Shown here: piece after piece, positions 1 to 64,000 of the stretch
Layout: every line of letters starts with the position of its first letter
Numbering within the stretch: position 1 is the stretch's first letter
Source of the DNA: Arcobacter sp.
GTDB lineage: Bacteria; Campylobacterota; Campylobacteria; Campylobacterales; Arcobacteraceae
DNA length: 64,000 nt
Assembly: GCA_002869565.1 (NCBI GenBank)
Contig: PKUJ01000027.1
Location: 160,368-224,367, forward strand
Reading direction: 5' to 3'
Program-made: the position numbers and the translations under genes
The notes under the pieces: model-generated
Databases searched by the model: none
Told to the model about the DNA's origin: nothing
What the model saw: the letters and a program-made list of their open reading frames with translations, nothing else

Positions 1-1276
<1,276 letters not shown>

Positions 1277-1350
1277 TTAAATTTATGATAATTGAAACTT
1301 AGCTATATATACAGTTACACAAAAATGACTGTTTCAATTATTCACAATTA

Positions 1351-2472
1351 TTATTTGACATTACTCCATAAATCTTTGATAGAAGAGGGTTTTTGACTAG
1401 AAACATCAGTTTTCATGATCTTTTTGGCTTCTTTGTCTATTTTTGTTTCATTTTCATTTATTTTAGTGTAACTTTTTTTAACACCTTTATTTGCATTAAT
1501 ATTATTTACATGTGCTTTATAACTACTAGAAAATTTATGAAGACCTGTTTTATTATCTTTTACAAAATATAGATAATCACTTTTTACTGGAAAAATTGCA
1601 GCTTTTATTGCATTTAGACTAACAGCTGAAATTGGATTTGCAGGAAGTCCTTTATTCTTATATGTATTATATGAAGAGGTATCTTCTTTAATACGTTGGG
1701 CTGTTACTTTTACATGAGAGTATTTTCCATAGTTTAAAGTACCATCCATTTGTAGAGCCATACCTTTTCTTAGTCTATTATATATTACGCTAGATACAAG
1801 TGGCATTTCATCTACATTTGCAGCTTCTTTTTGGATAATTGATGCCATAGTTATATAGTAATACCATTTTTTCTTATCATAATATCCAAATATTTTTTTT
1901 GAGAATTCTTCATATTGTTTATTTGTATTTGAAAATAAATAAAATAAAAGATGGTCTTCTTTCATTCCATAAGGCAAAGAATAGGTCTCTGCTAGAATAT
2001 TCCCATCTGCTTTGTACGCATGTTCATTATATATCTTTTCAAGTTTTTTTTGTGATAGATTGAATCTTTTTGCTAATTGTTCTAAAAATATGTATGAAGT
2101 TTCACCTGGAATCAATGTTATATTTTTTAGTGCAGCTTTTGATTTTGTTAGTTTATACAGAAAATCTGCCTTTATCATATATTGTGATTTTAAATCAATC
2201 CAACCAGATTGTGGATAACCTAAAAAATTTATTACAATATTATCCAGCTGATTCAATTCATATCCGGTTTTATTTAAATGTGTTATAATACTTTTAGTAC
2301 TACCTTTAGGTATATATAATACTTTTGTTGAACTTAATGGTATATTCATATAAAACAATACTGCAATAAATGCTATAAGGAATAATTCGATAATGTTAAA
2401 AATTATCAAACTTACTATTACACTTTTACTGGTTCTCTTTTTTATTATTGGTTTTTCTCTGTTTTCAGGCAT
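1351..2472 (-). CDS. mltG: Endolytic murein transglycosylase MltG
   Basis: MltG is an inner-membrane lytic transglycosylase that cleaves nascent glycan strands and sets their length. The 373-residue product has one N-terminal membrane segment (about residues 18-42), a LysM-like region and the YceG catalytic domain with the IIQKEA motif holding the catalytic Glu and the following YNRL segment. Length fits the family. The start is uncertain: the ATG at 2472 has no visible ribosome binding site and overlaps the divergent AsmA-like gene by 80 bp. A TTG at 2409 would still keep the membrane helix and reduce the overlap to 17 bp. Confidence 0.9.
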   Translation of the reverse strand: MPENREKPIIKKRTSKSVIVSLIIFNIIELFLIAFIAVLFYMNIPLSSTKVLYIPKGSTKSIITHLNKTGYELNQLDNIVINFLGYPQSGWIDLKSQYMIKADFLYKLTKSKAALKNITLIPGETSYIFLEQLAKRFNLSQKKLEKIYNEHAYKADGNILAETYSLPYGMKEDHLLFYLFSNTNKQYEEFSKKIFGYYDKKKWYYYITMASIIQKEAANVDEMPLVSSVIYNRLRKGMALQMDGTLNYGKYSHVKVTAQRIKEDTSSYNTYKNKGLPANPISAVSLNAIKAAIFPVKSDYLYFVKDNKTGLHKFSSSYKAHVNNINANKGVKKSYTKINENETKIDKEAKKIMKTDVSSQKPSSIKDLWSNVK

Positions 2473-5377
2473 TAAAATTAATTCATTATCTTTTGGTGAT
2501 TTTTCGGTTTCGCAATTGTATTTAAAATTGGATAAAAAACTGATTTTAGAAGTTGAAGAAATTATATTTGAAGCAAAAAAATCACATGTTGAGAGTTCTA
2601 GTGACGATATTCAGCAAAATATTTCAAAACTTCAATATCTTCTAAAAATATTTCAAAAAATAGATATTGAAAGACTTAAAATAAAAGATAATGAATTTAC
2701 AATAGTATTAAATGATGAAAATTTGTACTTAGATAATAAGTTTGTAAATGTTTCAGCTAATCTTGATTTTGCAGGTTCAGATGTGATGTTAGATATTTAT
2801 TCTATTTATTTAAAAGATATAAATTTAACATTAATAGGTAAATCAAAATTTAATATTAAAAAAGAGGTATTGAATTTTTTTGGGACTTACAACTACGATG
2901 ATGTAGAAGGTGATATAAATATTCAAATGACACCTAAATTATTTGATTTTTATCTCAATACAACAAAAGAAATTAAATCAATTAAATTTTTAAAAAAGTA
3001 TTTTAGATTAGATAAAATAGCTGAAGCTTGGATGTATGATAATGTAGAAGGAAAATTAAAATTAAACTATTTATATGGAAAAATTGATTTAGAAAAGAAA
3101 CGTCCTATTATGAGTTCTTTAAAAGGTCAAGCTATTATAAGTGACGCAAAAATAAGATTTCATAAAGATGCTCAAACAGTTGATACTGAAAAACTTACAA
3201 TTGATTATAAAGGTGATAAATTATCTTTTGATTTAGTAAATCCAACATATAACAAAAGTAAAATTTATGGAAGTAAAGTTTATATTACAGATTTAACGAG
3301 CCTAAAAAAAGGAACAGTTGTTGTTGATTTGAAAACAAAATCAATGTTAAACAATGATATTTTAGAAATATTAAAAGCTTTTAAAATAAACCTTCCTTTG
3401 AAACAAGAAAGTGGTAAGTTGGATTCTTCATTAGTTTTAAAAATTCCATATTTAGCCTCACGCAAAATGGATATAGACGGTACTTTTGATGTAACTAATG
3501 CTGTTTTAAAATTAAATAATTTTGAATTTTTAGCAAAAAATGCAAAAGTAATTTTGAAAGATAGCCTTGTTTCTATTAAAAATTCTCATGTGATTCATAA
3601 AGATATGATAGATGCTAATTTAGATTTAAATATAAATACAAAAAATTCAACAGCTAGTGGAAAAGCTAAGATAAACTCTTTTAATATAGGTCAAGATGGA
3701 GAGTCTGTTGTTAATATTGAAGGGTTAGATACACCTTTAGAGATTGATTTTAAGAAAAATAAAATAATTGATTTAAAAATCTTAGAAACAAAACTTGATA
3801 TATCAAAAGATAATATTATTATTAATATAAATGATTTAATGAAAATATATCCTTATTCTAAGTTACTAAAAACTACTGATATAAAAAAAGGTGATTTACT
3901 TGTAACTGTACTTGATAAAGATAATATATCTTTTAATATAAATGCCAAAGAATTAAATTTTCCTTTTGAAAGAAATGGAGAAAAAATCACGACACTTAGT
4001 GCAAGTGGACTTATAAAAAATGATTCTACAACAATAGAAACAAATGATAATGATGTAAAAATTATTCTAAAAAAAGGTGAGAATACCTTATTAAGATTAG
4101 ATAATATTGATCTTGTATTAGATCAATCAAAAGAAACAAAATCATCAAAAGAGTTTCCAAATATTGATTTAGAGTTAAAAAATGCAAAAATTAAATTAGA
4201 TGAAAAACATATATATAAAACCTCTTTTGCAAATGTATATATAAAAAATGGAAAAATTAGTTTTGATGGCGAAGCTTTGGATTTAGATTTACCAATATCA
4301 AAAGATGGAAAAAAAGTACGTAATTTACTTCTTAATGGTACTTATGAGAATGATATTTTAAATATTAAATCAAAAGATAAAAACTTAGAATTGAAATATG
4401 AAGTTCCAAAAGAAAAAATTTCTATGAAATTAAATACTTATGATGTCCTTTATAATACTAATCAAGAAGAAGACACCCAAAGCAAAATAGGATATTACAT
4501 AAATGGAAAAAATTCAAATATTATAATAAATGATAAATATATTGCAAAAGCAACTGCATATAATTTTGTATTTGAAAATAATAGAACAGATATTAATCTA
4601 AAATATAATTTAACAGAATTTTTATATCATAAAGATATATCAGGAAATATAACACTTGATGCAAAAAATATGAATGATGTTTTTTTAAATTCATTGATGA
4701 ATAAAAACTTGATACAAGATGGTAATGTAAATCTTACCGCAAAAGGTAAAGATGGAAGGATCAAAGGTCATGCAGATCTTAAAAATAATAAGATAGTTGA
4801 TTTAGCTATTTTGAATAATCTTTTGATTTTTATAAATACTTCTCCTGCTTTAATTAACCCATTTTTAGCTATTCCTTCAGTCGTTGGAATGGCAACAACT
4901 GGTGGTTTTAATTTAAATGGTTATAGAGTAATTGAAGGGAAAATTGATTTTATATATGATTTTAAAAATAAATTTCTCAATATGAATAATATTGATACAA
5001 AGGGAAATGGAATTGATTTTAGTGGTTTTACTACAATAGATTTTAATAACTCTAAATTGGATGCAAAATTAAAACTTATTTTTCTAAAAGACTATTCTAA
5101 ATTAGTTGGAGCTATTCCTGTTATAAATTATGTACTTTTAGGTGATGAAAATAGAGTTGATACTGATGTAGAAATTTATGGTACTCTTGATGATCCTAAA
5201 TATAAAACAAAACTACTTGAAAATGGTGCTTCTGCTCCTGTAAATGTTATAAAAAGAATAATTAATTCACCTGCTAAAATTATAAAATCAATAGGTGATG
5301 GATTAAATAATCCTAAAAATGAAGAGAAAAATAAAAAGAATCAGGAAAAGATATTAAATCCTAAAAGAAACGAATAG
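2393..5377 (+). CDS. AsmA/YhdP-like envelope protein (DUF3971-type)
   Basis: A 994-residue protein with one N-terminal signal anchor (residues 4-25) followed by a very long, Lys/Asn/Asp-rich beta-repeat periplasmic region. The C-terminal part (NGYRVIEGKIDF, TKGNGIDFSGFTTIDF, AIPVINYVLLGDENRVDT) is the AsmA-like C-terminal/DUF3971 signature. AsmA, YhdP and TamB relatives form hydrophobic grooves that bridge inner and outer membranes and are linked to phospholipid transport. A role in lipid transfer here is inferred from family. The ATG follows AAGGAATAATTCGATA. It faces mltG and overlaps its annotated start. Confidence 0.82.
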   Translation: MLKIIKLTITLLLVLFFIIGFSLFSGIKINSLSFGDFSVSQLYLKLDKKLILEVEEIIFEAKKSHVESSSDDIQQNISKLQYLLKIFQKIDIERLKIKDNEFTIVLNDENLYLDNKFVNVSANLDFAGSDVMLDIYSIYLKDINLTLIGKSKFNIKKEVLNFFGTYNYDDVEGDINIQMTPKLFDFYLNTTKEIKSIKFLKKYFRLDKIAEAWMYDNVEGKLKLNYLYGKIDLEKKRPIMSSLKGQAIISDAKIRFHKDAQTVDTEKLTIDYKGDKLSFDLVNPTYNKSKIYGSKVYITDLTSLKKGTVVVDLKTKSMLNNDILEILKAFKINLPLKQESGKLDSSLVLKIPYLASRKMDIDGTFDVTNAVLKLNNFEFLAKNAKVILKDSLVSIKNSHVIHKDMIDANLDLNINTKNSTASGKAKINSFNIGQDGESVVNIEGLDTPLEIDFKKNKIIDLKILETKLDISKDNIIININDLMKIYPYSKLLKTTDIKKGDLLVTVLDKDNISFNINAKELNFPFERNGEKITTLSASGLIKNDSTTIETNDNDVKIILKKGENTLLRLDNIDLVLDQSKETKSSKEFPNIDLELKNAKIKLDEKHIYKTSFANVYIKNGKISFDGEALDLDLPISKDGKKVRNLLLNGTYENDILNIKSKDKNLELKYEVPKEKISMKLNTYDVLYNTNQEEDTQSKIGYYINGKNSNIIINDKYIAKATAYNFVFENNRTDINLKYNLTEFLYHKDISGNITLDAKNMNDVFLNSLMNKNLIQDGNVNLTAKGKDGRIKGHADLKNNKIVDLAILNNLLIFINTSPALINPFLAIPSVVGMATTGGFNLNGYRVIEGKIDFIYDFKNKFLNMNNIDTKGNGIDFSGFTTIDFNNSKLDAKLKLIFLKDYSKLVGAIPVINYVLLGDENRVDTDVEIYGTLDDPKYKTKLLENGASAPVNVIKRIINSPAKIIKSIGDGLNNPKNEEKNKKNQEKILNPKRNE

Positions 5378-5380
5378 TTT

Positions 5381-6586
5381 TTATTCGTTTCTTAGGACAT
5401 CAATTACATCAATATTTGTAGCTTTTTTTGCTGGATAGTATGAAGATACAAAGACAATAATTATTGCACCAATAACTATTGCTACAAAATCTAAAGTAGA
5501 TAAATCAAGTGGTAATTTTGAAGTACCATAAACATCCGCTGGTAGTGAGATTATTTCAAAAGTATCTAATAGCCACATTCCAAAAAAACCTAAAGCTACA
5601 CCTACTGCAATTCCTGAAAAACCAATAATAGTTCCAAGTTTTAAAAATATTGATTTAATCTCTTTGTATGAAGCTCCCATTGATAAAAGTAAGGCAATCT
5701 CTTTTCTTCGGCTCATTACAGTCATTAGAAGCGATGATATGATGTTTAATGAAGCAACTAGTATGATTAGCATTAAAACAATAAATAGTGCTTTCTTCTC
5801 CATTTCCATTGCGGCAAAGAAATTTCCATTCTGTTGCCACCAACCTACAACACCAGCCGTATGTGGTTTTAAAAATTCTTTTATCTTTTTGATATCTTCC
5901 ATTGCATTATCTGAATAGACATGAATACCATCAAAACTCTCTTTATTTTTTTTAAGTAAAGTTTGTAATGATTCAATAGAAGTATATACATAAGCTTTAT
6001 CATAAGCATGAAGACCAGATTTAAAAGAGTTTTTGTATGTAAATCTTTTTAGTTTTGGCATCATTGTTAATCCTGTTGGATTTAAAGATGTAAAATATAA
6101 GGTTACCTTACTTCCTCTATCTATGAAAAGATTTTCTCTAATTCCATCACCAATTATAATATCATATTTAGAGAGTTTTATATTATCACTAGCTTTTTTA
6201 TAAATAGAATTAATAGCTGCTTCTTTATCTTTATTTACTCCAAAAATCATACCACCATTCATATTATCTCCACTTTGGATAATAACTTGAGAAGAAAGAT
6301 AAGGTGAAAATTTCATAAGAGGGAACTTCTTTTCAAGTTCATTCAATAAATTTGTATCCACACTATTTTGAAATTTAGGATAAATAGAAAGAGGGTAGTT
6401 CATAGTAAAAAGTTTATTTTCAAACTCTTTTGCAGTGCCATTCATAATTGCCATTGTAATGATAAGTACCATTACTCCAACTGCTACACCTACAAATGCT
6501 AAGATAGCACTTATAGATATAAATGGATTCTTTTTGTCAAATTTTAAATATTTCTTGACAATAAAATTTACTAATTTTTTATTCAA
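5381..6586 (-). CDS. LolC/LolE-family ABC transporter permease (FtsX fold)
   Basis: Inner-membrane permease of the lipoprotein-releasing ABC system, which extracts lipoproteins and hands them to LolA. The 401-residue protein has one N-terminal membrane helix (about 22-48), a large periplasmic domain, and three C-terminal helices of the FtsX type with the SRRKEIALLLSMGAS loop that meets the ATPase. The start is TTG, two bases from the secA stop, with GGAAAC inside the secA end as ribosome binding site, so it is translated downstream of secA. lolA lies on the other side of secA. No LolD ATPase is in the window. Campylobacterota usually have one such permease, so C versus E cannot be assigned. 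Confidence 0.87.
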   Translation of the reverse strand: MNKKLVNFIVKKYLKFDKKNPFISISAILAFVGVAVGVMVLIITMAIMNGTAKEFENKLFTMNYPLSIYPKFQNSVDTNLLNELEKKFPLMKFSPYLSSQVIIQSGDNMNGGMIFGVNKDKEAAINSIYKKASDNIKLSKYDIIIGDGIRENLFIDRGSKVTLYFTSLNPTGLTMMPKLKRFTYKNSFKSGLHAYDKAYVYTSIESLQTLLKKNKESFDGIHVYSDNAMEDIKKIKEFLKPHTAGVVGWWQQNGNFFAAMEMEKKALFIVLMLIILVASLNIISSLLMTVMSRRKEIALLLSMGASYKEIKSIFLKLGTIIGFSGIAVGVALGFFGMWLLDTFEIISLPADVYGTSKLPLDLSTLDFVAIVIGAIIIVFVSSYYPAKKATNIDVIDVLRNE

Positions 6587-6587
6587 A

Positions 6588-9206
6588 TTAGTTTCCTGCT
6601 GCTAAACCTCTTTTTGGTCCACTTTTACCATGACAGAGTTTATATTTTTTACCACTTCCACAAGGACAAGGTTCATTTCTTGCAATTTTCTTTTCATTTG
6701 AAGCTAAATGTTCTTCATCTATATTTGTAATAAGGTTTTCAGTCGCTTCTTCCATTTCTGCTTTCATTTTAGCTAAAGCTTCTTGTTCTTTTTGTGCATC
6801 ATCTTTACTTTGAAGTTGAACTGTAAATAAAACTTTTATAATTTCATTTTTAATATTACCAATTAGTTCTATGAACATATTATATGATTCTTTTTTATAT
6901 TCAACTAGTGGATCTTTTTGGTTATAACCTCTAAGTCCAATACCTGTTTTAAGAGTATCCATTGAGTATAAATGCTCTCTCCATGCATTGTCTAAAATTT
7001 GTAAATATAGAACTCTTTCTATTTCACTTTTTTGTTCAGGAGCTGCAACACTCATTTTTTCTTCATAAACTTCTTTGATAATCGAAGTAAGTTTTTCTTC
7101 TAATTCTTCATAATCTTTAGAAACTATATCTTCTTCTGTAATAATTAGATTTAATTCTTCTTTAAATTTAGTAATAACAAATTCATAGTTGAAATCTTCA
7201 GAAGGCATTCCTTCTATAATTTCAGCATTCATTAATAAGTTTTGAATATATTCTAATCTGTTTTCATCAAGTTTTGACATAATGTCATATTCTGGATTTA
7301 ATAAATCGTTTCTGAATGAGTAGATTACTTTTCTTTGTTTATTAGCAACATCATCATATTCTAGTAAGTGCTTTCTACTTTCAAAATGCATTGCTTCAAC
7401 TTTTTTCTGTGCATTCTCAACGGCTCTTGTAACCATTTTTGACTCAATATGCTCACCTTCTTCAATACCAATTCTTTCCATAATACCTTTGATTTTATCA
7501 GAACCAAAGATTCTAAGAAGATTATCTTCTAATGAAAGGTAAAATTGAGATTCACCAATATCTCCTTGTCTTCCAGATCTTCCTCTAAGTTGATTATCAA
7601 TTCTTCTTGATTCGTGTCTTTCCGTTCCTATAATAGCTAAACCACCAAGAGATAATGTTTCTTCAGTTAGTTTAATATCAACTCCCCGTCCAGCCATATT
7701 TGTAGCAATTGTTACTGCACCTTTTTGTCCAGCATCTTCTACAATTTTACTCTCTTTTTCATGTTGTTTTGCATTTAAAACTGTATGAGGAACTTTTGCT
7801 TTTGTTAATAAATTATGTAAATGCTCTGATTTTTCAATTGAAGCAGTACCCACAAGAACTGGTTGTCCTTTGTCATGGTATTCTTTAATTTTTTTAGAAA
7901 CAGCATCAAATTTTTCTATTTCACTTTTATAAATTAAATCATTTTTATCAAGTCTTTGCACTTGAACATTTGTAGGAATAGAAACAACATCTAAGTTATA
8001 AATTTCAGCAAACTCTGTAGCTTCTGTTTGGGCTGTACCTGTCATACCTGCAAGTTTATCGTACATTCTAAAGTAATTTTGGAAAGTAATATCTGCTAAT
8101 GTTTGAGATTCATCTTGAATAGATACTCCCTCTTTAGCTTCTAAAGCTTGATGAAGACCTTCACTAAATCTTCTTCCTTCACTTAATCTTCCTGTAAACT
8201 CATCTACAATGATAACTTCATTGTCTTTAACAACATAGTCAACATCTTTTGCAAAAATATAATTTGCTTTTAAAGCTTGGTCCAGATGATGAGAGAACAT
8301 TGCATTTTCTAATGAGTATAAGTTATCTACTCCATAAAGTTTTTCAGCTTTTTCAATACCTTGTTCAGTAATTAATACAGATTTGTTTTTTTCGTCAACT
8401 GTAAAATCTCCAGTTGAATAAGGCTTTTCATCAGCAGATTTTGGCTCTATTAATTCACCTTTTTCAAGACTCATTGCAATTTCATTTGATTTTGCATAAT
8501 CTGCACTTTTTTGATTTGTTGGTCCTGAAATAATTAAAGGAGTTCTAGCTTCGTCAATTAAAATTGAATCCACTTCATCTACAATTACGAAGTTATGTTG
8601 TCTTTGAACTTTTTCTTCTAAATCGTAATGCATATTGTCTCTTAGATAATCAAATCCAAATTCGTTGTTTGTTCCATAAGTAATATCTGCAGAATATTGT
8701 TCTTTTCTTTCATCATCATCTCTTAAGTCACCAACAATAGCTCCAACAGAAAAACCTAAAAAGTTATATAAAGGTTCTAGCTCTTTTGCATCTCTACTTG
8801 CAAGGTAATCATTTACTGTAACAACATGAACACCTTTTCCACTCATTGCGTTTAAAATAACAGGAAGTGTAGCAACCAAAGTTTTACCTTCACCTGTTTT
8901 CATTTCTGCAATTCTACCATCATTTAGAACCATACCACCGATAAGTTGCACATCGTAGTGTCTCATGTTTAGCGTTCTTTTACTAGCTTCTCTTGTAATT
9001 GCAAATGAGTCATTTAATACTGCATCTAAATCTTTTTCTTCATTTTGAATTTGAGATTTTAGTTCATTAAAAGCATTTTGTAATTGCTCATCACTCATCG
9101 TTTCATATTGAGGTTCTAATAATGTAATAGCAGTCGCTCTTTTTTGATATCTTTTTACTTCTCTGTCGTTAGATGTTCCAAATACTTTTGAAAAAATATT
9201 AATCAT
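6588..9206 (-). CDS. secA: Preprotein translocase ATPase SecA
   Basis: SecA drives post-translational export through SecYEG. The 872-residue product has the full family layout: Walker [10 protein letters not shown] near residue 105, the [12 protein letters not shown] helicase motif near 208, the GMTGTA segment of the preprotein cross-linking region, the AGRGVDIKL and [16 protein letters not shown] motifs, and a C-terminal zinc finger [14 protein letters not shown] near residue 853. The ATG at 9206 follows AAAAAGGAACATATTTT. It leads a short operon with the Lol permease and is divergent from lolA. Confidence 0.98.
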
Positions 9207-9302
9207 AAAATATGTTCCTTTTTGCCAAATCGTTCACAATACTTCTACTTTAATTTGGTATTAGTTATAATCGCAAGATTATATAAAAATTAAGGTTAAA
9301 GA

Positions 9303-9830
9303 ATGGTTTATAAGGTTTTATTTATATTATTACTCTCTATTTCTAGTATGTTTGGTACTATTAAATTTGATGAGTTAAAAAGTTTTAGAGCAAATTTTGT
9401 TCAAACAGTTGCCAATGAGTCTGGAAAAACAATAGAATATAAAGGTAAAGTATTCATAAAAAATAATAGAAAAGTTTTATGGAAATATGAAACACCAATT
9501 ATAAAAAATGTTTATGTTTTAGAAAATATTGCAATTGTAGATGAACCTGAGTTAGAACAAGCTATTTATACTACTTTAGAAAATAGTATAGATATGATTA
9601 AACTTCTAAAAAATGCAAAAAAAATAGAAGAAAACAAATATCAAACAAAGTTATATAATATAGACTATATTATAAGTATAAAAAATGACAAGATTAATTC
9701 TTTATCTTATACTGATGAATTAGCAAACAAAATTGTAATTTCTTTTTTAGATGCAGAACAAAATATAGAGATAGAAGATGATTTATTTAACTTTTTAGCT
9801 CCAGATTTTTATGATATTATAAAGAAATAA
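9303..9830 (+). CDS. lolA: Outer-membrane lipoprotein carrier LolA
   Basis: Periplasmic chaperone that ferries lipoproteins from the Lol permease to the outer membrane. The 175-residue protein has an N-terminal signal peptide (VYKVLFILLLSISSMFG) without a lipobox, then the LolA pattern FRANFVQTVANESGKTIEYKG and VLWKYETP. Length is slightly short for the family. A TATAAT-like box at about 9266 and TAAGGTTAAAG before the ATG support the start. It is divergent from secA, whose operon holds the Lol permease. Confidence 0.9.
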   Translation: MVYKVLFILLLSISSMFGTIKFDELKSFRANFVQTVANESGKTIEYKGKVFIKNNRKVLWKYETPIIKNVYVLENIAIVDEPELEQAIYTTLENSIDMIKLLKNAKKIEENKYQTKLYNIDYIISIKNDKINSLSYTDELANKIVISFLDAEQNIEIEDDLFNFLAPDFYDIIKK

Positions 9831-9857
9831 ACATCTTTTAGATATGATTCTAAATAT

Positions 9858-10186
9858 TAGGTACGACAGACAATAGCTTGGGGAAACTCAAGAGGAAAGT
9901 CCGGGCTGCTGTGAAGTATGGTTCCATTTAAAGAATGGCTAGAGTAATCTAAGGGACAGTGCAACAGAGAATAGACCGCCACAAAATTTATTTTGTGGTA
10001 AGGGTGAAACGGTAGAGTAAGAGACTACCAGCATTTTGAGTAATCTTAATGGCTTTGTAAACCCAACCTGCAGCAAGAAGGGGTGGTATAAACTTCACGT
10101 CGATTCCCTTCGCAAGATTGCTTAAGTAATTTAGCAACTAGATAAATTATTGTCAAAAACAAAACGCGGCTTATTGTCGTGCCTAA
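9858..10186 (+). ncRNA. rnpB: RNase P RNA (class A)
   Basis: The catalytic RNA of RNase P, which matures tRNA 5' ends. The universal core GAGGAAAGTCCGGGCT is at about 9890, followed by the ACAGAGAATAGACCGCC region, the GGTAAGGGTGAAACGG element and the CCAACCTGCAGCAAGAAG-like segment. The two ends pair as helix P1: TTAGGTACGACA at the 5' end with TGTCGTGCCTAA at the 3' end, with one G-U pair. The RNA is about 329 nt. End positions are set by P1 and may be off by a few bases. Confidence 0.95.
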
Positions 10187-10200
10187 TTCTTAAACACTCT

Positions 10201-10326
10201 TCATTGATTTTTAAAGAATCTATCACTTAAAATATCAAAAGGTATTTTTTCCTTTTGTTTTCTGTCTTTTGAAAATAAAAAAAATATAGGAATAAGTAAA
10301 AAAATTAAACTACTTAATTCTAACAT
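10201..10326 (-). CDS. Small single-pass membrane peptide, 41 aa
   Basis: The minus strand encodes a 41-residue peptide starting MLELSSLIFLLIPIFFLFS and followed by a charged tail (KDRKQKEKIPFD). The ATG at 10326 follows AGAGGAAATAATTG, a good ribosome binding site. The gene ends about 15 bp from the 3' end of rnpB and runs toward it. One membrane helix plus a basic cytosolic tail is a common small-membrane-protein design. I recognise no family. Position, ribosome binding site and amphipathic composition are seen; function is unknown. Confidence 0.5.
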   Translation of the reverse strand: MLELSSLIFLLIPIFFLFSKDRKQKEKIPFDILSDRFFKNQ

Positions 10327-10456
10327 CAATTATTTCCTCTATGTTATTAGATTTTTTCATAATTAGATATTAACATAAATAAAAAAGTATATTGAATAAT
10401 ATTACAATATGTAATGTTTTGTAGTTAAATTATATACAGAGATTAAATTTAAAAAA

Positions 10457-10481
10457 TTTAGACACTTTAAAAGTGTCTAAA
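10457..10481 (-). terminator. Rho-independent terminator of the small regulator gene
   Basis: An 11-bp perfect stem (TTTAGACACTT with AAGTGTCTAAA) around a 3-base loop lies just after the stop of the gene ending at 10487. Read on the minus strand, the stem is followed by a T-run (AAATTTTTTAAA), as expected for an intrinsic terminator. Confidence 0.75.
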
Positions 10482-10486
10482 TTATA

Positions 10487-10900
10487 TTAAAAGCCTGCAG
10501 AATAACCTCTGCTTGAATGACTTTTAATTAATCCATAATAAGTTTTGTCTCTAATTTGTTTAATCATATTTCTAAGAGTAAAGATAGATGTATTTTTATC
10601 TTTCCATGCATTCTTTTTGATTAAATCAACTTCAACTATAGTATTTTGACTTTTTAAGATAGTATGAAAAATATTCATTTGTGTTTTAGTTAAACCAACA
10701 TCAACATTTTTTCTATCAAAAACTTTTTTTAATACTTTATCGTAATAAAAACCTTTCCCTAAATCAATTCTACTGTTAATTTGTTGACTTAAAATTTCTT
10801 TTAATGTTTCTTCTATAGATAAATTATATTCTTTAGATTTACTCTTAAGAAATTTTTCCATATCTTTCGTTAAATCTATTGTTAAAATATTACTACTCAT
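10487..10900 (-). CDS. Small DNA-binding protein: RHH-like N-terminus plus OmpR-type winged helix
   Basis: A 137-residue protein with no receiver domain. Residues 1-42 (ILTIDLTKDMEKFLKSKS, then NLSIEETLKEILSQQI) have the strand-helix-helix look of a CopG/MetJ-type ribbon-helix-helix. Residues about 65-137 match the OmpR/PhoB C-terminal winged helix: LTKTQMNIFHTIL, then the recognition-helix region FTLRNMIKQIRDK and the terminal hairpin SHSSRGYSAGF. It is a single gene with its own terminator. It probably acts as a dimeric transcription regulator without phosphorylation control. The fold calls come from pattern only. Confidence 0.7.
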   Translation of the reverse strand: MSSNILTIDLTKDMEKFLKSKSKEYNLSIEETLKEILSQQINSRIDLGKGFYYDKVLKKVFDRKNVDVGLTKTQMNIFHTILKSQNTIVEVDLIKKNAWKDKNTSIFTLRNMIKQIRDKTYYGLIKSHSSRGYSAGF

Positions 10901-11022
10901 AACTGTTTCTCTCTTTTTTATTTTAATTATAACACAATTGATTATGAGAAAACTTAAAAATGAGACATTTGTGAGACAATTCTTGCTAAATTTTAATAAA
11001 TAATTTTTTCAGGCACTAAAAA

Positions 11023-11721
11023 TTATTTATTTTCATTATTCCAACGTATTAAAAAATCATTTCTATTATATACTTTTGCCCCCAAATCTATCTTATATTG
11101 AAGTTGAGGATGTCCCAAATTCCAGAAGGTATAGCCATTTTTTTGTAAGTAGTTATTTAATAAAACAAGTTGAAGTTTCCCCCAATTGTTGTATTTTTTT
11201 TCTTTTGTTGTAAAACCACTTAAGGAAGTATAGATTTTGCCCACCTTGTAGCCGATTTCACCACAAATTAGCTGATTTGTTCCTTTTTCACACACTTCTA
11301 CACTAATTAGCTTAAAGTTTTTAATTAGATGTTCATTATTATTTATATTATTTAATATAGCAATATATTCATTTTTCATCCAAGAGTCATTATGATAGTT
11401 TTTTATTCTTTCACATACTTCATTAAAATGGTTATTTACAGAGAAAATATAGTTATTTGTTTTTAATATTTTTGATACCTTTGAGGAAATTTTGATATCT
11501 TTAAAATCTAATATTGCATAGTCAAACTGAATTTCAGGTAGCAGATAGAACTTATTGTTTTTATACATTGAAGTTGTAATGAATCCACATTGTGCAGCTT
11601 TTATATAGAATTCAATGGATAAGTCATCTGTCCAATAGTAGTTTTCTTCTATATTAGGATATATATATTCATTTAGAATAGTATTATTGTTTAAATCATT
11701 TAAAGTAAGATAATAAATAAT
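11023..11721 (-). CDS. Aat-like leucyl/phenylalanyl-tRNA-protein transferase homologue, non-standard start
   Basis: Family members move Leu or Phe from tRNA to N-terminal Arg/Lys of proteins, feeding the N-end rule pathway. An ATG at 11568 gives 181 residues, but the frame stays open upstream to 11730 and encodes clear family sequence (NIEENYYWTDDLSIEFYIKAAQ), matching the DLS-x-AY-x-GxF part of Aat before the LLPEIQFDYAIL segment. The C-terminal part has GEIGYKVGKIYTSLSG and WNLGHPQLQYKIDLGA, like Aat. No ATG, GTG or TTG exists in the extension. AGGGAG at 11732-11727 is followed by two ATT codons at 11721 and 11718. I place the start at ATT 11721. It lies directly behind the ABC exporter stop codon, in the same frame. 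Confidence 0.68.
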   Translation of the reverse strand: MIYYLTLNDLNNNTILNEYIYPNIEENYYWTDDLSIEFYIKAAQCGFITTSMYKNNKFYLLPEIQFDYAILDFKDIKISSKVSKILKTNNYIFSVNNHFNEVCERIKNYHNDSWMKNEYIAILNNINNNEHLIKNFKLISVEVCEKGTNQLICGEIGYKVGKIYTSLSGFTTKEKKYNNWGKLQLVLLNNYLQKNGYTFWNLGHPQLQYKIDLGAKVYNRNDFLIRWNNENK

Positions 11722-11730
11722 AAGAACTCC

Positions 11731-13500
11731 CTATATAAGTTGATTTTTTATAAATTCCAAATAATGACCTTCTTCATCTTCTAGTTCATCATGTGTCCCA
11801 CTTTGAACTATTTTCCCTTCATCTAAAACATATATTTTGTTTGCATTTTTTACTGTACTTAATCTATGTGCAATTGTAATTACTGTTTTATCTTTTAATA
11901 TAGGTTCTAATGCATTAAAAAGCTTTGCCTCAGTGTGAACATCTAGTGCAGAGGTTGATTCATCAAATATCACAACAGATGGATTTGCTATAACCATTCT
12001 TGCTATTGATAACCTTTGTCTTTGTCCTCCACTTAATCTAATCCCATGGCGACCTACAATAGTATTTAGTTTATCACTCATGTTAAATACTGTCTCTTTT
12101 AGTTGAGCTATTTCTAAAGCTTCATATATTTGTTCATCACTTATATTATCATTTCCCATAGTAATATTAAATTTTAGTGTGTTATTAAAAAGTATTGGCA
12201 TTTGAAGAACTAAAAAAAGTTCATCTCTTAAACTTTGCTTATTTATTTTATCTATACTAATATTATTATATTTTATATCTCCATTTTCTTTTGTATAGAA
12301 TCCTGCTATAACTTGTGCTAAGGTCGTTTTCCCACTACCACTTGCTCCAATAAGTGCAATTTTTTCACTTACTTGAATCTCAAAGCTAATATCTTTTAAG
12401 AGTGGCTTATCTTCAGAATAGGAAAAGTTCATATTCTCTAGTTTTATATGAACCCCTTTATTTTGTTTATCTAATAATTCATCTCCATTTGTTTCTGTAT
12501 GAAGTTCTAAAATTTTATTTATTCTTCCAATAGCAGCATTAGCTGTTGTGTAAGAGTATTGCATTGACAAAATATCTTGTACAGGAGTCATTATAAACCA
12601 AATATAGCCAAACATAGCAAACATCATACCAATACTTAAATCACTGTATGCAACCATTACTAGACCGCTAGCTCTTAGTATTTCAAAAGCTACAAGAAAA
12701 ACTGTAAAAGAGAATCTTTCATAAGCGACACTTTTGTAACTATATTCATTTGAAGTTTGTTGAATACGATTTGCTTTATTTATTGAATCATTAAAAAAGT
12801 AGTTTTCTTTATTGCTAGCTTTTATTTGCCCAAATAATTCCAATGATTCGCCTATGTTGTCCTGAAAATCCGCAATTGATTGATTCTCGACTTTTTTTAA
12901 ACTCCCAACTTGTTTTGATATTTTTTTTGAAAGAAGCATTATTATTGGTTGAATAAAAAGTATCATTAATCCTAGAATAGGGTGTATTGCAATCATTACA
13001 ATTGATACTGCAATCAAAGTTAAAACAGAAGCTACAAATTTACTTGCCCCTTTTATAATAAAATCATCAAGAGTATTAACATCTGTTATTAAGTTTGCAG
13101 CAATTGTACCACTTCCAAGACTTTCATATTCATTCATACATACAATTTTTAAATGATTTATTAATTTTTCTCTTATTTTAAAAGTTACATATTTAGAAAT
13201 ACTTGTAAAAATCTTTGTAATAATAACTGTAAAAATAAAATGAATAAGTCTTAACAATATTACAGCAATAGTTACAATAGCAATATAATAAAAAGAATTG
13301 CCAATTCCAAATAGATTATTAATATTGTTTATAAAAAAATCTGGTTTATTTAACAATACTTCATCTACAAGAATTGGAAGCATCAAAGGAATGGGGACAC
13401 TTAATAAAATGGCAATAATAGTTACTATTTGTCCAAGTATTAAGCTCTTTTTTTTATGAAGTAATAATTTCCATATATATTTTAAATTTATTTTTTTCAT
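11731..13500 (-). CDS. ABC exporter, fused permease/ATPase (MsbA-like)
   Basis: A 589-residue half-transporter. Residues 1-310 form six membrane helices of the type I exporter fold. The C-terminal nucleotide-binding domain has Walker A GASGSGKTTL, a Q-loop (LQMP), signature RLSGGQRQRLSIARM, Walker B VVIFDESTSALD and the H-loop IAHRLSTV. It would act as a homodimer to export lipids, peptides or drugs; the substrate is not evident. It is transcribed just upstream of the Aat-like gene, with that gene's ribosome binding site overlapping its stop. Confidence 0.9.
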   Translation of the reverse strand: MKKINLKYIWKLLLHKKKSLILGQIVTIIAILLSVPIPLMLPILVDEVLLNKPDFFINNINNLFGIGNSFYYIAIVTIAVILLRLIHFIFTVIITKIFTSISKYVTFKIREKLINHLKIVCMNEYESLGSGTIAANLITDVNTLDDFIIKGASKFVASVLTLIAVSIVMIAIHPILGLMILFIQPIIMLLSKKISKQVGSLKKVENQSIADFQDNIGESLELFGQIKASNKENYFFNDSINKANRIQQTSNEYSYKSVAYERFSFTVFLVAFEILRASGLVMVAYSDLSIGMMFAMFGYIWFIMTPVQDILSMQYSYTTANAAIGRINKILELHTETNGDELLDKQNKGVHIKLENMNFSYSEDKPLLKDISFEIQVSEKIALIGASGSGKTTLAQVIAGFYTKENGDIKYNNISIDKINKQSLRDELFLVLQMPILFNNTLKFNITMGNDNISDEQIYEALEIAQLKETVFNMSDKLNTIVGRHGIRLSGGQRQRLSIARMVIANPSVVIFDESTSALDVHTEAKLFNALEPILKDKTVITIAHRLSTVKNANKIYVLDEGKIVQSGTHDELEDEEGHYLEFIKNQLI

Positions 13501-13568
13501 TTAGAATCATACTATTTTAGTGTTAATTAGGTCTTTAAAGAGAAAATGTAGATAATAAACAAGTAAAA

Positions 13569-13883
13569 CTATTTACTTGTTTGCTCGCAGATTTCTACTT
13601 TCATTCCCTCATGATAACTACAGTTTAATCCACAAGAGTAATCACCTTTATCTTTTAAACCTAAATTGATAAGCTCTTCTATTGAGGCTTTTTTACACTC
13701 TTCAAGAGATTTATAAATACCAAATTTTTTATTTCTTTTTGTATTACTTTTATCAGGATAAATTAATGAAGTCCATTCTTCTTTACCACTATCTCCACCA
13801 AAACAACCAGTAAATAAAAGGATTGCTAAACTAGCAAGTATAATAGTTTTTTTATTTGTAAGTAGACTTCTATTACTTTTCAT
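13569..13883 (-). CDS. Small cysteine-containing lipoprotein, unknown function
   Basis: A 104-residue protein with a lipoprotein signal peptide: basic N-terminus, hydrophobic stretch and lipobox LFTGC with lipidated Cys27. The mature part is short and soluble and holds four further Cys residues (one in EECKK, two in YSCGLNCSY, one in VEICEQ) that could form disulfides in the periplasm. I recognise no named family. It stands alone, divergent from the DUF1104 gene. Confidence 0.72.
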   Translation of the reverse strand: MKSNRSLLTNKKTIILASLAILLFTGCFGGDSGKEEWTSLIYPDKSNTKRNKKFGIYKSLEECKKASIEELINLGLKDKGDYSCGLNCSYHEGMKVEICEQTSK

Positions 13884-14048
13884 TATATTCTCTCTTTTTA
13901 TTTTTTTATTTGGATTTTAGTATAAATATAGTTTATACCATATAAAAGTATGAAATATTTAGGATTTATATCTTTAAAAGCCCCAAAATATACGATTATT
14001 CTACAATTTTTATGGTATTATTACCTTAACTTATTTACGAGAAAATAT

Positions 14049-14303
14049 ATGATAAAAAACAATACAATCCTGTCAACAGGAAAAAAATTATTAGCAACTT
14101 TATTACTTACAATATTTATTTCACCTCTATTTGCGGTTGATTATTCAGAAATGAGTACACAAGAACTTATTGCGATTATGGGTTATGTAGAAAAAAAGAA
14201 TGTAACAAAATTTAAAAAAGAGTTAAAAAGTAGAGTTGGAACAATGAACCCAAAAGAAAAAGCTAAGTATGAAGAAAATTTAGTAAAATTGAAAGAAAAA
14301 TAA
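14049..14303 (+). CDS. DUF1104 family secreted protein
   Basis: The mature sequence YSEMSTQELIAIMGYVEKKN and its FKKELKSRVGTMNPKEKAKY segment match the DUF1104 domain known in Campylobacterota. I start at ATG 14049 (MIKNNTILSTGKKLLATLLL), which gives a clean Sec signal peptide ending at SPLFA and an 84-residue precursor. An ATG at 13950 would add 33 residues of unlikely sequence. The gene is 6 bp upstream of the response regulator and is probably co-transcribed. In this group DUF1104 genes often sit beside two-component systems; a sensing or stress role is inferred only. Confidence 0.78.
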   Translation: MIKNNTILSTGKKLLATLLLTIFISPLFAVDYSEMSTQELIAIMGYVEKKNVTKFKKELKSRVGTMNPKEKAKYEENLVKLKEK

Positions 14304-14309
14304 ATATTT

Positions 14310-14981
14310 ATGAAAACAAAATTATTACTTTTAGAAGATGATTTAACACTTAGTGAAACAGTTGTAGATTATTTTGAAGAAGAAGGCTTTGAAGTTCTTG
14401 CTGTGTATGATGGTGATGAAGCTCAAGAAGTTATATATGAAAATAAATTTGATCTTTTTTTATTTGATGTAAATGTTCCTTCTATGAATGGTTTTGAACT
14501 TTTAAAAACTGTAAGAAAAGAAGGTAATACAACTCCTGCAATATTTATTACTTCTTTAAATTCAATGTCTTCATTAGAAGAGGGATTTGAAAGTGGCTGT
14601 GATGATTATATAAGAAAACCATTTGAGTTAAAAGAATTACTTTTAAGAGTGCAAACAATTATTAAAAGAGAGTTTTCAAATAATAAAGAGAGTATTGTCA
14701 AAATTGATGAAAATATAAGTTTCGATACAACATCTAATGAGTTAATAAAAGATGGTGAAATAGTGGCTTTAAATTTTAAAGAACAAAAATTGTTGAAGTT
14801 TTTTTTACAAAATAAAGACGAACTTTTAATTCATGATCGAATATATGATTTTGTATGGGATTATGATGAACAGTATAGTGATAATTCACTACGAACATAT
14901 ATTAAAAACTTGAGAAAAGTTTTAGGGAAAGATAGAATTGTTAGTCTTAAAAAGCTTGGATATCGATTTAACACAAAGTGA
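14310..14981 (+). CDS. OmpR-family response regulator
   Basis: A 223-residue two-domain regulator. The receiver (1-118) has the acidic pair in LLLEDD, the phospho-acceptor Asp in LFLFDVNVPSMNG, the Thr/Ser in FITS and the Lys in IRKPFELKEL. The C-terminal winged helix (about 128-223) ends RTYIKNLRKVLGKDRI and LGYRF. It overlaps the kinase gene by 44 bp, so the two are translationally coupled. Likely targets include the nearby cytochrome genes, one of which has an 11-bp-phased direct repeat in its upstream region. Confidence 0.93.
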   Translation: MKTKLLLLEDDLTLSETVVDYFEEEGFEVLAVYDGDEAQEVIYENKFDLFLFDVNVPSMNGFELLKTVRKEGNTTPAIFITSLNSMSSLEEGFESGCDDYIRKPFELKELLLRVQTIIKREFSNNKESIVKIDENISFDTTSNELIKDGEIVALNFKEQKLLKFFLQNKDELLIHDRIYDFVWDYDEQYSDNSLRTYIKNLRKVLGKDRIVSLKKLGYRFNTK

Positions 14982-16071
14982 GAAACGAACTCTTTTCGGT
15001 TTTCTCTCTTTATACTCTTTTTTTACAATAGTTATACTATTTTTTATATCATTTTTATATTTTACTTTTCAAAAAGATCTAATGCTGCAAGAAAAACGAC
15101 TTATGATGCAGGAATATTCAAATGATTTAATTTTTAGACTAAAAGATTTACATATCAACTTTGATAAATACAAATTTTACCCAAGAGATGAAAAGTTTAA
15201 TTCTGCAATATATGATAGTGATAAAAAACTTATCTTTTCTACTTTAGAATCTGATGATGTAAAGCTTAATAAGGTTACATATATAACAAATTCAAAGATT
15301 CATTTTATTGAAGAGCCAGAATCTTATTATCTAGGAGCAAAGTATGTAGTACTTGAAGTTTCAGATGATTTGAAGTGGTTAGAAAAATTAAAAAAAGAGA
15401 TATTTATATTTGTTGTGATTGCTTTCTTTTTTATGACTTTTTTGGGATATTTCCTCTTAAAAGTATTTCTAAAACCTATGAAAGATGCTTTACATCTACT
15501 TGATAGGTTTATTAAAGATACAACCCATGAATTAAATACGCCAATTTCAGCAATCATATCAAATGTAGAGATGATTGATACTGATTCTTTAGATGAAAAA
15601 ATGGCAAGAAAAATTAAAAGAATAGATATAGGTGCTAAAACTATTTCAAATATATATGAAGATTTGACTTTTTTAACTTTGGATAATAAAATTATCTCTC
15701 AAAATGAGTATTTAGATTTAACAAAGATTGTAAATCAAAGAGTAGAGTATTTTAAAACTCTTGAAGATGTTAAAAAAATCAAATTTGAAATAATGGTAGA
15801 TGAAGATGTAATAATATTTTGTGATAGTAAAAAGATTTCAAAAGTTATTGATAACCTTTTATCTAATGCAATTAAATATAATAAAGTAAAAGGAAAAATT
15901 CTTGTTACTTTAAAAGAAAACTATTTATCTATAGAAGATACAGGAAAAGGTATGTCTTCAGATCAAATATCTCAATTATTTCAAAGATATATGCGTTTTG
16001 ATAAGAGTGTAGGTGGGTTTGGTATTGGATTAAATATTGTTTCTATAATTGCAAAAGAGTACAATTTATAA
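14938..16071 (+). CDS. Sensor histidine kinase, C-terminus cut by an in-frame TAA
   Basis: A 377-residue membrane kinase: two membrane helices (about 20-44 and 150-172) around a small periplasmic domain, H-box DTTHELNTPISAI, N-box DNLLSNAIKYNK, G1 EDTGKGMS, F-box LFQRYMRF and G2 GGFGIGLNIV. It starts at TTG 14938 behind AGGGAAAG. The frame stops at TAA 16069-16071 but stays open afterwards for 19 sense codons (INVSSELKVGTKMEVTWQD) to a TAA at 16129. That tail is exactly the family C-terminus, so the first TAA most simply replaces AAA (Lys). The catalytic motifs remain; only the last strand is lost. It pairs with the overlapping response regulator. Confidence 0.88.
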   Translation: MLVLKSLDIDLTQSEKRTLFGFLSLYSFFTIVILFFISFLYFTFQKDLMLQEKRLMMQEYSNDLIFRLKDLHINFDKYKFYPRDEKFNSAIYDSDKKLIFSTLESDDVKLNKVTYITNSKIHFIEEPESYYLGAKYVVLEVSDDLKWLEKLKKEIFIFVVIAFFFMTFLGYFLLKVFLKPMKDALHLLDRFIKDTTHELNTPISAIISNVEMIDTDSLDEKMARKIKRIDIGAKTISNIYEDLTFLTLDNKIISQNEYLDLTKIVNQRVEYFKTLEDVKKIKFEIMVDEDVIIFCDSKKISKVIDNLLSNAIKYNKVKGKILVTLKENYLSIEDTGKGMSSDQISQLFQRYMRFDKSVGGFGIGLNIVSIIAKEYNL

Positions 16072-16118
16072 ATTAATGTAAGTTCAGAGCTTAAAGTTGG
16101 AACAAAAATGGAAGTAAC

Positions 16119-16448
16119 ATGGCAAGACTAATTTTTTCGTTTATTATTTTATTAAGTAGTTTAAATGCAAATTCATATAAAAATGATTGTTTAAAATGTC
16201 ATAATAAACTTCCTGTATCAATTGATAAGTATTTTTACAGATATTTATTAAAATATAGTAGTGAACGCAGTGTAAAAGAGGCTATGACAAATTACTTAAA
16301 GGAACCAAGTAAAGATACAACTATTATGCCTAAAGCTTTTATTAATAGATTTGGTATTAAAAAAGCTACAAAATTAAATGACAAACAACTTCACGAAGCA
16401 TTAGATTTCTATTGGGAAAAATATAAAGTTTTTGGTAAATTAAAATAA
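16119..16448 (+). CDS. Small c-type cytochrome, monohaem
   Basis: A 109-residue precursor with a signal peptide (LIFSFIILLSSLNA) and one haem-binding CLKCH motif near residue 25. A Met suitable as distal ligand is in TTIMPKAFINRF. Much of the C-terminal half is charged and helical (LNDKQLHEALDFYWEKYK). It would sit in the periplasm as an electron carrier or haem sensor. Its ATG overlaps the ancestral end of the histidine kinase frame by 13 bases, which links it to the two-component operon. Confidence 0.78.
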   Translation: MARLIFSFIILLSSLNANSYKNDCLKCHNKLPVSIDKYFYRYLLKYSSERSVKEAMTNYLKEPSKDTTIMPKAFINRFGIKKATKLNDKQLHEALDFYWEKYKVFGKLK

Positions 16449-16468
16449 CTTGTAAATTTTTATAAATA

Positions 16469-16490
16469 CTTCCACAATCGCTTCACAATT
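16469..16490 (+). promoter_or_regulatory. Direct repeat upstream of the cytochrome c553 gene
   Basis: CTTCCACAATCG followed by CTTCACAATTAG; the ACAAT cores are 11 bp apart. Tandem half-sites with helical spacing are typical of OmpR-family regulators. A TTTATACTT segment at about 16495 could be the -10 element of the cytochrome promoter. The nearby response regulator is the obvious candidate; this is inference. Confidence 0.35.
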
Positions 16491-16529
16491 AGATTTTATA
16501 CTTCTTTCATAACAATTAAGGAGTATAAA

Positions 16530-16832
16530 ATGAAAACTACAAAAATCTTAACAGGCTTACTAATCTTAGGAGCAACATCACTTTTTGCAGCTGATGGTGC
16601 AGGAATTTATAAATCATGTGCTGGATGTCATGGTGCAAATGCAGAAAAACCTGCTTTAGGAAAATCAGAAGTTATAAAAGGTTGGGATGCAGCTAAAATT
16701 GAATCAGCATTAAAAGGTTATAAAGATGGCTCTTATGGTAAAGCTATGAAAGGTGTGATGAAAGGTCAAGTTGCAAGATTAACTGATGAAGATATTAAAG
16801 CTGTATCTGCTCATATTTCAGCCTTAAAATAA
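16530..16832 (+). CDS. Cytochrome c553, class I
   Basis: A 100-residue precursor with signal peptide (ILTGLLILGATSLFA), a CAGCH haem motif at residues 30-34 and the family pattern GYKDGSYGKAMKGVMKGQ with the distal Met. This is the soluble periplasmic electron carrier type common in Campylobacterota, linking the bc1 complex to terminal oxidases. The ATG follows TAAGGAGTATAAA. A close relative is encoded at 29259-29534; the two share the GYKDGSYG-x-MKGVMK core. Confidence 0.92.
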   Translation: MKTTKILTGLLILGATSLFAADGAGIYKSCAGCHGANAEKPALGKSEVIKGWDAAKIESALKGYKDGSYGKAMKGVMKGQVARLTDEDIKAVSAHISALK

Positions 16833-16882
16833 GTAATGCCAAATAGAACTAGCCTTTTGTTAGTTTTAGAAAGGATATAATA

Positions 16883-17437
16883 ATGAAAAATATATTTTTA
16901 ATAGTAATATTATCTGTAAGTTCTCTATTTGCAGGTGGTGATAGGTTTAAAGATTTTGCAAGAGTAAAGTATAGTGAACCAATATATGAATATGTCTATG
17001 ATAGAAACTATAGACAAGAGTGTAGGGAAGTTAGATATAAAGTAAAAGTTAGAAATTATGATGATGGATATTATTCTTCTAATTATAATAATAATTTAGG
17101 CGTTGATACTCTTATTGGTACAGCTGCAGGCGCAGTAATAGGGAGTCAAATAGGACGTGGAAATGGGAGAGTTGCAGCTCAAATAGTTGGTGGATTATTA
17201 GGTGCAAAAGTTGCCCATGAAATGAGAAATAATTATAAACCAAATCATCGATATAATAAAAGTCGTGATGATTATAGATATGAAACAAGAACAGAATGTT
17301 ATGATAAACCTAATAGAACAAAAAGAAAAATGATTACTGGGTATAAAAACTATTTTGTTTATAACGGTGTAGAACACTATAAAATCACAGATAGACCTAA
17401 AAGAAAAATTAGAATAACTCACTCAATAAATTTTTAG
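16883..17437 (+). CDS. Glycine-zipper 2TM-domain envelope protein
   Basis: A 184-residue secreted protein: signal peptide to about residue 18, then a Tyr/Arg-rich region, then a glycine zipper (LIGTAAGAVIGSQIGRGNGR and VGGLLGAKVAHEM, about residues 76-113) of the Rickettsia 17-kDa/YcfJ type that inserts into membranes, then a basic Tyr-rich tail with Cys. The ATG follows GAAAGGATATAATA. Exact role unknown; the family is tied to outer-membrane or stress functions. Confidence 0.75.
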   Translation: MKNIFLIVILSVSSLFAGGDRFKDFARVKYSEPIYEYVYDRNYRQECREVRYKVKVRNYDDGYYSSNYNNNLGVDTLIGTAAGAVIGSQIGRGNGRVAAQIVGGLLGAKVAHEMRNNYKPNHRYNKSRDDYRYETRTECYDKPNRTKRKMITGYKNYFVYNGVEHYKITDRPKRKIRITHSINF

Positions 17438-17466
17438 ACTAAAGTCATTTGACTTTAGTCTTTTCT
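17437..17466. terminator. Bidirectional terminator between glycine-zipper gene and flagellin
   Basis: A 10-bp perfect stem GACTAAAGTC/GACTTTAGTC with a 4-base loop, followed by TTTTCTTTTT. It lies between two convergent genes and can serve both. Confidence 0.85.
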
Positions 17467-17468
17467 TT

Positions 17469-18299
17469 TTATGATAATAATCTTGATACTATATTTTGAT
17501 TTATATTATTTGATTGAGCTGCACCAAATGCACCAATCTGTGCTAATATATTTTGTTTACCAAAATTTGCAACTTCTTGTGCATAATTAACTTCTGAAAT
17601 AACAGATGCAGCACCTGTTGTTTGTGAATATTGTGCCAATAAGTTTTCTGATGAACTTTGCAGTTGATTTTGAGTGGAACCTAATTCTGCACGAAAAGAA
17701 TTTACAGTAGTAATTGCATTATCAACTGTTTCTAAATATCCTCTTGCATCTGCTGATGTAAAAGTTTCAATATCTTGATTTAATAAAGCAGTTAGTCCTG
17801 TACCTTGAGTGTTTGATTGTATTGATCCAGATTCTATTATATCACCTGAACTTTCTCCTGCTTGAAATTGTAAAGCTTGTGTAGCAGAAGTATCATTAAA
17901 TCCATTTTGAAGTAAAGTTTGTCCATTATAATTTGTACTATTTGCAATATTATCAAAGTTTTCAAGCAAATCTTTTATTTCTGTTATAAGGGCTTTTCTT
18001 CCATCTTGAGATGTAGTGTCTGTTGAAGCTTGGAGAAGTTTCTCTTTCACTTGATCTAATATACTTGATTGTTCTTTAATAGCTTGGTCACCAATTTGTA
18101 AAGAGGCAATTCCACTATTTACATTATCAATTGATTGAGAAATACCACTTGCTTGAGCATTTAGATTATCAGATATTGCTAATCCCGAAGCATTGTCTGC
18201 TGCACTATTGATACTTGATCCTGTAGCAATTCTATTTAAAGCTTGATTAGCATTTAAATATGCATTTTGATCTAACTGAATATTATTATTTATTTGCAT
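17469..18299 (-). CDS. Flagellin, short form
   Basis: Structural filament protein, exported by the flagellar type III system. The 276-residue product has the conserved N-terminal D0/D1 (QALNRIATGSSINSAADNAS) and C-terminal D1/D0 (AELGSTQNQLQSS, NILAQIGAFGAAQSNNINQN) helices. The hypervariable D2/D3 domains are nearly absent, as is usual in Arcobacter. The ATG follows AAAGGAGTAAGCA. I see no convincing sigma-28 or sigma-54 promoter upstream. Only one flagellin copy is in the window. Confidence 0.95.
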   Translation of the reverse strand: MQINNNIQLDQNAYLNANQALNRIATGSSINSAADNASGLAISDNLNAQASGISQSIDNVNSGIASLQIGDQAIKEQSSILDQVKEKLLQASTDTTSQDGRKALITEIKDLLENFDNIANSTNYNGQTLLQNGFNDTSATQALQFQAGESSGDIIESGSIQSNTQGTGLTALLNQDIETFTSADARGYLETVDNAITTVNSFRAELGSTQNQLQSSSENLLAQYSQTTGAASVISEVNYAQEVANFGKQNILAQIGAFGAAQSNNINQNIVSRLLS

Positions 18300-18415
18300 T
18301 GCTTACTCCTTTTGGAAGCATATGTAATAATTTTATTACTTTTTGGTTTAAAAAATTATTAATAGGAGAAATTAGTTTTAAAGGAGACTTATTTTTTATA
18401 ATTTAAATTTTAAAG

Positions 18416-18501
18416 TGGTAGCCGAGACGGGAGTCGAACCCGTACTTCCATAGGAAACCAGATTTTGAATCTAGCGTCTATACCAATTTCACCACTCGGC
18501 C
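18416..18501 (-). tRNA. tRNA-Leu (CAA)
   Basis: An 86-nt minus-strand tRNA with a long variable arm, as in tRNA-Leu. The acceptor stem pairs GGCCGAG with CTCGGCT, the T-loop contains GGTTCGACTCC and the CCA end is encoded. The anticodon loop TTCAAAA gives anticodon CAA, reading UUG. Confidence 0.96.
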
Positions 18502-18516
18502 ATTCTTTATTGCATT

Positions 18517-18553
18517 AAAAAAGGACCCATCCAAGGATGAGCCCTTTTTTTAT
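18517..18553 (-). terminator. Terminator of the HU gene
   Basis: A GC-rich stem GGGCTCATCC/GGATGGGTCC (minus-strand sense, two G-U pairs) is flanked by A-run and T-run, right after the hup stop codon. Confidence 0.8.
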
Positions 18554-18568
18554 GTTAGGAAAAGGTAA

Positions 18569-18847
18569 TTATTTACCTGATACTGCTTCTTTTAAAGCTT
18601 TTCCAACTTTGAATTTTGCAACAGTTGTAGCTGGTACGTTAACAGTTTTGTCTGTACCTGGAACTTTTGCAGTTCTAGCTGCTCTTGCAGCAGTACTAAA
18701 AGTACCAAAACCGATAAAACTAACAGTCTCTTTTTTTACTAAAGTTTCTGTAACTGTTTCTAAAACTGCATCTACTGCACCCTTAGCGTCTTTTTTTGAT
18801 AAACCTGCTTTTGCAGCAACTGCGTCGATAAATTCAGCTTTGTTCAT
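18569..18847 (-). CDS. hup: HU-family nucleoid DNA-binding protein
   Basis: A 92-residue protein with the HU signature: MNKAEFIDAVAAKAGLSKKDA, the GFGTFSTAARAAR beta segment and the arm ending before AKFKVGKALKEAV. It bends and compacts DNA. The arm carries PGTDKTVNVPATT in place of the more usual NP-x-TGE, so it is slightly atypical. The ATG follows AAGGAGTTCATCA. Single gene with its own terminator. Confidence 0.95.
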   Translation of the reverse strand: MNKAEFIDAVAAKAGLSKKDAKGAVDAVLETVTETLVKKETVSFIGFGTFSTAARAARTAKVPGTDKTVNVPATTVAKFKVGKALKEAVSGK

Positions 18848-18960
18848 TGATGAACTCCTTGTGTAAGATTAAATTTAGTAAACTTTATAGTATTTAAGCT
18901 TTAAAATAGCTAAAATTAGGGGGCTTATAGTATAAAAGTATCTAAAAATGAGGCTTTTTA

Positions 18961-19539
18961 TTATTTAAATGATGATTTTATGCTTAAAAGCCTACAAGAG
19001 TTTTCTAAAATGGCTACTCTTTTTACTAAATTATTTATGTCCCGATCATAAACATATGTACCAATTCCTTTGATTACCATTGAATGAGATTCTGATTCTT
19101 TTAAATATTTTGTAATTTCTAGAGCATTTCTATCATACCAAGTATTAAAATCGCCAGGATCATATATAGGTACTTTACCAAAAGTAGTTTTTCCAAAAAA
19201 ATCATTTAGTATAATTTCATTATGTTCAAAAGTATAAGCAGTTGTATATATTGGTACACCAAATGCTATGTATTTTGCTTCATGGATGTTATTATAAATT
19301 GTTGAATGAATATGTGCTTCAATACTTGCAATTTTCCATCTATAATCTTGTTTGTTCATATTTAATGTACAAAAAGAGTTTTCACTCATTTCATCAAAAA
19401 TTGCATCGGCAGTATTTATAATAAAAGAAGTATGGTCCACTTTTGCTGATATAGCGCCATGATAAATCCCGAAGAAATTTTTTCTAAACATTGTTAATGA
19501 AAGGGCACTCAATAATTTCACTGTACTTTTATCAATCAT
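18961..19539 (-). CDS. Class II aldolase/adducin-like protein
   Basis: A 192-residue protein with the class II aldolase/adducin N-terminal fold: FFGIYHGAISAKVD near the start, the metal site EAHIHSTIYNN near residue 95 and the SHSMVIKGIGTYVYDRD segment that normally contributes a further His. The family includes zinc-dependent sugar-phosphate aldolases and non-enzymatic adducin-like members. The substrate cannot be told. It is divergent from rsmH, with an AAGG sequence 10 bases before the ATG. Confidence 0.75.
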   Translation of the reverse strand: MIDKSTVKLLSALSLTMFRKNFFGIYHGAISAKVDHTSFIINTADAIFDEMSENSFCTLNMNKQDYRWKIASIEAHIHSTIYNNIHEAKYIAFGVPIYTTAYTFEHNEIILNDFFGKTTFGKVPIYDPGDFNTWYDRNALEITKYLKESESHSMVIKGIGTYVYDRDINNLVKRVAILENSCRLLSIKSSFK

Positions 19540-19600
19540 TTTAAAAAACCTTAAATACTTTTTTGGGTATTATATATTAATTTTAATAAGGACTATTTTA

Positions 19601-20503
19601 ATGAAAATTCCTCATATACCTGTACTATACAATGAAACACTTGAAGCTTTCAAGGAAATTGATGAAGGTTATATTATAGATTGTACTACAGGTTACGCTG
19701 GACATAGCTCTGGACTGTTAGAACAAAATGAAAATGTTCAATTAATATGTAATGATCAAGATGAAGAAGCTTTGCTTTTTTCAAAAAAAAGATTAGATCC
19801 ATTTAAAACAAGAGTTCTTTTCAATCAAGGTAATTTTGAACATGTAATTGAAACTTTTAGAGGTTTTAATATTAGAGGTATTTTAGCCGATATTGGAGTT
19901 TCCTCTTTACAACTTGATAAAAATGAACGTGGTTTTGGTTTTGATGGTGATACTCTTGATATGAGAATGGATCAAACAAAGGCTTTAGATGCCTCTGTTG
20001 TGGTTAATACTTATCCTCAAAATGAACTAGAACGAGTCTTTAAAGAGTTTGGAGAAGTTAGAGAATATAAAAAGGTTGCTTCTTTAATAGTAAACAATAG
20101 ACCTTTTGCTTCAGCTAAAGAACTTGCTGATTTTTTATCAAAAAAAATGCATAAGGGAAAATTACATCCTGCTACACTTCCTTTTCAGGGTATTAGAATA
20201 GAAGTAAATGATGAACTTGGAGTATTAGAGAGATTATTTGATTCTTTAGAAGAAGCTAAATTATCAAATTGTATAGTTGCAATTATTTCATTTCACTCTT
20301 TAGAAGATAGAATAGTTAAAAACTATTTTAAAAAATGGAGTAAATCTTGTATCTGTCCAAATGATGCATTTAGATGTATTTGTGGAAATAATCATTCTTT
20401 AGGAAAAGTAATTACTAAAAAACCAATTATTCCTACAAAAGAGGAGATAAAACAAAATCCTCGAAGTCGAAGTTCAAAGTTAAGGATTTTTAGATTTGAT
20501 TAA
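19601..20503 (+). CDS. rsmH: 16S rRNA (cytosine1402-N4)-methyltransferase RsmH
   Basis: Methylates N4 of C1402 in the ribosomal decoding centre. The 300-residue protein has HIPVLYNETLEA at the N-terminus, SAM-binding IIDCTTGYAGHSSGLL, DIGVSSLQLD, RGFGFDGDTLDMRMDQ and the C-terminal SFHSLEDRIVKNYF and RSRSSKLRIFRF motifs. It is the first gene of an rsmH-ftsL-RND set, as expected for a reduced division cluster. Confidence 0.97.
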   Translation: MKIPHIPVLYNETLEAFKEIDEGYIIDCTTGYAGHSSGLLEQNENVQLICNDQDEEALLFSKKRLDPFKTRVLFNQGNFEHVIETFRGFNIRGILADIGVSSLQLDKNERGFGFDGDTLDMRMDQTKALDASVVVNTYPQNELERVFKEFGEVREYKKVASLIVNNRPFASAKELADFLSKKMHKGKLHPATLPFQGIRIEVNDELGVLERLFDSLEEAKLSNCIVAIISFHSLEDRIVKNYFKKWSKSCICPNDAFRCICGNNHSLGKVITKKPIIPTKEEIKQNPRSRSSKLRIFRFD

Positions 20504-20765
20504 ACTAAATTCGACAAATTCTATACTTATTGTACTTGGCTTATTAGCTCTTGCTTTAATTTTATATTTCCCAAAAATATATTTTACAAATAATATATAT
20601 TATGTTAGTAAAGATATAAATAAACTTTATGCTCATTATATATCTTTAAAAGAAGAAAATAAATTTTTAGCACAACAGTTAGAAGATATGAAGTTTAAAA
20701 ATCAAATTGAAGATTCTTTAATAATTTATTCAATTGAAGAAGCAAATGGAACAAACATAAAATGA
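20496..20765 (+). CDS. FtsL-like cell division protein
   Basis: An 89-residue bitopic protein: one membrane helix (about 9-27) followed by a coiled-coil stretch (INKLYAHYISLKEENKFLAQQLEDMKF) in the periplasm, the FtsL/DivIC layout. Position right after rsmH supports FtsL. Start is TTG at 20496, inside the rsmH end, behind AAGGA. It overlaps the RND gene by 4 bp. Confidence 0.75.
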   Translation: MIKLNSTNSILIVLGLLALALILYFPKIYFTNNIYYVSKDINKLYAHYISLKEENKFLAQQLEDMKFKNQIEDSLIIYSIEEANGTNIK

Positions 20766-23700
20766 TAAAATACATAATCGAATTTGGACTTAAAAAACCA
20801 ATATTAAACCACTTTTTACTACTTTTTATATTCATCCTTTCAGTATTCGCTTATTTGCAAATTCCTAAAGAGATTTTTCCTCCTGCATCTTTAGATTCAG
20901 TTTCTATTTCAGGCTCTTATACAGGAGCTAGTTCAGATTTGCTTGATAAGATTGCTGTAGAAGATTTAGAAGAAGAGTTAACTTCTTTAGATGAAGTTAG
21001 TGATATAACATCTATAATTAAAAATGGCTACTTTTTAATAAATGCAAAATTGAAAAAAGGCTTTGTTGCTGTTGATATTATTGATGATGTAAAAGATATA
21101 GTAACTAAAACAAAAGTAAATCTACCCTCTGATATGGATGAACCAATTGTAAAAGAAGTTATAAATGTAATTCCTTTGATTACTGTTGTTTTATATGGAG
21201 ATGATTCAAAAGAAAAACGTTTAGAAGTAGCAAAAGAGATAAAATCTTCTTTATCACAATTAGGAGATCTAAGTGATTTATCTATTTGGGGAGATAGTGA
21301 TAAAGAGTTATTAATCAAGTTTGATGAAAATAGAATCAAAGCATATGGTTTAAATTTACAAGAAGTAATAACTTCAGTTCAAAATTTAAGTTCAATTTTT
21401 CCTGCTGGTATTGTAAAAGATGAAACAAGACACTATTATTTAAGTACCTTTAATGGGGAAAAAAATTTAAGTAAAATCCAAAATACTATTTTAAAAATAT
21501 CAAATCAACGAGTATATTTAAAAGATATTGCAAAAGTTCAATATGAACTATCTGATGTAGATAATATTTCTCATTTTAATGGAAATCGTGATGTTTTTAT
21601 TGGAATTAATAAAAGTGAAACAGGTGATGCAATTGAGCTTGTAAAAGAGATAAAACAAATTTTAGAAGTATATAAAAAGAAATATACAAATCTAAAATTT
21701 GATACACATACTGACACTTCTGTATGGATTAAAAATAGACTTAACACTGTTGTCTCAAATATTCTTTTTGGTCTTTGTTTACTCTTTTTAGCACTATTTT
21801 ATTTTATAAATGTTCGTATTGCAGTTGTTATTGCTATAGGTATTCCAACTTCATTTATGATAGGACTAATCTCTGCTGAATATATGGGCTATAGTCTAAA
21901 CATGCTTTCTCTTCTTGGAGCACTTATTGCCCTTGGAATGTTAGTTGATGAAGCTATTGTTGTAGGAGAAAATATTTACCGTCATATGGAAATGGGTAAA
22001 GATAGATTAACCGCTTCTTTAGATGGGGCTTTGGAAGTTTATCCTGCTGTATTAACTGCAACTGCTACGACTATTTTTGCATTTTTACCTATACTGCTTA
22101 TGACAGGTGAAGTAGGGAAGTTTATGAAAGTACTTCCTATTATGATTACTATCCTTTTATTATCATCTTTGGTTGAAGCCTTCTTTTTTCTTCCTCTTCA
22201 TGCTAGACAGATTTTTAATGTGCATACAAAAGAGAAAATATCAGATAGAATTTGGGAAGTTAATAAAAAGATATATAAAGTTATTTTAAACTTTTTATTA
22301 AAAAGAAGATTTATCGCACTTCTTGTTATGATAGTTTCAATTATTGGGGCTACTATATTTTTAGCTTCTAGTTCAAGATTTCAATTTTTGCCAGATTTTG
22401 ATTCAACACAGGTTTATATAAATGGTTCAGTTGGAGTTGGTAAAAAAATAGAACAAACTGAAGTTTTAGTTGCTAAAATCGAAGATAAGATTATAAAGGA
22501 ATATGATTTCAAAAAAGATTTAGATTCTGTTTCTTCTGTAATAGGTCTTAAATTAGATGGAAAAAATCTTCCTCAAAATGAAGAGTTCTATTTTCAACTT
22601 TTTGTGAATCTTTATGAACGAGCACCACAAAATATTTTTGATAAATATATAAATCCGTATTTGTCTCCAAAATATGATGATACAAATATGATAAGACAAA
22701 AATCAGCTCAACAAATTGAACGTGAATTAAAAGTGCTTTTAAAACCATTAATTACTAGTAAAGAGTATGAAGAGTTAAAAGTTTTTGTTCCTGGTGCTGG
22801 GATTGTAAAAAATGATATTGAATTAGCAATTAGTGGTGATGATAAACAAATAGCCAAAAGTGTAAAAATCATAAAAGATAAACTTTCAAAAATAAAGGGT
22901 GTTTCAAATATTGCAGATGATATTTTAGTTGGAAATTTAGAGTTGAAATTTAAAGTTAATTCTTATGGTCAAGAACTTGGATTTACTGAAAGTTATATAG
23001 TTTCAAGTATTAGACCTATGTACTTTAAAGGTGCATACTCTAAAATGTTTGATGATAGTGGAATTGTTGATGTGGTTTTTCAAAGTAAAAATAAAGATGA
23101 TTTAAAATCTTTAGATATTTTGGAACTTTTAATTCCAGGGACTAATGAAAAAGTTTTACTAAAAGATGTTGTAACAATAGTCAAACAAAATGCTCAATCT
23201 CAAATTTTCAAAGAAAATGCTAAAAGAATAGTATCTATTACAGCAAGTTCAGATGGTGTAACATCTTCTGAAATCTTTGAAGAGCTTGATCCTGTTTTAG
23301 AAGAACAAAGAAAATTTGTAAGTGTTGAAGTAAAAGGGGAACAAGAAGAGAATCAAAAAGTTCAAAAAGAGATGGGAGAAGCAGCTTTACTCGCAGTTTT
23401 GCTAATCTTTGTAGCTCTAATTTGGATGTTTGATTCAGTGGTTAAACCTTTAATCATTATTTCAACAATTCCTTTATCTATTTTAGGAGTGTTAGTAGGG
23501 CATTTGGTTGTGGGAATTAATATAACAATGCCTAGTTTAATAGGTATAGTAGGACTTGCTGGTGTTATTGTAAATGATGGAATTATTATGATGGATTTTA
23601 TCAAAAAAGCAAAAACCCTTGAAGAAATGGAAGAGTTCGCTTTAATGAGACTAAGACCTATTTTACTTACATCTTTGACCACAATCCTAGGACTTATGAC

Positions 23701-23848
23701 TCTAATGTTTTTTGCTTCAGGACAAGCTCTAATATTACAGCCTATGGCAATTGCTTTAGGATTTGGAATATTATGGGCAACAATTTTAAATCTATACTAT
23801 GTACCAATGCTTTATAGACTTATTTATCTTAGAAAAGCTGAGAAATAG
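20762..23848 (+). CDS. RND-family efflux transporter (AcrB/MdtB-like)
   Basis: A 1028-residue proton-driven inner-membrane pump with 12 membrane helices and two large periplasmic loops. Helix 4 carries GMLVDEAIVVGENIYRHME, where the AcrB Asp-Asp pair is Asp-Glu. Helix 10 has VIVNDGIIMMDFI. It starts with the typical IIEFGLKKPILNHFL. No periplasmic adaptor or outer-membrane partner is adjacent, and it is translationally coupled to ftsL (ATGA overlap), an unusual position. The substrate is unknown. Confidence 0.92.
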   Translation: MIKYIIEFGLKKPILNHFLLLFIFILSVFAYLQIPKEIFPPASLDSVSISGSYTGASSDLLDKIAVEDLEEELTSLDEVSDITSIIKNGYFLINAKLKKGFVAVDIIDDVKDIVTKTKVNLPSDMDEPIVKEVINVIPLITVVLYGDDSKEKRLEVAKEIKSSLSQLGDLSDLSIWGDSDKELLIKFDENRIKAYGLNLQEVITSVQNLSSIFPAGIVKDETRHYYLSTFNGEKNLSKIQNTILKISNQRVYLKDIAKVQYELSDVDNISHFNGNRDVFIGINKSETGDAIELVKEIKQILEVYKKKYTNLKFDTHTDTSVWIKNRLNTVVSNILFGLCLLFLALFYFINVRIAVVIAIGIPTSFMIGLISAEYMGYSLNMLSLLGALIALGMLVDEAIVVGENIYRHMEMGKDRLTASLDGALEVYPAVLTATATTIFAFLPILLMTGEVGKFMKVLPIMITILLLSSLVEAFFFLPLHARQIFNVHTKEKISDRIWEVNKKIYKVILNFLLKRRFIALLVMIVSIIGATIFLASSSRFQFLPDFDSTQVYINGSVGVGKKIEQTEVLVAKIEDKIIKEYDFKKDLDSVSSVIGLKLDGKNLPQNEEFYFQLFVNLYERAPQNIFDKYINPYLSPKYDDTNMIRQKSAQQIERELKVLLKPLITSKEYEELKVFVPGAGIVKNDIELAISGDDKQIAKSVKIIKDKLSKIKGVSNIADDILVGNLELKFKVNSYGQELGFTESYIVSSIRPMYFKGAYSKMFDDSGIVDVVFQSKNKDDLKSLDILELLIPGTNEKVLLKDVVTIVKQNAQSQIFKENAKRIVSITASSDGVTSSEIFEELDPVLEEQRKFVSVEVKGEQEENQKVQKEMGEAALLAVLLIFVALIWMFDSVVKPLIIISTIPLSILGVLVGHLVVGINITMPSLIGIVGLAGVIVNDGIIMMDFIKKAKTLEEMEEFALMRLRPILLTSLTTILGLMTLMFFASGQALILQPMAIALGFGILWATILNLYYVPMLYRLIYLRKAEK

Positions 23849-23853
23849 TATAT

Positions 23854-23949
23854 CCTCGTTCCCAATCTCCAGATTGGGAATGCATACTTAAATAAACACC
23901 AAAACAACTACTTACATATGAATTCCCAAGCAAGAGCTTGGGAACAAGT
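23854..23949. repeat. REPIN-like element: two inverted REP hairpins
   Basis: Two hairpins face each other between convergent genes. The first contains TTCCCAATCTCCAGATTGGGAA (arms TTCCCAATCT/AGATTGGGAA) and the second TTCCCAAGCAAGAGCTTGGGAA. The outer ends are inverted copies (CTCGTTCCCAA and TTGGGAACAAG). The sequence resembles the widespread GTTCCCA-type REP elements mobilised by RAYT transposases (established type; identity here by eye). Confidence 0.75.
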
Positions 23950-23977
23950 TAAATTAAAAGAGTTTGAAAAAAATTCT

Positions 23978-25399
23978 TTATTTATTGGAAGCTTTTTTTA
24001 TAATACTTTTAATCATATTATTAAAAACCAGATAATGAATTGGAATCAGGGTATACCAATAGAGTCTTCCTAATACTCCTTTTGGATAAAAGTAGGCTGA
24101 TTGGATTAGTTTGTTATCTTCGATTTTAAACTCTAACCAAGCACTTCCTGGGACTTTCATTTGTGCATAAAGAAGTAGTCTTTCATTTTCTTTTAAATCT
24201 ATAACTTTCCAAAAATCTAGGCTTTCCCCAATTCTTAGTCTGTTTTGGTCTCTTCTTCCTCTTTTTAATCCAACTCCACCGATTATTTTATCAATAAAAC
24301 CTCGTATTTCCCAAAGGAAATCATAGTCAAACCAGCCGTTGTCTCCACCAATTGAAGTAAAAGTATTATATATATTCTTTTTGCTCAGATTACTTATATC
24401 TTTTTCTTTTCTATCGAAAAAAACTGCATTAGCTATCTCTTCAGAATGATTTTTTTCCCAGATTATTCCTGAAGTATCTGACCATCTACTTATTACTTGG
24501 TGAGTTTTTATCTCTTTTACAGCTTTTTTTACAGCTTCAATAAAAGAAATAGGGTGGATTTTAGGAAAATATTTTGTTGCATTTTCATTTTGTATTATTA
24601 CTTCTGATTTAAGTCCTTCAATTAAAGCTTTTGCTACAGTAAAAGGTACAGGAGTAAAAAGGTTTAACCAATATGAAGATAAATTTATTGAAAGAAAAGG
24701 AAGTGGGATTATAACTCTTTTTAGTCATAAAGCTTCGGCTGTTTGATACATCATTTGTTTGTATGTTAGTTGCTCACATCCAATATCTACAATTAGATTT
24801 TCTGTTTCTTCTAGGTATATAGATTGTTCTAAATAATTTATTACATCCTCTACAGCAATTGGTTGAGCTTTTGTATCAACCCATTTTGGAGTAGTCATAA
24901 TAGGAAGTTTCTCTGTTAAGTTTCTAATTATCTCAAAGCTTGTACTCCCTGAGCCTATTATAACTCCTGCTCTTATCCAAATAGTTTGCACATTTTTATT
25001 TGAACTTAGAACTTCACCGGTTTCTAATCTACTTAATAAATGTTCACTTGTATTTTTATCTTTTATTCCTAATCCACCAAGATATATTACTTTTTTGACC
25101 CCACACTCTTCTGCTACATCTATAAAGTTTTGGGCAGAAATTTTATCTAAGTCTTTGTAATTTTTATTATTTAATGAATGAATAAGATAATAAGCAATAT
25201 CTACATCTTTTAAGGCTTTTCTTAATTTGTTTTTATCAAAAGTATCACCTTCGACAATATCTATATTATTGGATGTTTTTGAAGATAAAGCTTTTTTATT
25301 TCTAACATATAATCTTAAGTCAATATTTTCTTTTTCTAAAAGCTTTTCTTTTAATCTTCTTCCTATGTATCCTGTAGAACCTGTTAATAAAACTTTCAT
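23978..25399 (-). pseudogene. SDR-family NAD(P)-binding protein with DUF2867, broken by an internal TGA
   Basis: Residues 1-224 are a Rossmann-fold SDR/NmrA-like domain: LLTGSTGYIGRRLKEKLL at the N-terminus, then DIAYYLIHSLN and YLGGLGI. The frame stops at TGA 24725-24727. It continues in the same frame without another stop for 249 codons to TAA at 23978, encoding the DUF2867 domain (SRWSDTSGIIWE, LWEIRGFIDKIIGGVGLKRG, RIGESLDFWKV, YWYTLIPIHYLVF). The full family protein is about 470-480 residues, so only one stop codon separates this from an intact gene; GGA (Gly) to TGA is the simplest change. Family members are putative oxidoreductases of unclear substrate. Confidence 0.85.
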
Positions 25400-25472
25400 G
25401 ATATAAACCTTTGTTATTTATACTGTTAGTCTATCATTTTAATATAACTCTTTGTATAGGAAATATGTAGCT

Positions 25473-26747
25473 TTAGTCTTTTTTTTGATTAAGTAAAACA
25501 ATCCCTTGTATTTTTTGAAGTATGGTTTTGTTTTTATTTACATTATTTAATTCAAGACCAGGTTCTAAAGTAGTGATAACAGTTTTTCCTACTATATTTC
25601 TTCCTTGAGAAAAAGGAAACTCTCGTGTTCTAACTCCCCACATATTGTGCATAACAATTGGTTCATCATCTTTTAGTCCAATATATAACATAATATGACC
25701 TCTTAAATATATTAGAGTTAAAAATGGTATGGCATTTTCTTTTATGTACTCTTTTTTCTTTTCTTGTGAAAATTTTGAAAGGTCAATATATTTATGAAGT
25801 TCAGTTTGTCCTCTGGAATTTCTTTTTAAATATATTCCATAAGGAGCAAAAAAATCTTGGGTGAAACTTGAACAATCTCTATGGTTATTAAGTCCACCCC
25901 AGCCATATAGCTCTCCTATAAACTCTTTTGATAGTATTTCAATATTAGTTGAATTAAACTCCAAAGGTAGCTTTTTTATTTTGTACTTTTCTATATCTAC
26001 TTCTTTTAATCCATTACTTGAAGCTAGTAAATATTTATTATCTTTTTTAGGGAAAAATGTTCCTACTTTAAGGTCTTCTACAATATTTTTGCCAAAAATA
26101 GTAAAACCCTCTTTTGTGATTACATAAAGTTCATCTGTTTTAAACTTTTTTTCTATTTCATTATCTACTAAAAGAAGATTATCAATACGAACCCAACCTA
26201 ATACATAGTGAGATTCTACAAAAGCCCAAGCTCTGTCTTTTGAATAATGAGAGATTAGAACTGGTGTATTTATTTTTACTCTTGAGTTTTGATTATAATC
26301 AAAAGGAAAACCTTCTCCAGCTTTTTTTGGATTGTAAAACATCTTATTATTTGTAGGGAAAACACGAAAGTTTGTGTTTTTACTAGTGATAGCTTTTTGT
26401 AATACTTTATTAAAATCATCAAAATTTGAGTTTTCTATTTGTTTATTAAACCACTCTTTTGAAGCTAAATTATGGTTTTCCAGATAAATCTCTTTTGAAG
26501 CATAATAATTGCCCCACATAGATTCTTTTTTTGTAAAAGAAATTTTTTCAGTATCCCAAGGTGAAAAATAGTTTTTGACAAACTCTTTGGCTAATTTCTC
26601 TTGATTTAAATCTATTTCTTTAAAATTTTTTATATATGAAGATGGATTTTGTGAATACTTTTCTAAATCAGCTATTTGCACATTTTTTTGGGAACAAGCT
26701 ATAAAAAAGAATGAAACAAAGATTAAAAGAAGAGAATTTATTTTCAT
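25473..26747 (-). CDS. NlpC/P60-family lipoprotein peptidase with SH3 domains
   Basis: A 424-residue lipoprotein (signal peptide with lipobox FIACS). The N-terminal half holds the NlpC/P60 stabilising region and SH3-like domains (RVFPTNNKMFYNP, SHYSKDRAWAFVESHYVLGWVR). The C-terminal domain has the catalytic triad elements: Cys in HRDCSSFTQDFF, His in LRGHIMLYIG, and a third polar residue near VMHNMWG. It would cut peptidoglycan stem peptides. It overlaps the tautomerase gene by 4 bp. Confidence 0.88.
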   Translation of the reverse strand: MKINSLLLIFVSFFFIACSQKNVQIADLEKYSQNPSSYIKNFKEIDLNQEKLAKEFVKNYFSPWDTEKISFTKKESMWGNYYASKEIYLENHNLASKEWFNKQIENSNFDDFNKVLQKAITSKNTNFRVFPTNNKMFYNPKKAGEGFPFDYNQNSRVKINTPVLISHYSKDRAWAFVESHYVLGWVRIDNLLLVDNEIEKKFKTDELYVITKEGFTIFGKNIVEDLKVGTFFPKKDNKYLLASSNGLKEVDIEKYKIKKLPLEFNSTNIEILSKEFIGELYGWGGLNNHRDCSSFTQDFFAPYGIYLKRNSRGQTELHKYIDLSKFSQEKKKEYIKENAIPFLTLIYLRGHIMLYIGLKDDEPIVMHNMWGVRTREFPFSQGRNIVGKTVITTLEPGLELNNVNKNKTILQKIQGIVLLNQKKD

Positions 26748-26971
26748 TTACTTTTTTTCTTTGCCTCTTTTTTGGCTTTTTTTCTTAATTTTGTAACTTG
26801 TTCACCACCAATTCCCCAGTTATCTGTTGGAACTTCTTCAATAGTTACAAATGTTGTATTTCTATTTTTATTTAGTACATCTTCAAGAAGTTTAGTAGCC
26901 CCTTCAATTAGTTGAGCTTTTTCTTTTGCAGTTACGCCTTCTTCGGTAATTTTAATATGTATGTGTGGCAT
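26744..26971 (-). CDS. 4-oxalocrotonate tautomerase-family protein
   Basis: A 75-residue protein with the catalytic Pro directly after the initiator Met (MPHIHIKITEEG) and the helix KAQLIEGATKLLEDVL followed by VTIEEVPTDNWGIGG, the classic small tautomerase pattern. The C-terminal tail is very Lys-rich. The substrate is unknown. It is the first gene of a pair with the NlpC/P60 lipoprotein. Confidence 0.88.
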   Translation of the reverse strand: MPHIHIKITEEGVTAKEKAQLIEGATKLLEDVLNKNRNTTFVTIEEVPTDNWGIGGEQVTKLRKKAKKEAKKKSK

Positions 26972-27068
26972 TTTTTATCCTAGATTATAATATTTATAAA
27001 AGGCTTGCCATAAAATACAAGCTCTAATTTTTTATTAGAGATTGTATCATTTAAAAAGTTTTAGTTTA

Positions 27069-28232
27069 TTAAAAATCAAATTTTCTTTTTAGTTTAAAGA
27101 AACACTTAACTGTTCTATACTGAATAAAAACAAAAGGAATCATAAGTAAAAAATATGCAATAGAGTATTTTGTAATTATGTCATTGTACGTAAGTCCAAA
27201 GTTAATAAAAAACATTCCAAATACCATAAAAGCGACTCCTGGACAAATTAGTGCAAAAGATACAGATGATCTTGTATTTTCATCTTCTATGTATTTTTCA
27301 AAGTAGCCATTTAACTTCATAACTTTATATCCAAGTATTCCAAAAATGATTTGAATAGAAACAATCACAGAAGTAAGGGTAAATAGCGAGGATTTATTCA
27401 TATCCGAATGAAAATTATGCTCAAGTCCAAAAGAAACTCTAACCATCATAATTCCAAGTAGGGTTAATATAGGAATTATAATCCAAAGTGAAGGTGATGC
27501 TTCTAAAGATATACCTTGTTCAAACATATTTTTAAAACCAATTGTTATTTTAATAAATAGAAGTAAAATTGCAAAAGAACCAAAGAATAGGGCACCAAAA
27601 ATTCCGATTGCATTTATAGTTAGATTATGGCTCATAGCTCCTGGTGCTGCAAATCCAACTGAAACCATAGATAATGCAAAGATTGAAATCATTTGTGATA
27701 GGTTATTGTTTTTAGTAAAGTCAAAGTCACCAGTTGTTAAAAGTCGTGAAAAATATTCGAATATAATTTTAAGTGAATAATATCCCGTAGCCATAAAGCC
27801 TAGTAGGGCGAAAGGAAACATATATTCTACGATATTCCAAAGGTTTGGTACAAAAACAGCGCCTAATACAAAACATACATTTATAGTCATTGCATATGTT
27901 AGAGGAATAGTCATTAAAGTAATTTCAGAATTTGAGTTAACTAATGTTTTATATGCATCAGTATTTTTATAAAAGTTAAATTGTTTTGTATTCCAAATAA
28001 GTAGTTTAAAATGTAAAAATGCAAAAGCAATAATAAAAACTAAAGCAAAAGCAATAACAAAAGATAACCAAGTTCCTTTTATAAGTTCAGGAAATATATG
28101 GTTAAAAGTTGGCATCGGTGTACCCTGATGAGGAACAAGAAACATAAGATACATAAAAAATGAGACTGAAAGTCCGCCAGCACCAAGTGAAGATAAAAAA
28201 CACATAGGGTTAAATTTTTCTCGATATTGCAT
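27069..28232 (-). CDS. Multi-pass membrane protein, TsoY/SLAC1-TehA-like
   Basis: A 387-residue protein with about ten hydrophobic helices. The opening (REKFNPMCFLSSLGAGGLSVSFF) and spacing of helices recall the TehA/SLAC1 anion channel superfamily and its TsoY branch, but I cannot confirm this by eye. Its position between a tautomerase pair and a GGDEF gene is not informative. Single gene. Confidence 0.6.
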   Translation of the reverse strand: MQYREKFNPMCFLSSLGAGGLSVSFFMYLMFLVPHQGTPMPTFNHIFPELIKGTWLSFVIAFALVFIIAFAFLHFKLLIWNTKQFNFYKNTDAYKTLVNSNSEITLMTIPLTYAMTINVCFVLGAVFVPNLWNIVEYMFPFALLGFMATGYYSLKIIFEYFSRLLTTGDFDFTKNNNLSQMISIFALSMVSVGFAAPGAMSHNLTINAIGIFGALFFGSFAILLLFIKITIGFKNMFEQGISLEASPSLWIIIPILTLLGIMMVRVSFGLEHNFHSDMNKSSLFTLTSVIVSIQIIFGILGYKVMKLNGYFEKYIEDENTRSSVSFALICPGVAFMVFGMFFINFGLTYNDIITKYSIAYFLLMIPFVFIQYRTVKCFFKLKRKFDF

Positions 28233-28385
28233 TAAAATCCTTATAAAACTTATTTTTTAAAGCGCAATACTACTATAAGTAATATAAATATTTGATAAGT
28301 TATAAATATAAATTTTACTTATGATAATAAAGATAAGCATAAGTTATTTAAGTACTTTATTCTATTTATATTGATAATATTGCAT

Positions 28386-29225
28386 ATGTATAAAATTTCT
28401 GTAGATAAAGAACTTTTCAAAGATATTCAATTTAAAAAAATACATATTTTAGAAAAAAATACTTCTCAATATTGGCAAAAAGAATTACTAGAACCAAAAA
28501 TTGAAAATGATAAAATAAGATATAGTATTAAACAAGTTGATAAGCTTATTATAACAAATGGTTTAGGAACAGATAAACCACAATTAACCATTGAGTGTGA
28601 AAAAATTGATTATTCAGTAAAAAAAGATATTTTTGAATTTTACTTAGGAAAAATAATAGAACAAAAAAATACTGATGTTACAGAAGATTATAAAGATAAT
28701 CTTATTGAAGAACTATTACGAGAAAAAGCAGAGCTTGAAGATACAATGAACCGTGACCATTTAACAGGTGTTTATAATAGAAGAAAAATGGAAAATGATT
28801 TAAATATGTTTATAAATCAAAATAATGTATCAATATTAAGTGCCATATTTATAGATGCTGACAGATTTAAAGGAATAAACGATAACTTTGGGCATGATGC
28901 AGGAGATAGAACACTTATATATTTAGGGCAAAAATTACAACATCATGCAAGACTACTTAATGGCGAAGTTTATAGATATGGTGGTGAAGAGTTTATTATT
29001 CTTTGTTTTATTCAAAAAGGTGAAATTATTTCAAAATTAAATGCTTTAAGAGAAGATATTAAATCACAAAAAATTTATCATAGTACAAGAGATATATCAA
29101 TTACAGTTAGTATGGGAGTCTCTTTTTATAAAGAATGCTCTTCTAAAGATGATATGATAAAAAGAGCTGATAACGGTGTTTATCTAGCAAAAAATAATGG
29201 TAGAGATAGAATAGAGTTTGGATAA
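28386..29225 (+). CDS. Diguanylate cyclase (GGDEF)
   Basis: A 279-residue cytosolic protein. Residues 1-110 are an unclassified N-terminal region with a helix leading into the catalytic domain. The GGDEF domain has DHLTGVYNRRKMENDL, the metal-binding FIDADRFKGINDNFGHDAGD and the active-site loop YRYGGEEFIIL, so it should make cyclic di-GMP. No RxxD inhibitory site is obvious. I start at ATG 28386; a TTG at 28371 would add five residues. Confidence 0.88.
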   Translation: MYKISVDKELFKDIQFKKIHILEKNTSQYWQKELLEPKIENDKIRYSIKQVDKLIITNGLGTDKPQLTIECEKIDYSVKKDIFEFYLGKIIEQKNTDVTEDYKDNLIEELLREKAELEDTMNRDHLTGVYNRRKMENDLNMFINQNNVSILSAIFIDADRFKGINDNFGHDAGDRTLIYLGQKLQHHARLLNGEVYRYGGEEFIILCFIQKGEIISKLNALREDIKSQKIYHSTRDISITVSMGVSFYKECSSKDDMIKRADNGVYLAKNNGRDRIEFG

Positions 29226-29252
29226 CAATAGAGTTTAAAAACTCTATTGTTT
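29226..29252. terminator. Stem-loop between GGDEF gene and cytochrome gene
   Basis: CAATAGAGTTT/AAACTCTATTG, an 11-bp stem with a 2-base loop, lies between two convergent genes. The T-tract after it is short, so it is a weak terminator candidate. Confidence 0.45.
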
Positions 29253-29258
29253 AGTCAA

Positions 29259-29534
29259 TTATTTTCCGATTTGGTTAGCAATTGCATCAATATCTGCATC
29301 ACTTAACGAAGTAACTTGAGGTTTCATAACACCTTTCATTGGTCCACCATAAGAACCATCTTTATAACCTTTCATTGCAGTAACAATTTCTGCTTTAGTC
29401 ATATCTTTGATTACTTTTGATTTACCTAGAGCAACTTTTTCACCATTTGCACCATGACATGCAACACATTTTGCATATGGATTAGCGAATGCAACACATG
29501 CAAGAATTGAAGTTAGAAGTAGAATTTTTTTCAT
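29259..29534 (-). CDS. Cytochrome c553, class I (second copy)
   Basis: A 91-residue precursor with signal peptide (MKKILLLTSILACVAFA), haem motif CVACH and distal-Met segment GPMKGVMKPQ. It is a paralogue of the cytochrome at 16530. The ATG follows an AAGGAC box. The upstream region holds a CRP/FNR-like palindrome and 11-bp tandem repeats, so it is likely controlled by oxygen or a two-component system. Confidence 0.92.
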   Translation of the reverse strand: MKKILLLTSILACVAFANPYAKCVACHGANGEKVALGKSKVIKDMTKAEIVTAMKGYKDGSYGGPMKGVMKPQVTSLSDADIDAIANQIGK

Positions 29535-29591
29535 TGAAGAGTCCTTGTTAATTATTTCTTAAAATTTTAACCTAATAACCTTAATTTTGCT

Positions 29592-29605
29592 TTGATTTAT
29601 GTCAA
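29592..29605 (-). promoter_or_regulatory. CRP/FNR-type palindrome upstream of cytochrome c553
   Basis: TTGATTTATGTCAA, close to TTGAT-N4-ATCAA with one arm changed to GTCAA, lies 58 bp upstream of the cytochrome ATG. This is a suitable place for activation at about -41 if transcription starts near 29557. No regulator gene is adjacent. Confidence 0.4.
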
Positions 29606-29656
29606 AATAAGATTATTTATTAAAAAAATAAATTTTTTATAAAAAAATGTTACAAA

Positions 29657-29678
29657 ATAAAAGTGAAATAAAAGTGAA
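29657..29678 (-). repeat. Two perfect 11-bp tandem repeats
   Basis: ATAAAAGTGAA is repeated twice without a gap (minus strand TTCACTTTTAT). A period of 11 bp fits binding of an OmpR-type dimer to one DNA face. It sits 123 bp upstream of the cytochrome start. Confidence 0.5.
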
Positions 29679-29712
29679 GGGATAGTGATAGTAAAGTAAA
29701 AAGTTATATATG

Positions 29713-29746
29713 CTAACTAATATAGCAAAAAAGCTATATTAGTTAG
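29713..29746 (-). terminator. Long stem-loop at the end of the AMP-ligase gene
   Basis: A 14-bp perfect stem CTAACTAATATAGC/GCTATATTAGTTAG with a six-base A/T loop overlaps the ligase stop codon. There is only a weak T-tract after it, so it could end transcription or protect the mRNA 3' end. Confidence 0.55.
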
Positions 29747-31313
29747 TTTCTAGAAGTTCTTTTTTTAGTTCTTCTTTATTGATTTTATTTTTGTCACTAG
29801 TAATAAGTGGTAAAGATTTTTTATATATAATTTTACTTGGTATCATATATGATGCAAGATGTTTTTTTAGTTCAAAAGTTATCTCTTTTGGAGCTATTTC
29901 ACTTCTTGAAGAATATACTAAAACAATCTCTTCTTCAATCTCTTCATTTCCTATTGAGAATACTGCACATTGGTCTATCATAGGAAGATTTCTTGCAACA
30001 ACAGATTCTATTTCGTAAGGACTAACTCTAAACCCTCTTGTTTTAATCATATCATCTTGTCTTGAAACAAAGTAAAAATATCCTTCTTCATCTTTATACA
30101 CATAATCACCTGTTGCAACAACAACTTCATCTCTTAGTTGACCTTCAAGATTTATTGCATTTTTTAGAATATCAATTGATTTAAATCGTTGAGCAGTTTC
30201 TTCTGGCGCATTCCAAAAACCTTTGTAAATATATCCACCTCTATGTATAAGTTCTCCAACTTCTCTTGGAGCACATTGTTTACCTTCTTCATTAATAACG
30301 TATAATTCCACATCAGGAATAGCTTTACCAATTGATTCAGGTCTTATATTGATTTGTGTTGGGTCAAGATAAGTTGATCTAAATGCTTCTGTTAATCCAT
30401 GCATTGAATAAAATTTTGCATTAGAGAAGTATTTTTGAATATTATTTGCCATTTTAACTGTTACATTTCCACCTGAAGATGTAATTGTTTTAACATTTGC
30501 TAATAATTCTTTACTTGGAAGTCTATGTTCTTCTTCATCAAACATTGATATAATTGTTACTGGCATTAAAGCTATTACTGTGATTTTATCAGTTATTATA
30601 TGGTTAAAAAAATCACCAGGTAAGATAAATCTATGTAAAGCTAGAGTAGCTCTTTTGTATAAAGAACAGAAAATTTGATTTAATCCATAATCTAAATTAA
30701 AAATTAAAATTCCAGAAAGAACATCATCTTCTTTTAAATCTAAGTATTGTGAAACAACTCTCGCACTATCAATTAAATTTCTATGTGATAATACAATACC
30801 TTTTGGTTTTCCAGTGATTCCAAAAGAGTAAGTGATTACTGCATTTCCATGACCATTTACATCACAAGAGTATGGTTTATTATAATATTTAAATATCTCT
30901 TCAAATGATGGAATATCTTTATGAGTTGTTTCATATGAAATAATGTGTCCATCAAAATTAATCTCTTCAATATTTTCTAATTTTAACTTATCTGTAATAA
31001 TACATCTAATATCACAATCATTAATTATATACTCAACTTGTTCAGCTTTAAGCAGCTTTGTAAGTGGAACAAGTACATAATCGGTAGATAATATAGCTAG
31101 TATCGCTATAACTTGATCTATTCCTTTATTTGAATAAATACCAATTCTAGAACCTTTTGCTAAGTCTAATTCTTTTAAATAAAAGGCAACTTGATTAACT
31201 TTTGTTAATAAGTCTTCATATGTAATATTTTTTTCATTATATTTAATTGCAACTTTTTGCGAATGTGAAACTGCTGCATCTTCAATTAGTGTTCTAATAC
31301 AATTTATAGACAT
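29739..31313 (-). CDS. AMP-dependent ligase linked to glutamate mutase
   Basis: A 524-residue ANL-superfamily enzyme that would adenylate a carboxylic acid and pass it to CoA, a carrier protein or an amine. Visible motifs: P-loop region ITYSFGITGKPKGIVLSH (divergent from TSGSTG-x-PKG), SMHGLTEAF (A5), GELIHRGGYIYKGFWN (A6), TGDYVYKDEEGYFYFVSRQDD (A7/A8) and the C-terminal Lys in SDKNKINKEEL (A10). The NLDYGLNQIF segment recalls stand-alone acyl-AMP ligases. It is the last gene of the glmS-glmE-glmL operon (11-bp gap), so 3-methylaspartate or a derivative is the likely substrate, by inference. Confidence 0.82.
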   Translation of the reverse strand: MSINCIRTLIEDAAVSHSQKVAIKYNEKNITYEDLLTKVNQVAFYLKELDLAKGSRIGIYSNKGIDQVIAILAILSTDYVLVPLTKLLKAEQVEYIINDCDIRCIITDKLKLENIEEINFDGHIISYETTHKDIPSFEEIFKYYNKPYSCDVNGHGNAVITYSFGITGKPKGIVLSHRNLIDSARVVSQYLDLKEDDVLSGILIFNLDYGLNQIFCSLYKRATLALHRFILPGDFFNHIITDKITVIALMPVTIISMFDEEEHRLPSKELLANVKTITSSGGNVTVKMANNIQKYFSNAKFYSMHGLTEAFRSTYLDPTQINIRPESIGKAIPDVELYVINEEGKQCAPREVGELIHRGGYIYKGFWNAPEETAQRFKSIDILKNAINLEGQLRDEVVVATGDYVYKDEEGYFYFVSRQDDMIKTRGFRVSPYEIESVVARNLPMIDQCAVFSIGNEEIEEEIVLVYSSRSEIAPKEITFELKKHLASYMIPSKIIYKKSLPLITSDKNKINKEELKKELLETN

Positions 31314-31324
31314 TTTCTTTCCTT

Positions 31325-32521
31325 TTACTTTTTTTCAGAATTCATACCAAGAGTCCAAATATCGTAGTTGTTATCCATTACGATTGTTGGATTATGAGCT
31401 GAATTTAATATTTTTTTATAGAAGAATGAAACAATATCTTCTATCTCTTCTTGTTCTAAAACTTTTGTGATTCCACCTGTAAAGATCACTGAGTTTAAGG
31501 CATTTAACTTTAAATTTATATATGCTTTTCTAAAAGTAGAAACTTTACATAGTACTAAGAATATTGCCAATTGCATTAAAATTCTTGTAGCTTTTTCAGA
31601 TGACTCATCAAAAATATTTTCTGTAACTTTTAAGTGTGCTAAAAGTTCATAAACAAATTCATTATTTTTTGCAGCGAAGATTAATGATTCTTTTGATTTG
31701 TAAACTCCAAGTTTTTTGAATACAAGTCTATCATATTCATTTTCAGTAACCATATTTTCATCAACTAAATCTTTTGAGTAATGAATATCAGTTGTAGCTC
31801 CTCCAATATCAATTAAAATATAAGGATCAACAACAGAAAACTTACTGTGGATTAAAGGCAAAGTTTTATTTACAATATATGGAGTAGAGTAAATCTGATT
31901 TGAAGTAATATCATATAGGTGTTTGATGTCTTCTTTACCCATAATATCAGCTTGATAGAGGTTTGTTAAATACTCTTTTAAATTCTCTTCTTCTACATGA
32001 AGTTTATTGGTAATAATATTTGGTAAAGTTACAAGATTATCTATGTTTTCTTTTAAATATGGAATTTCTTTTTCACTTCCTACATAAACAATATTTGAAT
32101 AATTTACTTTTTCTAAATAATCAAATAGTTTTTCATTAAAGATAGAAGAAACAGAATCAATTCCACCTACAACAATAACAACATCAATTAAATCACTAGG
32201 AATTGAAGATGACTCAATGTCTTTATATAAAACAGTATCAATAATATTGATACCAGAATTAAAAGCAATATTTGTTGCATATTTCAATGAAAAAGAGTTT
32301 GTAATACCAATAATTAGCGTACTTAATCCACCATTTGCTGATGAACAAACATGAACATCTTCTTTTTTATAGTTATGAATAATATCTCCACATTTGTATG
32401 TTAAATCATCAAATATATCTTTATTAAAATCTCTAAAGTGTTGTTGAACACCATGAACAGTACATAATTTAAAGTAGGTACTTCCTACGTCTATTAATAG
32501 TTTGTCGTTAATTTCACTCAT
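31325..32521 (-). CDS. glmL: Glutamate mutase-associated MutL/GlmL ATPase
   Basis: A 398-residue ASKHA-fold protein with phosphate-1 loop LLIDVGSTYFKL at the N-terminus, phosphate-2 YILIDIGGATTDIHYS near residue 236 and adenosine motif VIFTGGITKVL near 349. GlmL proteins travel with glutamate mutase and are thought to reactivate or load its cobalamin. It is somewhat shorter than the roughly 460 residues usual. Overlaps glmE by 4 bp. Confidence 0.87.
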   Translation of the reverse strand: MSEINDKLLIDVGSTYFKLCTVHGVQQHFRDFNKDIFDDLTYKCGDIIHNYKKEDVHVCSSANGGLSTLIIGITNSFSLKYATNIAFNSGINIIDTVLYKDIESSSIPSDLIDVVIVVGGIDSVSSIFNEKLFDYLEKVNYSNIVYVGSEKEIPYLKENIDNLVTLPNIITNKLHVEEENLKEYLTNLYQADIMGKEDIKHLYDITSNQIYSTPYIVNKTLPLIHSKFSVVDPYILIDIGGATTDIHYSKDLVDENMVTENEYDRLVFKKLGVYKSKESLIFAAKNNEFVYELLAHLKVTENIFDESSEKATRILMQLAIFLVLCKVSTFRKAYINLKLNALNSVIFTGGITKVLEQEEIEDIVSFFYKKILNSAHNPTIVMDNNYDIWTLGMNSEKK

Positions 32522-33882
32522 TGCATAATTCCTATATCATGAATAATGTCATTTACAATAGATGTTGTATCTTTTGTAAGGTCACATTGTGCTTTTTCAT
32601 ATTCAAAACATCTATCAGGAATTGGAACTTTTCCTTTTTTGATAATTCTAATATTTTTCTTTGCATCTCTGATTGTTATCATTTCATTATGGTTAATAAT
32701 ATGTGGTGAAAATGGTACATCAATTATTCCATTTTTGATACTATTAAATACTTTTCTCCAAAGAGTATCTGCACTATCATTGAATACAGCTTCCATAATA
32801 GCCATAACCTCTAAAGTTAAAATTTCTTCTTCTTCTTTATCTACAACATTTGGCAGACCATTTAATATTCTAAGAGTATATTGAGTATTTGCAACTGTTT
32901 CTGCATTTGCTTCTTTTGTAGGAATTCCTGAAGCCTCTTGATTTGTTTTTGTAATAATCTTATCAGCTCCAACCATAGAAGCTATTACTGTACTCATATT
33001 GATTAATTGCGAAGCAAAATTTGGATCCATTGGAAATGCACCCATCCATTGATGATATACAAGATGAACATCTGCATCACCACAACCAATCTCTTCAGAG
33101 TAGTGTTTCGCAAGTTTTCTAATAACTGAACCCATTACAATATCTTGGTTCATAGAACCAGTTTGTGAAAATGATACAGAGAATGATTTAACACCTTCTT
33201 CAAGTGAAAGTAACATTTCAAGAAGTTGGATTACAATAGTAATACAAGGTGGTACTAAAGTAGCTGTTAATGGTCCAAATGACTCTCTATTGATTGGTTC
33301 ATTTAGTTTTGAGTAGTTTGCACAAACTCTCTCTACATATTTCCAGTATAAAAAGGCTTTATCAAGTGGAAAGTTTTTTGAATATGGAAGAAGGTATGTA
33401 ATAGGTCCACCTTCAATTTCAAAAATTCCAGATGCAATAGCAGTTTCAATAAGAAGTCTAGCATCAGGAGTTCCATGTCTAATTGAAACTGGCTTATTAA
33501 AATGAGTTATCATTTTTCTTGTGGTTCTATATCCATGTGTTACTAAAGGATAACCATTTAACATATCTACATCATTTTCTTCACTAAGTCTTAACATTTT
33601 TTTTGCAGTTGCATAATCGTTAAGTCTGGTATTTGAATCAATAGTACATGGTAATACATCAACATTTGCATCTACAAAAAATTCATAAAGTGCATACATT
33701 TTATTGTAAGTAGGGAAACCACCTCTTGGTTGTACTAACATTTTATTTGCATTTTTAAAATTATGTGAAATAAATAGGTCTTTTGAAGCGTTTTTTACAA
33801 ACTCTTCAACCTCAGCAAAATCAAAATTATCAACATGTTCGTTGTTTAGAATTATGTTTCTTTCTTCTTGCAATAAACTCAT
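32518..33882 (-). CDS. glmE: Glutamate mutase epsilon (catalytic) subunit
   Basis: A 454-residue TIM-barrel subunit that, with the cobalamin-binding sigma subunit, rearranges L-glutamate to (2S,3S)-3-methylaspartate by a radical mechanism. Family sequence includes VQPRGGFPTYNKM, IRHGTPDARLLIETA, FEIEGGPITYLLPYSK, SFGPLTATLVPP and VYHQWMGAFPMD. The conserved Arg residues that bind glutamate are plausible in these segments. Length is close to the about 480 usual. Coupled to both neighbours by 4-bp overlaps. Confidence 0.93.
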   Translation of the reverse strand: MSLLQEERNIILNNEHVDNFDFAEVEEFVKNASKDLFISHNFKNANKMLVQPRGGFPTYNKMYALYEFFVDANVDVLPCTIDSNTRLNDYATAKKMLRLSEENDVDMLNGYPLVTHGYRTTRKMITHFNKPVSIRHGTPDARLLIETAIASGIFEIEGGPITYLLPYSKNFPLDKAFLYWKYVERVCANYSKLNEPINRESFGPLTATLVPPCITIVIQLLEMLLSLEEGVKSFSVSFSQTGSMNQDIVMGSVIRKLAKHYSEEIGCGDADVHLVYHQWMGAFPMDPNFASQLINMSTVIASMVGADKIITKTNQEASGIPTKEANAETVANTQYTLRILNGLPNVVDKEEEEILTLEVMAIMEAVFNDSADTLWRKVFNSIKNGIIDVPFSPHIINHNEMITIRDAKKNIRIIKKGKVPIPDRCFEYEKAQCDLTKDTTSIVNDIIHDIGIMQ

Positions 33883-34292
33883 TTGTTTCTCTCATTCATA
33901 AATTTCTCAAGTTCATCTAAACCTGTATTTAAATCTACTTGATGGAAGACTAAATCAAATCCATAATTTTTAAATCTTGGAACAATATCATCTGCACTAC
34001 CAGTTCCAACTACCAAGTTTCCACCAATCATAAATACTACATCATCTAAAAGATTTCCATATTTTGATTTGAGAATCTTAACTTCTCTACACCAACCTTC
34101 TGCTTCACCATTAAGTGATGAGATCAATAATATATCTGCATTTGTTTCTATTACTGCATCAACAAATTCTTCAAGATATGTATTAACACCTAAGTTAAAT
34201 ACCTCAAATCCTCTTGCTTGCAGTGAAAGATCAATAAGTCGGTTTGCTACAACATGTATATCGTTACCTACAACGCCTGTTACTACTTTCAT
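33879..34292 (-). CDS. glmS: Glutamate mutase sigma (B12-binding) subunit
   Basis: A 137-residue flavodoxin-like cobalamin-binding protein. It has VVGNDIHVVANRLIDL, where the ligand His sits in D-x-H but the following Gly of the usual DxHxxG is Ala, then LLISSLNGEAEGWC and FMIGGNLVVGTG, matching the SxL and GG motifs. It is the first gene of the operon. No cobalamin riboswitch is visible in the 100 bp upstream. Confidence 0.93.
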   Translation of the reverse strand: MKVVTGVVGNDIHVVANRLIDLSLQARGFEVFNLGVNTYLEEFVDAVIETNADILLISSLNGEAEGWCREVKILKSKYGNLLDDVVFMIGGNLVVGTGSADDIVPRFKNYGFDLVFHQVDLNTGLDELEKFMNERNK

Positions 34293-34395
34293 ATAATTGC
34301 CTATTAATTTTTATTGTTTTATTAAGGGCAAATAGTCTAGCAAAAAGTTGGTTAGAGCTTTATTAGGTGGATAAGGGAGTTTTTACTTGAGAAAT

Positions 34396-35691
34396 TTAAT
34401 TTATATCTTCAATAATGACTTCTATTCTATTTCTTCCATTATTTTTAGCTTTGTATAGAGCTTTATCTGCCCTTGCAAGTATATCATCTGAATTATCAGA
34501 TTTTAGATAACTTGTTATTCCAAAACTTGCTGTGATTTTTTTATTTATTTCAAAATCATGATTTTCAATATGTTCTTTTAATTTGGTAGCTACATTTTTA
34601 CCTTGGTTAATATCACTATTTGGACAGATAATCAAGAACTCTTCTCCACCCCATCTTCCAATATAGTCTGTATCTCTTGTAAGCTCTTTTAAAATCTGCG
34701 ATATTTGGATAAGTACTTTATCTCCTTCAAGATGTCCGTATTTGTCATTGATAGATTTAAAATAATCCACATCTATCATTATCAAAGAAAAATCAACTTT
34801 GTATCTTCTTGAATATCTAATCTCCTTTTCAAGTAGATTATCTAGCTTACCTCTATTATAAACATTTGTGAGTTTATCTCTATTTGAGAGTTTTTCAATA
34901 GTTTTTTTATCTGTAATATCTTGATTAATAGTTGTATAATATTTTATGTTTCCAGATTCATCAAAACTAGGAGATACAATAACTTTTATCCAAAAAACAG
35001 AACCATCTTTTCTTTGATTTTTTATTTCACCTTCCCATTTTTCACCTGATGTTACAGTTCTCCACATATCTCTATATAAATCTCTTGGGGTATCTGGGTG
35101 TTTTAAGACACTATGTTTTTGTCCTATTAGTTCATTTTTTGTATATCCTGTAATTTTACAGTAAGCAGTACTTATATGGGAGATTATACCTTTCGTACTT
35201 GTTGTAGAAGTAATTACATATTTATCTATAATTTCATTATATTCATTTATCTCATTTTCTTGAACAATTCTGTTAGTGATATTTTCAATTATTCCATACA
35301 AAATTGACACATCTCCATTTTCATCAAGTTCAAGTATTCGTGAACGACTTGAAAAATAATTAATAGAATTTGTTTTATCATCAAAATATGGGAAAATATT
35401 GTTATATTCTTCTCTTTCTTTGTTTAATAACTCGAAATACTCTTTTAAAATCAAAGTTGCTTGGTCTGTTGAAGCTAATTTTACATTTTTTATGTAATCT
35501 CCTGCAATAGGGCAGTTTTTTGCGACGGAGTGTTTTTCAAGATTTATATTAAGATTAAAACTATCAATCATTAACTTATTACAGTAGAAATGGTCAGGGT
35601 CGTTTTTATAATCAATTATCCACCAACACATGTCTGAAAAGTTTAAAATAGTGTTAAATTCTTTTATATAATCTTGCATATTTTTTTTCAT
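34396..35691 (-). CDS. PAS-GGDEF diguanylate cyclase
   Basis: A 431-residue cytosolic sensor. The N-terminal 140 residues look like a divergent PAS fold. A second PAS/PAC (about 150-265) has GIISHISTAYCKITGYTKNELIGQ, HPDTPRDLYRDMW and the PAC tail GNIKYYTTINQDITDKK, of the Aer-like type. The C-terminal GGDEF has RDKLTNVYNRGKLD, MIDVDYFKSINDKYGHLEGD and the active loop GRWGGEEFLII. I start at ATG 35691; a GTG at 35736 lies in a likely promoter region and has no ribosome binding site. Confidence 0.87.
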   Translation of the reverse strand: MKKNMQDYIKEFNTILNFSDMCWWIIDYKNDPDHFYCNKLMIDSFNLNINLEKHSVAKNCPIAGDYIKNVKLASTDQATLILKEYFELLNKEREEYNNIFPYFDDKTNSINYFSSRSRILELDENGDVSILYGIIENITNRIVQENEINEYNEIIDKYVITSTTSTKGIISHISTAYCKITGYTKNELIGQKHSVLKHPDTPRDLYRDMWRTVTSGEKWEGEIKNQRKDGSVFWIKVIVSPSFDESGNIKYYTTINQDITDKKTIEKLSNRDKLTNVYNRGKLDNLLEKEIRYSRRYKVDFSLIMIDVDYFKSINDKYGHLEGDKVLIQISQILKELTRDTDYIGRWGGEEFLIICPNSDINQGKNVATKLKEHIENHDFEINKKITASFGITSYLKSDNSDDILARADKALYKAKNNGRNRIEVIIEDIN

Positions 35692-35860
35692 GGCTGATAG
35701 TATACTATAATTATTATTATATTTTTTTAATTGCACGAAATTAAGATTTTAGAAAGTTATTATGGTAATTGTGATTGAAGCTATTTATTCTTTAGTTTGA
35801 TAGAAAACTAAATTTAATATAGAAAAAAAATGATTATTTAAAATAATTTACAAATATCTC

Positions 35861-35918
35861 TTGACATTAGTACTAGTTAGTAGTAGTATTATAAATAAAT
35901 ATTACTAACTAGTAATAA
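35861..35918 (+). promoter_or_regulatory. Promoter of the ovoA operon with paired palindromic operators
   Basis: TTGACA (35861-35866) and TAGTAT (35884-35889) with 17-bp spacing form a good sigma-70 promoter. Two 19-bp boxes with cores TACTAGTTAGTA (35871-35882) and TACTAACTAGTA (35903-35914) each have perfect TACTA/TAGTA arms around two bases, and they are inverted copies of each other. Their centres are 32 bp apart, three helical turns. The first fills the -35/-10 spacer, the second follows the promoter, so repression by a dimeric (TetR- or MarR-like) protein is likely. No such regulator is in the window. Confidence 0.7.
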
Positions 35919-35931
35919 TATAGGAAATAAC

Positions 35932-37005
35932 ATGAATATGAAAGATAGAGTACAAGGTGCAATTTTAGGAGCATTTATTGGAGATGCCTTAGGTTTAGGA
36001 CCACATTGGTATTATGATTTAGGAGAACAACAAAAAGATTACGGGGAGTGGATTGATACATATACAAATCCAAAGCCTGGTCGTTATCATGAACATGAAA
36101 AAGCAGGGAATTAATCTCAGTCAGGATATATTTTAAAGTTAATGATTAAATCTCTTATTGAAAATGATGGATACAATCAAGAAGATTTTTGTAAAAAACT
36201 TGATGAAGATTTATTTACTAAAATAGATGGAATTCCAACTCATGGTCCAGGTGGTTATACTTCACAATCAATACGTGAAGTTTATAGACAAAGAGTAGAA
36301 CAAAAACTGTCTTGGAGCGAGGTTGGTAGTAGAGCAGATACAACAGAAGCAATAGAAAGAACTTTAGCTATTGCTATAAAATATGCCTTTAATCCAAAAA
36401 AATTAGCAAAAAGTATTTCACATAATACTTTTTTAACACAAATAGATGATATAGTAGGTTCTATGACTGTTGCATATGGCGCTGTACTTGCACAATTAAT
36501 TCAAGGAGAACCTTTAGATAAAAATATATCTGTAAAGTTAATGAAATTAGTTAAATCAGGAGACCTTCCTTTTCATGCAGTAACAAGTGACGGACTTAAT
36601 GCTCCAAAGCCAGGTTCAAAAGATCCTTCAAATATTGGACTTTTTGCCTCACCTGATGCTCTATTATCTCCTGCCTTTATGGCAAAAGCTGCTACTGATC
36701 CAGATATTGTAATAGAACCAGCTTGGAAAGTATCTTATGTATATGGAATGCCTTGTGCTATTTATCATATGTTACCAGCAACTTATTATTTAGCTGCAAG
36801 ATTTAAAGATGATTTTGAAAGTGGAATTTTACATGCTATTAATGGTGGAGGTCAAAACCAAGTAAGAGCAATGCTAACTGGAACTTTAATAGGAGCACAA
36901 GTAGGATTAAGTGGTATACCTCAAAGATTTATTGATGGCTTAAATGAAAAAGATGAAATCCTCGCTTTAGCAAAAAAACTTTCAGATATTGTAGAAATAG
37001 ACTAA
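35932..37005 (+). pseudogene. DraG-like (ADP-ribosylglycohydrolase fold) protein, in-frame TAA
   Basis: The N-terminal frame (MKDRVQGAILGAFIGDALGLG, 60 residues) stops at TAA 36112-36114. The same frame continues with SQSGYILKLMIKSLIEND and remains open to 37005, so the whole gene would encode 357 residues; TTA (Leu) to TAA is the simplest lesion. An ATG at 36142 could restart translation of the C-terminal 287 residues. The overall fold is DraG-like (GPGGYTSQSIREVYRQ, INGGGQNQVRAMLTG), but the usual metal motifs (T-D-D near residue 60, D-T-D near the C-terminus) are replaced by S-Q-S and Q-N-Q. First gene of an operon with an RraA-like gene and ovoA. Confidence 0.82.
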
Positions 37006-37077
37006 TAGATAAGAGTATATTAATTATATTTTGAGATAATGATATTAAAATAAAAGTTATTGATGAAGGATAATAAA

Positions 37078-37557
37078 ATGGATTTTTTTACAGCCGATAT
37101 TTGTGATGAACACCCAGATAAAACATATTTACTAGATAATGAATTTACAAATTATTGTGCAAAAGAAAAAGTATGCGGTACAGTCTTGACTGTTAAGCTA
37201 GATAGAAATAATAGTGAGCTTATAAAAGTACTTAGAGATGAAGATGGTACAGGTAAAATAGTTGTTGTAGATGTAGAGAATGAATACTTTGCCGTAGTAG
37301 GTGAAAATTTAATGAAGTTTGCAGCACAAAATAACTATGAGGGAATTATTGTAAATGGATATATTAGGGATACTTACCAAATAAAAGATATAGAAGTAGC
37401 TCTATTTGCAAGAGGAACTTGTAGTAGAAAGTATATACCAGTAACACAAGGACAAAGAGGAGTTGAATTGTCATTTTGTGGCGTTCAGTTTAATGATGGA
37501 GATTATATCTATGCGGATAGGGATGGTATTATTTTAACAAAAGAAAAAATTGTTTAG
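37078..37557 (+). CDS. RraA-family protein
   Basis: A 159-residue protein of the RraA/HMG-aldolase-like fold: FFTADICDEHPDK at the start, VCGTVLTVKLDRN, KIVVVDVENEY and the NGYIRDTYQIKDIEVALFARG segment with the conserved Arg-Asp. Relatives are either RNase E inhibitors or metal-dependent aldolases; Arg-Asp is shared by the aldolases. I start at ATG 37078 behind AAGGAT; longer starts are less likely. It lies between the DraG-like gene and ovoA. Confidence 0.82.
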   Translation: MDFFTADICDEHPDKTYLLDNEFTNYCAKEKVCGTVLTVKLDRNNSELIKVLRDEDGTGKIVVVDVENEYFAVVGENLMKFAAQNNYEGIIVNGYIRDTYQIKDIEVALFARGTCSRKYIPVTQGQRGVELSFCGVQFNDGDYIYADRDGIILTKEKIV

Positions 37558-37622
37558 ATATACCACAAACACTACACGTAAATTAGATATATTAATTTTT
37601 CATGTAACATAGAAGGTAAATA

Positions 37623-39722
37623 ATGAATTATAGAAAAGATACAATAAATTTAACAACAGGTACGGTAGAAGAAAAACGTCAAGAAATAAGAGAATATTTT
37701 TTACAGACATATGAACTTGACGAGAGACTTTTTGATTTATTAAAAGAAAAAAAGTTTATATATGAACAACCAAATAGTTTAAGACATCCTTTGATTTTTT
37801 ATTTTGGACATACAGCTACATTTTTCATGAATAAACTAGCCGTATCAAATATAGTAAAACAAAGAATAAATAAGACCTATGAGTCTACCTTTGCAATAGG
37901 TGTAGATGAAATGTCTTGGGATGATTTAAATGATGAGAATTATGTATGGCCTACATATGAAGAGACAAAAGCATATAGAGATGATGTAAAAGGTATTGTA
38001 CTTGATTTAATAGACAATATGGAGTTTACACTTCCAATTAATTGGGAATCTCCTATGTGGATTATACTTATGGGGATAGAGCATGAAAATATTCATATAG
38101 AGACATCTTCAGTACTACTAAGAGAGCTTGATATTAAGTTCTTATCTGATGAAGAGATATTTATTTATAACAATGAAGGTAAAGAAACATATCCACAAAA
38201 TGAACTTTGTACTGTAAAGGGTGGAGAAGTTCTAATAGAAAAAGATAGAAAAAATCCAATCTTTTATGGCTGGGATAATGAGTTTTCATTTCATAAAGCT
38301 CAAATAAAAGAGTTTAAAGCTAGTAAATACTTAGTATCAAATGGAGAGTACTTAGAGTTCGTAAAAGATGGTGGTTATTCTAAGCTCCACTATTTTACAA
38401 AAGATGGGGTGAAATGGTTAGACTTTACACAAGCTAAGATGCCAACTTTTTGGTTAAAAGAAGATGGCAAGTATTTTTTAAGAGAGATAAATCGTATAGT
38501 ACCACTTCCTTTAAATTATCCAGTTGATATAAACGTATATGAAGCAGAGGCATTTTGTAAATACAAAAGTGAAAAACTTGGTGTTGAGGTTAGACTTCCT
38601 AGTGAAGATGAATACTATAGATTAAATGACTATACAAAAGCACAAGAACAAGAATCAAACATAGGACTTAAATACTTTAATCAAACGCCTGTAGATAAAT
38701 ATAAGTTTGGTGAGTTTTATGATGTAGTTGGAAATGTATGGCAATGGAGTATAACACCAACATATCCTTTTGATGGTTTTGAAACACATCCTTCATATGA
38801 TGACTTTACAACTCCAACTTTTGATGATAGACATGCTCTTATGAAAGGTGGTTCTTTTATATCTTTAGGAAATGAAATACTAAGAGAAGCTAGATATGCT
38901 TTTAGAAAACACTTTTTCCAACATGCAGGTTTTAGATATGTACAATCAGACAATGAATATAGAACTAAACTAAATGACAATGTATATGAAACAGATGAAC
39001 AGATCTCTCAGTATTGTGCTTTTCATTATGGTGAAGAGAATTTTGGAGTTAAAAACTTCCCTAAAAACTCAGTAGATGTTTTAAGACCATATTTAAAAGA
39101 TATAAAAAAGAATAGAGCAATGGACTTAGGTTGTTCAGTAGGGCGAAGTACATTTGAACTTGCTACTTTATTTGATGAGGTATTAGGAATAGATTTTTCA
39201 GCAAACTTTATCAATGTAGGGATAAAACTTATCAAGTATGAAAACCTAACTTACAAAGTTGCTACTGAGGGTGATTTATTTGATGAAAAAACTATATCTT
39301 TAAATGATCTAGAATTAGAGCATACAAAAGAAAAAGTTACATTTATGCAAGGTTATGCTTGTAACCTAAAAGATATCTATACTGGATATGATTTAATTTT
39401 TTGTTCAAATTTAATTGATAGATTATATTATCCTCAAAAATTCTTAGATGATGTTCCAAATAGAGTAAATGATGGCGGAATGTTAGTGATTCTTAGCCCA
39501 TATACTTGGCTAGAAGATTATACTCCAAAGACAAACTGGCTTGGTGGATATCTAAAAGATAACAAAGAAGTTAAAACTTTAGATACCTTAAAACTAAACC
39601 TAGAAGAAAAAGGTGACTTTGAATTAGTTGATACAATTGATGTACCTTTTGTAATCAAAGAGACAAATAGAAAACATCAGTACACAATCTCACAAATGAG
39701 TATTTGGAAGAAAAAAGTTTAA
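37623..39722 (+). CDS. ovoA: 5-histidylcysteine sulfoxide synthase / methyltransferase OvoA
   Basis: Non-haem iron enzyme that joins cysteine to C5 of histidine with O2 and then methylates the product, making the ovothiol core. In 699 residues I see an N-terminal DinB-like domain with the iron ligands HENIHIE (about 154-160), an FGE-sulfatase domain (KGGEVLIEKD, VEVRLPSEDEYYRL, VVGNVWQWS, LMKGGSFISLGNE, about 210-450), and a C-terminal SAM methyltransferase (AMDLGCSVGRSTFEL near 500). This three-domain order is specific for OvoA. The PLP lyase OvoB is not in the window. Last gene of the operon; ovothiol protects against oxidants. Confidence 0.93.
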   Translation: MNYRKDTINLTTGTVEEKRQEIREYFLQTYELDERLFDLLKEKKFIYEQPNSLRHPLIFYFGHTATFFMNKLAVSNIVKQRINKTYESTFAIGVDEMSWDDLNDENYVWPTYEETKAYRDDVKGIVLDLIDNMEFTLPINWESPMWIILMGIEHENIHIETSSVLLRELDIKFLSDEEIFIYNNEGKETYPQNELCTVKGGEVLIEKDRKNPIFYGWDNEFSFHKAQIKEFKASKYLVSNGEYLEFVKDGGYSKLHYFTKDGVKWLDFTQAKMPTFWLKEDGKYFLREINRIVPLPLNYPVDINVYEAEAFCKYKSEKLGVEVRLPSEDEYYRLNDYTKAQEQESNIGLKYFNQTPVDKYKFGEFYDVVGNVWQWSITPTYPFDGFETHPSYDDFTTPTFDDRHALMKGGSFISLGNEILREARYAFRKHFFQHAGFRYVQSDNEYRTKLNDNVYETDEQISQYCAFHYGEENFGVKNFPKNSVDVLRPYLKDIKKNRAMDLGCSVGRSTFELATLFDEVLGIDFSANFINVGIKLIKYENLTYKVATEGDLFDEKTISLNDLELEHTKEKVTFMQGYACNLKDIYTGYDLIFCSNLIDRLYYPQKFLDDVPNRVNDGGMLVILSPYTWLEDYTPKTNWLGGYLKDNKEVKTLDTLKLNLEEKGDFELVDTIDVPFVIKETNRKHQYTISQMSIWKKKV

Positions 39723-39772
39723 ATTTAGCTATTTATATAATAAATATACTTATTTTATTGTAAACTATTCTC

Positions 39773-41020
39773 ATGAATAGTTTACAACTAATATCTTCAA
39801 AAAAAGAGCTTTTATCTGTTTTTATTTTTGTTACACTTATTTTTCTTTTTAATATAATTCACGAATATTTCAAATATAAAGATTTTACAGATGAAGAGGT
39901 TTTTAGTGGGAATTTTCAAGTTGTAAATATATATGATAAAAATGATTATTATGTAGTAAAATTAAAAAATGAAAATGTCGCTTTTTTTACCTCTATAAAT
40001 AAAGAACAATCTTTGAAAAAATTAGAATATTTAAATATTGCGATAATTACAGTAAAAGTTGATTTTATTTCATATTTAAAAGGCTTTTATGCAAAATCTA
40101 TTTACTATGATATTTTACCTAGTAAAAATTATTTCAAAAAGAGTTTATTTAATAAAATAAATGAACAACATGAAGAACCTCGATTAAAGCAGCTTTTTAG
40201 TGCACTTTTCTTAGCTATTCCGATTTCCAAAGAGTATAGAGAGATTTATACAAACTTTGGAATTTCTCATTTGATTGCTATATCTGGCTTTCATCTTGGT
40301 ATTTTATCTGCTTTAGTTTATTGGTTTATTTATTTCCCTTATTCATATGTCCATCAAAGATATTTGCCTTTTAGAAATAAAAAATTTGATATTTTAGTGG
40401 TCACTCTTTTGATACTTCTTTTTTATGTGATTTTGACAGATATTGTTCCATCGTTACTTAGGGCTTTTGTGATGTTTTTTATTGGTATTTATTTCTTACG
40501 TTCAAATATAAAGATACTTAGTTTTCAAACTTTGCTTATAACACTTTTAGTAATAGTTTCACTATATCCCAAGTACCTGTTTTCCATATCATTATGGTTT
40601 TCAATGTTTGGAGTTTTTTATATTTTTTTGTATCTTCAATATTTTAAAGACTTACCTAAATTGTTTAGTTTTTTTTTATTTAATTTTTGGATATTTTTTG
40701 TTTTTAATCCTATTGTTCATTTTTTCTTTTTAAATACAAGTTATGAACAACTAATTTCACCTTTTATTACAGTGATTTTTACTATTTTTTATCCTTTGGA
40801 ATTATTTTTACATTTTATAGGATATGAAAGTTTATTAGATGAATATTTGTTGCAGTTTTTGGATTATAAAATGAGTATATATGACGTAAGTACACCTTTG
40901 TATTTTTTTATTTTATATGTACTTACTTCATTGTATGCTATTTTTAATAAAACAGCATTTATTATCTTAAATATTTTATTAGTAATATTTAATATATATT
41001 TATACTATGGATTTAGATAA
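39773..41020 (+). CDS. comEC: ComEC/Rec2 channel domain protein (competence)
   Basis: A 415-residue membrane protein containing the Competence domain: HLIAISGFHLGILSALVYW is the family signature near residue 170, followed by many hydrophobic helices. It would form the channel for incoming single-stranded DNA. The C-terminal metallo-beta-lactamase domain of larger ComEC proteins is missing, as is common in Campylobacterota. It ends 16 bp inside the convergent gene. Confidence 0.87.
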   Translation: MNSLQLISSKKELLSVFIFVTLIFLFNIIHEYFKYKDFTDEEVFSGNFQVVNIYDKNDYYVVKLKNENVAFFTSINKEQSLKKLEYLNIAIITVKVDFISYLKGFYAKSIYYDILPSKNYFKKSLFNKINEQHEEPRLKQLFSALFLAIPISKEYREIYTNFGISHLIAISGFHLGILSALVYWFIYFPYSYVHQRYLPFRNKKFDILVVTLLILLFYVILTDIVPSLLRAFVMFFIGIYFLRSNIKILSFQTLLITLLVIVSLYPKYLFSISLWFSMFGVFYIFLYLQYFKDLPKLFSFFLFNFWIFFVFNPIVHFFFLNTSYEQLISPFITVIFTIFYPLELFLHFIGYESLLDEYLLQFLDYKMSIYDVSTPLYFFILYVLTSLYAIFNKTAFIILNILLVIFNIYLYYGFR

Positions 41021-41337
41021 TCCACTTTTATACAATTTTCACACTGGTCGATTTCTTCATACATTATTTTGGAAAGTTCCATTTCTTTAAATTGTTCTTT
41101 TATAAGTTGAACTGTATTTTCATCCGCTGAATAAAGTACTGATTTGTTTCCAATATTTCCTAAAATCACTTTATCAGTTTTTTTTAGCAGTTCTTTAATA
41201 TTGTTATCCCAGTAAGATAAAAGCTTTTCGTTTTCTGTTAACTCTTCAGATCTGTGATCCCAATCGGCACATAAATCAGGAAGTAATCCACATGATCTCA
41301 TATCGTCAAAATCTAATGTTACACCATAAAGTTCCAT
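41005..41337 (-). CDS. Hypothetical protein, 110 aa
   Basis: A small acidic protein (MELYGVTLDFDDMRSCG start) with a helical middle (NIKELLKKTDKVILGN) and four Cys residues, two of them in the C-terminal CENC motif. The ATG follows AAGGAGCAGGTC, a very strong ribosome binding site, which supports it being real. I recognise no family. It converges on comEC and overlaps its end by 16 bp. Confidence 0.6.
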   Translation of the reverse strand: MELYGVTLDFDDMRSCGLLPDLCADWDHRSEELTENEKLLSYWDNNIKELLKKTDKVILGNIGNKSVLYSADENTVQLIKEQFKEMELSKIMYEEIDQCENCIKVDYLNP

Positions 41338-41445
41338 GACCTGCTCCTTATTTCAAACTTATGTATAATTTTAGCTAATATATTAGAAGTTGATTTTTAT
41401 ATAAAAAAATTAGTTATTTAAGTTAAGTTTAAGCCTAAAACAAAA

Positions 41446-41481
41446 TTTGTGACGGGAAGTGTGACACAAAATTGTTATAAT
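41446..41481 (+). promoter_or_regulatory. Promoter region of sbcDC
   Basis: A TATAAT at 41476-41481 lies 22 bp before the sbcD start. Just upstream, TTTGTG and CACAAA (41446-41470) form an interrupted palindrome that could be an operator. The -35 element is not recognisable, which is usual in Campylobacterota. Confidence 0.35.
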
Positions 41482-41502
41482 ATAGACTTATAAAGGATAG
41501 TT

Positions 41503-42624
41503 TTGAAAATATTACATTACAGCGATACCCATCTAGGCTATAACGATTTAGATATTTTAAATGATGATAATATAAATCAAAGAGAAGCAGACTTTTACGA
41601 TGCTTTTTCTCAAGTTGTAGACCAAATAGAAAAAATAAAACCAGATTATATAATTCACACAGGGGATTTGTTTCATAGATCAAGTCCAAGTAATAGAGCT
41701 ATTACTTTTGCATTAAAAGAATTCAAAAGAATAAATGCTTTAAATATACCTTGCATAATGATTGCAGGAAATCACTCAACCCCAAGAAGTATTTTAAGTT
41801 CTCCTATTCTAAAAATATTTGAAGATTATGAAAATATATATGTCTCATACGAACAATCTTACAAAAAAATAGAATTTGAAGATGTGGTATTTCACACACT
41901 GCCACATATGAATGATGATACAAAAGCAGAAGAACAAATCGACAAATGTGAAGAAAATATAGATAAAAATAAAAAAAATATTATGATGATGCATTGTTCT
42001 GTTGGAGCTTGGTATTTGATGCAAGAGTTTGGAGAGTGGGTGTATCCTACAGATAAAGAACATCTGTTTGAAAAGATGGATTACGTTGCACTTGGTCATT
42101 GGCATGGCTTTGGAAATGTAGGTAAATATCAAAATGTTTATTACAGTGGAAGTCTTGAGCGAACAAGTCTAAATGACAAAAGAAATAACAAAGGCTTTGT
42201 TATTGTAGATATAGAAGATGAGTTGGAAGTAAACTTTCAGAATATTGATATAAGAGAGATTATTTCAAAAGAGATTGATTGTGAAGATTATGAAGCTTCA
42301 ATCGAAGCTTTAGATATCTCTGATACAAAAGATGCTTTAGTAGAAGTAAAACTAAAAAATCTAACAACTATGCAATCAATTGATATTCAAAACTCAAATA
42401 TCAAAGCACTATTTCCTGAAGCTATGAATGTAGCAGTAAAAAGAGAGTTTAGCAAAGAGACTTATATTCAATCTTCTATTGATGATGTACAAGCTCTCTC
42501 TTTAGAAAACTTTTTCCTAGAACATGTAAAAGAACAAAGTATAGACAATGAATATGATAGATTAAAACCAAAAATTCAAGAGCTATTTTCTAAATATGAA
42601 GAGGCTCAAGATGACTCTATGTAA
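41503..42624 (+). CDS. sbcD: DNA exonuclease SbcD (Mre11-type)
   Basis: Nuclease subunit of the SbcCD complex that opens hairpins and trims DNA ends. The 373-residue protein has the metallophosphoesterase motifs YSDTHLGYND, HTGDLFHRSSPSNRA, AGNHSTPRS, MMHCSVG and ALGHWHGFG. The start is TTG 41503 behind AAGGATAG. It overlaps sbcC by 14 bp. Confidence 0.92.
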   Translation: MKILHYSDTHLGYNDLDILNDDNINQREADFYDAFSQVVDQIEKIKPDYIIHTGDLFHRSSPSNRAITFALKEFKRINALNIPCIMIAGNHSTPRSILSSPILKIFEDYENIYVSYEQSYKKIEFEDVVFHTLPHMNDDTKAEEQIDKCEENIDKNKKNIMMMHCSVGAWYLMQEFGEWVYPTDKEHLFEKMDYVALGHWHGFGNVGKYQNVYYSGSLERTSLNDKRNNKGFVIVDIEDELEVNFQNIDIREIISKEIDCEDYEASIEALDISDTKDALVEVKLKNLTTMQSIDIQNSNIKALFPEAMNVAVKREFSKETYIQSSIDDVQALSLENFFLEHVKEQSIDNEYDRLKPKIQELFSKYEEAQDDSM

Positions 42625-44980
42625 ACTAAAACTTGAAAACTTTAAAAAATATGTCTCTTTTGAGATGGAGTTTGGCGAAGGCTTAATTGGAATCATAGGT
42701 AAAAATGGAAGTGGAAAATCCACTATCTTTGAAGCAATACTATTTGCTCTATATGGCGAGTTTAAAGACAGAGGCTATAAAGATATAGTAAGAAATGCCA
42801 ATGCCACTACAAAAGATCCTGTAGTAGTAGAATTAACTTTTGAATTTGAAGGCATAGAGTATTTAGCAATAAGAGAGTTTAGAGGAAAAGCCCTAAGTGC
42901 AAATGCAAAACTATTTAAAAATGGCGAATTGCTTACAAGTGGAGCAAAAGAAGTAAGCACAAGTATAATAAAACTTACAAAGATGAATAAAGAAGCCTTT
43001 TTACATACACTATTTGCTTCACAAAAAGAGCTTACAAGTCTAAGTAATTCAAAACCAGAAGATAGAAAAAGAATGATAAGAAAGCTTCTAGGACTTGAAA
43101 AAATAGACTTCATAGAAAAAGAATTAGTAGAAAAGAGCAGAGAACTAAAACGAGAAATAGCAGCTTTTGCAGAAGTACTTTTAAGTGCTGAAGATATAGA
43201 AAGCAAAAAAGAACAAATCAAAATAAACGATGATACAAAAAAGAGTTTATCCAAAGATATAACTGCTCAAAGCAAAGAAATAGATATTCTAAAACTAAAA
43301 GAGATAGACATCAAAAAAGAGCTAGAAAGTTTTGCTAAAATAAAAGAGCAAAAGCAAAAAGCCTTGAATGAATTGAATCTTTTAAAAAACAATATAGATT
43401 CATCGATACAAAATCAAATAAAACTATCTCTTGAACTAAAAGATTTAGAAGAAAAGCAAAAAGAATACAAGCTCTTAGAACCTATAAAAAAAGAGTATGA
43501 AACTTTACAATCAGATTTAAAAGAGCAAACAAAGCTAAAAGAGTACAGCTTAAGAAAAGAGGGCTTACAAAAAGAGCAAGAAAGTTTACGAGAACAATAC
43601 AAAAAATCAAAAAAAGATATAGAAGTATTGCAAAAAGAGTGTGAAGGATTTGAAGAGCTAAAAGCCAAAGAAGAGTTATATCTACAAATGCTAAATCAAA
43701 TAAAAATAGAACTCAAAGAGATACAAAACAGAGAAAAAGAATTAAACTCAAGTATCTCAGCAGAATTAAGAGTTATTAGTGATACTACATCAAAAATTCA
43801 TCAAATACAAAATTTAGGGAAAGAGTCCAACTGTCCTACATGTACAAGACCTCTTTTAGAAGAGTATGACAATGTAATGGACTCTTTAAATAGTACCATC
43901 ATACAAATCCAAGAAGAAAAACTATCAAGACTAAAACAAGAGTTAATAGATATAGAAAGCAATATCAAAATAGTAGATAGTAAAAAAATAGAGCTAGATA
44001 AAAACCTAGTACAACTAATCTCTAAAATAAATCTAATAACTAGTAAACAAAAAGACTTAAATGCTTTAGAAAATCATTTTAAAACAATAGAACAAAAAGG
44101 AAAATCAAACAACGAAGAAATAGCCAAACTAGAAATGTATAACTATGATGAAATAAAACACAAAGAGTTAGAAAACAGTTTCAATGAACTAGTTCCAAAA
44201 TATGAAAAAATGAAATCCCTAGAAACTATGATAAAAAGATTTGCTAGTGTAAAAGAAGACCTAGAAACGATAAACAAAAAAATCATAGAACTAAATGCAA
44301 ACTATGACTCAAAAGAGATAGACTACAAACAAATAGCCTACGATGAAGCAGCCCATAAAACAAGAGAAAAAGAGTTTGATGAACTACATAAAACAGTAGA
44401 AGAAAAAGTATCACAACTAAATGAAATAAAAGTAAAAATAGCAAAAATCGAAGGTGAAATAAAAACAATACAAAGCTCACTAGATAACAACGATAAACAA
44501 CTAAAAAAAGTACAAACAAAAAAAGATGACCTAATAGATTACGACAAAATAAAAGTAAGTCTAAGTGAATTCAAAACAAAAATAAACTCAAAAGTAGCCC
44601 CAAGAATATCAGACATAGCCTCAAATATGTATGCCCAAATCACAAAAGGCAAATACCAACACATAGAAGTATCAAACGACTTTGACTTTTATATCTATGA
44701 TGAAGGTAAAAGATACCCAATAGAAAGATTCTCAGGTGGAGAAATAGACTTAGCAAACCTAGTCCTACGAATTGCCATATCAAAAACACTAACAGAACTA
44801 AGTGGAAGCTCTCAAATAGGTTTCCTAGCCTTTGATGAAGTATTTGGAAGCCAAGATGAGGCAAGAAGAATGGAGATACTAGAAGCCTTTCATATGATAA
44901 AAGAGCAGTATCGACAGATATTTTTAATCTCTCATGAGTTGGAGATAAAGGAGATGTTTGAACATGTTGTAGAGTTATAA
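42611..44980 (+). CDS. sbcC: DNA exonuclease SbcC (Rad50-type ATPase)
   Basis: A 789-residue SMC-type ATPase, partner of SbcD. Walker A IGKNGSGKSTIFEAIL is near residue 33. Long coiled coils (about 180-640) are bent at the zinc hook CPTCTRP near residue 412, and the signature FSGGEIDLANLVLRIA and Walker B GFLAFDEVFGSQDE follow. It is short for the family (over 1000 in E. coli) but complete in motifs. I start at ATG 42611 behind GAAGAGG. Confidence 0.93.
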   Translation: MTLCKLKLENFKKYVSFEMEFGEGLIGIIGKNGSGKSTIFEAILFALYGEFKDRGYKDIVRNANATTKDPVVVELTFEFEGIEYLAIREFRGKALSANAKLFKNGELLTSGAKEVSTSIIKLTKMNKEAFLHTLFASQKELTSLSNSKPEDRKRMIRKLLGLEKIDFIEKELVEKSRELKREIAAFAEVLLSAEDIESKKEQIKINDDTKKSLSKDITAQSKEIDILKLKEIDIKKELESFAKIKEQKQKALNELNLLKNNIDSSIQNQIKLSLELKDLEEKQKEYKLLEPIKKEYETLQSDLKEQTKLKEYSLRKEGLQKEQESLREQYKKSKKDIEVLQKECEGFEELKAKEELYLQMLNQIKIELKEIQNREKELNSSISAELRVISDTTSKIHQIQNLGKESNCPTCTRPLLEEYDNVMDSLNSTIIQIQEEKLSRLKQELIDIESNIKIVDSKKIELDKNLVQLISKINLITSKQKDLNALENHFKTIEQKGKSNNEEIAKLEMYNYDEIKHKELENSFNELVPKYEKMKSLETMIKRFASVKEDLETINKKIIELNANYDSKEIDYKQIAYDEAAHKTREKEFDELHKTVEEKVSQLNEIKVKIAKIEGEIKTIQSSLDNNDKQLKKVQTKKDDLIDYDKIKVSLSEFKTKINSKVAPRISDIASNMYAQITKGKYQHIEVSNDFDFYIYDEGKRYPIERFSGGEIDLANLVLRIAISKTLTELSGSSQIGFLAFDEVFGSQDEARRMEILEAFHMIKEQYRQIFLISHELEIKEMFEHVVEL

Positions 44981-45098
44981 CCATCATCTTTTTGCCCAAC
45001 TCGGCGTTGAATATAGAATTTAAATGCTCATGTACGACTAGTACACTCCGCTTGAAATTAAATCTTCGCCTTGATTAGGACAAAAATATGATGGTTAT
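44977..45098. repeat. 122-bp palindromic repeat element behind sbcC
   Basis: Perfect 11-bp ends ATAACCATCAT and ATGATGGTTAT enclose further nested inverted segments (TTTTTGCCC with GGACAAAAA; CGGCG with CGCC; AATTTAAATGC with CTTGAAATT; GTAC-GACTA-GTAC at the centre). The element can fold into a single long cruciform. It overlaps the sbcC stop codon and may act as its terminator. The CTCATGTACG...TACACTCCGC core resembles small palindromic repeats seen at gene ends in other proteobacteria (recollection, not searched). Confidence 0.7.
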
Positions 45099-45164
45099 TG
45101 GGTGTGATTTTCCATGTGGAAGCACAATGAAAAAGGGATTTGACTTAAAATAAAAAGGATTAAT

Positions 45165-47840
45165 GTGATAAATGGTACAAAATGGTATAAAATAGATTTT
45201 CATATGCATACTAATGCTTCATCAGACTACAGAGATCAAAACTACTCACATAGAAACTGGCTTTTAAAATGTATGGAAAAGGAATTAGATTGTGTTGTAA
45301 TATCTGATCATAATAGTGGTAGTAATATTGATCAAATAAAAAATGAATATTTACTGTTAGAACAAGAGAACCCCGTAAGTTTTAGAAAACTTGTAATTTT
45401 CCCAGCAGTAGAGCTTACTGTAAATACAGGTATTCACTTATTAGTTATATTTCCAGAATATGCAACATCTCAACAAATATCAACTTTTTTAGGTTCGGTA
45501 AGAATTGATGGTAATGTAGGTGATATAGAAGCAATTACACATTTATCATTGAATGATGTACTCGATATTGCAAATAAAGATTATAAAACACTAACTATAC
45601 CAGCTCATGTTGATGAAGTAAAAGGTTTATTTACAGTTTTACAAGGACAAACATTAAAAAAAATATGTTTAAAAGAAAATATATTTGCAATTGAACAAAT
45701 TAATAAAGCATTTATTCAACCTAAGGTTTATGTAGATTTAAATTTGAAACATCATAGAGTTGTAGGTTCTGACTCTCACTGTCTAAATGATATTGGAAGA
45801 AGATTTACATTTGTAAAAATGGGTATAGCTAATTTTAATGGTTTGAAAGTTGCATTAAGTGATAAATTGAATAATAATATTATTTGTAGTGATGAAATCA
45901 CAAGTAGTAATCCAAATGAAATAAATTGGGAGTACATAAGTGATTTAGAAATTAGTAGTGCATTTAAAATAGGGAGAAGTAACCCTTTATCTTTAAAGTT
46001 CTCACCATGGCTAAATACTATAATAGGAGGTAGAGGAAGTGGAAAGTCTTCTATTCTTAAAATGCTTCAATATGCATATGGTCTTCATGAAAAACTTCCT
46101 AGTTCTCATCCAGATAAATTAGATTTTTTTAAAAAAGGTTCTAGAACAACAGCTGGAATGTTACACAATGACATTGAAATTTCTTTTACTTACAATAAAA
46201 TGGGAATTGAAACAAAGTTTAAAAAAACATATGATGATTATAAAAGATTAGAAAATGGGCAATATAATTTATTAGAAAAAGAAGCAATTCAAGAGTTTTA
46301 TCCTGTAACAATAATTACTCAAAAAGAGTTATTTGAAAAAGCTTCAAATCCAGAAGACATATTCTCTTTAATTGATTCAAAGATTAACTATTTTAATTGG
46401 GAAATAGAATTTAACCAATTAATAAAAGAATATGAAGAAAGTAAATCTATTGAAAGAAATATATTACAAGATATATCTGATAAAAGTAAATTAATAGAAC
46501 AATTGAAACATATTGAATTAGAATTAAAAACTTATGATAAATATGATTATTCACAATTATTGAAAGATAATACTAGAATACAAAATGAAAGCTCAAAATT
46601 AAAAAAAATATATGATGAAATTGAAACATATAAAAATTCATTAAAAAGTATAACTTTTTCTATTGATTTTGATGATTTAGATTTTTTAAATGAAGATTCG
46701 CCAGATATTACAAGTGTAAAAAATAATTTATTTGCAGTAAGTGAAATTATATCTAACCAAGTAACAATTTTAGAAGAACAATCAAAAGAATGGGTAAAAA
46801 TCTGGAAAGAATCTGAATGGAATAATAAAAAAATAGATATCAAATCTAAATATGAAGAGTTATCAAATGAATTAAAAGAACAAGGTACGGATATCACAGG
46901 TTACCAAATTGCATTAAACACGAAAGAATCAATAAAAGAAAGAATTGAAGAATATATTAAAAAAGAGCAAATTTTAGTAAAACAACAAGAAAAAAGTTTG
47001 AGACTTTTAAATAATATTTCAGAAAAAAGAAAGCAACTATTCCAAAATAGGAATGACTATATTGAAAGAATTAATCAACAATTATCAACAATTTTTCCAG
47101 ATAACAGAGTAGTTTTTGAAATTAAATACCTTGGTGATGTAATTGAAAGTGAAGAAAGTTTTAGAAAAATAATACAAAGACAAGATAATACTTTTGAATC
47201 TTATATTTTGCAATATGATCCAATATCAAATGAAAACTCAGGAATTTTATGGGAACTAAATAATAGTGAAGATATTGAAAATGATTTAATAACGTTAAAA
47301 CAAAATATTTTATCAGCAAATAGTGATAATACATTTAATTTTGGAGCTAGACTTACAAATCATTTTAATTCAATACTTGAAAAGAAATCTGCAGAAGATA
47401 ATATATTGACGTGGTTCCCAAAAGATAAACTATCTATAAAAATTATATCTAATGGGAGAGAGCTTGATATTAATATTGCTTCTGCGGGACAAAAAGCTGC
47501 TGCCTTAATGACTTATGTTTTATTAGAAACAAAAGGTCCACTAATTATAGACCAACCAGAAGATGATTTAGATAGTAGAATGATAACTAGTTTAATAGTT
47601 GATGCATTAAGAAAATTAAAAGAAAAAAGACAAGTTATTGTTGTAACACATAATCCTAATATTCCAGTAAATGCTGCTTCCGAAAAAATATTTGAAATGA
47701 ATTTTATAAATGGACAAATTCATTTAAAAGAAGAGGGAACAATTCAAGAAAGAAATATTAGAGAATCTATTTGCCAAGTAATGGAAGGTGGGGAAGATGC
47801 ACTAGAACATAGATTTAATAAAATAATTAAATTTAAATAA
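45165..47840 (+). CDS. TrlF-like protein: PHP phosphoesterase plus SMC-type ATPase
   Basis: An 891-residue protein. The N-terminal PHP domain has metal ligands in DFHMHTNASSD (H13, H15), ISDHNSG (D48, H49), HVDE and VVGSDSHCLNDIG (about 202-206). An ABC/SMC-like ATPase follows: Walker A GGRGSGKSSIL (288-296), a coiled-coil middle (about 420-640), signature ASAGQKAAALM and Walker B LIIDQPEDDLDSRM near 795. This is the layout of the TrlF family of AAA-like ATPases, which often lies in defence islands. The start is GTG behind AAAAAGGAT. It opens the accessory island. Confidence 0.82.
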   Translation: MINGTKWYKIDFHMHTNASSDYRDQNYSHRNWLLKCMEKELDCVVISDHNSGSNIDQIKNEYLLLEQENPVSFRKLVIFPAVELTVNTGIHLLVIFPEYATSQQISTFLGSVRIDGNVGDIEAITHLSLNDVLDIANKDYKTLTIPAHVDEVKGLFTVLQGQTLKKICLKENIFAIEQINKAFIQPKVYVDLNLKHHRVVGSDSHCLNDIGRRFTFVKMGIANFNGLKVALSDKLNNNIICSDEITSSNPNEINWEYISDLEISSAFKIGRSNPLSLKFSPWLNTIIGGRGSGKSSILKMLQYAYGLHEKLPSSHPDKLDFFKKGSRTTAGMLHNDIEISFTYNKMGIETKFKKTYDDYKRLENGQYNLLEKEAIQEFYPVTIITQKELFEKASNPEDIFSLIDSKINYFNWEIEFNQLIKEYEESKSIERNILQDISDKSKLIEQLKHIELELKTYDKYDYSQLLKDNTRIQNESSKLKKIYDEIETYKNSLKSITFSIDFDDLDFLNEDSPDITSVKNNLFAVSEIISNQVTILEEQSKEWVKIWKESEWNNKKIDIKSKYEELSNELKEQGTDITGYQIALNTKESIKERIEEYIKKEQILVKQQEKSLRLLNNISEKRKQLFQNRNDYIERINQQLSTIFPDNRVVFEIKYLGDVIESEESFRKIIQRQDNTFESYILQYDPISNENSGILWELNNSEDIENDLITLKQNILSANSDNTFNFGARLTNHFNSILEKKSAEDNILTWFPKDKLSIKIISNGRELDINIASAGQKAAALMTYVLLETKGPLIIDQPEDDLDSRMITSLIVDALRKLKEKRQVIVVTHNPNIPVNAASEKIFEMNFINGQIHLKEEGTIQERNIRESICQVMEGGEDALEHRFNKIIKFK

Positions 47841-47842
47841 AT

Positions 47843-47919
47843 ATGAACCTTTCTAAATCCCTCTACACAAAAGGTATACAATGTCCCAAAGCACTTTGGC
47901 TTAAAAAATACAAGCCAAG
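47843..47919 (+). repeat. Partial copy of the 5' end of the DUF2779 gene (left repeat)
   Basis: These 77 bp match 52593-52669, the first 77 bases of the DUF2779 gene, with about seven mismatches. The copy is still open as a 36-codon frame (MNLSKSLYTKGIQCPKALWL start) that ends at 47953. All differences but one amino acid (Gly for Ala) are synonymous, so the copy diverged as coding sequence before it was cut off. It starts 2 bp after the trlF stop and lies just before the kinase-helicase gene. Confidence 0.9.
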
Positions 47920-47946
47920 AATAGAAAATAATATAAGGATAAAAAT

Positions 47947-50900
47947 TTGTTAAAAAGTTACGAATTAATTGAAAAAATAAAAAATAATGTATTATTAGTA
48001 AAAAATCTTAAGGATGAAAAGTTAATAGTAAAAGTATATCCAAAAAATAGTAATGAATATTCTACAATTTATCTTCATGAGATAAAAGCTTTAGAAAAGC
48101 TAGTACATAAAAATGTAGTGAAAATTGAAAGTTCAGAGGAAGATGAAGCTTATTATTATTTATTATTTAAGTATATTCAAGGTGAAACTATTTCTTCTGC
48201 ATTTAGGAATTTAAATAATGATAGAAAAAAATATAGTTTTTTAAAAACTATAAATAAAATATTGGATGCATTAAATTATATTCATTTGAATAATTACACT
48301 CATAATGATTTAAAGCCAAATAATATTATAGTAAATTACAACAAAGAACCTTTTTTATTAGATTTTGGGACAGCAACTATTTCAAATACTATCACTAAAT
48401 CAGTAAGTGAATTATCATTATGGTATGCGAGTCCTGAACAGAAGAATAATCTAGATGTAGATTTACGTTCAGATTTTTATTCTTTGGGTGTTACAATAAT
48501 TGAAACTTTAGTAGAAGAACAATTATTTGATAAATTCATTGAAAAGAAAATATCTCTAGATGAGTTAATAAATAGTATAGATTTTTTTGCAGATGGTAAA
48601 AATGAAGAATTAATAAATATTCTAAAACAAATGACTTATGAAGATAGAAGCTATAGGTTTGACAATGCTAAAGAAATTATCACTCGTATAAACAATATTT
48701 TGAGTTTCTTTAATTTTGAAAATGAATATGAGTTAAACCTTAGTGAAACAGTAAAAAGTCAATTAATTGAAGACTATAATAAATCTCCTTGGGATATATT
48801 AGAATTTATAAATGAGAAACTTAATAATGAAATCAAATATGTAGAATATGGTAAAGATCAAGAAGACAGGGATCAAGTAAAAATTTGTACTAATGATTTA
48901 GTATTTTATTGTGGCATTAAAAGTAATGATCACTTTTATGTTTTTAGATATTCTCAAAGAGTACCAGATTCGATTAAACAAAATGGACATATATTAGAAG
49001 ATAAATTTATATTATCAGAAGGACGTCCTTTATCTAAATATAATTCAACTGATGAATTAATTGATAAGCTAATTAGATTAGATAAAAAAGAAACAAGAGA
49101 AAAAGAAGAAAGAAAAGAAAAAAAAGATTTTTTAACAAAAACAGAACAACAGTTAAAAATTGAAAGAGCAATTCTAGATAAAAAGAATATTTCATTATAT
49201 GCATATACAAAAAACATAAAGAAGGCAAAAAAAGAGTTTACAGCAAAAGTCATTAATCAATCAAATATTAAGATTAAAAAGGAGCATTTAAAAAGTACAA
49301 TAGAAGAAAAATTTGTACATAAACTATTTGATGATGGTTTTATTGATGATCCTAATAACCAAGATTTACTGGAGTTATTAAATAGTTTGATTGAAAACTT
49401 CTTTTTTGAAAATAATAAAAATGATATAGCAAAAAAACTTTCAATCATTCAAAAAAAAGAACAAAAAGTTGTAAAGAATATATTAATATCAAGATATGAA
49501 GAAATTAAAAGAAATATGAAAAAACTTGAATTTAATGCAAGTTTATTATTCTTTATGTATCCAGAGTATTTAATTAAGCAAAAAGAAGAGGATGATTTTT
49601 TTGAACAAAATGATGATGTAATAGTTGAGGGAGTAAATAAAAAAAATAAGTTTAATTCACAATGTTATGTACAAAACACAAATGTTATAAAAAAAGAAAT
49701 AAATTTAAAACATGATAAAGAAATATCAAAAATACCAGATGAAATAAAAATATCTTTTGATTATGCTCGTAGTAGTGGAGTATTAAATAAGCAAGAATAT
49801 TCAATAAAGGATTTAAAAAGCAATAATACGATTATTGATAACTTACTGGGTAAGATTTCTAATCCAAACTCTCTTGCACCCAAAAGAGAAATTCCTAAAA
49901 TAGATAGAGAGTTTCTAATTAATAAAAGATTAGATGAAAATCAAAAAGAAGCAGTTGAAAAGGCTCTTAGTTTAGAAATGGGTGAATACCTTGTTATTCA
50001 AGGACCTCCAGGAACAGGTAAAACTACAGTAATAACAGAAATAATTCAACAAATTTTGAAAAGAAATAAGTTAGCTAAAATTTTGGTTACTTCACAATCT
50101 AATCAAGCAGTAGATAATGTATTGGAAAAAATATGTAAAGATGAAAATAAAATTGTTAGATTTGGTAATGATAAAAGTAAATTTTCTGATACAGCACTAA
50201 AATATCATGAAGAATCAGTTTTTTATAGTTATTTACAAGAAATTAAAAAAAGGTTGGAAAGTGATAATACAAATTACTTTTTAAAAGGAGAAAAATTAGA
50301 CTCTCTTCATAAAAGATGGAAAAGTACTATACTTCAAGGTGATGATGAGTTAAAAACACTTTTATTTAAAAAAATAAGAGTAATTTTTGGAACTTTAGTT
50401 GGAATAAGTAGTTGGCAAGATTTTAGAAGTATAGAGTTTGATTATATTATTGTTGATGAAGCAGGTAGAGCAACTTTGCCTGAGTTGATGATACCACTTA
50501 GAAAAGCAAAAAAATTTATTTTAGTAGGAGATCATAATCAATTGCCACCAATTGTTGATGATACTGTTCTATCAAAAATGACTGATTACAATAAAAAAGA
50601 TTTAGAAACAACACTTTTTGAAGAACTATATGAGAAAATAGAGCATAATGATTTTAAACATTTTTTAAAATATAATTATCGTTCACATTCAAGTATTGCT
50701 AAACTGTACAGTGAAGTTTTTTATGATGGAAATATTGAAACTGAAGATGGTTTAGTTAGAGAACATCAGCTAGGCTTTGAAAAGAAAGTTTACTTATACA
50801 GTACATCAAATATTGAAGATAGATTTGATAAACAAAGAGGTACGGGAAAAATTAATGATGCAAATAAAAAAGTTATCATAAAAACCTTAGAAGAACTTCA

Positions 50901-51309
50901 ATTAAATGCAACTAAATATGATAAATATAAATCTGTAGGAATTATTACACCTTATTTGGTTCAACGGGATAATTTACGAACTTCTATTGGACAATTAAAA
51001 TCAAAATTTGATAAATTAGACATTGCTATTAACTCAGTAGATGCATTTCAAGGAAGTGATAGGGATATAATTATTTATGATATAGTACGAAGTCAATCTG
51101 ACTCAAGAGTAAATATAGAGTTTATTGCTGATGAGAAGAGGTTAAATGTTGCCCTTTCAAGAACAAAAGAGTTATTGTTTTTAGTTGGAGATGCAAATTT
51201 TATTTATAGTTGTAATTTAAAAGAAGGTGATAATCCATTTAAAAAAATTATTGAATTGATTAATCAAAATAAAGATTACTATGAAATTAAAGAGGTGACG
51301 GATGAATAA
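47947..51309 (+). CDS. Ser/Thr protein kinase fused to SF1 DNA/RNA helicase
   Basis: A 1120-residue fusion. Residues 1-255 are a eukaryotic-like kinase: beta-3 Lys29 (LIVKVYP), alpha-C Glu45, catalytic loop HNDLKPNN (Asp120, Asn125), DFGTA (Asp138) and SPEQ with RSDFYSLG. The glycine-rich loop is absent (KIKNNVLLVKN). The middle (about 260-650) is Lys/Glu-rich with helices. The C-terminal SF1B/Upf1-like helicase has Q-motif LDENQKEAVEKAL, Walker A GPPGTGKTTV (686-693), VDEAGRATLPE (836), GDHNQLPP, NYRSHSSIAKLY, DAFQGSDRDIIIYD and NVALSRTKELLFLVGD. The start is TTG behind AAGGAT. It overlaps the PLD gene by 8 bp. Confidence 0.85.
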   Translation: MLKSYELIEKIKNNVLLVKNLKDEKLIVKVYPKNSNEYSTIYLHEIKALEKLVHKNVVKIESSEEDEAYYYLLFKYIQGETISSAFRNLNNDRKKYSFLKTINKILDALNYIHLNNYTHNDLKPNNIIVNYNKEPFLLDFGTATISNTITKSVSELSLWYASPEQKNNLDVDLRSDFYSLGVTIIETLVEEQLFDKFIEKKISLDELINSIDFFADGKNEELINILKQMTYEDRSYRFDNAKEIITRINNILSFFNFENEYELNLSETVKSQLIEDYNKSPWDILEFINEKLNNEIKYVEYGKDQEDRDQVKICTNDLVFYCGIKSNDHFYVFRYSQRVPDSIKQNGHILEDKFILSEGRPLSKYNSTDELIDKLIRLDKKETREKEERKEKKDFLTKTEQQLKIERAILDKKNISLYAYTKNIKKAKKEFTAKVINQSNIKIKKEHLKSTIEEKFVHKLFDDGFIDDPNNQDLLELLNSLIENFFFENNKNDIAKKLSIIQKKEQKVVKNILISRYEEIKRNMKKLEFNASLLFFMYPEYLIKQKEEDDFFEQNDDVIVEGVNKKNKFNSQCYVQNTNVIKKEINLKHDKEISKIPDEIKISFDYARSSGVLNKQEYSIKDLKSNNTIIDNLLGKISNPNSLAPKREIPKIDREFLINKRLDENQKEAVEKALSLEMGEYLVIQGPPGTGKTTVITEIIQQILKRNKLAKILVTSQSNQAVDNVLEKICKDENKIVRFGNDKSKFSDTALKYHEESVFYSYLQEIKKRLESDNTNYFLKGEKLDSLHKRWKSTILQGDDELKTLLFKKIRVIFGTLVGISSWQDFRSIEFDYIIVDEAGRATLPELMIPLRKAKKFILVGDHNQLPPIVDDTVLSKMTDYNKKDLETTLFEELYEKIEHNDFKHFLKYNYRSHSSIAKLYSEVFYDGNIETEDGLVREHQLGFEKKVYLYSTSNIEDRFDKQRGTGKINDANKKVIIKTLEELQLNATKYDKYKSVGIITPYLVQRDNLRTSIGQLKSKFDKLDIAINSVDAFQGSDRDIIIYDIVRSQSDSRVNIEFIADEKRLNVALSRTKELLFLVGDANFIYSCNLKEGDNPFKKIIELINQNKDYYEIKEVTDE

Positions 51310-52606
51310 TATACAAAATACTATAGAGTATAAGGAAATACTTGCAAGAAAATATTATGAGTATTATCTTGATGAAAAATATGAACTGTATGATATTCAA
51401 GAGTTTTATTATCCTTATTTTAAAATCACGTGTAATTGTATTTTTAGAGAAAAAACAAAATTATCAATAATAGAAGAGATTTTTTTAAGTGCTATAAAAG
51501 AGGGTATAAATGATTTAAATGAACTTGAGAGTTTTTTAGCTCTAGACAAAGAAGTCTTTGAAGAATTAGCTGCACGCTTGCATATCGATAAACTATTTGT
51601 AGAAACACCTATTTTAACTTTAACAGATGCAGGTATTAAAGTACTAAATGATAGTGGAATACTTACAACTCAAGAAGATGACAAATATGTACTTTTAGAT
51701 GCTATTTTAGGTACTCCTATTTCTATAGATATGACAGACGAACGAAAAAAAGATAAATCTAAAAATAAAAATAATTTAAGAGTACAAATCCCATATCCTA
51801 AAACTGAAACATTGGATAAAAATGTTAATAATAAAGCATTGCAGACAGTATTATTTGAAAGTATAAAAAGTACAAATAATAAAGAGAAAGAGATATATGA
51901 AATAAAAGAAATATTAGATACATATAAATTTCATAAAAAATATTATGCACTTTTTTTTAAGAATGAAAATAATCCTAAAAAAGTATTGATTTTAAATAAT
52001 GGTGAACCTAATGATGAACTAACTAATATAGTTAGTGATTTTGAACAAAAAGGAAAGAATTTATTTGATTTATCAAAACTTGCTAAGGAAGAACATAACG
52101 AACTATTAAACGATAAAACTATAAAAGAGTATTCTGAAATAGATAACTTAGATAATGGTACTCAATTAAGTACATATGAACATCCTAAGTTCTTTGATTA
52201 TGCATTTAAGTATTCAAAAAAAGAAGTTGTAATAGTTTCTCCTTGGATTAGGTGGGAAGTTATAAAAGAAAAAAAAGTATTTATAGAAAATGCTTTAAGA
52301 AGAAATGTAAAAATTACTTTTAATTATGGTATGGGTAAAAGAGAAGATTTAGATTTAAAATCAAAAAATTTTTTTGATGAAATGAGAAGTAAATATAATA
52401 ATTTACTGGTTTATACTACACGTAATGAAAAAGATCATTCCAAAATATTAATTTGTGATAGAGATTGGATGATCACAACAAGTTTTAACTGGACATCATT
52501 TAAAGGAGATATAAATCGAGAAGAAAGGAAAGAAAAAGGTACATTTTTAAATGATAGAAGTGAAATTTTAAAAAATATTGAAGAATATTCAAATGAACCT
52601 ATCTAA
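51302..52606 (+). CDS. Phospholipase D-superfamily nuclease-like protein
   Basis: A 434-residue protein. The C-terminal domain (about 285-430) has the HKD signature HSKILICDRDWMITTSFNWTS (H about 378) preceded by KKEVVIVSPWIRWEVI, as in PLD-type nucleases that act as dimers with one motif per chain. Residues 1-120 (KLSIIEEIFLSAIKEG, ELESFLALDKEVFEELAARL) look like a winged-helix-type region. Translation is coupled to the kinase-helicase gene, so the two should form one functional unit. Its stop lies 14 bp inside the next gene. Confidence 0.82.
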   Translation: MNNIQNTIEYKEILARKYYEYYLDEKYELYDIQEFYYPYFKITCNCIFREKTKLSIIEEIFLSAIKEGINDLNELESFLALDKEVFEELAARLHIDKLFVETPILTLTDAGIKVLNDSGILTTQEDDKYVLLDAILGTPISIDMTDERKKDKSKNKNNLRVQIPYPKTETLDKNVNNKALQTVLFESIKSTNNKEKEIYEIKEILDTYKFHKKYYALFFKNENNPKKVLILNNGEPNDELTNIVSDFEQKGKNLFDLSKLAKEEHNELLNDKTIKEYSEIDNLDNGTQLSTYEHPKFFDYAFKYSKKEVVIVSPWIRWEVIKEKKVFIENALRRNVKITFNYGMGKREDLDLKSKNFFDEMRSKYNNLLVYTTRNEKDHSKILICDRDWMITTSFNWTSFKGDINREERKEKGTFLNDRSEILKNIEEYSNEPI

Positions 52607-52669
52607 ATCCCTCTATACAAAAGCCATCCAATGCCCCAAAGCACTTTGGCTTAAAAAATACAAGCCAAG
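52593..52669 (+). repeat. Right copy of the 77-bp direct repeat
   Basis: This is the 5' end of the intact DUF2779 gene. With 47843-47919 it brackets the kinase-helicase and PLD genes (about 4.67 kb between copies). See the left copy for comparison. Confidence 0.9.
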
Positions 52670-54074
52670 TGTTTTAACACTACCAGATGAACAAGCCCAA
52701 GCTATATTTGAAACTGGAAATATAGTAGGAGATTTAGCTTGCGAGCTTTTCCCTAGAGGTAGGGAAGTACCATATACTAAAAACTATGATGATATGATAG
52801 CTACTACAAAAGAATGGATGGAAGAGGGTGTATCAAATATCTACGAAGCTACTTTTAGCTATGAGGGCATACTTATCATGGTAGATATTTTAAAAGTAGA
52901 TAGCGATGGTGTATCTATCTATGAGGTTAAAAGTTCTACCGAGGTAAAAGATATTTATCTTCATGATGTATCTATTCAGTATTATGTTTTAGAAAACTTA
53001 GGTTTTAGTATAAAAAGTGCAAGTGTAGTACATATAAACAATGAGTATGTAAGAGGTGAATCTTTAGAGTTAGACAAGCTTTTTAAGATAGTTGATGTTA
53101 CAAGTGAAGTGCAAAGTTTACAAGCAAATATCCCAAGTATATTAAAAGAGTTTGAAACTTATCTTGAAGATAAAGTAAATGAGCCAGATATAGATATAGG
53201 AAAACATTGTAACAAACCTTATGAGTGTGATGCTAAAAACTATTGTTGGAAAGTACAAAGAAAGATACCTGAGTACTCTATCTTTAATATTTTCAATCTA
53301 GGAAGTAAAAAACAAGTAGAGTTATACAATCAAGGTATCATAGATATAGAAAATATCCCAGAAGATTTTGATATGACGGCAAATCAAAAACAAGCAGTAG
53401 AAAACTACAAATCAAAAGCAAGCTATATAGACAAAGAAAATATCAAAGCCTTTTTAGAAAACTTCACATACCCAATTTATCACTTAGACTTTGAAACCTA
53501 CCAACAAGCCATACCACAATACAAAGGAATAAAACCCTTTGAGCAAATCCCTTTTCAATACTCACTTCATATTGAGCATGAAGATGGGACTTTGGAGCAT
53601 AAAGAGTATTTGAGCAAGGATAGTGTAGATAGTAGATATGAACTAGCACAAAAACTATGTGAAGATATCCCAAGTGATGTTACAGTATTAGCTTATAATA
53701 TGAGTTTTGAAAAAGGTGTGATAAAAAGACTTGCAAACCTTTTTTCTGACCTAAGTATTCACTTATTAGCTATAAATGAAAATATGCAAGACCTGATGAT
53801 ACCTTTCCAAAAGAAATGGTATGTAACACCAAGTATGAAAGGAAGCTACTCTATCAAGTATGTATTGCCTTCCCTTGTACCAGAGTTTGAAAAAGCATAT
53901 AAAGAGTTAGAAGGTGTACAAAACGGAAGCCAAGCTATGAATGCTTTTGCAAATATGAGTAAACTAGAAGAGAGTGAGAAATTGAAACTTAGAACTGCAC
54001 TTTTAGAGTATTGTAAACTTGATACTTTGGCAATGGTGAAAGTGTTGGAGAGATTAAAAAATATCAAAAAATAA
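52593..54074 (+). CDS. DUF2779 protein: Cas4-like nuclease plus DEDD exonuclease-like domain
   Basis: A 493-residue protein. The N-terminal part has a Cys (IQCPKALWL) that together with CNKPYECDAKNYC (about 205-217) forms a four-Cys cluster like Cas4/AddB iron-sulfur nucleases. In between is a PD-(D/E)XK core (ILIMVDILKVDSDGVSIYEVKSS). The C-terminal DUF2779 region has IYHLDFETYQQAIP, AYNMSFEKGVIKRLA and LEYCKLDTLAMVK, which resemble DEDD exonuclease motifs. Start ATG 52593 lies inside the PLD gene. The first 77 bases are duplicated at 47843. Confidence 0.85.
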   Translation: MNLSKSLYTKAIQCPKALWLKKYKPSVLTLPDEQAQAIFETGNIVGDLACELFPRGREVPYTKNYDDMIATTKEWMEEGVSNIYEATFSYEGILIMVDILKVDSDGVSIYEVKSSTEVKDIYLHDVSIQYYVLENLGFSIKSASVVHINNEYVRGESLELDKLFKIVDVTSEVQSLQANIPSILKEFETYLEDKVNEPDIDIGKHCNKPYECDAKNYCWKVQRKIPEYSIFNIFNLGSKKQVELYNQGIIDIENIPEDFDMTANQKQAVENYKSKASYIDKENIKAFLENFTYPIYHLDFETYQQAIPQYKGIKPFEQIPFQYSLHIEHEDGTLEHKEYLSKDSVDSRYELAQKLCEDIPSDVTVLAYNMSFEKGVIKRLANLFSDLSIHLLAINENMQDLMIPFQKKWYVTPSMKGSYSIKYVLPSLVPEFEKAYKELEGVQNGSQAMNAFANMSKLEESEKLKLRTALLEYCKLDTLAMVKVLERLKNIKK

Positions 54075-54100
54075 GGACACAATTTGTGGCCTTATTTTTG
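54071..54100. terminator. Terminator after the DUF2779 gene
   Basis: ATAAGG-x-CACAA and TTGTGG-x-CCTTAT fold into a stem followed by TTTTT, right after the stop codon and between convergent genes. Confidence 0.75.
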
Positions 54101-54128
54101 AAAGATTTAATTAAAAAGTTTATATATC

Positions 54129-56165
54129 CTAAAAATTAAATTGAGCCATAACTCTATATGTTCGACCTTGTCCTGGGATTCTTCCTATTGGACTTATATC
54201 TGCTCCTCTAAAGTAATAATCTTTATCAAACAAGTTATTTATTCCAAAACTAAACTTAGCATTTAGTTTGTCATTTATTTTAACTTTTGTAGAGATTTTT
54301 GTATTCCATAACATGTAAGCAGGATTTTCACCTGTGCTACCTATTCTATTTTCTTTTTTTGTATTTGCAGTATCTGAAAAAGTTTTACTTAGATATATCC
54401 CAGTAAGGTTCAAGTCATAATTACTTACACTATAATCAGTAGCAATGCTAAATTGATGTTTAGATACCCACGGAAGTTTTTTACCTTCATTTTCTCCTGA
54501 TTTTTGTTTTGCATTTAAATAAGTATAACCAAGAGTAAATTTTGTATGATCAGTTGCTTTTAGACTTAATAGGGTTTCAATACCTTGGTGTAAAGTTTTT
54601 TTGTAGTTTTTAAACTCATCTTCTGCTCTTACATATTCTATTTGATTTTTATAATCTATTCTATATAAAGTTGTTGTAGCACTAAAAATATCATTTGGCG
54701 TATATCTGGCTCCTAATTCATAATTCCAAGCCAATTCAGGTTTTAATTCACCTTTTTTTGTTACTTGTGCAACTTGTGGTGTTCTAAGTGATTTTTTGGC
54801 ATTTGTAAATAAAAACAACTCATTAGTTGCTTGATATCCAACACTAAGACCAGGTAGATATTCACTCATTCTTTTATTTTTATTGTTCTTATTAATGTTA
54901 TCATTAAATTTCATTTTAACTTTTTCAAATCTTAGTCCTGGTGTGATTGTAAAATCACCATTCATTAAACTAATAGTATCACTAATATATCCTGCATATG
55001 CATTGGTTTTTATTTTCCAATCTCTTACAGTATTTTTTATATTATCATTAAATTTTGTTTGATATAAAAAGTAATCAACATCTTCATTTACATATCTTGC
55101 ACCAACTGTTATTTTTTGATTTTGAGTTGAATATGTAAATCTTGGCTCTATTCCATAAACATCTATTTTTCTATCAGCAGCTCGAATAGAGTCTTCTGTT
55201 AAAGGAGTAAACCCTTTTCCCGCTGTATTCCAGCCCCATGAAAATTTTCTCTTACTTGATTGGGCAAAGTTTATAAGACTAAATTCTGTGTTATTTGTAG
55301 GATTTAATGTGTATGTTAAAGATGCTCTTTTAGTATTTCCTTCAAATTTGTCATTTTTTCTTTGAGATTTACTTTTATCTTTGTCATAAGCTTCAGGAAG
55401 TAATGCTCCTGGTAAATCAGCATCTGCTTTATAGTATTGAAGAGTTGATTTTAAAGAACTAGTATCTGTTGGAAAATATTCAGCATCCAATATTATATTT
55501 TTTATATCAGTATCAGAGTGTTCTCTATATGAATCTCCTTTAATGCCATTGTATTGTAACTGTAAACCTAAATCATCTTTTATAAAACCACCTGTTCTTA
55601 TGTACGTATCACTTAGAAAATTTCCTTCATCTGATGTTGTTATGGTCTCTTTTAAAGTTGTTGAGAACTCATTAGAAATAGGTTTCGTGATAAAGTTTAC
55701 AACTCCACCAACATTATTTGGTCCATAATGAACAGATGCTCCTCCTCTTACTATATCAATCTTTTCTATCGTATCCATTGTAACTGGGAATAGAGATAAA
55801 CTAGAGTGACTATATGGTGCCAAAGTTGCAGGAATACCATTCACCAATGCATTTAAGTAGTCACTTCTTCCAGGTTTTAGACCTCTTACTGATATATTTG
55901 GAAGTACACCTGTCCCTGTCTCATCTTGGATTTGAATACCTGGAACTGTTCTTAAAGCTTCTTCTAAATTAAGCGCTGGTGTTTTTTCTAAATACTCAGA
56001 GTCAAGAACAGTTCTTGAACCTACATATTTTTTAGCTGTTTGTGTAGATGTATCTCCTAGCCAACTTCCTTGTACTTGTACATCTTCTAATAGAGTAGTT
56101 TCTGTATCTGCATAAGAGATATTGCTTGCTAACAATAATAATGCAACTGCATGTGATATCCTCAT
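54129..56165 (-). CDS. TonB-dependent outer-membrane receptor, siderophore/iron type
   Basis: A 678-residue receptor: signal peptide (about 1-20), plug domain (ALRTVPGIQIQDETGTGVLP, VRGLKPGRSDYLNALVNGIPATLAPYSHSS, IEKIDIVRGGASVHYGPNNVGGVVNF) and a 22-strand barrel ending YRVMAQFNF with the terminal Phe. The plug resembles FecA-type ferric citrate receptors. No FecR/FecI-type signalling domain is seen. A Fur-like box lies upstream at about 56218-56238. The ExbBD-TonB genes at 60.7-62.3 kb could energise it. Confidence 0.9.
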   Translation of the reverse strand: MRISHAVALLLLASNISYADTETTLLEDVQVQGSWLGDTSTQTAKKYVGSRTVLDSEYLEKTPALNLEEALRTVPGIQIQDETGTGVLPNISVRGLKPGRSDYLNALVNGIPATLAPYSHSSLSLFPVTMDTIEKIDIVRGGASVHYGPNNVGGVVNFITKPISNEFSTTLKETITTSDEGNFLSDTYIRTGGFIKDDLGLQLQYNGIKGDSYREHSDTDIKNIILDAEYFPTDTSSLKSTLQYYKADADLPGALLPEAYDKDKSKSQRKNDKFEGNTKRASLTYTLNPTNNTEFSLINFAQSSKRKFSWGWNTAGKGFTPLTEDSIRAADRKIDVYGIEPRFTYSTQNQKITVGARYVNEDVDYFLYQTKFNDNIKNTVRDWKIKTNAYAGYISDTISLMNGDFTITPGLRFEKVKMKFNDNINKNNKNKRMSEYLPGLSVGYQATNELFLFTNAKKSLRTPQVAQVTKKGELKPELAWNYELGARYTPNDIFSATTTLYRIDYKNQIEYVRAEDEFKNYKKTLHQGIETLLSLKATDHTKFTLGYTYLNAKQKSGENEGKKLPWVSKHQFSIATDYSVSNYDLNLTGIYLSKTFSDTANTKKENRIGSTGENPAYMLWNTKISTKVKINDKLNAKFSFGINNLFDKDYYFRGADISPIGRIPGQGRTYRVMAQFNF

Positions 56166-56546
56166 TTTATTCCTTTAAAATAATTGTGATTGAATAATAA
56201 TAGTTTTATTCTTATATTAATATTAATAACGATTATCTAAATCATAAAATAAACTAATATATAAAAAAGAAAAAAATTTGTTATTCTAAGAAGAAATAAG
56301 TACAATACGTAAAATAAAATATAAAGATAAATATAAAGGCACATAAAGAACACAAAAAAGGGTAAAAGTGGCGTTAAGCTAGAAAATTTCGCGGACAGGT
56401 TAGTTAATTGGATTCTATAATCTTTGAAATTAAAATAACTTTAGCATTATATATTTGAAATTTTCAACTTACATTTTTAGGTAATGTTATTATAATCTTC
56501 TTTTACTATAGTGCAAATATTATATTATGATTTATATGGAGAAAAT
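56166..56546. other. Intergenic region with a candidate Fur box
   Basis: AATATTAATAACGATTATC (56219-56237; minus-strand GATAATCGTTATTAATATT) is a fair match to the Fur consensus and lies about 55 bp upstream of the receptor ATG. The rest is AT-rich with a short GC-richer stretch at about 56370-56405 that I cannot explain. I see no convincing open frame or RNA here. Confidence 0.5.
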
Positions 56547-57545
56547 ATGAATAATAAAAAAATACCATTATCTGTATTAGATTTAATTCCAGTAGGTGAG
56601 GGCCTCACCATACCACAAGCTATTGAAAACAGTACAAAACTTGCCCAAAGGGTTGAGGAATTTGGATTTACTCGTTATTGGGTTGCAGAACATCACAATT
56701 TCCCGGGAATAGCTAGTGCTGCTACTTCTGTAGTATTGAGTTATATTGGATCACAAACTAAAAAGATTAGAATAGGTTCCGGTGGGATTATGTTGCCTAA
56801 TCACTCTCCTTTAGTTATTGCAGAGCAATTTGGTACTTTAGAGTCTTTATATCCAAATAGAATAGATTTAGGACTAGGTAGAGCTCCTGGTACTGATAGA
56901 GAAACAATGATGGCATTAAGACGAGATATTAATAATGACGATTTTCCTTCGATGCTTCAATACTTACAATACTATTTATCTGATGAAGCAGGGGAAAAAG
57001 GGATAAAAGCAATACCCGGATATGGATTAGATATTCCTATTTGGTTGCTTGGTTCTAGTACCTTTAGTGCACAATTATCTGCTCAAAAAGGTTTACCTTT
57101 TGTTTTTGCTTCGCACTTTGCACCTGATTTGATGGATGATGCTATAAGAATATATCACGAAAACTTTAAGCCATCTGCTCAACTAAAAGAGCCTTATGTA
57201 ATGATTTGTATCAATATTGTATGTGCTAATACAAATGAAGAAGCTCAATATTTAGCCACAACAGAACTTCAAAAATTTCTTTATCTTCATAGAGTAGACA
57301 ATAAACAATTACCAAAGCCAACAGAAGATATGAATAGCTTATGGGAAGATTGGGAAGAACGAGGTATAAGACACAAAACAAGAGAATCTATCTGGGGAAC
57401 ACCAGAATATGTTAAAGAAAGACTTGAACGTCTTATTGAAAGAACTGGTGCAAATGAAATCATGATAAACTCAATGATACATGACCCAGATAAAAGAATA
57501 AAATCCTATGAACTTATCTCAAAAGTTTGGTTTTCATTTAATTGA
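56547..57545 (+). CDS. LLM-class flavin-dependent oxidoreductase (luciferase-like)
   Basis: A 332-residue TIM-barrel monooxygenase-like protein: PLSVLDLIPVGEGLT, GFTRYWVAEHHNFPGIASAAT, RIGSGGIMLPNHSPLVIAEQFG, RIDLGLGRAPGTDRET and the C-terminal GTPEYVKERLERLIERTGANEIM are typical of the MsnO8/YhbW-like group. It binds reduced FMN; the substrate is unknown. I start at ATG 56547 behind TATGGAGAA; a GTG at 56511 is less likely. Single gene. Confidence 0.9.
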   Translation: MNNKKIPLSVLDLIPVGEGLTIPQAIENSTKLAQRVEEFGFTRYWVAEHHNFPGIASAATSVVLSYIGSQTKKIRIGSGGIMLPNHSPLVIAEQFGTLESLYPNRIDLGLGRAPGTDRETMMALRRDINNDDFPSMLQYLQYYLSDEAGEKGIKAIPGYGLDIPIWLLGSSTFSAQLSAQKGLPFVFASHFAPDLMDDAIRIYHENFKPSAQLKEPYVMICINIVCANTNEEAQYLATTELQKFLYLHRVDNKQLPKPTEDMNSLWEDWEERGIRHKTRESIWGTPEYVKERLERLIERTGANEIMINSMIHDPDKRIKSYELISKVWFSFN

Positions 57546-57708
57546 GGTTTGGGTAAATATTAATCACAAGGATTTTAGAAAAACTTTAATATAATCCTAA
57601 TAAACCATTTATAAAAAAGAAAAAGAAGTAGAAAATATTGCGTCATTATCTCATTAGAATATGATTATAATACAAATTATAAACAAATTAGAAAGGAAAA
57701 ATAAGATT

Positions 57709-58197
57709 ATGAAGATATTCAAACTTTCTATTTCTATGTTAGTACTTATATCTACTTTATATTTGTATTTATCTGCAGAATCTTCTCCTTTATCTAAATT
57801 AACAAATGAAGATAATCCTTCTGATACTTTAATATCTTTAGCAAAATCAAAAATTGGAAGTCCATATATCTATTCTAAGACGGGTCCTAGTAGTTTTGAT
57901 TGTTCTGGATTTGTGTATTATATTTATAATAAAAATAATATGAAGGTACCAAGAACATCTCTTGCTCAATCAAAAATAGGTCCAAAAATTAATAGAGCTG
58001 AAATTAAAAAAGGAGATTTAGTATTTTTTGATACAAGTCTAAAAGGTCATGTAAATCATAGTGGTATATATTTAGGTGATGGGAAATTTATCCATGCTAG
58101 TTCTGGAAAAGCCAATGGTGTAACTATTTCAGATATGGATGGATGGTATAAAGATAAATTTAAATGGGGTATTCAATTAGACTCTTTATATGATTAA
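57709..58197 (+). CDS. NlpC/P60-family peptidoglycan endopeptidase
   Basis: A 162-residue secreted protein: signal peptide (KIFKLSISMLVLISTLYLYL) and one NlpC/P60 domain with catalytic Cys in SSFDCSGFVYYIY, His in HVNHSGIYLGDG and the third residue His in FIHASSG. It would cut D-Glu-gamma-DAP bonds in stem peptides. I start at ATG 57709; an upstream ATG at 57661 would add 16 residues. Confidence 0.88.
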   Translation: MKIFKLSISMLVLISTLYLYLSAESSPLSKLTNEDNPSDTLISLAKSKIGSPYIYSKTGPSSFDCSGFVYYIYNKNNMKVPRTSLAQSKIGPKINRAEIKKGDLVFFDTSLKGHVNHSGIYLGDGKFIHASSGKANGVTISDMDGWYKDKFKWGIQLDSLYD

Positions 58198-58237
58198 ATT
58201 AAAAAGTTAAGATATATGTTAGAAAGAGAAGAACAAT

Positions 58238-58867
58238 ATGAACATAGAAAAACTAAAAGACTACGAAGCAGAATTTTTAGAACAATACCCAAATGGTTTT
58301 GATGATAGAAATTTTTTCCCTACTATGAAAAGCTTTAATCCTTTAAAGCTAGAAGAGTTTGCTAAAGAGGTTTTAAAAAAAGAGAACTTTCAAAACCCAA
58401 GTTTAGCTGTAGATGGTTTTTTTAAAGTGGTTCAAAAATCAGTATTTGTATCACTATTTGATAAACTAAAATTAAAAGATATGATAGCTACACTTAATTC
58501 ATATGAAAAAGATATGTTAAGTATAGAACTTTACGAGCTTCTATATGGAAATAAAAAAGAAGGTTTTGAAGGGCTAGTTGAATTTTTAGCTCAGTACAAA
58601 CTGGCAAAATGGACAATAATAAGCGTAGTTCCCTATAGTCTAAACAGGCATCAAGATTATTTTATAAAACCTACGACCACAAAAAATATTATCAAAACTT
58701 TTGAGTTAGAAGATTTGATTTATAAACCAAAACCTAGTTTTGAGTTTTATGATAAATATACAAAAGCCTTAGATAAAATGAAATCAAGTATAGATAAGTC
58801 TCTTAGCCCTGATAATGTAGGCTTCACAGCTTTTTTAAGAGTTGTTATGGAAAGTAAAGATACTTAA
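58238..58867 (+). CDS. Hypothetical protein, 209 aa
   Basis: A soluble, mostly helical protein with start MNIEKLKDYEAEFLEQYPNG. It has no signal peptide or membrane helix. The text FPTMKSFNPLKLEEFAKEVL and WTIISVVPYSLNRHQDYFI reads like a conserved uncharacterised family present in Campylobacterota and other proteobacteria, but I cannot name it. The ATG follows AGAGAAGAACAAT. It converges with the next gene. Confidence 0.7.
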   Translation: MNIEKLKDYEAEFLEQYPNGFDDRNFFPTMKSFNPLKLEEFAKEVLKKENFQNPSLAVDGFFKVVQKSVFVSLFDKLKLKDMIATLNSYEKDMLSIELYELLYGNKKEGFEGLVEFLAQYKLAKWTIISVVPYSLNRHQDYFIKPTTTKNIIKTFELEDLIYKPKPSFEFYDKYTKALDKMKSSIDKSLSPDNVGFTAFLRVVMESKDT

Positions 58868-58869
58868 AA

Positions 58870-59268
58870 TTATAAATGATCATCTTTAAAATTAGCAAAA
58901 GCACTTTCAACATTTGTTATATTTTTGTAGTTAGTCTTTGTAAATCTTACTTTTTTTGTTTTCAGATCACATATTGCAATTTTAAAACTAGAACCCATAT
59001 ATGGCTCTACTACGCAAATAATTTTATCTTCAATTTGTCGTGTTGTGTAAATAGTACCTTGAAGAGATGGGAAAAAATATTTTGGATAGCTTAATGGTGT
59101 TATTTCAACAATATCTATATCTTCATGATTTTCAAGAGTTTGTAGTATATCCTTAGCATCTTCATAACTTTCAAATTGAATACACCAATCATCAAAAAAT
59201 TTATTAAAATGTTCTAAATCTTCATCTAGAAATCCACCAGCTAAAGATTGAAAAGTAAAAATAGACAC
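58870..59268 (-). CDS. Hypothetical protein, about 132 aa
   Basis: A small acidic protein (LDEDLEHFNKFFDDW, EDAKDILQTLENHEDIDIVEI) followed by a beta-rich part (QGTIYTTRQIEDKIICVVEPY, SSFKIAICDLKTKKVRFTK). I choose GTG 59268, eight bases after AAGG; a GTG at 59277 touches the AAGG and is less likely. No family recognised. Confidence 0.55.
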   Translation of the reverse strand: MSIFTFQSLAGGFLDEDLEHFNKFFDDWCIQFESYEDAKDILQTLENHEDIDIVEITPLSYPKYFFPSLQGTIYTTRQIEDKIICVVEPYMGSSFKIAICDLKTKKVRFTKTNYKNITNVESAFANFKDDHL

Positions 59269-59334
59269 AAAAGACACCTTGAAATATATATAGTTTTATA
59301 AGTTGATTTTAGCATATTTAACATTCAACTTTAA

Positions 59335-59424
59335 GATGATGGAGCAGGGGAAGAAGTTTCAAGTGAATTTGATGGAACTCTTATTGATGCTTTGGAATAT
59401 GTTCAAAAAGAGTTTAGAGATTAG
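59335..59424 (+). pseudogene. Possible 3' remnant of a lost gene
   Basis: A 29-codon open frame with no start codon (DDGAGEEVSSEFDGTLID, then ALEYVQKEFRD) ends at TAG 59424. It reads like the acidic C-terminal tail of a real protein and is preceded in frame by TAA. Another frame gives a 64-residue ORF of poor composition that I do not trust. I cannot name the source gene. Confidence 0.25.
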
Positions 59425-59541
59425 ATTGGCTTCTTTTGAATTATCAAAAAAAGTAAAAATTATGCATTCCTTTATTTGCTTGACTCTTCATTCATGATAA
59501 AATAAAACCAATACTAGAGTTATTTCGAAAAGGGATATTTG

Positions 59542-60615
59542 ATGAAAAAAAGAATTGGTATTTTAACCAGTGGTGGAGATTGTCCAGGTCTTAATGCAGC
59601 TATACGAGGAGTGGCAAAAGCTTCATATGAACTTTTTGACTGCGAATTTATAGGAATCCACGATGGATATAAAGGTTTGATAGATGGTAATTATACAGAG
59701 CTTACCCCAAAAGACTTTTCTGGTATTCTTACTCTTGGAGGTACAATTTTAGGTACCCGTAGAACACCATTTAGAAAAATGCGTAAAATAGAAGAAGATG
59801 GTGTTGACAAAGTTGCCAATATGATTAAAACTTATGAGAACCTTGGCTTAGATTGTCTTATCACTTTAGGAGGTAATGGAACTCACAAAAATGCCAACTT
59901 ACTTAGAGAAGAAGGGCTAAATATAATTGGGTTACCTAAAACAATTGATAACGATATTTATGGAACAGACTTAACCTTTGGTTTTCTTAGTGCAGTGGAT
60001 ATTGCGACAGAAGTTATTGACCGTGTTCACACAACTGCTGATTCCCATGACCGAGTAATGCTTGTTGAGCTTATGGGACACAAAGCAGGTTGGTTACCGT
60101 TGTATGCAGGTCTTGCTGGTGGTGCTGATGTTGTACTTATTCCAGAAATTCCCTATTCCTTAGACAAAATTTATGAAGCACTTCAAGAACGTCAAAGTAA
60201 AGGCAAAAACTTCTCTATTATTGTTGTAGCTGAAGGTGCTTTGAATAAAGAAGAAGCGGCAATGAGTAAAAAAGAGTTTAGAGAACATCGTATGTCTATG
60301 AAACATCAGACTGTATCTTATAGATTAGCAGAAGAGATTAATAAAGAACTTGGCTTTGAGACTAGGGTTACAATTCCTGGACATCAACAAAGAGGTGGTT
60401 CACCTTCAGCCTATGATCGTATTTTAGCAACAAAATTTGGTGTTTATGCTGCACAGCTTATTAAAGAAGAACGTTATGGAAATACAGTTTCTATTGTAAA
60501 TAACAAACTTCAGGCAACTCCTTTAGAGTATATGGCTCCTAAATTGAAACTTGTAACAAAAGATAATGAAGTATTAAAAACTGGAGAAATAATGGGACTT
60601 AAATACGGAAACTAA
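59542..60615 (+). CDS. pfkA: 6-phosphofructokinase
   Basis: Phosphorylates fructose 6-phosphate in glycolysis. The 357-residue protein has GILTSGGDCPGLNAAIRG (phosphate loop), GGTILGTRRTPF, the signature PKTIDNDIYGTDLTFGF and the IPGHQQRGGSPSAYDR motif. At the nucleotide-selecting motif it has GGNGTHKNA instead of the GGDGS of classic ATP-PFK or GGDD of PPi-PFK; this Asn variant belongs to a separate PFK clade known also in Firmicutes (recollection). The phosphoryl donor is therefore uncertain. ATG 59542 follows AAAGGGATATTTG. Confidence 0.92.
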   Translation: MKKRIGILTSGGDCPGLNAAIRGVAKASYELFDCEFIGIHDGYKGLIDGNYTELTPKDFSGILTLGGTILGTRRTPFRKMRKIEEDGVDKVANMIKTYENLGLDCLITLGGNGTHKNANLLREEGLNIIGLPKTIDNDIYGTDLTFGFLSAVDIATEVIDRVHTTADSHDRVMLVELMGHKAGWLPLYAGLAGGADVVLIPEIPYSLDKIYEALQERQSKGKNFSIIVVAEGALNKEEAAMSKKEFREHRMSMKHQTVSYRLAEEINKELGFETRVTIPGHQQRGGSPSAYDRILATKFGVYAAQLIKEERYGNTVSIVNNKLQATPLEYMAPKLKLVTKDNEVLKTGEIMGLKYGN

Positions 60616-60632
60616 AATTTTATCCAGAGCTT

Positions 60633-60673
60633 AACTCTAGACTTTGATTTATAGAAGTTCAAAGTCTAGAGTT
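60633..60673. terminator. Bidirectional terminator between pfkA and exbD
   Basis: A 14-bp perfect stem AACTCTAGACTTTG/CAAAGTCTAGAGTT with a 13-base loop lies between convergent genes, ending on the exbD stop. Confidence 0.7.
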
Positions 60674-61061
60674 ATTTCTCTTTTGATTGGGTAATTAAAG
60701 ATATATTGAATAGTTTATTTTTTTGTAAAATATCTAGTACTTTTACAACTTTTTCGTATTTTACATCTTTATCAATTTTAAAGATTATGTTTCTTTTTTT
60801 ATCTTTGATTTCATTCATTTTCAAATCTAAGTTTTCTAAATCAATCTCTTTTCCATAAATAGCCAGTTTTATATCATTTATTTCTATGATAATCTCTTTT
60901 TCTTTCAATTCTATTTCTTCTGCACTTGAAGTTGGAAGATTTAATACAAGAGCCAATTCATCTTTTTTGAACACAGAAGAGACAATAAAAAAAATCAATA
61001 AGATAAATACAACATCAATCAAAGGGGTGATGTCAGGGACTAATATTTCTCTTTTTTTCAT
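60672..61061 (-). CDS. exbD: ExbD, TonB-system proton channel subunit
   Basis: A 129-residue protein with one membrane helix containing the proton-carrying Asp16 (DITPLIDVVFILLIFF), then a periplasmic domain ending KLFNISLITQSKEK. With ExbB it turns the proton gradient into TonB movement. Overlaps exbB by 4 bp. The three-gene set is divergent from an efflux operon and probably Fur-controlled. Confidence 0.9.
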   Translation of the reverse strand: MKKREILVPDITPLIDVVFILLIFFIVSSVFKKDELALVLNLPTSSAEEIELKEKEIIIEINDIKLAIYGKEIDLENLDLKMNEIKDKKRNIIFKIDKDVKYEKVVKVLDILQKNKLFNISLITQSKEK

Positions 61062-61567
61062 ATTTTTTTAAGAACCTCTTTTTGTATTTTTAGTTCTATA
61101 TCATCTAGTATTCCTACAATATAGTTATATCCTATATAGTGTGGAATAGCTACTATAAGTCCTGCAATAGTAGTAATAAGTGCTATTGAAATACCATTTG
61201 AAAATATTGAAGGATCTCCTAAACCACTTTTAGTAATAGAATCAAAAGAGTTTAAAACACCAATAACAGTTCCTAAAAGTCCAAGAAGAGGGGCGATTGA
61301 AGCTATGATTTTCACAGTATTTAAACCAAACTCCAACTTTCTGATTTTTCTATTTATTATATTTACAATAGATTCTTTTGTATATTGATTATTTGTAGTT
61401 TTTGTAAAAGCTATTATTTCATTTATTGTTTTTTCTTTTTTAAATTTAGACATAGAAATTACAACTAACTTCCAAAACATGATTGTAAATCCCACAATAT
61501 TCAAAAATATAAGGATATATACTATTATCCCACCTCTATTTATATAATTGATTAACTCTGTTTCCAT
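61058..61567 (-). CDS. exbB: ExbB, TonB-system proton channel subunit
   Basis: A 169-residue protein of the MotA/TolQ/ExbB family with three membrane helices; the conserved channel segment ASIAPLLGLLGTVIGVLNSF and the ISIALITTIAGLIVAIPHYIGY helix are present. It is shorter than E. coli ExbB. Lies 6 bp after tonB and is coupled to exbD. Confidence 0.9.
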   Translation of the reverse strand: METELINYINRGGIIVYILIFLNIVGFTIMFWKLVVISMSKFKKEKTINEIIAFTKTTNNQYTKESIVNIINRKIRKLEFGLNTVKIIASIAPLLGLLGTVIGVLNSFDSITKSGLGDPSIFSNGISIALITTIAGLIVAIPHYIGYNYIVGILDDIELKIQKEVLKKI

Positions 61568-61573
61568 TCTTTA

Positions 61574-62287
61574 TTAACTCCTAATTATTTGATATACGAC
61601 TGGAACAGTTATATTCCAAGTTGATTTATTTAGTTCATTTGGTATTGGTTCAAATTTTTGAATTTTTGCCATTATTTCCAATGCGGCTTTATTTAGCTTT
61701 TTAAAATTTGAGTTTTTAGTAATTTGGACATTAGCTATTTTCCCATTTTTAAGTATTGTAAAACTTAAATAAACTTTTCCCATTTGTCTTAGTCTTTTTG
61801 CACTATTAGGGTATGTTTTATTTTTTTCTATTAGCCTTTTTAATTTAAGTAAATACTCATTTTCAATAGCTTTCAAAGTCTCAACTGGTATCTGTTCTTT
61901 TTTTATTTCTGCTGCTTTAGTAGTGATTTGTTCTACAACTTTTTCTTTGAATATTTCTTTTGTAGGTTTGGTTTTTACTATCTTTTTTGCAGGTTTTTTG
62001 ATTGTTTTTTTCTTTTCTTTTTTTACAGTTTTAACTATGTTTTTACTTTGTGTTTTTGGAAGTTTTTTCTTTATTTTCTTTTTTTCCACTTTTTTAATAG
62101 TCTGCTTAATAGGCTTGATTTCTTGTTTTTTTAGTACTACATTTTTTAAATTTATTTGTACATTAGATTTTGTAGGCTTAGGCGCTACAACTGTTTGCTC
62201 TTCCTGTACTTTTAGCTGTGCAAATAAATATATATGTGCAGATATTACTAAAATTAGTATTGTTGATAAACTCTTTTTATGTTCCAT
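61574..62287 (-). CDS. tonB: TonB energy-transducing protein
   Basis: A 237-residue protein: N-terminal membrane anchor (about 8-24), a Lys/Pro/Val-rich periplasm-spanning linker (about 40-130, many KK and KP pairs), and the C-terminal TonB domain (YLLKLKRLIEKNKTYPNSAKRLRQMGKVYLSF, LNKAALEIMAKIQKFEPIP). It couples ExbBD to outer-membrane receptors such as the one at 54-56 kb. First gene of tonB-exbB-exbD. Confidence 0.9.
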   Translation of the reverse strand: MEHKKSLSTILILVISAHIYLFAQLKVQEEQTVVAPKPTKSNVQINLKNVVLKKQEIKPIKQTIKKVEKKKIKKKLPKTQSKNIVKTVKKEKKKTIKKPAKKIVKTKPTKEIFKEKVVEQITTKAAEIKKEQIPVETLKAIENEYLLKLKRLIEKNKTYPNSAKRLRQMGKVYLSFTILKNGKIANVQITKNSNFKKLNKAALEIMAKIQKFEPIPNELNKSTWNITVPVVYQIIRS

Positions 62288-62306
62288 AATCGAATTCTAA
62301 TACAAT

Positions 62307-62336
62307 ATTGATAATAATTATCTTAATTGATAATAA
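62307..62336. promoter_or_regulatory. Fur-box cluster between tonB and the efflux operon
   Basis: ATTGATAATAATTATCTTAA followed by TTGATAATAA contains overlapping GATAAT/ATTATC hexamers, the hallmark of Fur sites. It sits 20-50 bp upstream of tonB and 67-96 bp before the TolC-like start, so it may control both. Confidence 0.6.
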
Positions 62337-62402
62337 AATTTTATTTTTGTTAAAAAACCATTAAGAAAGATGAAATATAATTTAAACAAAAAAGGACTTT
62401 TT

Positions 62403-63584
62403 TTGAAAAAATTAATACTTCTCTCAATATTATGCTCTTTTTTATTTTCAAATGAACTGGATATTGTTAAAAAAAATAAAAAAGAGCTAAGGGAGATTGA
62501 AAAAAAAGTGATTCAAAAAAAATATGAATCATTAAAAGATGACTGGATAGGAAATATTGAATTAAATTCGAATCTAAGTAAAAGTCATAATTTTACAGAT
62601 GATGCAAGTTCAGACATGAATAGAAGTGTTGGATTAAGTTATTCTCAAATGATTTTTCAATCAGGTGGAATAGAGTATAGTATTCAGTATGCAAAAGAGC
62701 AATTGTATTCAGATTTAATATCTTGGGAAAATGAAAATAATTTAATTTTGGAGACTATATATGAAACACTTCTAAATATCAAGAAATTAAAATTTCAAAT
62801 AGAACAAAGTGATTATGCATTAAAAAATAAAAGGATTGAATTAGTTCTTAAAAAGATTCAATACGAAGCTGGAAAAGTTGACATTATAGAATTAAACAAT
62901 GCTATTATATCAAAAAATAATCAGCAAAAAGAGAATATATCTTTAAGTAACTCTTTAAAAGAAAAAGAGTTCGAGTTATCGAAATATACAAATTTAAAAT
63001 ATAATCAAATAAAACTAATTGATTTTAAAATTTCTGATAAAAAGAAATTTTTAGAAAATAGTCTAAATATAAGATATGAAAATTCAAAAGTACAACTACT
63101 TGATACTTCATACAAACAACTAAAAAGTTCATATCTTCCTCAAGTAAAATTATCAAGTAGTGTAAATTATCAAGATAATGAAAATGAAGATAACAGAACA
63201 AATGGAACTATAGGCTTAAGTCTATCTATGCCTATATTTGATGTTACAAAAGATTCAAAACTAGAAAAATCAAAATTAGAAGTATTAAAACAAAAAGTTA
63301 ATTTAGAAGATTTAAAAAATCAATTGTCTTTTGAATATGAACAAATCTTAACTCAAATTGATACTTTTGAAAATTATGAAAGAACTATAAAAGAGAATTT
63401 AAATTTATATGATGATCTTATATTTGTAAATAGAAGTTCAAACAATGCAGGAATGACATCTGATTATGATTTAGATATTTTACAAAATAGTAAGAAAATA
63501 AACGAATATGATTTACTAATAAATGATATAAATAAAAAACTTCAATACTCAAAATTATATTTTAAAACAAAGGTTAATATTTAA
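62403..63584 (+). CDS. TolC-family outer-membrane efflux protein
   Basis: A 393-residue precursor: signal peptide (KKLILLSILCSFLFS) and the coiled-coil repeats of the outer-membrane efflux family (LKKIQYEAGKVDIIELNNAI, NGTIGLSLSMPIFDV, NLSFEYE-like pattern near 320). I prefer TTG 62403 behind AAAAAAGGAC; ATG 62370 would add 11 residues but has its AAGAAAG directly against it. It overlaps the adaptor gene by one base (TAATG). Likely partner of the MacA-like adaptor in a tripartite exporter. Confidence 0.85.
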   Translation: MKKLILLSILCSFLFSNELDIVKKNKKELREIEKKVIQKKYESLKDDWIGNIELNSNLSKSHNFTDDASSDMNRSVGLSYSQMIFQSGGIEYSIQYAKEQLYSDLISWENENNLILETIYETLLNIKKLKFQIEQSDYALKNKRIELVLKKIQYEAGKVDIIELNNAIISKNNQQKENISLSNSLKEKEFELSKYTNLKYNQIKLIDFKISDKKKFLENSLNIRYENSKVQLLDTSYKQLKSSYLPQVKLSSSVNYQDNENEDNRTNGTIGLSLSMPIFDVTKDSKLEKSKLEVLKQKVNLEDLKNQLSFEYEQILTQIDTFENYERTIKENLNLYDDLIFVNRSSNNAGMTSDYDLDILQNSKKINEYDLLINDINKKLQYSKLYFKTKVNI

Positions 63585-64000
63585 TGGATGCAAATTTAGA
63601 AAAAGATTTACAAAACTATTCAAATAAAGGTTCAAAGAAGAAGTATTTTATATTTTCTTTTATAATCTTTCTTTTGGCATTTGGTATTTATTATTACTAT
63701 TATACAAATAATGCAAATAATAAAAAACTTATTTCCTATGAAACTCAAAAAATAAAAAAAGGTGATTTATTGGTTTCTGTTATTGCAACTGGAAATTTAG
63801 AACCAACAAATAGTGTTGATGTTGGAATTGAGGTTTCAGGAACAATAAAAGAGATTTATGTAGATTTTAATGATGAAGTGAAAGTAGGGCAAGTTTTAGC
63901 AAAACTTGATACTACAAAACTCCAATCTCAAGTTGATAGTTCAAAAGCTTCTTTAACTATTGCAAAAGCAAATTTAAAAGAGAGTATGGTAACTGTTAAT
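63584..64000 (+). CDS. MacA-like periplasmic adaptor of an efflux pump (3' end outside window)
   Basis: My translation gives 139 residues starting MDANLEKDLQNYSNKGSKKK and running to the window end without a stop. There is one membrane helix (about 22-41), then the HlyD/MacA start of the barrel-sandwich domain (KKGDLLVSVIATGNLEPT, DVGIEVSGTIKEIYVDFNDE, GQVLAKLDTTKLQSQVDSSK). It would link the inner-membrane pump to the TolC-like protein. A MacB-type ATPase may follow beyond the window. Confidence 0.87.
   Translation, partial: MDANLEKDLQNYSNKGSKKKYFIFSFIIFLLAFGIYYYYYTNNANNKKLISYETQKIKKGDLLVSVIATGNLEPTNSVDVGIEVSGTIKEIYVDFNDEVKVGQVLAKLDTTKLQSQVDSSKASLTIAKANLKESMVTVN

Follow-up and report, generated by a model that had tools for sequence, protein, structure and literature searches.

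Natural starts at AUU, AUC or AUA (AUH) codons are known from few genes. The infC and pcnB genes of Escherichia coli are the classic AUU starts (cited in PMC1780047), and an AUU start is described for RcsD-Hpt of Yersinia pestis (PMC10191623). In Staphylococcus aureus, AUU and AUA starts with a strong Shine-Dalgarno site gave approximately 10 % of the AUG level in poor medium, and ccpN in rich medium gave up to 30 % (PMC13009471). An AUG start is normally maintained by purifying selection (PMC5622118), which makes its repeated loss in the gene family examined here more telling. The genome annotation of Arcobacter butzleri is stated to admit only ATG, GTG and TTG starts (PMC2147049), and annotation restricted to these three codons leads to truncation of proteins that start at AUH; the Aat-like protein described below would lose 51 of its 232 residues under such annotation, its AUH start being one that gene-finding programs overlook. 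Among the open-licence papers listed in literature searches, no earlier report of AUU, AUC or AUA starts in the Arcobacteraceae appeared.

The window, i.e. the whole stretch of 64,000 nucleotides that was analysed, includes an Aat-like gene and, immediately upstream, an ABC exporter gene (Table 1). On the minus strand, the sequence runs from the TAG of the exporter through GGA GTT CTT to ATT ATT. The initial annotation had pointed to an AGGGAG whose end precedes the two ATT codons by 5 and 8 bases and to an Aat-like frame that is continuous with the exporter except for the TAG, and reading the window confirmed both. It had also stated that ATG, GTG and TTG are absent upstream of the ATG at 11568, which holds for the 51 codons counted from the first ATT and for the 54 counted from the TAG. 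However, its description of the 51-codon stretch as conserved Aat sequence was too broad, as the first 43 residues are conserved only in a subfamily (60 sequences) and not in Aat at large. The comparisons set out below indicate that the Aat-like gene is very probably translated from the first AUU or, with less likelihood, from the next.

Table 1. Features of the Aat-like locus in the window and further genes lacking an ordinary start
Feature	Coordinates	Strand	Remarks
Aat-like gene	11721..11023	-	as read from AUU; 232 aa plus stop
Putative ATT initiation codon, codon 1	11721..11719	-	ATN in 15/15 Halarcobacter species
Second ATT, codon 2	11718..11716	-	less likely alternative start
Shine-Dalgarno site AGGGAG	11732..11727	-	overlaps TAG of upstream gene; predicted pairing -7.4 kcal/mol
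TAG stop of ABC exporter	11733..11731	-	in frame with Aat-like gene by coincidence
ABC exporter (PF00664 + PF00005)	11731..13500	-	upstream neighbour; only in Halarcobacter and Malaciobacter loci
ATG, codon 52, first canonical in-frame start	11568..11566	-	not used if the gene is read from AUU
Downstream neighbour	10487..10900	-	weak Trans_reg_C match below cut-off; adjacency kept in Halarcobacter
DEAD-box helicase, Halarcobacter	L219:8150-9421	-	no ordinary start at conserved 5' end
Membrane transporter, g11	L251:10615-11529	+	no ordinary start at conserved 5' end
973-residue protein, g11	L253:15822-18740	+	no ordinary start at conserved 5' end

At E ≤0.001, 77 of 150 relatives had a match to the product of the Aat-like gene, the weak matches among these probably being canonical aat copies. 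With a limit of E ≤1e-25, orthologues were found in 71 of the 104 family genomes. Sixteen Halarcobacter genomes carry the gene and, with one copy ending at a contig edge (G007), 15 were available with their 5' end. Looking for ATG at this codon in orthologues was the check proposed in the initial annotation, and in these 15 species codon 1 is ATT in eight, ATC in three, ATA in two and ATG in two, so that 13 have ATT, ATC or ATA. It is ATT in all six Malaciobacter (g13) loci and in all three of genus g15, and is thus ATN in 24/24 loci of the three genera, two of them ATG. In 13/15 Halarcobacter, 6/6 Malaciobacter and 3/3 g15, the conserved 5' end carries an AUH codon and conserved sequence is reached without any ordinary start (ATG, GTG or TTG) ahead of it. 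Most of the orthologues in Halarcobacter and Malaciobacter have an AAGGA-type site in the matching position. Since the first two bases of codon 1 are fixed and the third is free, G included, it appears to be a start codon and not an encoded isoleucine. Beyond these genera, the majority have an ATG, TTG or GTG start lying a few codons further upstream; one g20 locus (L049) has an ATA seven codons ahead of codon 2 behind a good Shine-Dalgarno site, and in Sulfurimonas ATT (L129) or ATC (L130 and L155) occupies the exact position of the ATG in L128, L139 and L146. This comparison supports the suggestion of a genuine AUU start like that of infC, with AUU, AUC or AUA kept genus-wide and in other lineages and AUG present in two sister species.

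The same data bear on whether this genome is the only one in which an ATG was mutated to ATT or misread as such, which has next to no probability. Other damage is present in the genome, where the clpA-linked canonical aat has an in-frame TAA, but ATT, ATC or ATA also occurs in 12 further Halarcobacter species, Malaciobacter and g15 are alike, and the Aat-like gene is under purifying selection. Because independent genomes carry the same state, the recent ATG-to-ATT mutation considered in the initial annotation is excluded and, by extension, so is a sequencing error.

Which of the two adjacent ATT codons is used is a separate matter. Codon 2 is ATT in 15/15 Halarcobacter loci, ATA or ATT in Malaciobacter, and aligns with an isoleucine, valine or leucine codon in most relatives whose start is upstream. 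Its 8-base spacing is good, and in L042 and L054 (g9) and L021 (g14) codon 2, as ATC or ATT behind a good Shine-Dalgarno site, is the sole well-placed ATH, indicating that the exact start codon can shift. Nevertheless, initiation at codon 2 instead of codon 1 is unlikely, as an untranslated triplet would drift and codon 1 has been kept as ATN in all 24 Halarcobacter, Malaciobacter and g15 loci, including the two with ATG. Initiation at codon 2 would alter the position of the start and not its kind.

The N-terminal extension appears to be translated. In a pooled estimate from six disjoint Halarcobacter pairs, dN/dS amounted to 0.116 in codons 2-23 and to 0.05 in codons 24-51, though for codons 2-23 single pairs with few sites reached high values (0.74 for L044/L048 and 0.31 for L039/L040), and these ratios indicate that codons 2-51 are under purifying selection. 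An AlphaFold2 model built from 60 sequences had a mean pLDDT of 94.8; residues 1-10 scored 87 and residues 11-20 scored 95, and the N-terminus is predicted with high confidence to belong to the fold. Orthologues lacking the extension, which the initial annotation had named as one of two findings that would overturn its proposal, did not occur. The alternative of a start further downstream, at an ATG in codon 24 in many relatives and in codon 52 here, with some other cause for the upstream conservation, draws on the codon-24 ATG being common in Halarcobacter. But the window lacks the codon-24 ATG, the codon-52 ATG is missing at the same position in many orthologues, and four Malaciobacter loci (L043, L044, L045 and L048) have no ATG, GTG or TTG within the first 60 codons. 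Moreover, codons 2-51 evolve like coding sequence, the segment is folded in the model, and where orthologues have an ordinary start it is located upstream. Use of the ATG at 11568 is disfavoured because conserved, well-folded sequence would be thrown away, and we consider any downstream start very unlikely.

A further possibility is a fusion of the ABC exporter with the Aat-like protein, either by readthrough of the TAG, as raised in the initial annotation, or by a frameshift. It has in its favour that in the window the frames are continuous with the TAG alone between them. However, the distance between the exporter stop and codon 1 is 9, 10 or 11 bases depending on the species, so that the two frames agree in some species only; in L017 the stop overlaps the ATG. 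In addition, the gap in L010 and L013 has an extra in-frame TAA two codons before codon 1, g15 has another gene upstream, with its end at a distance of 54-59 bases, and other lineages have no exporter match upstream. Hence, as the frame varies, a second stop is present in two loci and the near neighbour is different or missing elsewhere, the readthrough fusion was set aside as extremely improbable, and initiation at AUU remains the preferred reading.

In order to count start codons across the family, L066, which is missing its 5' end, and nine loci that were cut off or too remote were first left out, and the 138 loci that remained were reduced to 108 distinct ones. A strict rule was applied under which any ATG, GTG or TTG up to codon 5 was taken as an ordinary start; L010, with ATT at codon 1 and TTG at codon 5, thereby falls among the TTG starts. 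The start was ATG in 55 loci, TTG in 20, GTG in five, ATT in 18, ATC in seven and ATA in three, i.e. 28/108 have an AUH start. Enrichment of TTG or GTG is not claimed for the family because background TTG shares, themselves inflated by internal TTG codons, are broadly similar. A tree was built from 107 of these sequences with the start codon left out; it requires a minimum of eight changes between ordinary and AUH starts, or seven if L010 is counted as AUH, and a separate tree of 70 sequences needed four. The Aat-like family has thus moved repeatedly between AUG and AUU, AUC or AUA.

The strong Shine-Dalgarno site at a suitable spacing that is expected of AUH-start genes was found. Mean predicted pairing with the 3' end of 16S rRNA was -6.0 kcal/mol for the 28 ATH loci compared to -2.55 for ATG and -2.01 for TTG/GTG starts (ATH vs all ordinary starts, Mann-Whitney p 6e-9, ignoring kinship), a difference that is partly by construction as the best-pairing ATH was chosen when there were several candidates. 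In most ATH loci, however, the two candidate codons are adjacent and have equal pairing. RNA structure at the start site gave nothing consistent in four folds compared to shuffled sequences (z +1.07, +2.16, +2.50 and -1.19); in three of the four (window 11690-11770, L008 and L014) the start region was less structured than shuffled, the fourth being L043 with z -1.19.

The occurrence of AUH starts in other genes was examined in approximately 400 kb from each of three Halarcobacter, two g11 (Aliarcobacter) and one Malaciobacter genome, plus the window. With an ATG preceded by a Shine-Dalgarno site as the anchor, 1,559 comparisons between orthologues were made; the aligned start was ATG in 1,383, GTG in 15 and TTG in nine, another ordinary start was nearby in 145, and the seven remaining comparisons include three rows of the Aat-like gene. 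ATH was found at the exact aligned codon in 0/1,559, from which it follows that AUH is rare outside certain genes. Wholesale replacement of AUG by AUH elsewhere was also considered, and is ruled out by the same count.

Genes without an ordinary start throughout their conserved coding sequence were tatD and ftsK in both Halarcobacter and Malaciobacter, together with a DEAD-box helicase in the former and a transporter in the latter; in g11 they were a membrane transporter and a 973-residue protein. Six of these candidates have Pfam families, whereas the 973-residue protein has none. In Halarcobacter, tatD (L311-L326) starts with AUH in 16/16 species (ATA in 15 and ATC in one), and ftsK (L327-L341) does so in all 15 species with a 5' end (ATA in eight, ATT in six and ATC in one) and never with ATG, such that both keep AUH in the genus that has the Aat-like gene. 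Three or four genes lacking an ordinary start were found in each sampled Halarcobacter stretch (295-325 comparable genes each), and the resulting value of approximately 1 % is a hand-curated lower bound, as the scans contained many antisense and overlapping-frame artefacts that were removed by eye. In contrast to the textbook situation, infC starts with TTG in 39/39 loci (L067-L096 and L106-L114) from 38 of 70 matching genomes across the order, and so the classic partner in AUU autoregulation is absent in its textbook form. A broader reading is that Halarcobacter and its relatives have AUU, AUC and AUA as a fourth, regular class of start codons, used by at least about 1 % of genes including ftsK, tatD and this transferase paralogue, jointly answering to initiation stringency (IF3 activity) and systematically mis-started in annotation. 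We advance this tentatively, and with somewhat more doubt than belief.

For the Aat-like gene, a strong Shine-Dalgarno site would position the 30S subunit over the isoleucine-type AUH codon and make up for a near-cognate start, and the initiator fMet-tRNA would read this codon with a mismatch at the third position, giving a product that begins with fMet. As IF3 would normally discriminate against the AUH codon, expression of the gene would be low and may rise once discrimination relaxes, be it at low IF3 or in certain growth states. This dependence on IF3 is suggested by analogy. The likely reason for a weak start is that the cell requires little of an enzyme that has the fold of leucyl/phenylalanyl-tRNA-protein transferase (LF-transferase) and probably uses up aminoacyl-tRNA. 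Hence, the odd start, kept as AUU, AUC or AUA in relatives, looks like a deliberate brake on the amount of protein in this marine bacterium. By comparing this set of genes across species, one may approach the question of whether weak starts persist because they keep the dose low or because they allow regulation via IF3.

The GES and DCQ motifs of Aat are catalytic. The Aat-like protein belongs to the Aat family in the wide sense, matching PF03588 over residues 44-205 with 53.8 bits (cut-off 22.7), and its best matches among solved structures are those of E. coli LF-transferase (2z3k, TM-score 0.79, 18 % identity), with FemX, ATE1 and other aminoacyl-tRNA-dependent transferases among further structural matches. 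Though fold and Pfam family are common to both, it falls well short of the Aat equivalog TIGR00667 (30.1 bits, cut-off 143.55) and the GES and DCQ motifs expected of a true N-end-rule LF-transferase are replaced; when aligned by hhalign to the canonical copy of the same genome, TSLSGF lies opposite CGESMF and NLGH opposite DC-Q. We infer that it is a transferase that uses aminoacyl-tRNA but differs in specificity. The genome of the window additionally carries two canonical aat copies. The clpA-linked one (L001:1405-2073) has its in-frame TAA inside the conserved GES motif, and the second, on another contig (L002), is intact. The orthologue of the Aat-like gene in G013 (L006) has an in-frame TAG late in the gene.

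Among the closest described systems are infC and pcnB of E. coli, where AUU is a natural, translation-limiting start, as proposed for the Aat-like gene. The gene is a different one, however, and here the codon drifts between AUU, AUC and AUA and arose several times. In S. aureus, cvfC1 (AUU) and ccpN (AUA, conserved to Bacillus subtilis) combine a conserved AUH codon with a strong Shine-Dalgarno site as in the present case, but the genes and the phylum are others, and the measured yield applies to the S. aureus sites. The AUU of Y. pestis RcsD-Hpt also has a predicted ribosome-binding site, but it is internal to a frameshifted gene whereas the AUU described here would start a whole gene. AUU starts as such are therefore already known, and it is their recurrence in this family and the company of ftsK and tatD that are unusual.

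What the first reader, a model, noticed from the sequence alone, without database searches (positions are those of the whole stretch)
47843..52669. Kinase-helicase/PLD gene pair bracketed by a diverged 77-bp direct repeat of the DUF2779 gene start
Seen directly: the first 77 bases of the DUF2779 gene (52593-52669) recur at 47843-47919 with about seven mismatches, and exactly two genes (kinase-SF1 helicase and PLD nuclease, coupled by an 8-bp overlap) lie between. Nearly all mismatches are synonymous, so the left copy diverged under selection as part of a working gene and was then truncated. Inference: a two-gene cassette that normally sits before a DUF2779 gene was recombined in together with part of its home copy, leaving trlF and DUF2779 as the original neighbours. 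This looks like a transferable defence module with its own homologous docking site.
Basis: partly seen in the sequence, partly recalled or inferred. Interest (0 to 1): 0.8.

Follow-up and report, generated by a model that had tools for sequence, protein, structure and literature searches.

The report
Swappable phage-defence slot with gene-end scars
In Arcobacter-family bacteria, two neighbouring gene sets (sbcDC and a predicted nuclease gene, DUF2779) frame a slot whose phage-defence genes differ from species to species, and the repeated 77 bases are a leftover end of the framing gene at which the Mokosh defence cassette was swapped between species.

Summary
The 77-bp repeat is real: 71/77 identical, running from the ATG to codon 26 of the DUF2779 gene. 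The two genes between the copies are a type I Mokosh system (MkoA, MkoB). In Arcobacteraceae, sbcDC and DUF2779 frame a slot holding different defence systems in different genomes (Gabija, Lamassu, Tiamat, OLD, SIR2-HerA and others), on chromosomes and plasmids. Truncated DUF2779 5' ends recur in 14 of these genomes. Such scars always include a gene end, are co-oriented, and nearly always keep the end that faces the slot. The same fragment plus Mokosh, with the same truncation point, occurs in three species of two genera behind unrelated upstream cargo. Between two of them the 4.7-kb block is 99.2% identical (dS about 0.03), while the left fragment and the full DUF2779 differ at dS about 0.4 and 0.33. 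The exchange borders therefore lie inside the two repeat copies. A fixed-core site-specific crossover does not fit and no integrase lies nearby, so homologous recombination between framing-gene ends is favoured.

The parts
41503..42624 (+). sbcD (short type), left framing gene
   Evidence: Metallophos PF00149; NCBIfam sbcd over its cut-off
42596..44980 (+). sbcC/Rad50-like (794-aa short type), left framing gene of slot 1
   Evidence: weak SbcC_Walker_B and Rad50 matches; full-length relatives in G001, G006, G013
45101..45125 (+). 25-nt scar of the 3' end of the other (1051-aa long type) sbcC, between resident sbcC and trlF
   Evidence: 24/25 identical to the long sbcC 3' ends of many relatives, E=3e-7; homology starts at the same base as in the scars of G001, G048 and G085a
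45165..47840 (+). trlF/Ppl-like defence gene, older slot-1 cargo
   Evidence: NCBIfam TrlF_fam_ATP 489 bits, cut-off 350; PADLOC Ppl 1.9e-112
47843..47919 (+). left repeat: truncated 5' end of a DUF2779 gene (codons 1-26), a slot-1 scar (ORF reads on to 47953)
47912..52612 (+). block exchanged between species: 99.2% identical to G015, bounded inside the two repeat copies
   Evidence: 36 differences in 4701 nt, against 8/69 to the left and dS 0.33 in DUF2779 to the right
47947..51309 (+). mkoA: Ser/Thr kinase plus SF1 helicase (Mokosh type I)
   Evidence: PADLOC MkoA 1.1e-187 over nearly the full profile; HNDLKPNN, DFG, GPPGTGKT and DEA motifs
51302..52606 (+). mkoB: PLD-family nuclease (Mokosh type I)
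   Evidence: PADLOC MkoB 1.2e-53; PLDc_2 at Pfam cut-off; HSKILICD HKD motif
52593..52669 (+). right repeat: first 77 nt of the intact DUF2779 gene
52593..54074 (+). DUF2779 gene (493 aa), right framing gene of slot 1 and left framing gene of slot 2
   Evidence: PF11074 1.2e-46; relatives in 55 of 104 family genomes

Best explanation
The region is a defence hotspot made of operon-like slots between framing genes: sbcD-sbcC, slot 1, DUF2779, slot 2 (shown). Slot 1 in the window holds a TrlF/Ppl-like gene and then a type I Mokosh pair. The 77-bp left repeat is a truncated DUF2779 5' end that marks where one cassette was stacked behind another (shown by comparison; the order of events is inferred). 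The fragment-Mokosh-DUF2779 start forms a cassette with direct repeats at its borders. DNA with this arrangement recombined with a single-copy DUF2779 start in another species through the repeats, inserting Mokosh upstream of an intact DUF2779 gene and leaving the upstream cargo untouched (mosaic borders shown; RecA-type recombination of DNA taken up by transformation or brought by a plasmid is inferred). Recombination between the two copies would excise the cassette exactly (predicted). The scars probably arise when a second DUF2779 copy comes in with new cargo and the redundant copy loses its body, as in G047, where 5' and 3' ends remain with slot-2 type cargo behind them. Once in place, the cargo is probably expressed with its neighbours and acts as ordinary anti-phage defence (inferred from family).
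For: (1) Identical truncation junction plus Mokosh in G000, G015 and G027, with unrelated upstream genes; homology begins exactly at the fragment's ATG. (2) G000/G015: dS 0.43 in the left fragment, 0.034 in mkoA, 0.025 in mkoB, 0.33 in DUF2779; left fragment against block Fisher p=1.5e-7. (3) A second unit, a 40-codon fragment plus an 896-aa helicase/nuclease gene, sits behind three different upstream cargos in G077, G081 and G084 with a shared junction. (4) No scar is wholly internal: all include a gene terminus, all are co-oriented, and with one exception at sbcC (G036a) the slot-facing end is kept. (5) In Aliarcobacter plasmids, homology of 91-97% stops within 4 nt of the sbcC stop and resumes 0-4 nt from the DUF2779 ATG, with unrelated cargo between. 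(6) Unoccupied comparison: in L116 a DUF6602 gene 82% identical to G027's overlaps the start of a full DUF2779 exactly as G027's overlaps the fragment. (7) Cargo is largely known defence systems; 106 of 114 slot-1 ORFs lie on the framing strand. (8) No Phage_integrase gene at the locus in 10 scar-bearing genomes. (9) Natural transformation is shown in Aliarcobacter butzleri (PMC8308473).
Against: No strain pair of one species with and without Mokosh was available, so insertion and excision were not seen directly. The direction of transfer is unknown: an exchange of upstream cargo at the fragment gives the same mosaic. Only the Mokosh pair has borders resolved to the base; the other fragments could be passive remnants. 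The left mosaic test rests on 8 differences in 69 nt, and the left fragment is a pseudogene in G015. Synonymous divergence at the DUF2779 5' end is only modestly low (rank 18 of 473 windows), so nothing marks the end as a specialised site.
Confidence: 0.75

Rival explanations
1. The fragments are passive debris. DUF2779 was duplicated in tandem with cargo, the redundant copy decayed by internal deletion, and later transfers used long flanking homology (sbcDC, whole DUF2779), so the 77 bp plays no part in transfer.
For: G047 and G013 keep both the 5' and the 3' end of a deleted copy; sequence behind several fragments matches DNA behind full DUF2779 genes elsewhere. In G011 and G090 the long fragment's best match is the same genome's full copy. 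Long flanking homology exists in the plasmids.
Against: In G000/G015 both borders of the nearly identical block fall inside the 77-bp copies, and the upstream DNA is not homologous, so the left crossover can only have used the fragment. The same fragment-cargo unit sits behind unrelated cargo in two families of cassettes.
Confidence: 0.22
2. A site-specific recombinase acting in trans uses the DUF2779 start as attachment site, making attL and attR copies.
For: Insertion that preserves the target gene and leaves repeats at both ends is the usual look of integrated elements. Every genome tested has tyrosine recombinases elsewhere.
Against: With a fixed core, left copies would differ only before it and right copies only after it. 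In G000/G015 the last left difference is at repeat position 69 and the first right one at 21, which no single core position allows barring later mutation. Fragment length varies from 12 to about 130 codons. sbcC 3' and DUF2779 3' ends also form scars. No integrase lies at the locus.
Confidence: 0.07
3. The left copy is a conserved regulatory element or leader peptide for the Mokosh operon.
For: It lies just upstream of mkoA, and its ORF overlaps the mkoA start by 7 nt in the window.
Against: The ORF has an internal stop in G015 and an earlier stop in G027. No Rfam match at E up to 0.1. Fragments of the same gene start precede unrelated cargo elsewhere. Differences are mostly synonymous, as in a former coding gene.
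Confidence: 0.03

Closest known systems
Core defence hotspots of Pseudomonas aeruginosa (cDHS1/cDHS2; PMC10250203)
   Same: Defence systems of many kinds between conserved flanking genes, with no single mobile element. The authors propose added target sites and homologous recombination as routes.
   Different: Here slots are short, operon-like and bounded to within a few bases of framing-gene ends, and visible gene-end scars mark the joins. That paper supposes recombination would leave no mobile-element scars and leaves open how such hotspots are built.
Minimal mobile elements of Neisseria (papers holding the term found; definition from own knowledge)
   Same: Alternative cassettes between two conserved genes, exchanged through flanking homology in naturally transformable bacteria, without mobility genes.
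   Different: Cassettes here are stacked, with truncated copies of the framing gene between them that served as internal recombination borders; cargo is anti-phage defence.
Mokosh type I defence system (MkoA, MkoB; PADLOC models)
   Same: Kinase plus SF1 helicase MkoA and PLD-family MkoB, adjacent and co-oriented.
   Different: No difference in gene content seen; only the genomic setting is unusual. Anti-phage activity not tested.
Homology-facilitated illegitimate recombination (own knowledge)
   Same: One end anchored by homology, the other joined within the anchor gene, giving terminal fragments of variable length.
   Different: Explains how a scar may first form, but not the reuse of one identical junction in three species.

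Membership tests
Mokosh type I | MkoA with kinase and SF1 helicase domains | tested here: met
   MkoA model 1.1e-187 over 21-1104 of 1112; Pkinase, AAA_11 and AAA_12 over cut-offs; catalytic motifs present
Mokosh type I | Adjacent MkoB with PLD nuclease domain | tested here: met
   MkoB model 1.2e-53; PLDc_2 at cut-off; one HKD motif
Mokosh type I | Protects against phage | not testable with these tools
   needs a plaque assay
Core defence hotspot | Conserved framing genes with different defence systems between them in relatives | tested here: met
   sbcC upstream of DUF2779 with cargo between in 33 of 52 regions; many PADLOC families
Core defence hotspot | Occupied in nearly all strains of one species | not tested
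   one genome per species in the collection; only a few plasmids of one species seen
Minimal mobile element | Unrelated cassettes with homology ending at the flanking genes | tested here: met
   plasmid comparisons, homology limits within a few nt of the gene ends
Minimal mobile element | No integrase or transposase of its own | tested here: inconclusive
   no Phage_integrase at the locus in 10 genomes; transposases not searched systematically
Minimal mobile element | Exchange by transformation and homologous recombination | tested here: inconclusive
   mosaic borders inside the repeats; uptake route not tested
Integrase-driven genomic island | Fixed crossover core | tested here: not met
   left differences reach position 69, right ones start at 21

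The most novel reading that the evidence does not exclude
Slot-facing ends of framing genes (last ~100 nt of sbcC, first ~80-120 nt of DUF2779, last ~50-100 nt of DUF2779) act as portable recombination borders. Defence cassettes are stacked, exchanged across genera and excised exactly by ordinary homologous recombination, with no recombinase of their own: in effect an integron-like array that uses truncated gene ends as sites.
Probability: 0.4. Interest if true: 0.8.

Novelty: new variant of a known kind. Interest (0 to 1): 0.66.

Why it matters
How defence hotspots without an evident mobile element are built is stated as an open question (PMC10250203). This locus keeps visible scars of the joins, so order of arrival, donor and crossover points can be read from sequence and tested in a transformable laboratory strain. 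It also gives a simple search rule: genes between the sbcC 3' end and the DUF2779 start in Arcobacteraceae are candidates for new defence systems; several such genes had no or only weak matches here.

Tried and rejected
Chance repeat: rejected. Leader or RNA element: no Rfam match, ORF not conserved. A specially conserved DNA site at the DUF2779 start: synonymous divergence only modestly low, rank 18 of 473. Fixed-core integrase: contradicted. trlF directly before DUF2779 in a relative: not found, because trlF has no relative at E<1e-60 in the other 103 family genomes. The DUF2779 start in viral contigs: none; in phage records only 3' parts of distant relatives in Helicobacter heilmannii phage records. 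Literature searches found no description of this hotspot in the held library; one paper lists the sbcDC and DUF2779 genes of plasmid pM830MA in a table, and I saw no comment on them in the passage read.

Full report
OBSERVATION. The 77-bp direct repeat is present as described, with six mismatches, 71/77 identical. It starts exactly at the ATG of the DUF2779 gene and runs to codon 26. Two genes lie between the copies, overlapping by 8 bp. They are MkoA and MkoB of a type I Mokosh system (PADLOC 1.1e-187 and 1.2e-53; motifs). Upstream lies a TrlF/Ppl-like gene, and before it sbcD-sbcC. Of five changed codons between the copies four are synonymous, and the fifth is a change in the full copy relative to its relatives. 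The left copy therefore looks like a recently working gene start.

SETTING. I compared 16 genomes of the genus and 104 of the family. 55 of the 104 encode DUF2779 or a piece of it. In 33 of 52 fetched regions that hold DUF2779, sbcC lies 2.6-11.4 kb upstream on the same strand with cargo between. The cargo differs from genome to genome and often matches known defence families: Gabija (G077, G081; G048 by homology to G077), Lamassu (G010, G001), a Hachiman-like helicase (G005), Tiamat (G013), OLD (G015), SIR2-HerA domains (G027), dGTPase (G002) and others. 106 of 114 slot-1 ORFs of 100 aa or more lie on the framing strand. A second slot follows DUF2779. The same arrangement sits on large Aliarcobacter plasmids.

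SLOT BORDERS. Between plasmids pM830MA and pCNAC48 (both A. cryaerophilus) 94% identity runs to 4 nt past the sbcC stop, ceases, resumes 3 nt after the DUF2779 ATG, ceases near the DUF2779 end and resumes further on; other plasmid pairs show the same. Cassettes are thus bounded almost exactly by framing-gene ends.

SCARS. A systematic search found leftover pieces of framing genes. DUF2779 5' ends lie in slot 1 of G000, G001, G011 (two), G015, G027, G047, G048 (two, on either side of one gene), G077, G079, G081, G084, G090 and G102, that is 14 genomes counting G013, which keeps a 5' piece joined to a 3' piece. DUF2779 3' ends lie at the far side of slot 2 in G005, G009, G027 and pM830MA. The 3' ends of the long sbcC type lie at the left border of slot 1, also in genomes whose resident sbcC is the short type (G001, G048, G085a, G061) and in regions where no sbcC gene was called upstream of the slot (G034, G051, G079, G082, G091, G099a, G102). 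One region (G036a) keeps an sbcC 5' end. All are co-oriented, and no wholly internal fragment appeared. The window itself has a 25-nt long-type sbcC scar at 45101-45125, starting at the same base as in G001, G048 and G085a, so trlF too is slot cargo.

THE MOKOSH UNIT. The fragment with the same truncation point followed by Mokosh occurs in G015 (same genus) and G027 (Aliarcobacter faecis plasmid pAFAEC), behind unrelated genes (OLD and DUF6602 instead of trlF), with homology starting at the fragment's ATG for G027 and just before it for G015. Between G000 and G015 window positions 47912-52612 differ at 36 of 4701 sites. The 69 nt before differ at 8 (p=1.5e-7), and DUF2779 after it has dS 0.33 (mkoA 0.034, mkoB 0.025, left fragment 0.43). 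Both borders of the exchanged block therefore lie in the two DUF2779 starts. The last left difference is at repeat position 69 and the first right one at 21, which a single fixed crossover core cannot give. No Phage_integrase gene lies at the locus in ten scar-bearing genomes. An unoccupied comparison exists for the pAFAEC cargo: in L116 a DUF6602 gene 82% identical overlaps a full DUF2779 start by the same bases as pAFAEC's gene overlaps the fragment.

ORIGIN OF THE FRAGMENTS. Behind several fragments the DNA continues as it does behind full DUF2779 genes elsewhere: G047 like G078, G001 and the second G011 fragment like G006, G090 and the first G011 fragment like G014, and G077/G081/G084 like G031. 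G047 keeps both ends of a deleted copy. These fragments are former complete DUF2779 copies that lost their bodies (inference). Shortening the upstream copy would also make loss of the cassette by repeat recombination rarer (inference, untested).

MECHANISM. Best reading: ordinary homologous recombination of incoming DNA between framing-gene ends. Aliarcobacter butzleri is naturally transformable (PMC8308473) and the cassette also sits on a plasmid, so routes of entry exist. The identical run between the window copies is 35 nt, short but plausible for such recombination (own knowledge). Shown: slots, scars, mosaic borders. Inferred: RecA dependence, uptake route, direction of transfer, expression as one unit, anti-phage activity of this copy.

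COMPARISON WITH THE KNOWN. The gene pair meets the tested features of Mokosh type I. The locus works like a core defence hotspot (PMC10250203) and like a minimal mobile element, but with stacked cassettes separated by framing-gene ends. That paper suggests extra target sites and homologous recombination as possible routes and calls the building of such hotspots open; the scars here give a case in which it can be read.

LIMITS. One genome per species is held, so gain or loss within a species was not observed except as slot differences among a few plasmids. ORF calls were mechanical. Only one cassette pair has base-resolved borders.

Noticed in passing
window 50616-50913: 19 of the 36 differences between the window's Mokosh block and that of G015 fall in about 300 nt of the mkoA helicase part, hinting at a further small exchanged patch.
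   Followed up: no
window 41503-44980 and relatives: Two sbcC types (about 794 aa and 1051-1209 aa; only weak partial matches between them) occupy the same place in different genomes; the short type sits directly before a 3' scar of the long type in G001, G048 and G085a.
   Followed up: partly
L126:14645-22594: In A. cryaerophilus plasmid pCNAC48 macrolide-resistance genes (ere(B), msr(D), mef(A)) and transposases lie on the slot-2 side of DUF2779.
   Followed up: no
L125:14001-15476: The DUF2779 gene right of Mokosh in pAFAEC is broken into two reading frames.
   Followed up: no
L066:6857-9547 (-): An 896-aa SF1 helicase with a C-terminal DUF2726 / REase-like domain forms a second fragment-plus-cargo unit in G077, G081 and G084; candidate defence gene with only partial PADLOC matches.
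   Followed up: partly
L074, positions 7264-9558 counted in the reversed orientation (G048): A 694-aa gene with no Pfam match sits between a 44-codon and a 12-codon DUF2779 5' fragment, a cassette bounded by two scars.
   Followed up: partly
window 37623-39722: 699-aa ORF that by eye looks like an OvoA-type sulfoxide synthase fused to a methyltransferase; family not tested.
   Followed up: no
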